A DNA stretch of 36,095 bases, from the NCBI GenBank assembly GCA_947626915.1, contig CANQUA010000105.1, positions 1 through 36,095 on the forward strand, in the 5' to 3' direction. A program made the position numbers and the translations under genes. Positions within the stretch are counted from its first letter, which is position 1. Each line of letters begins with the position of its first letter. This stretch comes from an uncultured Lachnospiraceae bacterium. GTDB taxonomy: Bacteria > Bacillota > Clostridia > Lachnospirales > Lachnospiraceae. The notes under the pieces were generated by a model. It ran no database searches and had not been told where the DNA came from. It saw only the letters and a list, made by a program, of their open reading frames with translations. Of the stretch, positions 1-36,095 are shown piece after piece.

Positions 1-80
1 CGGAATCTTCAGGGTCTTGCATACTGTTCTGTCTTTGATTGTCAAGGTGCTTCGTTGCTGCTTACCGCGACAACTTCTCG

Positions 81-109
81 ATGATAACACATCATTTTCG
101 CTTTGTCAA
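81..109 (-). promoter_or_regulatory. Sigma-A type promoter reading off the left edge
   Basis: On the minus strand TTGACA (109-104) and TATCAT (86-81) are separated by 17 bases. No ORF follows before the window edge. The transcribed 80 bases look like an untranslated leader, and a second TTGACA-like motif lies near 25. The strong promoter just downstream of a tRNA gene suggests a stable-RNA (perhaps rRNA) operon beyond the edge. That target is inference only. Confidence 0.55.
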
Positions 110-183
110 CAACTTTTTAAAACTTTTTTCGACTCTCAAAAAGAGGGCAAAAAAACAATCATCAGGAACTCTGGAAAGAAGAG

Positions 184-271
184 CGGAGAAAGAGGGATTT
201 GAACCCTCGCGCCGGTTACCCGACCTACACCCTTAGCAGGGGCGCCTCTTCGGCCTCTTGAGTATTTCTCC
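184..271 (-). tRNA. tRNA-Ser(GCU)
   Basis: The minus strand folds into a class II tRNA of 88 nt. The acceptor stem GGAGAAA pairs with TTTCTCC, the discriminator is G as expected for serine, and the T arm carries GGTTCAAATCC. The anticodon loop CTGCTAA gives anticodon GCU, reading AGC/AGU. A long variable arm follows the anticodon stem, typical of tRNA-Ser. The CCA end is not encoded: CTC follows the discriminator. It has its own consensus promoter at 340-368. Confidence 0.95.
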
Positions 272-339
272 GTAGTTCAAATTTCCATTATTCCGTTATG
301 ATTGGTCTTTGAAACATCTCTGTTTTCAGACGCTCTACA

Positions 340-368
340 ATTATACACAAAATACCACTGATTGTCAA
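340..368 (-). promoter_or_regulatory. Consensus promoter of tRNA-Ser
   Basis: On the minus strand a perfect TTGACA (368-363) and a perfect TATAAT (345-340) are spaced by exactly 17 bases. The expected start lies about 60 bases before the tRNA 5' end. It sits just after the plsC stop codon, so the tRNA does not depend on the upstream operon. Confidence 0.9.
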
Positions 369-375
369 TCCCTTT

Positions 376-1098
376 TTAATTATTTTTTTCTAATTTTGAC
401 TGAATTTCATTTCTTATTCTTTCCTGCACAATATGTGCTATTTCTCTTGTTTTGAGCCCAACATATTGTTCCGGATAGATAGGATCCAAAAAGTGAACCT
501 GCACATTTACCTTCTCAATAGAAGGAAGATCAAAAGGTTTGAAACTGTCGATCAGAGCAACCGGTACAATCGGGCATCCGGCGTTCACGGCGCTTTTAAA
601 GCTCCCGGCCTTAAATTCCTGTATCTCGTTGCCGTTGCGGCTCCGGGTTCCTTCCGCAAAAATCACAAAATTTTTTCCTTCTTTCGCTCTTTCGCTCATG
701 GTATTTATAATCTGGAGAGAAGAGCGAATATCAGACCGGTCCATATACATGCCGTCCATCATGCGTACGACCTGCTTCACCAGGATCAGATTTTCCGCCT
801 CTTTTTTCACGATCACGCTCAACGGTTTCGGACAAGCCTCAAAAATAGCCAGCATATCAAACATTCCCTGGTGATTTGGGAACATGATAAAACCATTTTT
901 TTCCGGAAGCTTTTCCACGCCGGAGACAGTCAGCTGGACTCTCCCTCTCTTATTGACTGCGCGAACGATCTTTTTAATAAACTCGCAGCATTCTTCGTCT
1001 GAATACCGTTCCCTATGATTGCCTCTCCGGACAATTCCGATAAACCAGTAGGGCACCATCCATATATTGGTAAGTACCATGAGAATAATTCTTTTCAT
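376..1098 (-). CDS. plsC: 1-acyl-sn-glycerol-3-phosphate acyltransferase (PlsC family)
   Basis: A 240-residue lysophosphatidic acid acyltransferase that makes phosphatidic acid at the inner membrane face. The N-terminal ~25 residues are hydrophobic. The HX4D catalytic block NHQGMFD is at residues 75-81, and the acyl-acceptor block FAEGTRSRNG is at about 147-156; both are hallmarks of the PlsC family. The longer reading frame begins with GTG at 1107. I prefer ATG at 1098, because GGAG at 1110-1107 lies 8 bases upstream of it and would overlap the other starts. It is the third gene after the fumarase subunits, 45 bases downstream of the beta gene, so it is probably cotranscribed with them. Acyl-chain preference cannot be told. 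Confidence 0.92.
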   Translation of the reverse strand: MKRIILMVLTNIWMVPYWFIGIVRRGNHRERYSDEECCEFIKKIVRAVNKRGRVQLTVSGVEKLPEKNGFIMFPNHQGMFDMLAIFEACPKPLSVIVKKEAENLILVKQVVRMMDGMYMDRSDIRSSLQIINTMSERAKEGKNFVIFAEGTRSRNGNEIQEFKAGSFKSAVNAGCPIVPVALIDSFKPFDLPSIEKVNVQVHFLDPIYPEQYVGLKTREIAHIVQERIRNEIQSKLEKNN

Positions 1099-1143
1099 GT
1101 TCATCACTCCATATTTCTGTTATTTTTCTGAATTTTATCCGAA

Positions 1144-1689
1144 TTAATCGATCTGTTTTTCCACGATTTCATACAGATCATTTCCCTGACTGTCAATTAC
1201 CACGATTACCGGGAAATTTTCTACTTCCAGTTTTCGTATGGCTTCCGTCCCCAGGTCTTCATAAGCAATCACCTCGCTGGATAAAATCCGTTTGGAAAGC
1301 AATGCCCCCGCGCCGCCAACTGCGGCAAAATAAACGGACCCGTTTCGGACGATCGCTTCTTTCACCGCGGCACTTCTTCTTCCCTTTCCTATCATCGCTC
1401 CCATCCCCAGATCCAGAAGCGCCGGCGTATACCGGTCCATACGGCTGGCTGTGGTCGGTCCGGCGGAGCCAATTGGACGGCCTTTTCGGGCAGGAGACGG
1501 TCCCATATAATAAATCACATTTCCTTTCAGATCAAAAGGCAGTTTTTCTCCCCGATCCAGCGCTTCCTGCATTCTTTTATGTGCGGCGTCTCTGGCTGTA
1601 TAAATGGTTCCCGTAATCAGAACATAATCGCCGATATGCAGATCCGCAGCTTCTTCCCGGCTGATCGGGGCCGCTATTTTCTTTTCCAT
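1144..1689 (-). CDS. fumB: Fumarate hydratase class I, beta subunit
   Basis: A 181-residue protein matching the C-terminal half of class I iron-sulfur fumarases (Fe-S hydro-lyase beta family), which form a separate subunit in clostridia. The block YYMGPSPARKGRPIGSAGP (about 60-78), followed by TTASRMD, is the substrate-binding signature. With the alpha subunit it should interconvert fumarate and malate in the cytosol, using an oxygen-labile 4Fe-4S cluster. The start ATG follows GGGAGA by about 6 bases. It lies 110 bases after the alpha gene in the same direction. Tartrate dehydratase beta is a close relative and cannot be fully excluded, but the plain two-gene alpha/beta layout favours fumarase. 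Confidence 0.9.
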   Translation of the reverse strand: MEKKIAAPISREEAADLHIGDYVLITGTIYTARDAAHKRMQEALDRGEKLPFDLKGNVIYYMGPSPARKGRPIGSAGPTTASRMDRYTPALLDLGMGAMIGKGRRSAAVKEAIVRNGSVYFAAVGGAGALLSKRILSSEVIAYEDLGTEAIRKLEVENFPVIVVIDSQGNDLYEIVEKQID

Positions 1690-1799
1690 ATTAAATCTCC
1701 CGAGTATTCATGTATTTGCATTCTGTCTGCGCTTCTATAATAATTAAGTATATATTTTTAAAAAGCATATTTTATTGTGATATTTTCCCGGCTATTCTC

Positions 1800-2642
1800 T
1801 CATATCACCCGCCGCACATGCCGGTTCACATGACAACAGATATTCACTGCCACCGGAAGTCCCGCGATATGCGTTGGATAAGTTTCAATATTTACCGCCA
1901 GTGCCGTAACCGCGCCGCCCAAACCTCCGGGACCAATGCCCAAAGCGTTGATTTTCTGAAGCATTTCCTGTTCCAGCGCATATACGTAAGGAACCGGCGA
2001 ACCTTTTGTGACATTCCTGGTCAGCGCGTGCTTCGCCATCAACGCGCATTTTTCAAAAGTACCCCCTATTCCTACGCCTACTATCATCGGCGGACAGGCG
2101 TTCGGACCAGCGTCCCGAACAGCGGTCAGGATCGCGTCTTTTACGCCTTCGATACCATCCGCGGGCTTCAGCATGAAAATGCGGCTCATATTTTCGCTTC
2201 CGAATCCTTTCGGGGCCACCGTGATTTCTATCTGATCTCCGTCCACAATCTCTATATGGAGAACTGCCGGAGTATTATCATTCGTATTGATTCTCTCAAT
2301 CGGATCGCTTACCACAGATTTTCGCAGATAACCATCCGTATATCCCTGGCGCACTCCCTCGTCAACCGCGGCTTTCAGAGAACCTCCTTCAATATGTACG
2401 TCCTGTCCGATTTTTAAAAAGATCACGGCCATCCCTGTATCCTGACAAATCGGGATCATATCTTCCCCTGCGATCTTCAGATTCTCTTTTAACTGCAGAA
2501 GAATCTGTTTTCCAAGAACGGAATTTTCCGTCTCCACCGCGTTTTCAAATACCTGCCGCATATCGTCTGACAGAAAATGATTCGCTTCTATACACATTTC
2601 TCTTATATTCTTTGTGATCACATCCGCCTGTATTGTCCTCAA
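1800..2642 (-). CDS. fumA: Fumarate hydratase class I, alpha subunit
   Basis: Catalytic/cluster subunit of class I fumarase, 280 residues from the start chosen here. Cysteines likely to bind the 4Fe-4S cluster lie in PICQDTG (C66), GPNACPP (C183) and VNICCHVNRH (C270), as in the family. An ATG at 2687 exists, but it falls inside the -10 box of a good promoter (2683-2711). TTG at 2642 is preceded 7 bases away by GGGAGG (2655-2650) and gives the usual family length. I therefore annotate a TTG start. It is the first gene of an operon with the beta subunit and plsC. Confidence 0.92.
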   Translation of the reverse strand: MRTIQADVITKNIREMCIEANHFLSDDMRQVFENAVETENSVLGKQILLQLKENLKIAGEDMIPICQDTGMAVIFLKIGQDVHIEGGSLKAAVDEGVRQGYTDGYLRKSVVSDPIERINTNDNTPAVLHIEIVDGDQIEITVAPKGFGSENMSRIFMLKPADGIEGVKDAILTAVRDAGPNACPPMIVGVGIGGTFEKCALMAKHALTRNVTKGSPVPYVYALEQEMLQKINALGIGPGGLGGAVTALAVNIETYPTHIAGLPVAVNICCHVNRHVRRVI

Positions 2643-2682
2643 TCCCGCACCTCCCGCCGTATACCGCTGTTTTCTATATTTA

Positions 2683-2711
2683 ATCATAAGATAATTTTAC
2701 TGTGAAATCAA
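2683..2711 (-). promoter_or_regulatory. Promoter of the fumarase-plsC operon
   Basis: On the minus strand TTGATT (2711-2706) and TATGAT (2688-2683) are separated by 17 bases, about 40 bases before the TTG start of the alpha subunit. It is back-to-back with the regulator promoter at 2753-2781. Confidence 0.65.
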
Positions 2712-2752
2712 GAAATCAGAAGAATATTTTCAAGAAAAAGATAAAAATCCTC

Positions 2753-2781
2753 TTGACAAGGATTCGATTCTATTGTATGCT
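2753..2781 (+). promoter_or_regulatory. Promoter of the GntR-ABC operon
   Basis: TTGACA at 2753-2758 and TATGCT at 2776-2781 with a 17-base spacer. Transcription would begin inside the inverted repeat at 2783-2800, so a protein bound there would block initiation. Confidence 0.8.
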
Positions 2782-2782
2782 T

Positions 2783-2800
2783 GTATTAAGTAATTAATAC
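2783..2800 (+). promoter_or_regulatory. Inverted-repeat operator, probably for the GntR/YtrA regulator
   Basis: GTATTAA and TTAATAC form a perfect 7-base inverted repeat around GTAA, directly after the -10 box. GntR proteins of the YtrA subfamily are known to bind GT-TA...TA-AC type palindromes in their own promoters, and this site fits. Autorepression is inferred. Confidence 0.65.
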
Positions 2801-2841
2801 AATAATATAATTTTAAATTTATTCAGGAAGGAGGCGTTTAC

Positions 2842-3249
2842 ATGCCATGGAATTTTGATCCCGGAAGACCTATTTACTCGCAGCTTCTGGAGATGATACG
2901 CCTGCAGATCGTATCAGGCCGCTACGCGCCGGGAGAGAAACTGCCGTCTGTCCGCGACCTGGCTTCAGAAGCCGCCGTCAATCCCAATACGATGCAGCGC
3001 GCGCTTACGGAACTGGAACGCACCGGACTGATCTACGCGCAGCGCACTTCGGGACGTTATGTCACAGAAGATTCAGATTTGATCGCTTCGGCCAAACGAA
3101 CCATCGCGCGGGAAAAAACCGGCGTATTTCTTCAGGAAATGAAACAGCTCGGATACGGTCCGGAACAAGTAACGGAAATTATAAATACCATCGATTCTTC
3201 AGAAAATGCAGATCAGAATGTTTCTGATTCTGACGCAGAAAAGAAATAA
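2842..3249 (+). CDS. GntR family transcriptional regulator, YtrA subfamily
   Basis: A 135-residue regulator. Residues ~10-80 form the GntR winged helix, with the typical run from YSQLLEMIRLQIVSG through PGEKLPSVRDLA to NPNTMQRALTELER. Only ~50 residues follow, too few for a FadR, HutC or MocR effector domain; short tails define the YtrA subfamily. The start follows AGGAAGGAGG. It heads an operon with an ABC ATPase (33 bases downstream) and a permease, the standard YtrA arrangement in Firmicutes. Such systems usually answer cell-envelope stress or peptide antibiotics, but the inducer here is unknown. Confidence 0.92.
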   Translation: MPWNFDPGRPIYSQLLEMIRLQIVSGRYAPGEKLPSVRDLASEAAVNPNTMQRALTELERTGLIYAQRTSGRYVTEDSDLIASAKRTIAREKTGVFLQEMKQLGYGPEQVTEIINTIDSSENADQNVSDSDAEKK

Positions 3250-3282
3250 CCATGGATTTTTCATCAGAAAGGAGTGAACAAA

Positions 3283-3981
3283 ATGACGCCGGTTTTTGAA
3301 TGCAGCCACATCACCAAACATTACGGCGCAAAAGCGGCACTGTCCGATATCAACCTTACTCTGGAACCCGGACGGATCGTCGGGCTCTTAGGGCCGAACG
3401 GCAGCGGCAAAACCACGCTGATCAAGCTGGCCGCCGGTTTACTGACCTCCACGTCAGGGACGCTGACCATATGCGGAGAAAGGATAGGCCCCCTGACAAA
3501 ATCAAAGGTCTCCTATCTTCCGGACAAAGATTACTTAAGCGGCTGGATGAGCGTTTCCCAGGTAATTGATCTGTTTCATGATTTTTACGAAAATTTTGAC
3601 CGCGTCAAAGCCTGTGAAATGTTGAACCGCTTACAGATTGACCCCGAACAGAAGCTGAAAACGCTCTCCAAAGGAAATCGGGAAAAAGTCATTCTGATCC
3701 TGACCATGAGCCGCAGTGCGGATCTGTATCTGCTGGATGAGCCGATCGGGGGCGTGGATCCGGCCGCCAGAGATTACATTCTTCAGACTATTTTGACCAA
3801 TTACAATGAAAGCGGTACAATTTTGATCTCTACCCACTTGATTTCCGATGTAGAACGGATCCTGGACGAAGCGGTATTCCTGAAAAACGGAACGGTTTCC
3901 ATCCATTCTGCCGTAGACGACATCCGAAACCAATATCAGAAATCGGTAGACGAATTATTCAGGGAGGTATTCGCATGCTGA
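3283..3981 (+). CDS. ABC transporter ATP-binding protein (YtrB-like)
   Basis: A 232-residue nucleotide-binding subunit. Walker A GPNGSGKTT is at 37-45, the signature motif is LSKGN at 128-132 (a variant of LSGGQ common in these exporters), and Walker B LYLLDEP is at 148-154, followed by a D-loop and ISTHL switch histidine. A GTG three codons upstream (3274) is inside the Shine-Dalgarno AAAGGAG, so ATG at 3283 is the better start. It overlaps the following permease by 7 bases, which implies translational coupling. Substrate unknown; likely export or sensing linked to the upstream GntR regulator. Confidence 0.93.
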   Translation: MTPVFECSHITKHYGAKAALSDINLTLEPGRIVGLLGPNGSGKTTLIKLAAGLLTSTSGTLTICGERIGPLTKSKVSYLPDKDYLSGWMSVSQVIDLFHDFYENFDRVKACEMLNRLQIDPEQKLKTLSKGNREKVILILTMSRSADLYLLDEPIGGVDPAARDYILQTILTNYNESGTILISTHLISDVERILDEAVFLKNGTVSIHSAVDDIRNQYQKSVDELFREVFAC

Positions 3982-4811
3982 AAAAACTGCTGAAAAAAGA
4001 CTTAACGGCCACCTCGCGCCTGTTTGTTCCCATGCTTTTGGTTTATGTGACGGCCAGTCTGATTGCGAAAGGACTGCTGGAATTGTTTATTTCCGCAGAA
4101 CCGGAGACTTCCGGAGGCGGCGCCATAAGCCTGCTGTTCATCCTGAGCGCCATGTATGCGGCTATGTTTATCCTTTATCTGTTCGCCTGCATCCTGATGA
4201 CGGTGATTTTTATCATCTATGACTTTTATAAAACTATGATAAAAGAGGAATCGTATCTGACCCATACGCTTCCCGTATCTTCGAAGCAGCTTCTCAACTC
4301 CAAGATGATGATTGCCTTTTTCTGGCAATGTGTGACCATGCTCGTCACGATCGTTTCGGTTTTGATGTTCATGGCGGGACATATAAATGTCGAGCAGATA
4401 AAGGAATTTTTTGCGCCTGTATTCCGCGAAATTCCTCATTCTTACCTTATTCTGTCGGCAGTTTCAACGGTTCTGTCCCTGATCTGCGGTACGCTCACCT
4501 TTTTTGCGAGCATGGCCATCGGTCATTTAAACGGCAAACATCCGCTGATCACTTCCATCGGCGTATATACAGGGATCCGGATCGTCATGAATGTGTCTTC
4601 CGCTGTTTTTACGGTATTCTTCTTCTACAATAAACTAAAATATACGATCTCCTCCGCGTCGTATGCGAATAGGCATGTAACAGCCAATATATATGTCAAT
4701 TACGGAAACTATATCTGGAACATTCTGTCCTGCCTCTGCACCGCCGCGCTGATCGTATTTTTCTATTGGGTGACACAATATATTTTCGCGAAAAAAATCA
4801 ATGTCGAATGA
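3975..4811 (+). CDS. ABC transporter permease, YtrC/D-like membrane subunit
   Basis: A 278-residue integral membrane protein. About six hydrophobic segments can be seen, including two near residues 14-35 and 50-85 and others around 110-130, 155-185, 195-220 and 245-270. The cytoplasmic N-terminus is rich in lysine. It starts inside the last codons of the ATPase gene and is the last gene of the GntR-ABC operon. No substrate-binding protein or second permease is present, so the pump probably has a homodimeric membrane part. Sequence gives no substrate. Confidence 0.85.
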   Translation: MLKKLLKKDLTATSRLFVPMLLVYVTASLIAKGLLELFISAEPETSGGGAISLLFILSAMYAAMFILYLFACILMTVIFIIYDFYKTMIKEESYLTHTLPVSSKQLLNSKMMIAFFWQCVTMLVTIVSVLMFMAGHINVEQIKEFFAPVFREIPHSYLILSAVSTVLSLICGTLTFFASMAIGHLNGKHPLITSIGVYTGIRIVMNVSSAVFTVFFFYNKLKYTISSASYANRHVTANIYVNYGNYIWNILSCLCTAALIVFFYWVTQYIFAKKINVE

Positions 4812-4853
4812 CGCTTATTGAGTCATGCTAAAGACACGGAAAGACTGGTAAGG

Positions 4854-4896
4854 AAAGACCGGCGGCCGGAAATGAATCCCGGTCGCCGGTCTTTTC
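4854..4896. terminator. Bidirectional intrinsic terminator between the ABC operon and gyrA
   Basis: A stem of about 16 pairs: AAAGACCGGCGGCCGG (4854-4869) against CCGGTCGCCGGTCTTT with one G-U pair and an 8-base loop. A T run follows on the plus strand and a weaker T-rich run on the minus strand. It sits between convergent operons. Confidence 0.85.
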
Positions 4897-4912
4897 CTGG
4901 ACAATTCTGTCG

Positions 4913-4952
4913 TTATCCACATAATTTCATTTTTTCCGGATGATTATCCACA
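4913..4952 (+). promoter_or_regulatory. Two consensus DnaA boxes downstream of gyrA
   Basis: TTATCCACA occurs at 4913-4921 and again at 4944-4952, same orientation, 31 bases apart (about three helix turns). The stretch between is AT-rich. No gene is seen in 4812-5100. These boxes are outside the usual origin position next to dnaA. Confidence 0.7.
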
Positions 4953-4989
4953 TTTTATATTCTTCATCCACCAGTTTATCCTCAAGAAG

Positions 4990-5059
4990 CGTTTTTCCCG
5001 GATCTGATGTCTGGACCGACGCAATAAACGTTTCCCGGATCCACCGTCTGGACCGGCGC
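4990..5059. repeat. Degenerate tandem repeat
   Basis: Two imperfect copies of about 31-33 bases, at 4990-5022 and 5029-5059. They share CCCGGATC, then GTCTGGACCG and CGC. They lie between the DnaA boxes and the gyrA stop codon. Role unknown. Confidence 0.6.
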
Positions 5060-5100
5060 TAAGTCCGCTTAAAATGTAAATTCATCTGCCCGCCTGAAGA

Positions 5101-7770
5101 TCAGAACTCACTGTCATCATCATCCGTTATCCCATCTTCTGAATCTTCTTCGTCCGAATTTTCACCGTCCAAATCTTCATCAAACGATTCATCATCCGAG
5201 TCCGTTTCATCTTCATCCTCCGGATAACCGGCGAAATCATTATCATTTTCTTCGGCCCGCTCCAACAGCTCATCGATCAGAGTGCTTCCGTCCGCCGCGG
5301 TCACGTCCGTCTGCGCGTCTTTTTCATCGTCCTTCACCTTCGCGATACTGACGATACGGGTATCGGAGTCCTTCTCAATGTTCATCAGCTTCACGCCTGA
5401 CGCGTCCCGCCCGATGACGGAAATATCGTCGATGCTGATGCGGATCACAATTCCCTCATTGGTAATCATCATCAGGTCATGATCTTCCTGAACAATCTTC
5501 GCGCCTACCAGATCGCCGGTCTTATCCGTGATCTTGTAGCAGCGGACGCCTTTGCCGGCTCGATTCTGCGGGCTGAACCGGTCTATACTGGTTCTCTTGC
5601 CCATTCCTTTTTCCGATACGGTCAGAAGCGTTTCACCCTGGGTATCCATCTGTACGCCGATCACTTCGTCACCCGGATTCAGACGCATTCCCATGACGCC
5701 CATGGATACGCGGCCCATGACGCGCACGTCTGTCTCATGGAAGCGGATGCATTGCCCTTTCTTCGATATCATGAAAATATCTTTCGTATCGTCCGTGATC
5801 TTAACCTCGATCAGTTCGTCGTTTTCCTTCAGAACGATCGCCTGCAGACCGGTCTTGCGCACATTGGCGTACTCTCTGAGCGGCGTTTTCTTCACCATGC
5901 CGTTGCGGGTCGCCATGAACAGATACCTGTTTTCCGGATACCCCTTCATGGATACGATGGCCGTGATTTTCTCATCAGGCAGCATCTGGAGCAGGTTCAC
6001 GATGGCCATACCTCTGGCCGTGCGCCCGGCCTCCGGTATCGCGTAGGCTTTCAGGCGGTACACCCGGCCCATATTGGTAAAGAACATAATATCGTTATGG
6101 TTTCTGGTAAGGATCAGATCTTCTACGTAATCCTCTTCAATGGTCTGGATCCCTTTAATACCTTTTCCGCCCCGGTTCTGGCTGTGGAATGTGTCCTTGG
6201 GCATACGCTTGATATACCCAAAATGGGTCATCGTCACAACCGTCTCGTCATTTGGGATCAGATCTTCGGCGGTCATATCAAAATCATCATAACCGATGGA
6301 AGTTCTCCTGTCGTCGCCGTATTTATCGGAGATCAGCTGGATTTCTTTGCGGATCACGCCCAGCAGTTTTTTCTCGTCCGCCAGGATTTCTCTCAATTCT
6401 GCGATCTTTGCCTGAAGTTCCTTATATTCATCCTCCAGCTTCTCCCGCTCCAAACCGGTCAAAGCGCGCAGACGCATATCTACGATAGCCTGAGACTGCG
6501 CGTCGCTCAGTCCAAAACGATCCATCAGCTGCTGCTTCGCCAGCTGCACCGTCTGGGAGCCGCGGATGATCCGTATCACCTCGTCAATATGATCAAGAGC
6601 GATCAGCAATCCCTCCAAAATATGGGCGCGTTCCTCCGCTTTGTTCAGCTCATATTTGGTACGGCGGGTTACCACTTCTTCCTGATGCGCCAGATAATAC
6701 TTAAGCATTTCCAGAAGATTCAAAATTTTCGGCTGATTATCGACCAGTGCCAGCATGATCACGCCGAAAGAATCCTGAAGCTGCGTATGCTTCAAAAGCT
6801 GATTCAAAATCACGTTTGCATTCACATCGCGGCGCAGTTCGATCACAATGCGCATACCGGAACGGTCAGATTCATCCCGCAGATCGGTGATACCGTCCAC
6901 GCGCTTTTCTTTGACCAGTTCTGCAATCTTTTCGATCAGGCGCGCCTTATTGACCAGGAACGGAATTTCCGTCACAATGATCCGGCTTTTCCCATTAGCC
7001 ATGGACTCAATCTCGGATACGCAGCGGACGCGGATCTTGCCGCGGCCGGTGCGATAAGCTTCCTCGATGCCGGACCTTCCCAAAATCGTAGCGCCTGTGG
7101 GGAAATCCGGCCCTTTGACGATATCCATGACTTCCTCAATCGTGGTGTCCCGGTTTTCATTGATCCTATTATCAATGATCTTCACCACTGCGCCGACCAC
7201 CTCCCGCAGATTATGGGGAGGAATATTCGTAGCCATACCGACGGCGATTCCGGAGGTACCGTTGCATAAAAGGTTCGGATAGCGGGACGGCAGAACTACG
7301 GGTTCTTTCTCCGTATCGTCGAAGTTAGGCACAAAATCCACGGTATCCTTGTTGATATCCGCCAGCATCTCCATGGAAATCCTGCTGAGACGGGCCTCCG
7401 TATAACGCATGGCGGCCTGACCGTCGCCGTCCACAGAGCCGAAATTGCCGTGACCGTCCACCAACGGGTAACGGGTGGACCAATCCTGGGCCATATTCAC
7501 CAAAGCCCCGTAAATGGAACTGTCGCCATGAGGATGATATTTACCCATGGTATCACCGACGATACGCGCGCATTTTCTGTGAGGCTTGTCCGGCCCGTTA
7601 TTCAGCTCGATCATGGAATAGAGGACTCGCCTCTGAACCGGCTTCAGACCGTCTCTTACATCCGGCAGCGCCCTGGAAGCGATGACGCTCATGGCATAAT
7701 CGATGTAAGAGCTTTCCATGGTTTCTTTCAGATCTATATCTTGTATTTTATCAAATACATTCGGTTCCAT
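5101..7770 (-). CDS. gyrA: DNA gyrase subunit A
   Basis: An 889-residue breakage-reunion subunit of the type II topoisomerase that introduces negative supercoils. The catalytic tyrosine is Y123 in [10 protein letters not shown]. The quinolone region [10 protein letters not shown] spans 79-88; serine matches E. coli S83, but the residue equivalent to D87 is glycine. The C-terminal beta-pinwheel begins with a GyrA box (QNRGGKG). The last ~45 residues are an extremely acidic Asp/Glu/Ser tail. ATG follows GGAGGG. It is the last gene of the dnaA-to-gyrA cluster, 65 bases after gyrB, and ends before a shared terminator. Confidence 0.98.
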
Positions 7771-7835
7771 ATATGCCCTCCGATGTCGTATACTCTGCTT
7801 ATCGAATCAAAAGCTCCCGCATTTTCATGCACGAA

Positions 7836-9764
<1,929 letters not shown>

Positions 9765-10853
9765 CTATTCCTTTTCGCTTGTTACCGTGCCTTCTACCAC
9801 CTTAAAAATTTTATCAATCCGAAAACTGTAATTCAAAAAATCTTCCAGGCCCGTGCAGGTGATCATGGTCTGGATATGGTCGATCCCCTCCAAAAGATGC
9901 TCCTGCCGGCTTCCGTCCAGTTCTGACAATACGTCGTCCAGAAGAAGCACCGGGTAATCTTTCGTTATATACTTCACCAGCTCAATCTCCGCCAGCTTCA
10001 GGGAAAGCGCCGCCGTTCTCTGCTGCCCCTGGGAACCGAACTTCCGAATGTCAATGCCATTCACCATAAAACTCAAATCATCGCGATGGGGTCCTGCCGT
10101 CGTGGTTTTCAGCCTGATATCCATCTCCCTGTTCCGGTTCAGGGCGGCTTCCATCTGGACAATCTCCGTATTCGGTTCGTACAGAACCTCCAGATTTTCC
10201 TTTCCGCCGGACAGCTCCTTATGGATTCCGAAAATAATTCGGTTCAGCTGTTCTATAAATTCCCGCCTGTACCGGATCACCTGGCTTCCATACTGAAAAA
10301 GCTGCATATCCCACACGTCCAGGGTACTCTCATAATCAGGATGAAACATAAGCTCTTTCAGGAGTTTATTTCTCTGCTGGAGCACCTTATTGTACTGGAT
10401 CAATGCGTGGACATACAAACGGTTCAGCTGACAAAGCTCCATATCCACAAACCGCCGTCTTTCCGCAGGACCATTCTTTATGATATTGAGATCCTCCGGC
10501 GAGAAGAACACCACATTCAGGATTCCGAAAAGCTCGCTGGCCTTCCGGATCGGGACCCCGTTGACCGCCGCACCCTTGGCCTTATTCTTTTTCAGGTGCA
10601 TATCGATCCGGTACGGCACATCCTTTTTCCGCACATACATCTTAATATGCGCTTCCTCACTGTTAAAACGAATGATCTCCCTGTCCTTGCTCCCCCGGTG
10701 CGACCTGGAGGTGCAGCAGACATAGACGGCCTCCAGAATATTGGTCTTTCCCTGGGCGTTGTCCCCATAGAGAAGATTGGTACCGGGACTGAAATCCATA
10801 TGTAACTGTTCATAATTGCGGTAATTTTGAAGTTCTATGGATTCGATCATCAT
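9765..10853 (-). CDS. recF: DNA replication and repair protein RecF
   Basis: A 362-residue SMC-like ATPase that helps load RecA at single-strand gaps. Walker A YGDNAQGKTN lies near residues 30-40, a signature segment (FGSQGQQRT) near 275, and Walker B VLLLDDVLSELD near 305-315. Two adjacent ATG codons open the frame; GAGG is 8 bases before the first, which I used. Only 3 bases separate it from the yaaA stop, so the two are surely coupled. The position between dnaN and gyrB is the conserved Firmicute order. Confidence 0.97.
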   Translation of the reverse strand: MMIESIELQNYRNYEQLHMDFSPGTNLLYGDNAQGKTNILEAVYVCCTSRSHRGSKDREIIRFNSEEAHIKMYVRKKDVPYRIDMHLKKNKAKGAAVNGVPIRKASELFGILNVVFFSPEDLNIIKNGPAERRRFVDMELCQLNRLYVHALIQYNKVLQQRNKLLKELMFHPDYESTLDVWDMQLFQYGSQVIRYRREFIEQLNRIIFGIHKELSGGKENLEVLYEPNTEIVQMEAALNRNREMDIRLKTTTAGPHRDDLSFMVNGIDIRKFGSQGQQRTAALSLKLAEIELVKYITKDYPVLLLDDVLSELDGSRQEHLLEGIDHIQTMITCTGLEDFLNYSFRIDKIFKVVEGTVTSEKE

Positions 10854-10856
10854 GGC

Positions 10857-11066
10857 TTACGCCTCAATTCGGATGGTTTCCCCGCCATACTGCACCAGAT
10901 CTCCCGCTTTCAGCTTCTTGCCTCTCTGATATTCCACCTGACCGTTTACCGATACCTTGCCATCTAAAATCGCGTATTTGGCATCCACGCCGCTTTCCGC
11001 CAGCCCGGCCGCTTTCAAGGCCTGGCCCAGCCGGATATATTCCTCGCGTAATTTAACGATTTCCAT
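10857..11066 (-). CDS. yaaA: S4-domain RNA-binding protein YaaA
   Basis: A 69-residue protein that is essentially one S4 RNA-binding domain, with the core ILDGKVSVNGQVEYQRGKKL and the end GDLVQYGG. In Bacillus the equivalent small gene lies between dnaN and recF, as here, and has been linked to ribosome assembly. The length and position match. The exact RNA target is not readable from the sequence. Confidence 0.93.
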   Translation of the reverse strand: MEIVKLREEYIRLGQALKAAGLAESGVDAKYAILDGKVSVNGQVEYQRGKKLKAGDLVQYGGETIRIEA

Positions 11067-11114
11067 AAATATTCCCCTCTTAAACGTCCCCGGAACCGAG
11101 GACGCTTTTCATCA

Positions 11115-12233
11115 TCAAACAGACGCAGCGTTAAAATTCACAGGCAGGATCAGATAAATGTAATTCTCGTCGTCGTCCTTGATGAAACACGGAGACTTCG
11201 GATTCATCAGATACAGATTCACTTCTTCATCATCAATGATGCGCAGAGCGTCGATGAGGAACTTCGGATTGAATCCGATCATCAGATCTTTTCCTGATTT
11301 TTTGATCAATACCTCCGCATTCATGGTACCGAAGCTGGAATTCATCTTAATCTGCATGACATTATCCAAAATATTCAGAATAATCGGTTTTTTATCATTT
11401 TCCCTGATCAGAATGCTGGCCCGATCGATACAATCCAGGAACTCCCTCTTATTGATCGTAACTTTCGTATTATAATCGCTGGAAAGCATCTGTTCGATCC
11501 GGAAATATTCCCCGTCAATGAGGCGGGAAACCACCGTTGTGTCGTCAAATTCGAACAGAATATGGTTCTTGCTGAAATAGACCAGAACCTCCTTTTCGTT
11601 ATCCCCGCTCAGGATCTTGCTAATCTCACTTAAAGTCTTGCCAGGAACGATGACTTTTAAATCATCGTAAAAATCTTTTAATCTCACGTTGCGGATCGAC
11701 ATGCGGTGACCGTCCAGGGAAACCACTTTCAGCATATCCGCATGAACCTGGAACAGTTCGCCGGTCATCATCTTATTGCTGTCATTGGGCGAAATGGAGA
11801 ATAACGTCTGCCCGATGACCTCCCGCAGCGAAAACTGGGAGATGCAGATATAATTTTCCCTCTCAATATAAGGAAGATAAGAAAATTCCTCCCCATCCCG
11901 TCCCTGAATCCGGAACACGGAATTATCGCAGGAAAGCACCGTATTGAAACGATCATCCGATTCAATCATGACCAAAGAATCGCCGCCGGAAAATTTGCGT
12001 ATAATTTCCGAAAATAACTTGGCGTTCAGAGCGATTTTTCCTTCCTCTACGATCGTTCCGTCAACTTTCGTCTCAATGCCCAGTTCTGTATCGTTAGCCG
12101 TCAGTTTGATCTGCTGGTCCGTGGCGTCGATCAGGATGCACTCCAGGATCGGCATGGTTGTCTTGGACGACACTGCTTTCAATACAATATTGATCGCATT
12201 CAGTAAATCATCTTTTTGAAATGTCAGCTTCAT
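11115..12233 (-). CDS. dnaN: DNA polymerase III beta subunit (sliding clamp)
   Basis: A 372-residue processivity clamp. The three repeated clamp domains are visible from the N-terminal KLTFQKDDLLNAINIVLKAV through the central segment to the C-terminal INPVNF-like end (LILPVNFNAASV). Length and family sequence are standard. AGGAAAGGAAG precedes the ATG by about 12 bases, slightly far. The 258-base gap to dnaA holds origin elements, so the transcript would cross the unwinding region. It ends 48 bases before yaaA. Confidence 0.97.
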   Translation of the reverse strand: MKLTFQKDDLLNAINIVLKAVSSKTTMPILECILIDATDQQIKLTANDTELGIETKVDGTIVEEGKIALNAKLFSEIIRKFSGGDSLVMIESDDRFNTVLSCDNSVFRIQGRDGEEFSYLPYIERENYICISQFSLREVIGQTLFSISPNDSNKMMTGELFQVHADMLKVVSLDGHRMSIRNVRLKDFYDDLKVIVPGKTLSEISKILSGDNEKEVLVYFSKNHILFEFDDTTVVSRLIDGEYFRIEQMLSSDYNTKVTINKREFLDCIDRASILIRENDKKPIILNILDNVMQIKMNSSFGTMNAEVLIKKSGKDLMIGFNPKFLIDALRIIDDEEVNLYLMNPKSPCFIKDDDENYIYLILPVNFNAASV

Positions 12234-12261
12234 AATGGTTGATAACTTCCTTTCCTGCTTG

Positions 12262-12327
12262 ATGGTGATATAAAAATAATATATTTAAGTAAGTTTAAGA
12301 AGCATTCTTAGTAGGGAGCGTGGATTT
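12262..12327 (-). other. Candidate DNA-unwinding element with DnaA-trio-like repeat
   Basis: Read on the minus strand, a weak DnaA box AAATCCACG (12327-12319) is followed by the GC patch CTCC and then triplets beginning CTACTAAGAATG. An AT-rich tract with TAAATATATTATTTTTATA follows, to about 12262. This box, GC patch, trio and AT-rich order matches the basal unwinding system known at B. subtilis oriC, which is also between dnaA and dnaN. Trio fit is imperfect after the first two triplets. Confidence 0.6.
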
Positions 12328-12449
12328 GTGTAAAACCCCGCAATCCCTTGTTTTTACTGGAATGGACGGATGCGCCGGGAGGTGGAAAAGCTTCCCTGAC
12401 GTCCGGGATAACTTCCGGTTTTTGCACACAGTCAAAATTGTATCAAAAG

Positions 12450-12489
12450 TTATCAACTTTATCCACAGCTTTTTGACGAGTTATCCACA
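12450..12489 (+). promoter_or_regulatory. oriC: DnaA-box cluster downstream of dnaA (oriC, dnaN side)
   Basis: Perfect TTATCCACA boxes at 12459-12467 and 12481-12489, plus a weaker TTATCAACT at 12450-12458, directly after the dnaA stop codon. Together with the boxes upstream of dnaA they form a bipartite origin. Confidence 0.85.
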
Positions 12490-12491
12490 TA

Positions 12492-13868
12492 TTACTGTGA
12501 ACTGAGTTTCTTTTTCAGGACATCTATGGTGTTAGCCACGGAGGCATTGGTTTTGATCTCCTTGGCTATCTTATCTCGGCCGTGAATGATTGTGGTATGG
12601 TCCCTTCCCCCAAGGTAGCGTCCTATGACCTGCAGGGAGTCGCCGGTCATATTCTGGCACAGATACATGGCGATCTGTCTCGGATAGGCGATTTCCTTGT
12701 TGCGCTTTTGCGAGGAAATATCCAGGGTCGTGATGCCGAAATGATCCGCTACCGTCTGGATAATCAGTTCTGAAGTAATCTTTCGCTCCGAGTTGGGCGA
12801 AATAATATCTTTCAGAGCTTCCTCCGCCAATGCGATGTCGATATCTTTGTTTGTCTCCAGTTTGGAAAGAGCGACGATCTTCGTCAGGGCCCCTTCCAGT
12901 TCGCGGATATTGGACCGGATATTGGTGGCGATGTATTTGATCACTTCATTATCTATATTATAGCCTTCCATGTCCTCCTTCTTACGAAGGATCGCCATGC
13001 GGGTCTCATAGTCCGGCGGCTGAATATCCACGGTCAATCCCCATTCAAAACGGGAACGCAGCCGCTCCTCCAGCGTCTCGAAGTCTTTCGGAGGCTTATC
13101 GGAGGAAATGATAATCTGCTTTTTCGCCTCATACAGGGTGTTGAACGTGTGGAAAAATTCCTCCTGAGTGCTTTCTTTTCCGATAATAAACTGGATATCG
13201 TCGATGAGCAGCACGTCATTGTTCCTGTATTTTTCACGGAATTCCGTGGTGGATATGTTATTTTTATTCCGGATGGCGTCGATCAATTCGTTCGTAAATT
13301 TTTCGGATGTGACGTAAAGGATCTTCGAATCCGGATTGTTCTTCAGGATGAAATGGGCGATGGAGTGCATCAGGTGCGTTTTCCCCAGTCCCACGCCTCC
13401 GTATATGAACAGAGGATTGTAGATCTCGCCGGGAGACTCCGCCACAGCCAGAGACGCCGCGTGGGCCAGGCTGTTGTTAGCGCCCACCACGAACGTCTCG
13501 AAGGTATAGCGCGGATTCAGATTGGCTCCCTGAAGCGCCATCTGGTTGACTTCTGCCGTCTGTGTCTGGATCAGGTGTTTGTTCGGAACCTTCTTTTCCT
13601 CAATATCCGCTTCGCTGATCAATTCAATGGTACACGAAAAACCGAGAACCTCCGATATTGTCACCTGGAGCTGCTTCTCATATCTTTTTTTAATGATCGC
13701 GATATAGTGAGGACTGGAATCAGGAACCAGGATCCTGACCACATTTTTGTCCACCGCGTAAGGCTTCAGCGGGAGTAGCCATGTGTTATAGGACGGTTCT
13801 GTCACGTCGTATTCCTCTTTTAGCGTAAGCAGGATCTCTTCCCACCGGTTTTTCAGTTGTTCTAGCAT
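12492..13868 (-). CDS. dnaA: Chromosomal replication initiator DnaA
   Basis: A 458-residue AAA+ initiator. Domain I covers ~1-80 and a short linker ~85-115. The AAA+ core has Walker A GGVGLGKTH at 157-165 and Walker B LLIDD at 220-224, and domain IV carries the DnaA-box recognition signature GGRDHTTIIHGRDK near the end. The frame stays open 17 codons further upstream, but ATG at 13868 is preceded 7 bases away by AGGAG and starts with the family-typical MLEQLKNRWEE. It is the first gene of the minus-strand replication cluster and is flanked by DnaA boxes on both sides, which suggests autoregulation. Confidence 0.98.
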   Translation of the reverse strand: MLEQLKNRWEEILLTLKEEYDVTEPSYNTWLLPLKPYAVDKNVVRILVPDSSPHYIAIIKKRYEKQLQVTISEVLGFSCTIELISEADIEEKKVPNKHLIQTQTAEVNQMALQGANLNPRYTFETFVVGANNSLAHAASLAVAESPGEIYNPLFIYGGVGLGKTHLMHSIAHFILKNNPDSKILYVTSEKFTNELIDAIRNKNNISTTEFREKYRNNDVLLIDDIQFIIGKESTQEEFFHTFNTLYEAKKQIIISSDKPPKDFETLEERLRSRFEWGLTVDIQPPDYETRMAILRKKEDMEGYNIDNEVIKYIATNIRSNIRELEGALTKIVALSKLETNKDIDIALAEEALKDIISPNSERKITSELIIQTVADHFGITTLDISSQKRNKEIAYPRQIAMYLCQNMTGDSLQVIGRYLGGRDHTTIIHGRDKIAKEIKTNASVANTIDVLKKKLSSQ

Positions 13869-13932
13869 AGCGTTTCTCCTAACGTGTATAAATCGAAATA
13901 CCGCGCCGGGCACATACACCCAATCTACTACT

Positions 13933-13961
13933 ATTTTATACTATAAAGTATTTTTTTTCAA
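13933..13961 (-). promoter_or_regulatory. Probable dnaA promoter
   Basis: On the minus strand TTGAAA (13961-13956) and TAAAAT (13938-13933) are spaced by 17 bases, about 65 bases before the dnaA start. DnaA boxes begin 30 bases upstream of the -35, so initiator binding could affect transcription. Confidence 0.6.
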
Positions 13962-13990
13962 TTTTTTTTGAGCAAAAATACAAAAATAGT

Positions 13991-14035
13991 TGTGGATAAA
14001 TATGTTTCCACAACTTATCCACAACCTGTGGATAA
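13991..14035. promoter_or_regulatory. oriC: DnaA-box cluster upstream of dnaA (oriC, rpmH side)
   Basis: Three perfect DnaA boxes: TGTGGATAA at 13991-13999, TTATCCACA at 14015-14023 and TGTGGATAA at 14027-14035. The last two face each other. AT-rich DNA follows on both sides. This is the second half of the bipartite origin. Confidence 0.9.
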
Positions 14036-14056
14036 GTTGATAAATGAAATTTCCTA

Positions 14057-14085
14057 TTGACGTCGGGGGAAGAACTCTATATAAT
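14057..14085 (+). promoter_or_regulatory. Promoter of the ECF S-component gene
   Basis: TTGACG at 14057-14062 and TATAAT at 14080-14085, with a 17-base spacer. It begins only 22 bases after the last DnaA box. Confidence 0.85.
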
Positions 14086-14137
14086 TCAGATGTATTGCAT
14101 TGTATCTTTTTATAAGAACAGTAGCAGGAGGTAAAAA

Positions 14138-14782
14138 ATGAATACTAAGAAAAAAGACACTCGTTGGCTGACCAGTGTTGCACTTATGGCGGCGATCGTG
14201 ATCCTGTTGGCGAATACGCCTTTCGGCATGATCCAGCTTCCTGTTATTAAGGCAACAACTGTGCATATCCCTGTGATTATCGGCGCTGTCGTACTGGGGC
14301 CTCTCGCAGGGGCAATCCTGGGGGGCGTGTTCGGAATCTGCTCCATGATCTCCAATACACTGGCCCCGAATCTTTCCTCGTTCGCGTTCTCTCCCTTCAT
14401 GAGTACGACGGGAATCGTGGGCGCGGTCAAGGCGGTCTGGATATCGGTGGGATGCCGCATCATGATCGGCGTCGTGTCCGGATGGCTGTGGATATTTTTG
14501 AGGAAAATTAAAATGAATCGTCACCTGGCTCTGGCGATCACCGGTTTCGTCGGCTCCATGACAAATACGATCATGGTCATGGGCAGCATCTTTGTACTTC
14601 TGGCTAACGAATATTCCGTGGTCAGGGGGGTAACGGGAAGGAAAGCCCTTTGGGGAGTGATCATGGTGACGATCACTTCATCCGGCATACCGGAGGCGAT
14701 TGCCGCGATGGTACTGGTGGCCGTGATCGGCACGGCTCTTTTGTACGCGGTGACCCGGATACCCAGCTACAGCCGGAGCTGA
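14138..14782 (+). CDS. ECF transporter S component (membrane substrate-binding subunit)
   Basis: A 214-residue hydrophobic protein with about six membrane segments. The N-terminal pattern TRWLTSVALMAAIVILLANTP, the following TVHIPVIIGAVVLGPLAGAI and GGVFGICSM match S components of energy-coupling-factor vitamin transporters of the uncharacterised or pantothenate-like kind. These subunits bind the vitamin and share an EcfAA'T module encoded elsewhere; none is present here. The start follows AGGAGG. It has its own promoter and terminator, so it is a single-gene unit placed between oriC and rpmH. The ligand cannot be assigned. Confidence 0.85.
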   Translation: MNTKKKDTRWLTSVALMAAIVILLANTPFGMIQLPVIKATTVHIPVIIGAVVLGPLAGAILGGVFGICSMISNTLAPNLSSFAFSPFMSTTGIVGAVKAVWISVGCRIMIGVVSGWLWIFLRKIKMNRHLALAITGFVGSMTNTIMVMGSIFVLLANEYSVVRGVTGRKALWGVIMVTITSSGIPEAIAAMVLVAVIGTALLYAVTRIPSYSRS

Positions 14783-14835
14783 TGAATTTCCTTATCTAAA
14801 TATAGTTACAAAGAATACAATCAATACAACTTCTT

Positions 14836-14873
14836 GGGGCGGTAAAAATATTGAAAATACCGTCCCTTTTTTT
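14836..14873 (+). terminator. Intrinsic terminator after the S-component gene
   Basis: GGGGCGGTA (14836-14844) pairs with TACCGTCCC (14858-14866), one G-U pair, followed by seven T. It isolates the S-component gene from rpmH. Confidence 0.88.
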
Positions 14874-14885
14874 GTAAGATTTTGC

Positions 14886-14914
14886 TTGACTTCCCTCGAT
14901 TCCTTCTATATAAT
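14886..14914 (+). promoter_or_regulatory. Promoter of the rpmH operon
   Basis: TTGACT at 14886-14891 and a perfect TATAAT at 14909-14914, 17-base spacer, 51 bases ahead of rpmH. Confidence 0.9.
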
Positions 14915-14965
14915 TGAAACGATGTTTAATTTAGAAAAGGTCTGAAAGAGGAGGTGTCCAGCGCT

Positions 14966-15100
14966 ATGAAGATGACATTTCAGCCTAAGAAAAGACAGAG
15001 AGCCAAGGTTCATGGTTTCAGGGCCAGAATGAGCACTCCGGGCGGAAGAAAAGTTTTAGCCGCGAGAAGAGCAAAAGGAAGAGCCAGATTATCTGCTTAA
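14966..15100 (+). CDS. rpmH: 50S ribosomal protein L34
   Basis: A 44-residue very basic protein, [18 protein letters not shown] at its start and [19 protein letters not shown] at its end, the complete L34 family pattern. GAGGAGG lies 10 bases before ATG 14966. The second methionine (codon 3) is possible, but the MKMTFQPK beginning is usual for this bacterial family. It is the first gene of the rpmH-rnpA-yidD-yidC-jag string and has a strong promoter. Confidence 0.97.
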
Positions 15101-15112
15101 TTGCTTAGTAAA

Positions 15113-15141
15113 CAGGCCGCAAGAAATTGTGGCCTGATTTT
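15113..15141 (+). terminator. Hairpin with T run between rpmH and rnpA
   Basis: CAGGCCGCAA (15113-15122) and TTGTGGCCTG (15127-15136) form a 10-pair stem closed by a GAAA loop, followed by ATTTTTA. The T run is short, so it is probably a partial terminator or attenuator that gives more L34 message than rnpA message. Confidence 0.7.
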
Positions 15142-15205
15142 TACGGTTTAAAACTTGGTAGAGCGCCTGCGTTTTTGGGGCGCTTGCGTATTTTCAGGAG
15201 GTTTC

Positions 15206-15550
15206 ATGAAAAGGTTTCCTTCCATAAAGAAAAACAGCGAGTTTCAGAAGGTATACAAAGGTGGAACGTCCTATGCCAATCGTTTATTGATAATGTATGT
15301 CAGAAAATCGGATTATCCCGATACCAGGATCGGGATTTCCGTGAGTAAAAAAGTAGGAAACAGTGTGGTGCGCCATCGGGTGACCAGACGGATCAGAGAA
15401 ATTTTTCGATTACACAGAGAAGAGACATATTCTGGATTAGACATCGTAGTGACCGCCAGACCGGCGGCGAAAGATTCGGATTTCAAGAAATTGGAAAGTG
15501 CTTATTGGCACTTGTGCGGACTGCATAACATCAGAAAGGAATCGAAGTGA
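15206..15550 (+). CDS. rnpA: Ribonuclease P protein component
   Basis: A 114-residue basic protein that assists the RNase P RNA in tRNA 5' processing. The family signature is seen as [23 protein letters not shown]; the usual RNR core reads RHR here. The frame remains open upstream, but the start with AGGAGG 4 bases before ATG 15206 gives the normal length and the usual beginning ([14 protein letters not shown]). It follows rpmH and precedes yidD by 7 bases. Confidence 0.96.
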
Positions 15551-15557
15551 TAGTGCT

Positions 15558-15773
15558 ATGGTAAAGAAGTTTTTGATTCTTTGCATCAGAGGGTATCAGA
15601 TCTTTTTGTCTCCTCTGAAAGTTAATTATCACTGTATCTACACGCCTACGTGTTCTCAATACGCCATTGAGGCACTCCAGAAGTATGGCGTGGTGAAAGG
15701 TTTGTGGTTGTCCATACGGAGGATTTTGCGGTGTCATCCGTGGGGCAGAGGCGGTTATGATCCAGTTCCGTAA
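15558..15773 (+). CDS. yidD: Membrane protein insertion efficiency factor YidD
   Basis: A 71-residue protein with the YidD hallmarks: an amphipathic N-terminus, [18 protein letters not shown] with conserved cysteine, and [13 protein letters not shown] at the C-terminus. It is thought to assist YidC-mediated membrane insertion. ATG 15558 follows the rnpA stop by 7 bases and has only a weak upstream AAGGAA, so it probably depends on coupling to rnpA. The frame could extend upstream within rnpA but without family likeness. Confidence 0.94.
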
Positions 15774-15791
15774 CAACGAGGAGGTAGTAGA

Positions 15792-17081
15792 TTGAATTTT
15801 TTAATTCTGACAAAAGTAGGCGGACCTTTTGGAGTGATCGTTCAGATGCTCGGATGGATCATGGAGATCCTGTTCGGATTTACCAATCTGTTTGGAGTAA
15901 TGAATATCGGTTTAAGCATTATTCTGTTTACGCTGGTGACAAAGCTGATCCTGTTTCCGTTATCTTTGAACCAGCAGAAATCCAGCAAGCTCCAGTCTGT
16001 CATTCAGCCTGAGATTCAGGCCATCCAGAAAAAATATAAGGGCAAGAATGACAACGATTCCATGATGAAGATGAACGTGGAGACCAGAGAGGTCTATGAG
16101 AAGTATGGCGCTTCCATGACCGGAGGGTGTCTGCCGCTTCTGCTCCAGTTTCCTATCATGATCGGCCTTTATCAGGTGATCTACAAAATTCCGGCGTATG
16201 TAGGACAGGTCAGGAATTATTTTGATTTAGTCATTGAAAAGCTGCCGGCGGATTTTGCTGCCAACGAGGTATTTCTGGAACTGGCCCAGAATCAGTATCT
16301 TGCCAATGCGGATTTCTCAAACATGGACAAGGTTGTAGACCTGCTTTATAAGCTGACCAACGCGCAGTGGAATCAGCTTGTTGCCGAATTTCCGAATATC
16401 AGTACTGCGGTTACCAGTTCAGGCGAGAACGTGATTGAAGCGATCAATCGGATGCAGCGTTTTTTGGGAATCAACGTTTCCTATACTCCAATGAACGTGA
16501 TTACAGGATTTTTCGGCGGGAATACTGAATTTACGATTATGGCGGTTGTATTTGCCGTCCTGATTCCCGTAGCTTCCGGTTTGTCCCAGTGGTACAGTTC
16601 TAAAATTATGATGGCGAATCAGCCGAAACAGCCGGATGACGCGCCTGGTTCCAGTATGCTGAAATCCATGAACGTGGCTATGCCGATCATGTCGCTGGTA
16701 TTTTGCTTTACGCTGCCTCTGGTAATCGGCATTTACTGGGTGGTCAGCAGTTTAGTTCAGATGGTTCAGCAGATGGTTATGAATTCCTATATGTCGAAGG
16801 TGGACATTGACGATCTGATCCGTCAGAGTGTGGAGAAGGCCAATAAGAAGCGCGCGAAGAAAGGACTTCCTCCCAACAAAGTGACGACGGCTGCCCAGGC
16901 TATGAAGCGTGTGCAGGAAATGGAAGCGAAAGAGGAAGCTCAGAAAAACGCGAAAGCCGCAAAAACGAAAAAAATGGTGGAGGAATCCACTGCCTATTAT
17001 AATCAAAACGCAAAACCGGGAAGCCTGGCATCGAAAGTCAATATGGTTAAGATGTATAATGAGAAGCATGAAAAGCACTAG
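15792..17081 (+). CDS. yidC: Membrane protein insertase YidC/Oxa1 family
   Basis: A 429-residue membrane insertase. A hydrophobic segment lies near 20-45, then the family block SIILFTLVTKLILFPLSLNQQ with the lysine-rich loop QPEIQAIQKKYKGK, GGCLPLLLQFPIMIGLYQVI, and later membrane segments around 245-265 and 295-330. The C-terminal ~90 residues are charged and coil-like, as in ribosome-binding tails. It starts with TTG; AGGAGG ends 7 bases upstream and no ATG fits. No lipobox is seen at the N-terminus, unlike Bacillus SpoIIIJ. It is followed 18 bases later by jag. Confidence 0.96.
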   Translation: MNFLILTKVGGPFGVIVQMLGWIMEILFGFTNLFGVMNIGLSIILFTLVTKLILFPLSLNQQKSSKLQSVIQPEIQAIQKKYKGKNDNDSMMKMNVETREVYEKYGASMTGGCLPLLLQFPIMIGLYQVIYKIPAYVGQVRNYFDLVIEKLPADFAANEVFLELAQNQYLANADFSNMDKVVDLLYKLTNAQWNQLVAEFPNISTAVTSSGENVIEAINRMQRFLGINVSYTPMNVITGFFGGNTEFTIMAVVFAVLIPVASGLSQWYSSKIMMANQPKQPDDAPGSSMLKSMNVAMPIMSLVFCFTLPLVIGIYWVVSSLVQMVQQMVMNSYMSKVDIDDLIRQSVEKANKKRAKKGLPPNKVTTAAQAMKRVQEMEAKEEAQKNAKAAKTKKMVEESTAYYNQNAKPGSLASKVNMVKMYNEKHEKH

Positions 17082-17099
17082 CATTTAGGAGGAGAATCC

Positions 17100-18422
17100 A
17101 TGGAAATGATTACGGTAACAGCCAAGACCCTGGATGAGGCCATCACAAAGGCTGCGATTGAGCTCGGTACTTCCAGCGACAATCTGGATTATACGATTAT
17201 AGAAGAAAAAGCAGGATTTTTAGGTTTTGGCAAGGCTGTGACGATCAAAGCAGGCAAGAAGCAGGAGGACGATCTGGACGCCCTGTATGCTTCCGTAGTG
17301 AGCGGAAAAGAAGAAAAGAAACCGGCCCCTGCTCCGAAACAGGAGAAAAAATCTGACAAAGAATCAAAAACGGACAGCAAAGAAAATTCTCAGGTAAAGG
17401 CAGTCAAAGAAACAAATGAAAATCAGACGTCAGTTAAAGAACCTCCGAAGGAAAAAGAACCTGTAAAAGAACCGCCTAAGAAAGAGCCTCAGAATCAGAA
17501 AAAAGAATCGAAGAAAGAGAAAAAGGATTCTTATAAAGAGTTTAAAACAGAGTTTAAGACGGAATCAAAGTATGAAGTAAAGAGTATGAAGCCCAGGGAG
17601 AATACGAAGAATGCTCCCAAGGACACTCCAAAAGATACGAAAGCTGCCGAAAAGCCGGCTCAGAAAGAGACTGTAAAAGAAAATCAGGTTTCAAAAGAAA
17701 AACAGAAGAACAATAATCGGGAAAATACGAAGAACAACCGCAAGGATTACGGCCGCGACCGAGGCAGGGATTCGTACCGCGCGACCGCGGAAGAGATCGA
17801 GGCCGAGAGAGAGGCTCAGAGAATTGCGGAGGAAAAACGAGCTGAAAAAGAAAGAGAACGTAAGGAAAATCGCAAACCGGTAGATGTGCCTGCGTGCAAA
17901 GCAGCAGCGGAGGATTTCTTAAAGCAGGTATTTGGCGCGATGGGTATGACTGTCGCCATGGAAACCGTATATGATGAGGAAGAGTTTGAACTGATCGTCA
18001 ATCTGGAAGGCGACGACATGGGCATTCTGATCGGTAAGAGAGGTCAGACTCTGGATTCTCTGCAGTATCTGGTCAGTCTGGTAGTGAATAAAAAGACGGA
18101 AGGATACCTGAGAGTGAAGCTGGATACGGAAAATTACCGCGCCAGAAGAAAAGAGACGCTGGAATCTCTCGCCAGGAATATCGCTTATAAGGTAAAAAGG
18201 ACCAGAAGAAGCGTTTCTCTGGAACCGATGAATCCTTATGAGAGAAGGATCATTCATTCTACGCTGCAGAACGACCGTTATGTAGTGACCAGAAGCGAGG
18301 GAGAAGATCCTTACAGGCATGTAGTTGTTTCTCTGAAAAGGGAAGTGAGAGAAAAGGACCGCCGCGGCGGATACAGCAAACAGAACAGCCAGAATGTTCA
18401 GACTGCTTCTGAAGAAGAATAA
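17100..18422 (+). CDS. jag: RNA-binding protein Jag/KhpB with long charged linker
   Basis: A 440-residue protein. Residues 1-56 are a Jag_N domain (MITVTAKTLDEAI, EEKAGFLGFGKA). A KH domain lies around 265-335 (GILIGKRGQTLDSLQYL) and an R3H domain around 340-405 (ending NPYERRIIH). Between them lie about 200 residues of Lys/Glu/Pro/Gln repeats of low complexity. B. subtilis Jag is near 208 residues, so the linker accounts for the doubled length. KhpB partners KhpA in binding many RNAs. ATG with AGGAGG upstream; an ATG two codons later is possible. Confidence 0.95.
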   Translation: MEMITVTAKTLDEAITKAAIELGTSSDNLDYTIIEEKAGFLGFGKAVTIKAGKKQEDDLDALYASVVSGKEEKKPAPAPKQEKKSDKESKTDSKENSQVKAVKETNENQTSVKEPPKEKEPVKEPPKKEPQNQKKESKKEKKDSYKEFKTEFKTESKYEVKSMKPRENTKNAPKDTPKDTKAAEKPAQKETVKENQVSKEKQKNNNRENTKNNRKDYGRDRGRDSYRATAEEIEAEREAQRIAEEKRAEKERERKENRKPVDVPACKAAAEDFLKQVFGAMGMTVAMETVYDEEEFELIVNLEGDDMGILIGKRGQTLDSLQYLVSLVVNKKTEGYLRVKLDTENYRARRKETLESLARNIAYKVKRTRRSVSLEPMNPYERRIIHSTLQNDRYVVTRSEGEDPYRHVVVSLKREVREKDRRGGYSKQNSQNVQTASEEE

Positions 18423-18432
18423 TTAGCGAGGG

Positions 18433-18527
18433 GCTGCTGCAAAACACATTCAACCACGATTTCGGATCAGGGTCGTAAGACATTCTGAAGCGTATTGTGC
18501 GATAATGTTATTTGCAGCAGCTTTTTT
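18433..18527 (+). terminator. Long rod-like hairpin with T run before mnmE
   Basis: GCTGCTGCAAA (18433-18443) pairs perfectly with TTTGCAGCAGC (18511-18521), then TTTTTT. Inside the 67-base loop, further nested helices can be traced: ACATT/AATGT, CACGAT/ATTGTG, TTCGGA/TCTGAA, and GTC/GAC capped by GTAA. It looks like an intrinsic terminator with an unusually long stem. The mnmE ribosome site AAGGA starts directly at the end of the T run. Confidence 0.7.
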
Positions 18528-18541
18528 AAGGATGGAATGAG

Positions 18542-19924
18542 ATGAAGACAGATACGATTGCTGCCATCGCTACAGGATTGACAGATTCCGGTATTGGAAT
18601 CATCCGAATAAGCGGTGAGGATTCTTTTCAGGTGATTCAGAAAATTTTCCGAAAGAAAAATGGTTCCGGTGTGAAACTGGATCAGTCTCATACGGTGCAG
18701 TATGGATTTATTTATGATGGAGAGCAGAAATTGGATGAAGTTCTGGTCTTGGTCATGAAGGGTCCCCACAGTTATACAGGAGAAGATACGGTAGAGATTG
18801 ATTGTCACGGCGGCGTTTTGATGATGCGGAGAATATTGGAAACAGTGATTCATTCCGGGGCAAGGACAGCGGATCCCGGAGAATTTACAAAAAGAGCATT
18901 TTTAAACGGCAGAATCGATCTGTCCCAGGCGGAAGCAGTCATTGATGTGATCAATGCGAAAAATGAATATGCGCTGAAAAGTTCTGTAGCGCAGCTGAGC
19001 GGAAGTATTTCCGGAAAAATTAAAAATCTGCGGGAAGGCATCCTGTACGAGATTGCTTATATTGAATCAGCTCTGGATGATCCGGAGCATATTTCTTTAG
19101 ATGGTTATGGAGATACATTAAAAAAGAAGATTACCGTTATGATTGAGAAAGTTCAGAATATGCTCGATTCCTCTGATTATGGGAGAATTGTGTCTGAGGG
19201 AATACGAACCGTGATCGTAGGAAAACCAAACGTAGGAAAATCTTCTTTAATGAATGTACTTTTAGGGGAGGAGAGAGCCATCGTCACGGAAATAGCCGGA
19301 ACAACCAGGGATACATTGGAAGAGCAGGTGCGTTTCGGCGAGATCAGTTTGAATGTGATCGATACGGCAGGGATCCGTGATACGGAAGATGCAGTGGAAA
19401 AAATCGGCGTTTCCAGGGCAAAGAACGCTTTGAATGATGCAGATTTGATCTTATATGTAGTAGACGCGTCGTCTCCTTTGGATGAAGACGACAGGAAGAT
19501 TATGGACATGATCTGCGGCCGCAGGGCTGTGGTTTTATTGAATAAATCTGATTTGGAGATAAAAACAGACATTGATGCTTTGAAAAAAGAGGAAAAACTG
19601 GCCGGAAAGAAGATCATTCAGATTTCGGCAAAGGAAGAAACAGGTTTTGAGGAGTTTAAAAATACTGTAAGAGAAATGTTTTACAACAGAGAGATTGATT
19701 TTAATGATGAAGTAATGATCACAAATCTCCGCCATAAAGAAGCGCTGAGCGACAGTCTGAAAAGCCTTCAGATGGTGATGAATAGCATAGAAAACGGACT
19801 TCCGGAAGATTTTTATTCGATTGATCTTATGGATGCTTATACAAGCCTTGGAAGTATCATTGGAGAGGCTGTGGAAGATGATGTGGTAAATGAGATTTTC
19901 CGCAGATTTTGCACCGGAAAGTAA
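18542..19924 (+). CDS. mnmE: tRNA modification GTPase MnmE
   Basis: A 460-residue GTPase which, with MnmG, forms 5-carboxymethylaminomethyl uridine at wobble position 34 of certain tRNAs. The N-terminal folate-binding domain (DTIAAIATGLTDSGIGIIRI), helical domain and inserted G domain are complete: GKPNVGKSS (G1), DTAG (G3) and NKSD (G4). The last residues are FCTGK, matching the catalytic C-terminal CxGK motif. It starts after AAGGATGG and lies 33 bases ahead of mnmG. Confidence 0.97.
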   Translation: MKTDTIAAIATGLTDSGIGIIRISGEDSFQVIQKIFRKKNGSGVKLDQSHTVQYGFIYDGEQKLDEVLVLVMKGPHSYTGEDTVEIDCHGGVLMMRRILETVIHSGARTADPGEFTKRAFLNGRIDLSQAEAVIDVINAKNEYALKSSVAQLSGSISGKIKNLREGILYEIAYIESALDDPEHISLDGYGDTLKKKITVMIEKVQNMLDSSDYGRIVSEGIRTVIVGKPNVGKSSLMNVLLGEERAIVTEIAGTTRDTLEEQVRFGEISLNVIDTAGIRDTEDAVEKIGVSRAKNALNDADLILYVVDASSPLDEDDRKIMDMICGRRAVVLLNKSDLEIKTDIDALKKEEKLAGKKIIQISAKEETGFEEFKNTVREMFYNREIDFNDEVMITNLRHKEALSDSLKSLQMVMNSIENGLPEDFYSIDLMDAYTSLGSIIGEAVEDDVVNEIFRRFCTGK

Positions 19925-19957
19925 AAGAATTAGGACAATCTGAAAGGCAGAAAAACA

Positions 19958-21886
19958 ATGGCAGTTTTAGAGGAATTTTATGATATTGTGGTGGTGGGGG
20001 CCGGTCATGCCGGATGTGAAGCAGCGTTAGCGTGCGCTCGTCTTGGTCTGGAGACGATTCTTTTTACAGTCAGCGTAGACAGCATTGCGTTGATGCCTTG
20101 TAATCCGAATATCGGCGGAAGTTCAAAGGGGCATCTGGTAAGGGAATTGGACGCTTTAGGCGGAGAGATGGGAAAGAATATCGATAAAACATTTATTCAG
20201 TCTCGTATGCTGAACGAGTCGAAAGGACCGGCAGTGCATTCACTTCGCGCGCAGGCGGATAAGCAGGAATATTCCAGGCAGATGAGGAAAACTTTGGAAA
20301 ATACAGACCATCTGACGATACGGCAGGCAGAAGTGTCAGAAATTATAACAGAGGATATTCGTCCGAATTATGAAAAGGACAGTTTGTCTAATAAGATTCA
20401 GAAAATTACAGGCGTAAAAACAGTTTCCGGCGCGGTATATCATGCGAAGGCAGTTGTTTTGGCGACTGGAACTTATCTGCGTGCCAGATGTATATTTGGC
20501 GATGTCAGTAATTATACAGGACCGAATGGACTGCAGGCGGCCAATCATCTGACTGATTCCCTGATCGCTCACGGGATCGAGATGTTTCGGTTTAAGACAG
20601 GCACTCCGGCTCGGGTTGACCGCCGGAGCCTGGATTTCAGTAAAATGGAAGAGCAGCCCGGCGATCCGGAGATCACTCCGTTTTCATTTTCGACGGATCC
20701 GGCTGCTATACAGAAAAATCAGGTATCCTGCTGGCTGACCTATACGAATGAAAAAACACACGAGATCATCCGGCAGAATCTGGATCGTTCGCCGCTTTTT
20801 TCCGGCGTGATCGAGGGAACCGGTCCCAGATATTGCCCATCGATCGAAGATAAGGTGGTGAAGTTTCCTGATAAGGACCGTCACCAGATTTTTGTGGAGC
20901 CGGAGGGACTTTACACGAATGAAATGTATCTTTCCGGAATGTCCAGTTCGTTACCGGAAGATGTTCAGCATGCTATGTATAAAACAGTCCCTGGTTTGGA
21001 GCATGTAAAGATCGTGAGAAATGCTTACGCGATCGAGTATGATTGTATTAATTCGATCCAGCTTCGTCCGACTTTGGAATTTAAGAAAATTGAGGGATTG
21101 TTCAGCGGGGGTCAGTTCAATGGCAGTTCCGGCTATGAGGAAGCGGCAGTTCAGGGATTCATGGCCGGCGTCAATGCGGCGATGAAAGTTTTGAAAAGAA
21201 AACCTTATGTATTGGATCGATCTCAGGCATACATAGGTGTGCTGATTGATGATTTGGTAACCAAGGAAAATCATGAACCGTACCGTATGATGACCTCACG
21301 CGCGGAGTATCGTTTGCTTTTGAGGCAGGACAATGCAGATCTTCGTTTGCGGAGTATTGGTCATGAGATTGGATTGGTCAGCGATGAAGAATATGCAAAG
21401 ACGCTGGATAAGGAAAAACAGATCGAAAAGGAAATTTTCAGGCTTGAACATACGGTTGTAGGAACTGGTCCTGTGGTGCAAAATTTTCTTGAAAAACATA
21501 GCAGTACACCATTGAAGAGCGGATTATCGCTTGCCGAACTCGTAAAAAGACCGGAGCTTGACTATTTTATGTTAAGTGAATTAGATGAGAACAGGCCAAA
21601 ATTAGCGAAAAATATAGCTGAACAAGTTGACATAAATATTAAATATGACGGTTACATCCGCAGACAAAAACAACAGGTTGAACAGTTCAAAAAACTGGAA
21701 AATAAGAAATTGAATATCAATTTTGATTATCGTCAGATAAAAGGATTGAGACTGGAAGCTGCTCAAAAGCTGAATCAATATCGTCCGGAAAGTGTCGGAC
21801 AGGCGTCAAGAATAGCAGGAGTATCCCCGGCAGATATATCGGTGCTTTTGGTCTATTTTGAGAAGATGGCTAATTCCACGAATTAA
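19958..21886 (+). CDS. mnmG: tRNA uridine 5-carboxymethylaminomethyl modification enzyme MnmG
   Basis: A 642-residue FAD enzyme, partner of MnmE. The dinucleotide-binding fold [20 protein letters not shown] is at residues ~11-30. The family signatures [11 protein letters not shown] and [16 protein letters not shown] are present, and the C-terminal helical domain is complete ([13 protein letters not shown]-like end). The length is near the typical 620-640. AAAGG lies upstream of the ATG. A 99-base gap with only a weak hairpin separates it from rsmG. Confidence 0.97.
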
Positions 21887-21985
21887 TTTGTTATGGAATG
21901 CGGTACGAATTGATTGAGAGGTACTTGTTTATTCAAGTGAATTTTTAGAGTGAATTTTCAGCGCCGGATTTGAGAGGAATTTAGT

Positions 21986-22744
21986 ATGGATAACCAGTTT
22001 AAATTGTGGATAAAAGATGGAATGAAAGATATTTCTGTGGATATTTCCGATCAGCAGACGGAGCAATTTTTTCAATATTATACGAAGATGATCGAATGGA
22101 ACCAGGTTATGAATTTGACTGCGATTACAGATATGCAGCAGGTAATATCTAAGCATTTTGTAGACAGTTTGTCGTTGGTCAAAGCATTTCCGGAGATTTT
22201 GAAATATCAATCGGTTTCGCAAAGTTCCGGCGATGTAATAAAAGTTATGGATCTAGGTACAGGCGCCGGTTTTCCGGGAATTCCATTGAAAATCATGTTT
22301 CCTGGTATTAAGATTACGCTTGCGGATTCCCTGAATAAAAGAATTAAGTTTCTAAATGAGATCATTTCGCTTTTAGGGTTGACGGAAATAGAGGCGGTCC
22401 ATGGACGGGCAGAAGATTTGGGCAGAGACGCTGCATATCGGGAAGCATTTGATTTATGTGTTTCCCGGGCGGTAGCGAATTTGTCTACTTTGGCGGAATA
22501 TTGTATTCCCTTCGTAAAACGGGGAGGTTACTTTATTGCTTACAAATCCGGAAAAATAGATGAGGAACTTTCTCTGGCAAAAAGATCCATCAGTCTTTTG
22601 GGCGGGAGAGTGGAAGATACAGTCGTATTTCAGCTGCCGGGAACAGATGCGGACCGCAGCTTAGTTAAAATTAGAAAGAATTCCATTACATCCGCAAAAT
22701 ATCCCCGTAAAGCCGGAGTTCCTGGAAAAGAACCTTTAAAATGA
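21986..22744 (+). CDS. rsmG: 16S rRNA (guanine-527-N7)-methyltransferase RsmG
   Basis: A 252-residue SAM-dependent methyltransferase. The SAM-binding block VMDLGTGAGFPGIPLKI is near residues 88-105. VHGRAEDLG, the conserved VSRAVANL and the YKSGK segment (near 190) are all present. The start follows GAGAGGAA. Its stop overlaps the next start (ATGA at 22741-22744). In other bacteria, loss of this enzyme gives low-level streptomycin resistance. Position after mnmG is conserved. Confidence 0.96.
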   Translation: MDNQFKLWIKDGMKDISVDISDQQTEQFFQYYTKMIEWNQVMNLTAITDMQQVISKHFVDSLSLVKAFPEILKYQSVSQSSGDVIKVMDLGTGAGFPGIPLKIMFPGIKITLADSLNKRIKFLNEIISLLGLTEIEAVHGRAEDLGRDAAYREAFDLCVSRAVANLSTLAEYCIPFVKRGGYFIAYKSGKIDEELSLAKRSISLLGGRVEDTVVFQLPGTDADRSLVKIRKNSITSAKYPRKAGVPGKEPLK

Positions 22745-24009
22745 ATACATTTCTTATTTTATGGCCTACTCAGGCGCTTTCACAATTAGGCAGCGCTATG
22801 ACTAATTTTGCGCTGACCTTATGGATTTTTGAGGAGACAGGTTCTGCGCTGCAGACAGCGTTTCTGTCAATTTGTTCTTATGCTCCTTATGTTTTGATGA
22901 GCATTTTTGCGGGAACCTTGAGCGACCGTTGGGATAAAAAGAAGACCATGCTTGTTTGCGACATGTGTGCGGCCGGTTGTTCGCTTGTGGTTCTGTTTCT
23001 TCTTAAAACAGGTCTTCTGGAACCTGTTCATTTGTATATTTTAAATATAGTGAGCGGGTTGATGAATACGGTGCAGCAGCCGGCCAGCGACGTGGCGATG
23101 ACATTGATTACGCCGAAAGAACAGTATCAAAGAACCAGCGGTTTGCGTTCTTTTTCCAATTCTTTGGTTACAATTCTGCATCCTGTATTTGCAACGACAT
23201 TATTTTCGTTTACAGGAATGGAAGGGGTCATCCTTGTAGATTTATTTACCTTTGCTGTCGCCTTTATTTCCCTTTTGTTTTTTATACAAATCCCATCGGC
23301 GGATATGCAAGACGACGGAAGCCTGAAAGAATCAATTTGGGCAAATATGAAGGATGGTCTTTTATATTTGAAAGAGAATCGTTTGATTCTTGTATTGATT
23401 CTATTTTTGGCAGGCGTTAATTTTGCCGCATCCGCGTTTGATGCGGTTTTGCCGCCTTTTGTACTGTCCAGTCCCAACGGAAGCGAGAGAGTATTAGGAG
23501 TTGTTACTGCGTGTGCCGGGATTGCAACTATGTCGGGAAGTCTTTTGGTAACGATGCTTCCTGCGCCAAAAGATAGAGTTCGCGTAATTTACTTGACGAT
23601 GTTGTTTTCACTTGGATCAGAGAATTTTATTCTGGCATTTTTTAAAACGCCCGGCTGGTGGTGTCTGGCTCAGGTAATTGGATGGCTGCCGGTACCGATC
23701 ATGAATGCAAATTTGGATGTAATTCTCAGAAGTACGATCCCGCCAAAAATGCAGGGGAGAGTGTATTCCTGCAGAAATACACTGCAGTTTTTTACTATTC
23801 CGATCGGAACCTTCGCCGGGGGTTTTATGGTGGATAAGATATGCGGACCTTTCATGTCTTCTTTAAATAATAGCAGTTTTCTTGTGAAAATGTTCGGCGG
23901 CGGGAAAAGTTCCGGAACGGCTTTAACCATGTTTATTTTGGGCGTTACAGGTATTTTGATTTGTCTGGGATTTGGCAGGATACTTAAAAAATATAAATTT
24001 GAAGGATGA
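22741..24009 (+). CDS. Major facilitator superfamily transporter
   Basis: A 422-residue protein with about 12 membrane segments. The loop after segment 2, GTLSDRWDKKKTM, is the MFS motif A (GxxxDRxxRK type). The family resembles MFS_3/enterobactin-exporter-like efflux pumps of Firmicutes. It overlaps rsmG by 4 bases, so translation is coupled although function is unrelated. The position behind rsmG is not part of the conserved origin set, so it is probably a lineage-specific insertion. Substrate unknown; drug or metabolite efflux is the usual guess. Confidence 0.88.
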   Translation: MNTFLILWPTQALSQLGSAMTNFALTLWIFEETGSALQTAFLSICSYAPYVLMSIFAGTLSDRWDKKKTMLVCDMCAAGCSLVVLFLLKTGLLEPVHLYILNIVSGLMNTVQQPASDVAMTLITPKEQYQRTSGLRSFSNSLVTILHPVFATTLFSFTGMEGVILVDLFTFAVAFISLLFFIQIPSADMQDDGSLKESIWANMKDGLLYLKENRLILVLILFLAGVNFAASAFDAVLPPFVLSSPNGSERVLGVVTACAGIATMSGSLLVTMLPAPKDRVRVIYLTMLFSLGSENFILAFFKTPGWWCLAQVIGWLPVPIMNANLDVILRSTIPPKMQGRVYSCRNTLQFFTIPIGTFAGGFMVDKICGPFMSSLNNSSFLVKMFGGGKSSGTALTMFILGVTGILICLGFGRILKKYKFEG

Positions 24010-24043
24010 ACTTAGGAACAGTTACGAAACAAGGAGACTTCAT

Positions 24044-24391
24044 ATGAAATATCCTAAAATGATTCTATTTGATTATGGGCACACTCTTTTATATGAACCG
24101 GGTTGGGATTCTGCTAGAGGAAGTGCGAAACTTCTGAAATATGCTGCAAAGAATCCGAATCATTGCACACTTGAGGATGTCAGAAAGGGTTCGGAACTGA
24201 TTTTCGGGAAACATATCGAGAATATTCGTAAAATTGGTTATGATATTTCCGGCCAAGTCGGCAATAAAGTATTATATGAGTACCTTGGGATTGAATTGGA
24301 GATTCCATTTGAAAATTACATGAAAATTGACAACACGAACCTTGCGCCGGATGTTGTTGCGCAGATGATAAAAAATAAATTTGATTTTTGA
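24044..24391 (+). pseudogene. Truncated HAD-superfamily hydrolase
   Basis: A 115-residue frame. The N-terminus shows the HAD nucleophile block ILFDYGHTLL (DxxxT variant DYGHT) and a partial helical cap up to a stop at 24391. Full HAD hydrolases of this kind run to ~220-240 residues with later motifs (S/T, K, then DD/GDxxxD). None of these is visible in any frame of the 80 bases before the next gene. The start follows AAGGAG, so it may still be translated. I read it as a gene that lost its 3' half; a functional small protein is less likely. Confidence 0.7.
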
Positions 24392-24471
24392 TTTAAATAT
24401 TGGATGTTCTGAGTAAAAACTAAATTCAGCATCCACTTCAACGGCAATAAACAGTAAGAAAATCTTTGACG

Positions 24472-24885
24472 TCAGGCATTCACTGGCGTGTTGCAGATGA
24501 CAAGCGGAATTTCGCTGTATTTTTGTGAATCGATCAGGTAGCATACAATCCGGTCATATTGCACCAGGAGCATTTTGATTTTTTCCAGCCTGTTTAATCG
24601 CAGGAAGGATTGAATCCAGGCAACATCAGCGCCGGATATTGGTTCATGTTCCGGATGGCAGTGAATAAATGCAAATTCAGTGTATCCTTTTTCCGCACCG
24701 GATTTGATGCCTTTTCTCAGTGAATCGGCATCCGGCCGGTAGGTTGATCCAGAGCATACACCTGTTTCGTCCAAAAAATAGGATATGATTCTATTTTCAA
24801 GGAAAAAGACAAGTCCTCCTTTTTCTGTTCCGTTATAAGCGAAAACATCCAATAAATTGTCATAAAGATCCTGGCTGATTTCCAT
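24472..24885 (-). CDS. JAB1/MPN-family (JAMM) putative metalloprotease
   Basis: A 137-residue protein starting at ATG 24885, preceded by AAGGAG. The JAMM zinc pattern can be seen: E21 (TEKGGLVF), then H75-C-H77-P, then S84-G-A-D87. The HxHP...SxxD spacing has one residue fewer than in RadC-type proteins. The family includes deubiquitinase-like and cysteine-carrier peptidases in bacteria. No ubiquitin-like, E1 or E2 partner lies nearby. It is preceded by a strong terminator hairpin and, further up, a Cys-rich mini-gene on the same strand. Substrate unknown. Confidence 0.72.
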   Translation of the reverse strand: MEISQDLYDNLLDVFAYNGTEKGGLVFFLENRIISYFLDETGVCSGSTYRPDADSLRKGIKSGAEKGYTEFAFIHCHPEHEPISGADVAWIQSFLRLNRLEKIKMLLVQYDRIVCYLIDSQKYSEIPLVICNTPVNA

Positions 24886-24898
24886 TTGTTCTCCTTGT

Positions 24899-24929
24899 GA
24901 AAAAAGGTGCGGCACGTCTGCGCCGCACC
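24899..24929 (-). terminator. Strong hairpin with T run directly before the JAMM gene
   Basis: On the minus strand GGTGCGGC (24929-24922) pairs with GCCGCACC (24913-24906), then six T. The Shine-Dalgarno AAGGAG of the JAMM gene starts a few bases later. It terminates the mini-gene transcript, or attenuates read-through. Confidence 0.8.
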
Positions 24930-25004
24930 CTTTCTGGGGTCAAATTCCTATGTTGACTTTTTGCTCCGCTATATAATATGTCAGCGGAATGTAAATCGCC
25001 GTTA

Positions 25005-25220
25005 TTACCGGTTCGGCCAGGCGGGACGTCTGGAGCATCTGTCGCCTTCATAATTCGGATCCGAAATGTACCGGCTCCATGCGCTGCACCAGGGTTCTCC
25101 ACTGGAATTACGGTCACCTGTGTTCAGATGAGGGCAGTCAAAGCATGTGTAACCATAGTGAAACGAAAGCTTTGCATCAAACTGGATGTGCTCTGGATCT
25201 CTCATGATTTTTTTGTTCAT
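25005..25220 (-). CDS. Small cysteine-rich hypothetical protein
   Basis: A 71-residue protein with four cysteines: C26 and C29 in YTCFDCPHL, C45 in EPWC and C62 in GDRC. The arrangement CxxC...C...C could bind zinc or an iron-sulfur cluster. The ATG is preceded by AGAGGAGG at good spacing and a consensus-like promoter lies 30 bases further up, so I consider it real despite the size. The terminator at 24899-24929 follows. I do not recognise the family; function unknown. Confidence 0.65.
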   Translation of the reverse strand: MNKKIMRDPEHIQFDAKLSFHYGYTCFDCPHLNTGDRNSSGEPWCSAWSRYISDPNYEGDRCSRRPAWPNR

Positions 25221-25253
25221 GATGGACTCCTCCTCTTCAATATTGTTGAAATC

Positions 25254-25282
25254 AGTGTAGCACTTTAGAAGTATACTGTCAA
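25254..25282 (-). promoter_or_regulatory. Promoter of the Cys-rich mini-gene
   Basis: On the minus strand TTGACA (25282-25277) and TACACT (25259-25254), with a 17-base spacer, 34 bases before the ATG at 25220. Confidence 0.8.
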
Positions 25283-25643
25283 TAAATTGACTTCAAATTT
25301 TATTCGATTATATGTGAAACTTTCATGATATATGACAGGCATCCGGAAATGGAGAGTAAATGGAATAAAGCGTTCCGGGCAAGGGAATATTACGAAGAGA
25401 CAATCGGTAATATTACAGGTGAGGCAGTACAGAAGTATAAAAGAAGCAGGCGGAGAAGTCGAGAAAAAAGGATTCCAGAAGTGCCGTATTATAAGCGGAC
25501 CAGTAACAAAGATTGCGACACCGTACTGCGGGACGAGCAGTAACATCAGCCCTTTTGAAGGCTGATAGTAAATCACCAGTTGAATGGATTTTTGTTGATT
25601 TAAAAATACTTTTATTTGATAAGATATTATTTGAAAGGAAAAA
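25283..25643. other. Intergenic stretch without a convincing gene
   Basis: About 360 bases between the mini-gene promoter and parS. Two overlapping plus-strand frames of 72 and 77 codons (25325-25543, 25332-25565) have no Shine-Dalgarno and no family likeness. A perfect 7-pair hairpin, ATCAGCC/GGCTGAT at 25545-25566, lacks a T run. It could be a gene remnant. Confidence 0.5.
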
Positions 25644-25659
25644 TGTTTCACGTGAAACA
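25644..25659. promoter_or_regulatory. parS: parS centromere site upstream of parA
   Basis: The perfect palindrome TGTTTCACGTGAAACA, the classic ParB-binding parS sequence, lies 65 bases before the parA start. Confidence 0.97.
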
Positions 25660-25688
25660 CATTTATCATATGAAAAATGCTAAAAGTG

Positions 25689-25697
25689 TGCTATACT
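25689..25697 (+). promoter_or_regulatory. Extended -10 promoter of parA
   Basis: TGCTATACT at 25689-25697 is an extended -10 element. No good -35 is seen at the right distance. The parS site is about 30 bases upstream, so ParB binding may influence transcription. Confidence 0.55.
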
Positions 25698-25723
25698 AAA
25701 TATCGGTATAGAAAGGAATGCAT

Positions 25724-26494
25724 ATGGGAAGAATTATAGCAATTGCAAATCAAAAAGGTGGAGTCGGAAAAACGACCACAGCCATAAATTTGTCCGCGTG
25801 TTTAGCTGAAGCAGATCAGAAGGTTCTTTTGGTTGATTTTGATCCGCAGGGAAATGCGACAAGCGGAATAGGATTAGAAAAGGACGAATTATCCCGCACG
25901 GTTTATGATCTGCTGGTTGGGGAATGTCAGTTGGAAGAATGTCTGGAAAGAGATGTTGTAGAAAATCTGGACGTACTTCCATCAAATATGGATCTGGCCG
26001 GTGCAGAAATAGAATTATTGGAATTTGAGAATAAAGAAAAAATTTTAAAATCACATTTACAGGCAATTGAAAAATTTTATGATTACATAATTATTGATTG
26101 TCCGCCATCTTTGAACTTGCTGACAATTAACGCATTGACTTCTGCTGATACAGTATTAATACCAATTCAGTGCGAATACTATGCTTTGGAAGGATTGAGC
26201 CAGGTATTGAATACTGTAAATCTGGTAAAGAAAAAATTGAATCCTCATTTGGAAGCCGAGGGCGTAGTATTTACGATGTATGATGCCAGAACCAATCTGT
26301 CACTGCAAGTAGTAGAAAATGTAAAAAATAATCTTAATCAAACTATTTATAAAACAATTATACCGAGAAATGTACGGTTAGCGGAAGCACCCAGTCATGG
26401 TTTGCCAATCAATCTATATGATTCAAGATCTGCAGGTGCTGAAAGTTACCGTTTGTTAGCAGCAGAAGTAATAAGCAGAGGGGTGGTGTTTTAA
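25724..26494 (+). CDS. parA: Chromosome partitioning ATPase ParA/Soj
   Basis: A 256-residue ParA-family ATPase. The deviant Walker A KGGVGKTT spans residues 11-18, [13 protein letters not shown] follows, and the Walker B-like [13 protein letters not shown] lies near 120. ATG at 25718 is also in frame but overlaps the Shine-Dalgarno AAAGGA; ATG 25724 sits 7 bases after it. It overlaps parB by one base (TAATG). With ParB and parS it places and segregates origins; in Bacillus, Soj also regulates DnaA. Confidence 0.97.
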
Positions 26495-27453
26495 TGGCAA
26501 AGAACAGAGGATTAGGAAAAGGGTTGGGCGCTATATTTGGAGAAGATGTAGTTCGGGAAAGCAGTCCAAAGTATGTTTCACGTGAAACATCAGAGAGTCA
26601 GGAAAACAATGACAATCAGGAATTGAGAAAGTATAAAACAGTAAGAATTCCTCCGGAAGAAGAACCCGGAAAAGAATTTATGGTAAAGTTGTCGCAAATA
26701 GAACCAAACAGCGAACAGCCAAGAAAAAATTTTGATCAGGAACAAATTCAGGAATTGGCGGATTCCATGAAGAAATATGGGGTTCTCCAGCCTCTTCTTG
26801 TGCAGAAAAAAGAAAATCATTACGAAATTATAGCAGGAGAACGGCGCTGGAGAGCAGCCAGAGAAGCCGGACTTAGAGAAGTGCCCGTTGTCGTAAAAGA
26901 ATATTCAAAACAGCAGGCAATGGAAATATCCCTGATTGAGAATGTCCAGCGCGCTGATTTAAATCCTGTAGAAGAAGCAATGGCCTATCAGAAATTAATG
27001 CAGGAATTTGATTTAACGCAGGAAGAAATAGCGGAAAGGGTGTCAAAAAACAGAGCTACGATTACAAACAGCATTCGCCTGCTAAAACTGAACGAAAAGG
27101 TGCAGGAAATGCTGGTACAAGGCCAGCTGTCCAGCGGTCATGCGAGAGCTCTCCTTTCTCTTGAGGACAAAGAAGCCCAATATCAAATGGCCCAAAAAGT
27201 TGCAGAAGAAAAACTTAGTGTACGTGATGTAGAAAAAATGGTGAAGGCTTTTAACAAGCCGAAGAATACAAAGAAAAAAGAAGAAAAAGATATAAGCTTT
27301 ATATTCAAAGATTTAGAAGAACGTATGAAGCAGGTACTGGGAACAAAAGTAAATATAAACTGCCGGGACAATAATAAGGGAAAAGTAGAAATTGAATACT
27401 ATTCCCAGGCAGAATTGGAAAGAATTGTAGAGCTTTTAGAATCAATAAGATAA
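26494..27453 (+). CDS. parB: Chromosome partitioning protein ParB/Spo0J
   Basis: A 319-residue ParB CTPase. The N-terminus [16 protein letters not shown] is the ParA-stimulating segment. The CTP-binding ParB fold includes IEPNSEQPRKNF, GERRWRAAREAG and ENVQRADLNPVEEA (near 150), followed by a helix-turn-helix (LTQEEIAERVSKNRATITNSIRLL, split by its turn) and a C-terminal dimer domain. A parS site is embedded in codons 27-32. Whether it is Spo0J or Noc is settled by partnership with parA and the parS rather than NBS sequence. Confidence 0.97.
   Translation: MAKNRGLGKGLGAIFGEDVVRESSPKYVSRETSESQENNDNQELRKYKTVRIPPEEEPGKEFMVKLSQIEPNSEQPRKNFDQEQIQELADSMKKYGVLQPLLVQKKENHYEIIAGERRWRAAREAGLREVPVVVKEYSKQQAMEISLIENVQRADLNPVEEAMAYQKLMQEFDLTQEEIAERVSKNRATITNSIRLLKLNEKVQEMLVQGQLSSGHARALLSLEDKEAQYQMAQKVAEEKLSVRDVEKMVKAFNKPKNTKKKEEKDISFIFKDLEERMKQVLGTKVNINCRDNNKGKVEIEYYSQAELERIVELLESIR
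26574..26589. promoter_or_regulatory. parS: parS site inside the parB gene
   Basis: TGTTTCACGTGAAACA, identical to the copy at 25644, lies within the parB coding region and encodes residues VSRET and flanks. parS within spo0J is known from B. subtilis as well. Confidence 0.96.
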
Positions 27454-27468
27454 AGATGGGAGAACCCT

Positions 27469-27969
27469 ATGGAAAACAGTATGTTAAACCGATGGCCGAT
27501 CGATCCGGCTATTGTAATCATAAGTTTGGGAACGATTACGCTGTTATTGCTGATTATGACGATCATATGTATATTGCAGACGAACAAACTGTATCGCAGG
27601 TATGATAAATTCATGCGGGGAAAAGACGCGGAATCCCTGGAAAAAACGATTATGGGAATCGTTGAAGAAAACAAAGAGCTGAGGCTTCAGGACAAGAACA
27701 CAAAAGATGCGGTAAAGGTTCTTTCAAAGAGCGTCAAAGGATCATTTCAAAAATTTGGTATGGTAAAATATAATGCGTTCAAAGGCATGGGAGGAAACCT
27801 GAGTTTTGCTTTTGCAATGCTGGATATGAATAATACTGGTTTTATATTAAATTCCGTTCACAGCCGGGAAGGATGTTATCTCTATATAAAAGATGTAGTA
27901 AACGGAGAGACAGAGATTACTTTAGGCAATGAGGAAAAAGAAGCTTTGGAACAGGCGCTGGGATATTAA
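27469..27969 (+). CDS. DUF4446 family membrane-anchored protein
   Basis: A 166-residue protein with one membrane helix at about 17-37, a coiled/charged segment at 40-90 and a conserved small globular domain (KYNAFKGMGGNLSFAFAMLD at about 99-118). The family is known only as DUF4446. It follows parB by 15 bases, with GGGAG before its ATG, and this linkage recurs in clostridia. A role near the nucleoid or membrane is possible from context, but there is no direct evidence. Confidence 0.88.
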   Translation: MENSMLNRWPIDPAIVIISLGTITLLLLIMTIICILQTNKLYRRYDKFMRGKDAESLEKTIMGIVEENKELRLQDKNTKDAVKVLSKSVKGSFQKFGMVKYNAFKGMGGNLSFAFAMLDMNNTGFILNSVHSREGCYLYIKDVVNGETEITLGNEEKEALEQALGY

Positions 27970-28009
27970 AGCGGAGAATTTGTGAAAATAGTATTATATA
28001 ATATTTCAG

Positions 28010-28038
28010 TTGACGGCATGAGGAGAAGTTGTTATAAT
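28010..28038 (+). promoter_or_regulatory. gdhA promoter
   Basis: TTGACG at 28010-28015 and TATAAT at 28033-28038, 17-base spacer. The leader that follows contains a small hairpin, GCAC-GTTA-GTGC at 28041-28052, near the expected start point. AAGGAGG precedes gdhA. Confidence 0.9.
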
Positions 28039-28119
28039 TAGCACGTTAGTGCATTGCAGTGCGGAAGTTATCGAGAAAACGTAATTGCAGAAAGAAAATC
28101 ATATAAGGAGGATTTATAA

Positions 28120-29457
<1,338 letters not shown>

Positions 29458-29471
29458 ATTAAGGAGATTTC

Positions 29472-30356
29472 ATGCATAAATTTTTGCGCGCTGTTGGTTT
29501 CAGCATGTATCAAAAAAAACATGATATTGATTATTTGCTGGAGAAATTGGTACAGGAGGCCCATTTCGGGCAGATAAAGAGACTGCAGTTGGACGCGGAA
29601 ACAAATTTATGTCAGGTCCGCGCTGAAGTAGCGGCGGATTTGGGAATTGATATTTACGGGGAGATGAATGATTTCGGCAGGGTAGTTCCGGAATATTATG
29701 TGCCTTATCTGTTGAGTCATGATTTCTCCTCGGAAGCAGATTGCTCGATTCAGAGACATACGGAACGGGAAACCTACGCCGGCCTTTTGGACGAATGTAA
29801 GGTAGGCATATCTTTGATTTTTTATCTGAAAAATGTCATGGAATACCGGGAAAGGCTTATGGCGAAGGAAAATACCGAAGTAAATTATGTGAATTTATCT
29901 GCGTTATCCGTAAAAGGGACGATCCTGTTACCGGTACAGAAAAGCGCTAAACAGCTGGAATTGGCAAAAGTAGCTGCAAAAGAGCGGAACAATTTGATGG
30001 AAGCTGCGAAGCGCGGCGATGAAAATGCTATGGAAACATTGACAATCGAGGACATAGACCTTTATTCTAAGATTTCGCGTCGGGCAATGAAAGAGGACAT
30101 TTATTCTATCGTCGATACTTCTTTTATGCCGTGCGGAATTGAGTGCGATCAATATTCGATAATTGGGGATATTGTTCATATGGATTTGCTGAAAAACAAA
30201 ATTACCGGAGAAGAGGTTTATAATCTCAAAATCGAATGCAATGATATATATTTCCGCGTAGCGATTAATCGTAAAGATCTGACAGGACAGCCTGAATTGG
30301 GTCGGCGCTTCAAAGGACAGATATGGATGATGGGCGTTGCAAAATTCCAGTCTTGA
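29472..30356 (+). CDS. DUF3881 family protein
   Basis: A 294-residue soluble protein beginning MHKFLRAVGFSMYQKKHDID. I recognise the DUF3881 family, which is found mainly in Lachnospiraceae; its function is unknown. No membrane segment or catalytic motif stands out. It starts after AAGGAG, 14 bases after gdhA, so it may be cotranscribed. Its stop codon (30354-30356) lies inside the -35 box of the following tRNA promoter. Confidence 0.85.
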   Translation: MHKFLRAVGFSMYQKKHDIDYLLEKLVQEAHFGQIKRLQLDAETNLCQVRAEVAADLGIDIYGEMNDFGRVVPEYYVPYLLSHDFSSEADCSIQRHTERETYAGLLDECKVGISLIFYLKNVMEYRERLMAKENTEVNYVNLSALSVKGTILLPVQKSAKQLELAKVAAKERNNLMEAAKRGDENAMETLTIEDIDLYSKISRRAMKEDIYSIVDTSFMPCGIECDQYSIIGDIVHMDLLKNKITGEEVYNLKIECNDIYFRVAINRKDLTGQPELGRRFKGQIWMMGVAKFQS

Positions 30357-30380
30357 CGAATCAGAAATATCTGCTATAAT
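30353..30380 (+). promoter_or_regulatory. Promoter of tRNA-Arg
   Basis: TTGACG at 30353-30358 and TATAAT at 30375-30380 with a 16-base spacer, 27 bases before the tRNA. The -35 box contains the stop codon of the upstream gene. Confidence 0.85.
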
Positions 30381-30407
30381 AATATTGCTGTCGGAAATTT
30401 TATGTAC

Positions 30408-30484
30408 GTCTGCGTAGCTCAGTTGGATAGAGCGACCGCCTCCTAAGCGGTAGGTCGGGTGTTCAAGTCACCTCGCGGACGCCA
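30408..30484 (+). tRNA. tRNA-Arg(CCU)
   Basis: A 77-nt tRNA: acceptor GTCTGCG pairs with CGCGGAC (one G-U pair), D arm AGCTCAGTTGGATAGAGC, anticodon arm ACCGC-CTCCTAA-GCGGT giving CCU (reads AGG), T arm GGTGTTCAAGTCACC, discriminator G and an encoded CCA. Confidence 0.96.
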
Positions 30485-30493
30485 GCAAACACT

Positions 30494-30534
30494 GCCGAAA
30501 GCCTTGAAAATCGAGGTTTTCGGCTTTCTTTATT
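30494..30534 (+). terminator. Terminator of tRNA-Arg
   Basis: GCCGAAAGCC (30494-30503) pairs with GGTTTTCGGC (30515-30524), one G-U pair, followed by TTTCTTTATTT. Confidence 0.85.
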
Positions 30535-30611
30535 TCCGCGGGGAACGAGAAAAACGAAATTTGTTTTGTCGTTTCCTATATGCCGGAACTTTGAATTGGA
30601 AAGGGGAAAAA

Positions 30612-31016
30612 ATGAGTACGATTATTGATTTAATGATGGCAATCAGACAAAGACGCCCGGTTTTTTATCACAAGGATATAAATCAATTTGATTATTTGCC
30701 CTATTCTGAATTGGAATATGGAGAATTCGATGAGAAAAAACGGATTCCTTATAAAAATGCGAATACTATCATGCTTCCAACTTATGAGGAGATTGATCAT
30801 AAGGAGATTATGCGGTTTTATGTGAGAGAGTTTGTAGAAGATAAGACAATACGGAAGCAATTATTTGATATATTGAGGCGGGATGAATATATGGATGCTT
30901 ATCTCGAAAAGCTGCGGGAATTGGAACTGTACGACGATTTTACAGATGCCTGCGGAGATATCTATTATCAGATTTTTGAGGAATGGCGTGATAAAAACGA
31001 ATTGGAATTTAAATGA
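30612..31016 (+). CDS. UPF0158-like hypothetical protein
   Basis: A 134-residue acidic protein. The reading frame runs back into the tRNA, but ATG 30612 follows GGAAAGGGG and gives a natural start (MSTIIDLMM). The layout of an aromatic segment (INQFDYLPYSELE), LPTYEEIDHKEIMRFYV, an LRRDEYMDAYLEKLRELEL middle and the C-terminal EWRDKNELEF resembles the UPF0158 family, whose role is unknown. The assignment is by general likeness only. It stands alone between the tRNA terminator and the AraC gene. Confidence 0.6.
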   Translation: MSTIIDLMMAIRQRRPVFYHKDINQFDYLPYSELEYGEFDEKKRIPYKNANTIMLPTYEEIDHKEIMRFYVREFVEDKTIRKQLFDILRRDEYMDAYLEKLRELELYDDFTDACGDIYYQIFEEWRDKNELEFK

Positions 31017-31098
31017 TAACTCGTTTTAATTCATAATGGAGAGGCCGGAACATCCGACCGCAATTCCCTCAAAAAATCGGGCAAAGTGCTTTGATTCC

Positions 31099-31107
31099 TG
31101 CTAGAAT
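31099..31107 (+). promoter_or_regulatory. Extended -10 of the AraC-type regulator gene
   Basis: TGCTAGAAT at 31099-31107, an extended -10 element, 28 bases before the start codon. No clear -35. Confidence 0.45.
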
Positions 31108-31134
31108 GGGACCAGACAAGGAGGAAACCATACC

Positions 31135-32061
31135 ATGAACTGGATCACAGGATTGCAGAAAGCCATCGACTATATTGAAGATCATTTGCTGGAGGATCTG
31201 GAATACGACGAAATAGCGGCCCAATGTTTTTCGTCGGGCTACCATTTCCAGCGGGTGTTCAGTATCCTTTGCGGCTACACTGTATGCGAATACGTCCGCA
31301 GCCGCAGGCTGTCCCTGGCTGCTACCGAACTGGCATCCACCGATATCAAGGTGATCGACGCGGCGCTGAAATACGGTTACGAAAGCCCGGACAGCTTCGC
31401 CAAAGCGTTCCAGCGTTTTCACGGCGTATTGCCGTCCCAGGTCAAAGGAGGCAGCTGCCGCCTGCGTTCTTTTTCCCGGCTTGTACTTAATTTTTCCATG
31501 GAGGGCGGTAAAGAAATGAATTACAGGATTGAAACGAAACCGGAAATGATACTGACCGGTTACCGGGTGCATTTTACAGGAGCGCCTTACGGTCCGGAGC
31601 GGGAGCGCCAGGAAGAGCAGCTTTTTGTCACGACCCGCGGGAAGCAATGGTTCCTGCGGGGAGCCGCGGACCCTTTAAACGGCGGCAGGTACCCGGATGA
31701 ATACTGCGTCATCGATCACATTGACAGCGACGGTTATGATTTCTGCTATTGTCAGGAGCTGGACGCCTGGTCACGGGAGCATTTGTACGACCACAGCGTC
31801 ACCGGTGTCGATTTCGTAGAAAGCCTCGGTCTGGAAACCATTGTTATCCCTGCGGACACATACGTCATCTTCGAGGCCAGGGACGTCAAAAACCCGATCC
31901 GCGATTATTTTGAGCGGGTCAATCAACGGGGCCGGATCCTGAGCGAATGGATGCCGGAAATGGGCTTTGAGCTGGCGGAGGGCCCGGAATTGGCCGTCTA
32001 TCACTGGCTGCCGCGGGAAGAACGCAACGTGCAGGTCTGGATGCCGGTCAGGAGAATTTGA
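31135..32061 (+). CDS. AraC family regulator with GyrI-like effector domain
   Basis: A 308-residue regulator. The N-terminal ~105 residues are an AraC/XylS DNA-binding domain with two helix-turn-helices (YDEIAAQCFSSGYHFQRVF and AALKYGYESPDSFAKAFQRF). Residues ~125-308 form an AraC effector-binding/GyrI-like domain (beginning YRIETKPEMILTGYRV), as in Rob- and SoxS-like ligand sensors that bind hydrophobic drugs. The start follows AAGGAGG. GC content is higher than in the preceding genes. The target may be itself or a transporter outside the window. Confidence 0.92.
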   Translation: MNWITGLQKAIDYIEDHLLEDLEYDEIAAQCFSSGYHFQRVFSILCGYTVCEYVRSRRLSLAATELASTDIKVIDAALKYGYESPDSFAKAFQRFHGVLPSQVKGGSCRLRSFSRLVLNFSMEGGKEMNYRIETKPEMILTGYRVHFTGAPYGPERERQEEQLFVTTRGKQWFLRGAADPLNGGRYPDEYCVIDHIDSDGYDFCYCQELDAWSREHLYDHSVTGVDFVESLGLETIVIPADTYVIFEARDVKNPIRDYFERVNQRGRILSEWMPEMGFELAEGPELAVYHWLPREERNVQVWMPVRRI

Positions 32062-32236
32062 AACCGCCAGCGGTTTCCTGTGTACTTTTCCGGTGAAGGC
32101 GCAGTGAAAAAGATTTTATCTTCGCTGTACGTGTTTTTTCCACATCTGTGTACCGTGATTTCCCGGCTGCAGCCCGGAATTTCACACTGTTAAGGACACT
32201 GCGCCGATATTCCACGCGTACAGACCAAATGGGAGC

Positions 32237-32275
32237 CTCAGTCAGTCCGGGGACAGGACCGACTGAGACTCTTTC
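32237..32275 (+). terminator. Hairpin terminator after the AraC-type gene
   Basis: CTCAGTCAGTCC (32237-32248) pairs with GGACCGACTGAG (32256-32267) with one mismatch and a 7-base loop, then ACTCTTTCT. The T run is interrupted. It lies between convergent genes. Confidence 0.65.
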
Positions 32276-32347
32276 TGCTTATATTACATTGGAATGTGAA
32301 AATAGTTGCGGTGGTGCCATGGCAATTGCAAATACTTTCGCGCTTCT

Positions 32348-33040
32348 TTAATTGATTTCAAGCTCGTTAGCCCATTCCATCACATCATCCGCAGAGGCTC
32401 CGGCAGAAAAACGGTGTCCGTCAAGCCATGCGGCTCCGCTTGCCGCAGACCGAAGCGCCGAATCGCTGCTGCCGAATCCGCTGCTGCCGGAGGTGCAGAA
32501 AGCGGCCAATGTCTTGCCGGAGGAATCATGGCTCTCAATAAATGTACTCATGATCCGCGGAGCTTCGCCCCACCAGATGGGGAATCCCAGCAGAATGGTA
32601 TCATAGGTGTTGTCAATCGTGCAGATGAAGCTCTCAAAATTGGGAGAGTTGTAGATGTCCGCAACACTGCACTCGATCGTCAGAGGAGACCGGCGAATGA
32701 TCGGCGCACCTGCGTCCCCGAGGTCATATTCAAACACAGCGGACTTATCCGCTTTCGTTCCGCTGACCGATCCCACATAGTCCGCTTCCGGCAGCATGGC
32801 CTCATCCACAAGGTTGATCGAGAGTTTTTTCGTCTCCTTGATACATCCGTTAATGAAGTGCGATGCGGCGAGGCTGACCAGCACCCGGTCATGGCCGATA
32901 ATGCCGATATGGGCGACTAACATCCATGTGGGTTTCTCTCCGTTCATGGCTCCGATCACCGTCGCCGGCGTGGGATAAAGCGCAAGCAGCGACCCAACAT
33001 TTTCTTCATAATTCAGAACCCTCCTGACTTGCAAATACAT
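32348..33040 (-). pseudogene. In-frame chimera: flavin reductase N-terminus joined to flavodoxin C-terminus
   Basis: A 230-residue frame. Residues ~10-146 match the flavin reductase-like FMN-binding family (LYPTPATVIGAM, LVAHIGIIGHDRV, LSINLVDEAMLP). From ~146 onward it is the C-terminal half of a flavodoxin (TILLGFPIWWGEAPRIMSTF, then FCTSGSSGFGSS). The reductase lacks its last ~35-40 residues and the flavodoxin lacks its N-terminal phosphate-binding loop. The start is unclear: ATG 33040 has no Shine-Dalgarno, while AGGAGGG lies 8 bases inside the frame just before a CTG at 33016. Most likely a deletion between two neighbouring flavoprotein genes; a working fusion is less likely. Confidence 0.75.
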
Positions 33041-33042
33041 TC

Positions 33043-33055
33043 TGACACTGTGTCA
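33043..33055. promoter_or_regulatory. Perfect palindrome, possible operator
   Basis: TGACACTGTGTCA, a 13-base perfect palindrome centred on one base, immediately upstream of the flavoprotein chimera and in the gap shared with the TIR-kinase. Such sites are typical of dimeric repressors. Its owner is unknown. Confidence 0.5.
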
Positions 33056-33132
33056 ATGCTGCGTTTCGAAAAAACAGACTTTTCATTGAAAAATATTAAA
33101 GTTGCAATTTATGTGGCAAACAGGCCGGTTCA

Positions 33133-33141
33133 TGGTATAAT
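33133..33141 (+). promoter_or_regulatory. Extended -10 promoter of the TIR-kinase gene
   Basis: TGGTATAAT at 33133-33141: a perfect -10 with a TGn extension and only a poor -35. The start point would be about 95 bases before the GTG start codon. Confidence 0.7.
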
Positions 33142-33242
33142 AGACAGGACAGCCAACGGTCCTGAGGTCCGGCTCCGGCACTTCTGGCCTGGAGAAGAGC
33201 GGACAACGCGGCTTTTAACAGAAGAAGGAAGGTGAATGATAA

Positions 33243-34718
33243 GTGGATTATTCAAACCTGATTAAATCGGATGACGTATCGGGCGCGCCTTATATATTTG
33301 TGAGTTATTCCAGACGGGATATGCCGCTGGTTCAGAGTGTTCTTAAAATACTAAAAGGAAACCATTTCCGGTTTTGGTATGATGAAGGACTTAAATCCGG
33401 AATAGAATGGGCGGAAGAGATTGGAAATAGAATTGATCAGTGCGATCAGTTTTTAGTTTTAATATCATCCAATTCTATCAAGTCCAAATATGTGCGAAAA
33501 GAAATTGGAATGGCGACCGACAAAGATAAAAATATCCTGGTTCTGTATCTGGAAGAGACCAATCTTACCAGCGGCCTGAAGCTGCTGCTGGGGGATATAC
33601 AGGCAATTCACAGGGAATATTTCAGCAACGAGGACGATTTCGTGCGTGCGGTCTGCGAGGCCGCATCGAACAATACATTGTATCAAAATTCCAATATATT
33701 TGACGGTTTTGTCGATTTCGAAGGAACTTTTTCGGGAGCGGCACAAAGCAGGCTGCTGGCAAGTTATAAGCTTTTGTCGCAGATTGGAAGCGGCGGGATC
33801 GGTCAGGTCTTTTTGGCCGAACATAAAAGAACAGGGGCGATGGTTGCCGTAAAATGCGGTCTGATGGATAATTCTTACCGCGGGTCCGTTACAAAGGACT
33901 GCTTTGATGCGGAGAAAAAAATATTGACAAAAATGATGAAGGACATGTGTCCATATACTCCGATCATCCTGGATTGGTTTGAGGACGAAGCACAGGTAAT
34001 CATCGTTGAGACGCTGATTGATGGAGAATCATTGAAAGAGCAGGCCTTTTATTCGGAGGAAGAAATTGTTGCAATTTGCAGGAAAGTGCTGAATATCCTG
34101 CGATATCTGCATGGCAATCATATTATTTACAGAGATATAAAACCAAGCAATCTGATCCGGGACAAATATGGAGAAGTGCATTTGATCGATTTTAATACAG
34201 CGATGGTCGTTGGAGAAAACAGCGCCAAAAAGGAAACGCTGCTCGGCACTGTGGGATTCGCTCCGCCGGAGCAGTTCGAAGAGAATGTTTCCGCTGATTT
34301 TTCTTCGGATATCTATGCCCTGGGAAAGACCATGGTATATTTGCTTTGCCCGGAACATTTTGATAAAAATTCCGGAATCCCAATCCGATATTACAGAAAA
34401 GATATTTCCGCAGAGCTGGAGGCCGTTTTGGAGAAAATGACAGCGCCTTCGCAGAGCGACAGATACCGAAGCGCGGAGGAACTGCTGCAAAAACTCGATC
34501 ATTATAAGGAGACCGGTTTAATAAACAAAATCCGGCTTCTCAGGAAATCGCGGAAGGATATAAAGGAATTTGAAACTAAAAACAGGGAGAGTATAGAAGC
34601 GCGTAAAAACGTGTTGTATGAACTGGCGGAGGCTTCACAGTCCCATGTAGGCGAGGACTTCTATAATACAGTGATTCTTTCGGATCCCGATGTAAAGGTA
34701 TCTGCCGAAAAGGAATAG
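33243..34718 (+). CDS. TIR domain-Ser/Thr protein kinase fusion
   Basis: A 491-residue protein, GTG start with GGAAGG 10 bases upstream. Residues ~15-140 are a TIR domain (IFVSYSRRD at 18-26, then FWYDEGLKSGIEWAEEI at 44-60, then LVLISSNS at 71-78); E55, E58 or E59 could be the catalytic glutamate of NAD-cleaving TIRs. Residues ~175-425 are a eukaryotic-type kinase: glycine loop IGSGGIGQV (181-189), K204, E224, YRDIKPSN with D298 and N303, DFN at 316-318 in place of DFG, and an APPE segment at 340-343. A helical tail follows. No membrane helix. Defence or signalling is inferred; partners are not in view. Confidence 0.9.
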   Translation: MDYSNLIKSDDVSGAPYIFVSYSRRDMPLVQSVLKILKGNHFRFWYDEGLKSGIEWAEEIGNRIDQCDQFLVLISSNSIKSKYVRKEIGMATDKDKNILVLYLEETNLTSGLKLLLGDIQAIHREYFSNEDDFVRAVCEAASNNTLYQNSNIFDGFVDFEGTFSGAAQSRLLASYKLLSQIGSGGIGQVFLAEHKRTGAMVAVKCGLMDNSYRGSVTKDCFDAEKKILTKMMKDMCPYTPIILDWFEDEAQVIIVETLIDGESLKEQAFYSEEEIVAICRKVLNILRYLHGNHIIYRDIKPSNLIRDKYGEVHLIDFNTAMVVGENSAKKETLLGTVGFAPPEQFEENVSADFSSDIYALGKTMVYLLCPEHFDKNSGIPIRYYRKDISAELEAVLEKMTAPSQSDRYRSAEELLQKLDHYKETGLINKIRLLRKSRKDIKEFETKNRESIEARKNVLYELAEASQSHVGEDFYNTVILSDPDVKVSAEKE

Positions 34719-34832
34719 ACTGCAATTGCTGCGGGAAAATAGATGTAAATTCTCAAAGTAAACTCTGTGGTGGGGCCTGTTTTGCAAATTTTCTAAAAAT
34801 AAAAGAAGAATAAAAAAAGACGTTCGTAACGC

Positions 34833-34862
34833 TTGACAGGCGGCAGAGGGTTGTGGTATATT
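34833..34862 (+). promoter_or_regulatory. Promoter upstream of the hydrolase gene
   Basis: TTGACA at 34833-34838 and TATATT at 34857-34862, 18-base spacer. The start point would fall in the operator at 34865-34880. Confidence 0.7.
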
Positions 34863-34864
34863 AT

Positions 34865-34880
34865 GTTAGCGGTTGCTAAC
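34865..34880. promoter_or_regulatory. Operator copy 1, GTTAGC-N4-GCTAAC
   Basis: A perfect 6-base inverted repeat with spacer GGTT, overlapping the expected transcription start. The size and symmetry are typical of TetR- or MarR-type repressor sites. Confidence 0.7.
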
Positions 34881-34892
34881 AGACGACCTTCT

Positions 34893-34917
34893 GCCGCTTT
34901 GTCAAGCGGCTTTAATT
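34893..34917 (+). terminator. Leader terminator/attenuator hairpin
   Basis: GCCGCTT (34893-34899) and AAGCGGC (34904-34910), a perfect 7-pair stem with loop TGTC, then TTTAATT. It lies between the promoter and the coding region, so full-length transcription must pass it. Confidence 0.65.
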
Positions 34918-34927
34918 AGGCCCCACA

Positions 34928-34943
34928 GTTAGCAAAAGCTAAC
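34928..34943. promoter_or_regulatory. Operator copy 2, GTTAGC-N4-GCTAAC
   Basis: Same half-sites as copy 1 with spacer AAAA, centred 63 bases downstream (about six helix turns), 45 bases before the hydrolase start. Confidence 0.7.
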
Positions 34944-34988
34944 AATCGGCTGGCAGGTCTTCTTTATAACAGAAAGAGGGATGGGATC

Positions 34989-35903
34989 ATGAAAACGAAC
35001 GCGGAACGGGCGCGGGAACGGCTGACTTTAGCGCCGGTCGCTGAATTTACATTGGAGAAGGACGGTTTTATCGGTGCGTTATATCGGCCGGAGCGGGATG
35101 AATATCCGGGAAAAGCGGTCATCATGTTCGGGGGCAGCGACGGGATATACAATCTTACGAAGCTGGCTGCGGAGCAGTATGTGAAGCGCGGGATGACAAT
35201 CCTTACGCTGGCGTATTGGAACGAGCCCGGTCTGCCGGACGGCTTTGAAAAGGTCCCGGTAGAGCCGGTGGAAAAAGCCGCGTTGTGGCTGCGCGGGCAA
35301 GGCTTTGAAAAGGTCGGTCTGTGGGGAATCTCCATGGGCGCGGAGCTGGCGCTGCTGGCCGGGAGCCTGATGCCGGAACTGATCTCCTGCGTGACGGCGG
35401 TGTGCCCGACGAATATCTGCGGGCAGGGCTTTGTGAAGAAAAAGAGCATACAGACGCTGGAGTGTTCTGCCTTCAGCTGGCGGGGCAAGGAATTGCCCTG
35501 GGCAAGGCTGAAGCTCTCCAAGGCCGCCATTTTCCGAGACAGCCTGCGGGAGAAAGGGATATGCCTGCGCTCTTGCTATGAGGACGCGGTGCTTCATGCC
35601 CCGGAGGAGGCGCAGATCAAGGTGGAGAACATCGGCGGCCCCGTGCTGCTGCTCTATCCAGAGCATGACGCCATGTGGCCTTCCGAGCTGTCGGCGGAGA
35701 AGATCCGGTCGCGGCTGAAAGAGAAGAACTTCGCCCACCCCTTCAAGTGCGTCAGCTACAAATACGCCAGTCATATGCTGATCCCGGTGACGTCCCGGTC
35801 CACGGTGATGTTTAAGGTGGAACGAAAATACCCGGAACAGTGCCGGGAAAGTGACATGGACGCTTTTGAAAAGACGCTGGCGTTCTGGAAAGAGGTCTGG
35901 TGA
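34989..35903 (+). CDS. Alpha/beta hydrolase, BAAT/acyl-CoA thioester hydrolase C-terminal type
   Basis: A 304-residue protein. The nucleophile elbow GISMG places Ser115. D227 in PEHDAMWP and H262 in ASHML complete a probable triad. The oxyanion stretch MFGGSDGI and overall order resemble the BAAT C-terminal family (acyl-CoA thioesterases and bile acid-CoA:amino acid acyltransferases). In that family the nucleophile can be Cys or Ser; here it is Ser, which favours hydrolysis. The start follows AAAGAGGG. GC content is clearly higher than in the TIR-kinase, suggesting separate origin. It precedes an ABC ATPase by 34 bases, probably one operon. Confidence 0.85.
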   Translation: MKTNAERARERLTLAPVAEFTLEKDGFIGALYRPERDEYPGKAVIMFGGSDGIYNLTKLAAEQYVKRGMTILTLAYWNEPGLPDGFEKVPVEPVEKAALWLRGQGFEKVGLWGISMGAELALLAGSLMPELISCVTAVCPTNICGQGFVKKKSIQTLECSAFSWRGKELPWARLKLSKAAIFRDSLREKGICLRSCYEDAVLHAPEEAQIKVENIGGPVLLLYPEHDAMWPSELSAEKIRSRLKEKNFAHPFKCVSYKYASHMLIPVTSRSTVMFKVERKYPEQCRESDMDAFEKTLAFWKEVW

Positions 35904-35937
35904 GATAAGAAAGGAATGGTTTTACATATGTCGGAGC

Positions 35938-36095
35938 AAGAAAAAAATTTTTTGGAAATCGTTGACCTTACAAAATCCTTCGGCAGCGGAGATACCAGAC
36001 AGGAGGTGCTTCGGGGACTCAGCTTCTCTGTGGCAAAGGGAGAATTCTGCGTGCTTCTCGGTCCCTCCGGTTCGGGGAAATCCACACTGCTGAAC
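35938..36095 (+). CDS. ABC transporter ATP-binding protein (partial, runs off the window)
   Basis: The first 52 residues of an ATPase: FLEIVDLTKSFG, then a helix-strand block ending GEFCVLLGPSGSGKSTLLN with a full Walker A. The sequence style is that of MacB/LolD-type exporters (FtsX-like permease partners). ATG 35938 is chosen; ATG 35926 is in frame but abuts AAGGA. It follows the hydrolase closely. The permease would lie beyond the window. Confidence 0.9.

Follow-up and report, generated by a model that had tools for sequence, protein, structure and literature searches.

The gene at positions 33243..34718 (+ strand) of the window, a stretch of 36,095 nucleotides that makes up a whole contig (C105) of the genome of an uncultured Lachnospiraceae bacterium (G000), encodes a protein of 491 amino acids in which a TIR domain is fused to a Hanks-type Ser/Thr protein kinase, and represents a real, discrete and rare architecture. 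The interpretation favoured here, which in our estimate stands an even chance of being right, is that of a rare, horizontally moving single-gene device in which a TIR NADase effector would be gated by the fused kinase, probably against phages; the activities, the direction of gating, the trigger and the anti-phage role are what we infer.

The reading frame begins with a GTG codon, preceded by a purine-rich ribosome-binding site (agaagaaggaagg, 33220-33232). The TIR domain, for which the earlier note had suggested a profile search, was detected by Pfam TIR_2 at residues 18-123 (33294..33611, + strand; E 6.8e-18, 65.8 bits against a cut-off of 28), and the kinase domain by Pkinase at residues 175-419 (33765..34499, + strand; E 1.8e-34, 119.8 bits against a cut-off of 31.7). 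Neither the linker of about 50 residues between them nor the charged C-terminal tail (residues 420-491, 34500..34715, + strand; helical according to the earlier note only) has a clear family match in Pfam, and none of the NCBIfam models reaches its own cut-off with this protein. There is no STAND, NACHT or AP-ATPase family after the TIR domain among Pfam matches at E 0.1, and the kinase starts at residue 175, so that a TIR-STAND or NLR-like receptor was rejected. The profiles thus bear out the direct junction of TIR and kinase, with no NTPase module in between, that had been read from the sequence.

This two-domain frame is not the product of chance, because two relatives, each in another genome, retain it. 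The closest full-length relative (L028:7980-9443), from an Oscillospiraceae metagenome-assembled genome, is 53% identical to the window protein, and a more distant one in genome G409 (L056:8866-10248) is 32% identical. An extended -10 promoter of its own had also been ascribed to the gene. A promoter-like site, GTGGCA-17-TATAAT with TG extension, does lie some 100 bp ahead of the start codon (33113..33141, + strand), but it is weak evidence because the promoter scan returned 7 such sites against 3.8 +/- 2.2 in shuffled sequences.

The kinase keeps K204, E224, D298, N303 and D316 at precisely the positions given earlier. Together with K300, these residues are invariant in all 27 aligned kinases (the three TIR–kinases and 24 others), and by this six-residue criterion the window kinase would be classed with the active Hanks-type Ser/Thr kinases. 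Among 61 distinct kinase-like sequences from the fetched loci, 58 could be typed for their motifs with a pattern in which the catalytic Asp must follow R, K or G, and 3 could not; the typed set leaves aside the window protein and L028 and includes the G409 TIR–kinase. The catalytic loop reads YRD in 47 of the 58, YKD in 4, HRD in 3, YGD in 2, and HKD and FRD in one each, whereas at the DFG position 54 have DFG, 2 DFD, one DYG and one DFS. DFN is found in the window protein and L028, which thereby lack the DFG glycine of active Hanks-type Ser/Thr kinases, while G409 has HKD and DFG. Of the two oddities pointed out earlier, DFN is indeed unusual, with no occurrence in the typed set, and spares the metal ligand D316; YRD is the common form in related kinases, which rules it out as a sign of degeneration.

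The putative catalytic glutamate of the TIR domain, left open by the earlier note, can be assigned from alignment to solved TIR NADases as E87, in SKYVRKEIGMA (codon 33501..33503, + strand). This residue is invariant in all four aligned TIRs, and the putative NADase glutamate is present in all three full-length TIR–kinases. When the profile of the four TIRs was run against PDB sequences, the best match was Cat1, a CRISPR-associated TIR (9mud, E 3.2e-9), and 7uxr, the Toll-like receptor chain 7ylf and the AbTIR chains 7uwg and 8g83 were also found, with SARM1 chains further down the list. In the alignments the E87 column corresponds to the Glu of SDWCWDELE in Cat1 and of KKDWTNYELD in AbTIR, which we take to be the catalytic Glu of AbTIR/SARM1-type enzymes. 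Since a Glu occupies this column in the Toll-like receptor chain 7ylf too, E87 is compatible with NADase activity and no proof of it: such a residue would be necessary, not sufficient, for membership in the TIR NADases. The ThsB_TIR profile also matches the window TIR (32.5 bits, cut-off 21.2). Despite this match a Thoeris system was rejected, as no ThsA-like partner was found by Pfam among the six annotated neighbours on a contig that ends 1.4 kb past the gene.

Comparison of the three proteins provides information on constraint and descent. Between the window and L028 proteins, 92 of 131 residues are identical in the TIR domain, 130 of 249 in the kinase and 30 of 99 in the remainder, and the differences at the three codon positions (0.355, 0.294 and 0.674 over 479 codons) indicate that the protein is constrained. 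Between window and G409, TIR (47/131) and kinase (83/246) have diverged equally, and the better conservation of the TIR domain thus rests on one pair, window–L028. In a tree of 59 kinase domains the three TIR–kinases form one clade (support 100/99), again with 100/99 after eight long-branch rows had been dropped (51 left); this is a midpoint-rooted tree in which the G409 branch is long (2.29) and long branches meet, and its other members had been selected for resembling the window protein. Rows sharing the first 60 residues, the L030 duplicate of the G409 gene and L006, whose match was too short, were excluded. With the TIR–kinases as one clade, a single origin of the fusion is compatible with the tree and is the simplest reading.

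A mechanism in keeping with these features can be outlined for the favoured interpretation. The N-terminal TIR domain would be the NAD-consuming effector (an NADase or a cyclic-ADPR-forming enzyme), active only upon self-assembly, and the fused Ser/Thr kinase with its tail would be the sensing and gating half. At rest, the TIR domains would be held apart by the kinase, by way of either its phosphorylation state or its conformation; an infection-linked trigger would then bind the kinase or tail, or alter phosphorylation, with the consequence that the TIR domains come together, cleave NAD and halt the growth of the infected cell. Kinase control of the TIR domain is plausible, and phosphorylation might either restrain it or release it. 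It is tempting to go further and to see in these proteins a distinct bacterial immune family with the Ser/Thr kinase as the built-in switch of a TIR NADase, in which phosphorylation of the TIR domain or tail, instead of an NTPase or second-messenger sensor, would hold or release assembly, as a one-polypeptide counterpart of the animal TIR-kinase relay; this extension is possible, and we regard it as doubtful.

The roles of the two domains could also be reversed, with the kinase as output and the TIR domain as assembly or receiver scaffold (compare TLR-MyD88-IRAK and the choanoflagellate “Kinase TIRs”), so that TIR clustering would lead to trans-phosphorylation by the kinase and to a signal. 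We consider this unlikely. All catalytic residues of the kinase are kept, as such a role would have it, and the Glu in the E87 column of 7ylf belongs to the Toll-like receptors, a receptor family in which the TIR domain serves as a scaffold. The authors of the choanoflagellate study also propose that their pair may bypass the recruitment of a separate kinase (PMC6040629). However, none of the three members has lost the putative NADase glutamate, the best PDB profile matches include TIRs of enzymes or defence systems (Cat1, AbTIR), and in the closest pair conservation is highest in the TIR domain, all of which speaks for the TIR domain as the effector.

The full-length architecture is rare. All of 99 genomes (own genome included) match the query, mostly through the kinase part among the matches listed, and among these no match outside the own genome covers both domains. 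Larger sets, which overlap and count the own genome several times, were searched with at most 4 (class) or at most 3 (phylum, family) first-look candidates scored per genome. At class level (391 genomes, E 1e-30) 24 genomes matched at 27 places, and both domains were covered at two of these, in the own genome and in G409; at phylum level (398 genomes, 1e-40) only the own genome matched; and within the family (397 genomes, 1e-40) 25 genomes matched at 25 places, with both domains in the own genome only. Three of 200 genomes of the G409 family matched at 1e-45, with both domains in G409 only, and there was no match among the 4 genomes of the G235 family, a search lacking a positive control. L028 was the only relative found among genome contigs by exact peptide patterns (8 stretches fitted, 1 confirmed), which reach close relatives only, and the same approach gave no full-length relative among viral contigs. 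None of the 459 plasmid records and 35 phage records that match the query covers 80% of it. The fusion may nevertheless stand uncommented in annotated protein databases, which lie outside the present search.

The first part of the window, as far as about 27.5 kb, carries replication-origin genes. Among 20 ORFs tested in it are gyrA, gyrB, a RecF-like gene, dnaN and dnaA, which represent the origin, and then mnmE, gidA, gidB and the ParA and ParB genes. Further on the order is a Glu-type dehydrogenase, DUF3881, tRNA-Arg, a small gene, an AraC-type regulator, a decayed flavoprotein locus, the TIR–kinase and a hydrolase. The tRNA-Arg (CCT; 30408..30484, + strand), which also follows DUF3881 in sibling genomes, is the left anchor of a variable slot, and the alpha/beta hydrolase gene (34989..35903, + strand), identified by Pfam and by sibling homology, is its right anchor. 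DNA homology to six sibling loci of the genus starts at 34909-34989, just before the hydrolase, while nothing in the fetched sibling DNA matches 33056-34908 at the nucleotide level, a stretch with only short matches in L028 and in a TIR gene on contig C59 of the own genome. This C59 gene (L029:18034-19999), another TIR gene, appears by eye to continue with a repeat-rich stretch and an apparent membrane segment, and it lies just downstream of a PemK/MazF-like gene, likewise named by eye.

The flavoprotein locus (32348..33040, - strand) had been described as decayed, and this was confirmed with Pfam and sibling DNA: its flavin-reductase and flavodoxin parts share one open frame and their matching stretches are 20 bp apart, compared to 705 bp in sibling L096, where two genes are seen by eye. 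Ahead of the hydrolase gene (window 34833-34942) there is a strong promoter-like site, TTGACA-18-TATATT (11/12), followed by two GTTAGC...GCTAAC palindromes, noticed by eye, which look like a repressor operator.

What occupies the slot differs between siblings. In G015 the only listed ORF of at least 70 aa in the slot codes for an ATPase (L098:1399-2685; AAA_14 and DUF4143) that matches PADLOC PDC-S01 (E 3.6e-68), a candidate-defence class only. A gene whose product is identical to it over the first 60 residues adjoins the hydrolase in G002. Genes of the Phage_integrase family directly follow the same tRNA-Arg in G006 and G025. In G023, two partial copies of the 3' part of the tRNA-Arg with downstream DNA are present beyond the hydrolase (L083:14509-14614 and 16260-16350) and look as if left by site-specific integration. 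The interval from tRNA-Arg to the hydrolase forms a variable tRNA hot spot, and for the “accessory end” of the earlier note a tRNA-Arg hot spot, at a distance of about 20 kb from dnaA, is the more fitting description. The GC content of the TIR–kinase gene (0.436) lies inside the range of its neighbours (hydrolase 0.585, AraC 0.547, DUF3881 0.419), and composition alone is therefore no mark of foreign origin. Repeats were also searched as possible att sites, and the short scattered pairs obtained did not bracket the gene convincingly. No PADLOC match was obtained for the two window neighbours tested, which did not include the flavoprotein and the hydrolase.

The other two copies occur in different surroundings. 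In L028 the TIR–kinase is preceded by a second TIR gene of 490 codons (6480-7952, same strand). The gap measures 27 bp to the earliest start codon that the TIR–kinase could use and 42 bp to the aligned ATG, and this proximity on the same strand makes an operon likely. The product of the second TIR gene has a C-terminal TIR domain (TIR_2 at 365-470, E 4.6e-16) after an uncharacterised N-terminal region of about 360 residues. The window genome holds nothing that matches it (E 0.001), and a homologue was found in only one of the 391 class genomes at E 1e-12, namely G235, where by eye no kinase adjoins it, as judged from ORF starts; an obligate companion was accordingly rejected. By eye, the G235 homologue starts with a zinc-ribbon-like motif. 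In G409, the TIR–kinase lies between two TraG/VirD4-type genes (L056:2089-3714 and 17646-18962), together with a Clp-protease gene and a gene for a protein of 1412 aa (L056:11018-15253, - strand) consisting of a Ser/Thr kinase and a C-terminal Card1/CARF-PDDEXK-like nuclease. The latter match (Card1_endonuc, E 7.8e-6) is just below the curated Pfam cut-off, with PADLOC CARF4 at E 7.8e-13, and the protein is possibly another kinase-gated effector. Two more TIR genes are found about 10 to 16 kb downstream of the G409 TIR–kinase (L110).

These data bear on the remaining alternatives. That the gene encodes an ordinary housekeeping or stress signalling kinase which happens to carry a TIR domain, with no role in conflict, appears improbable. 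Related kinases are common, given the matches in every one of the 99 genomes, and the survey of neighbours proposed earlier revealed none common to the window, L028 and G409 loci. The refuting conditions named earlier did not arise: the TIR domain was detected, its glutamate is present, and no housekeeping partner common to these loci was seen. The full-length form, present in 1/397 family, 2/391 class and 1/398 phylum genomes (own genome included each time), is patchy and located in mobile or variable slots, which is not the pattern of a core regulator. A conflict module that would serve a mobile element, through exclusion of rivals or addiction, and not the host against phages, is likewise improbable: the G409 copy lies between conjugation coupling-protein genes, and in siblings integrases make use of the tRNA-Arg slot that holds the window copy, but no integrase or transfer gene was found beside the window copy, which has an AraC-type regulator, a flavoprotein remnant and a hydrolase as neighbours, and the L028 pair is located, by eye, between a peptidase-type gene and glycine-cleavage-type genes. 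A secreted, host-directed effector is hardly credible, for even if some bacterial TIRs interfere with animal immunity (PMC9153377), the TIR domain starts about 17 residues after the start codon, leaving little room for a secretion signal, and a function inside the cell would suit both the fusion to a kinase and the variable slot.

As to the gated effector proposed here, a defence role, put forward earlier, is favoured by the context of the three members: the second TIR in L028, the conjugation and kinase–Card1-like genes in G409, and the slot that holds a PDC-S01 ATPase in two siblings. This context is not functional proof. If the interpretation is correct, phosphorylation, through a kinase that is part of the same polypeptide, would be a further switch for NAD-depleting immunity, and a simple single-gene system would offer a counterpart, in bacteria, of the TIR–kinase signalling of eukaryotes.

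The known partners of TIR domains in bacterial defence are of the NTPase, SAVED, SLOG/SIR2, Argonaute or portal-sensing type. No published description of a bacterial TIR–kinase fusion was found in the literature searched, which was mainly open-licence. In the available text of two surveys of prokaryotic conflict systems, TIR and S/T kinase are both listed as effector domains, and figure in ternary and STAND systems as alternatives around NTPase cores or adaptor domains, whereas the window gene pairs them directly; these portions describe no direct TIR–kinase pair (PMC7159879, PMC8195603), nor do those of four further papers (PMC10907252, PMC9503650, PMC7517822, PMC9153377). Most kinase domains of the systems surveyed in PMC7159879 have disrupted catalytic residues, unlike the window kinase with its intact ones. 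Among eukaryotes, one plant TIR group is tied to protein kinases in the discussion of PMC7075850, which in another place describes this group as followed by a P-loop NTPase. The choanoflagellate study names “Kinase TIRs” and “Kinase TLRs”, the former with TIR and kinase in one protein and no transmembrane domain (PMC6040629). The window protein also joins both domains; the “Kinase TIRs” are eukaryotic and described as choanoflagellate-specific, the likeness is one of architecture only, and our guess would be convergence.

Single-gene kinase defences, represented by the PADLOC PD-T4-6 and Stk2 models, have a Hanks-type kinase in a defence setting, as would the window kinase; to our knowledge they lack a TIR domain. 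The window protein scores 161 bits with the PD-T4-6 kinase models, and this label was dropped as unspecific, because all three chosen non-TIR control kinases match as well (best scores 195, 191 and 479 bits), the last being the L004 kinase of the window genome itself. There is a likeness in logic to SpbK, in which a TIR effector is also fused to a non-NTPase second domain within a single gene, carried by the mobile element ICEBs1. SpbK is a single-protein TIR NADase, activated through its N-terminal domain by a phage protein, the portal protein YonE, which clusters it, and it acts by TIR clustering (PMC12847820). The sensing domain of SpbK is N-terminal and there is no kinase, whereas the kinase of the window protein is C-terminal to its TIR domain. 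The TIR–kinase varies on TIR effectors or kinases that are already known and does not form a category of its own.
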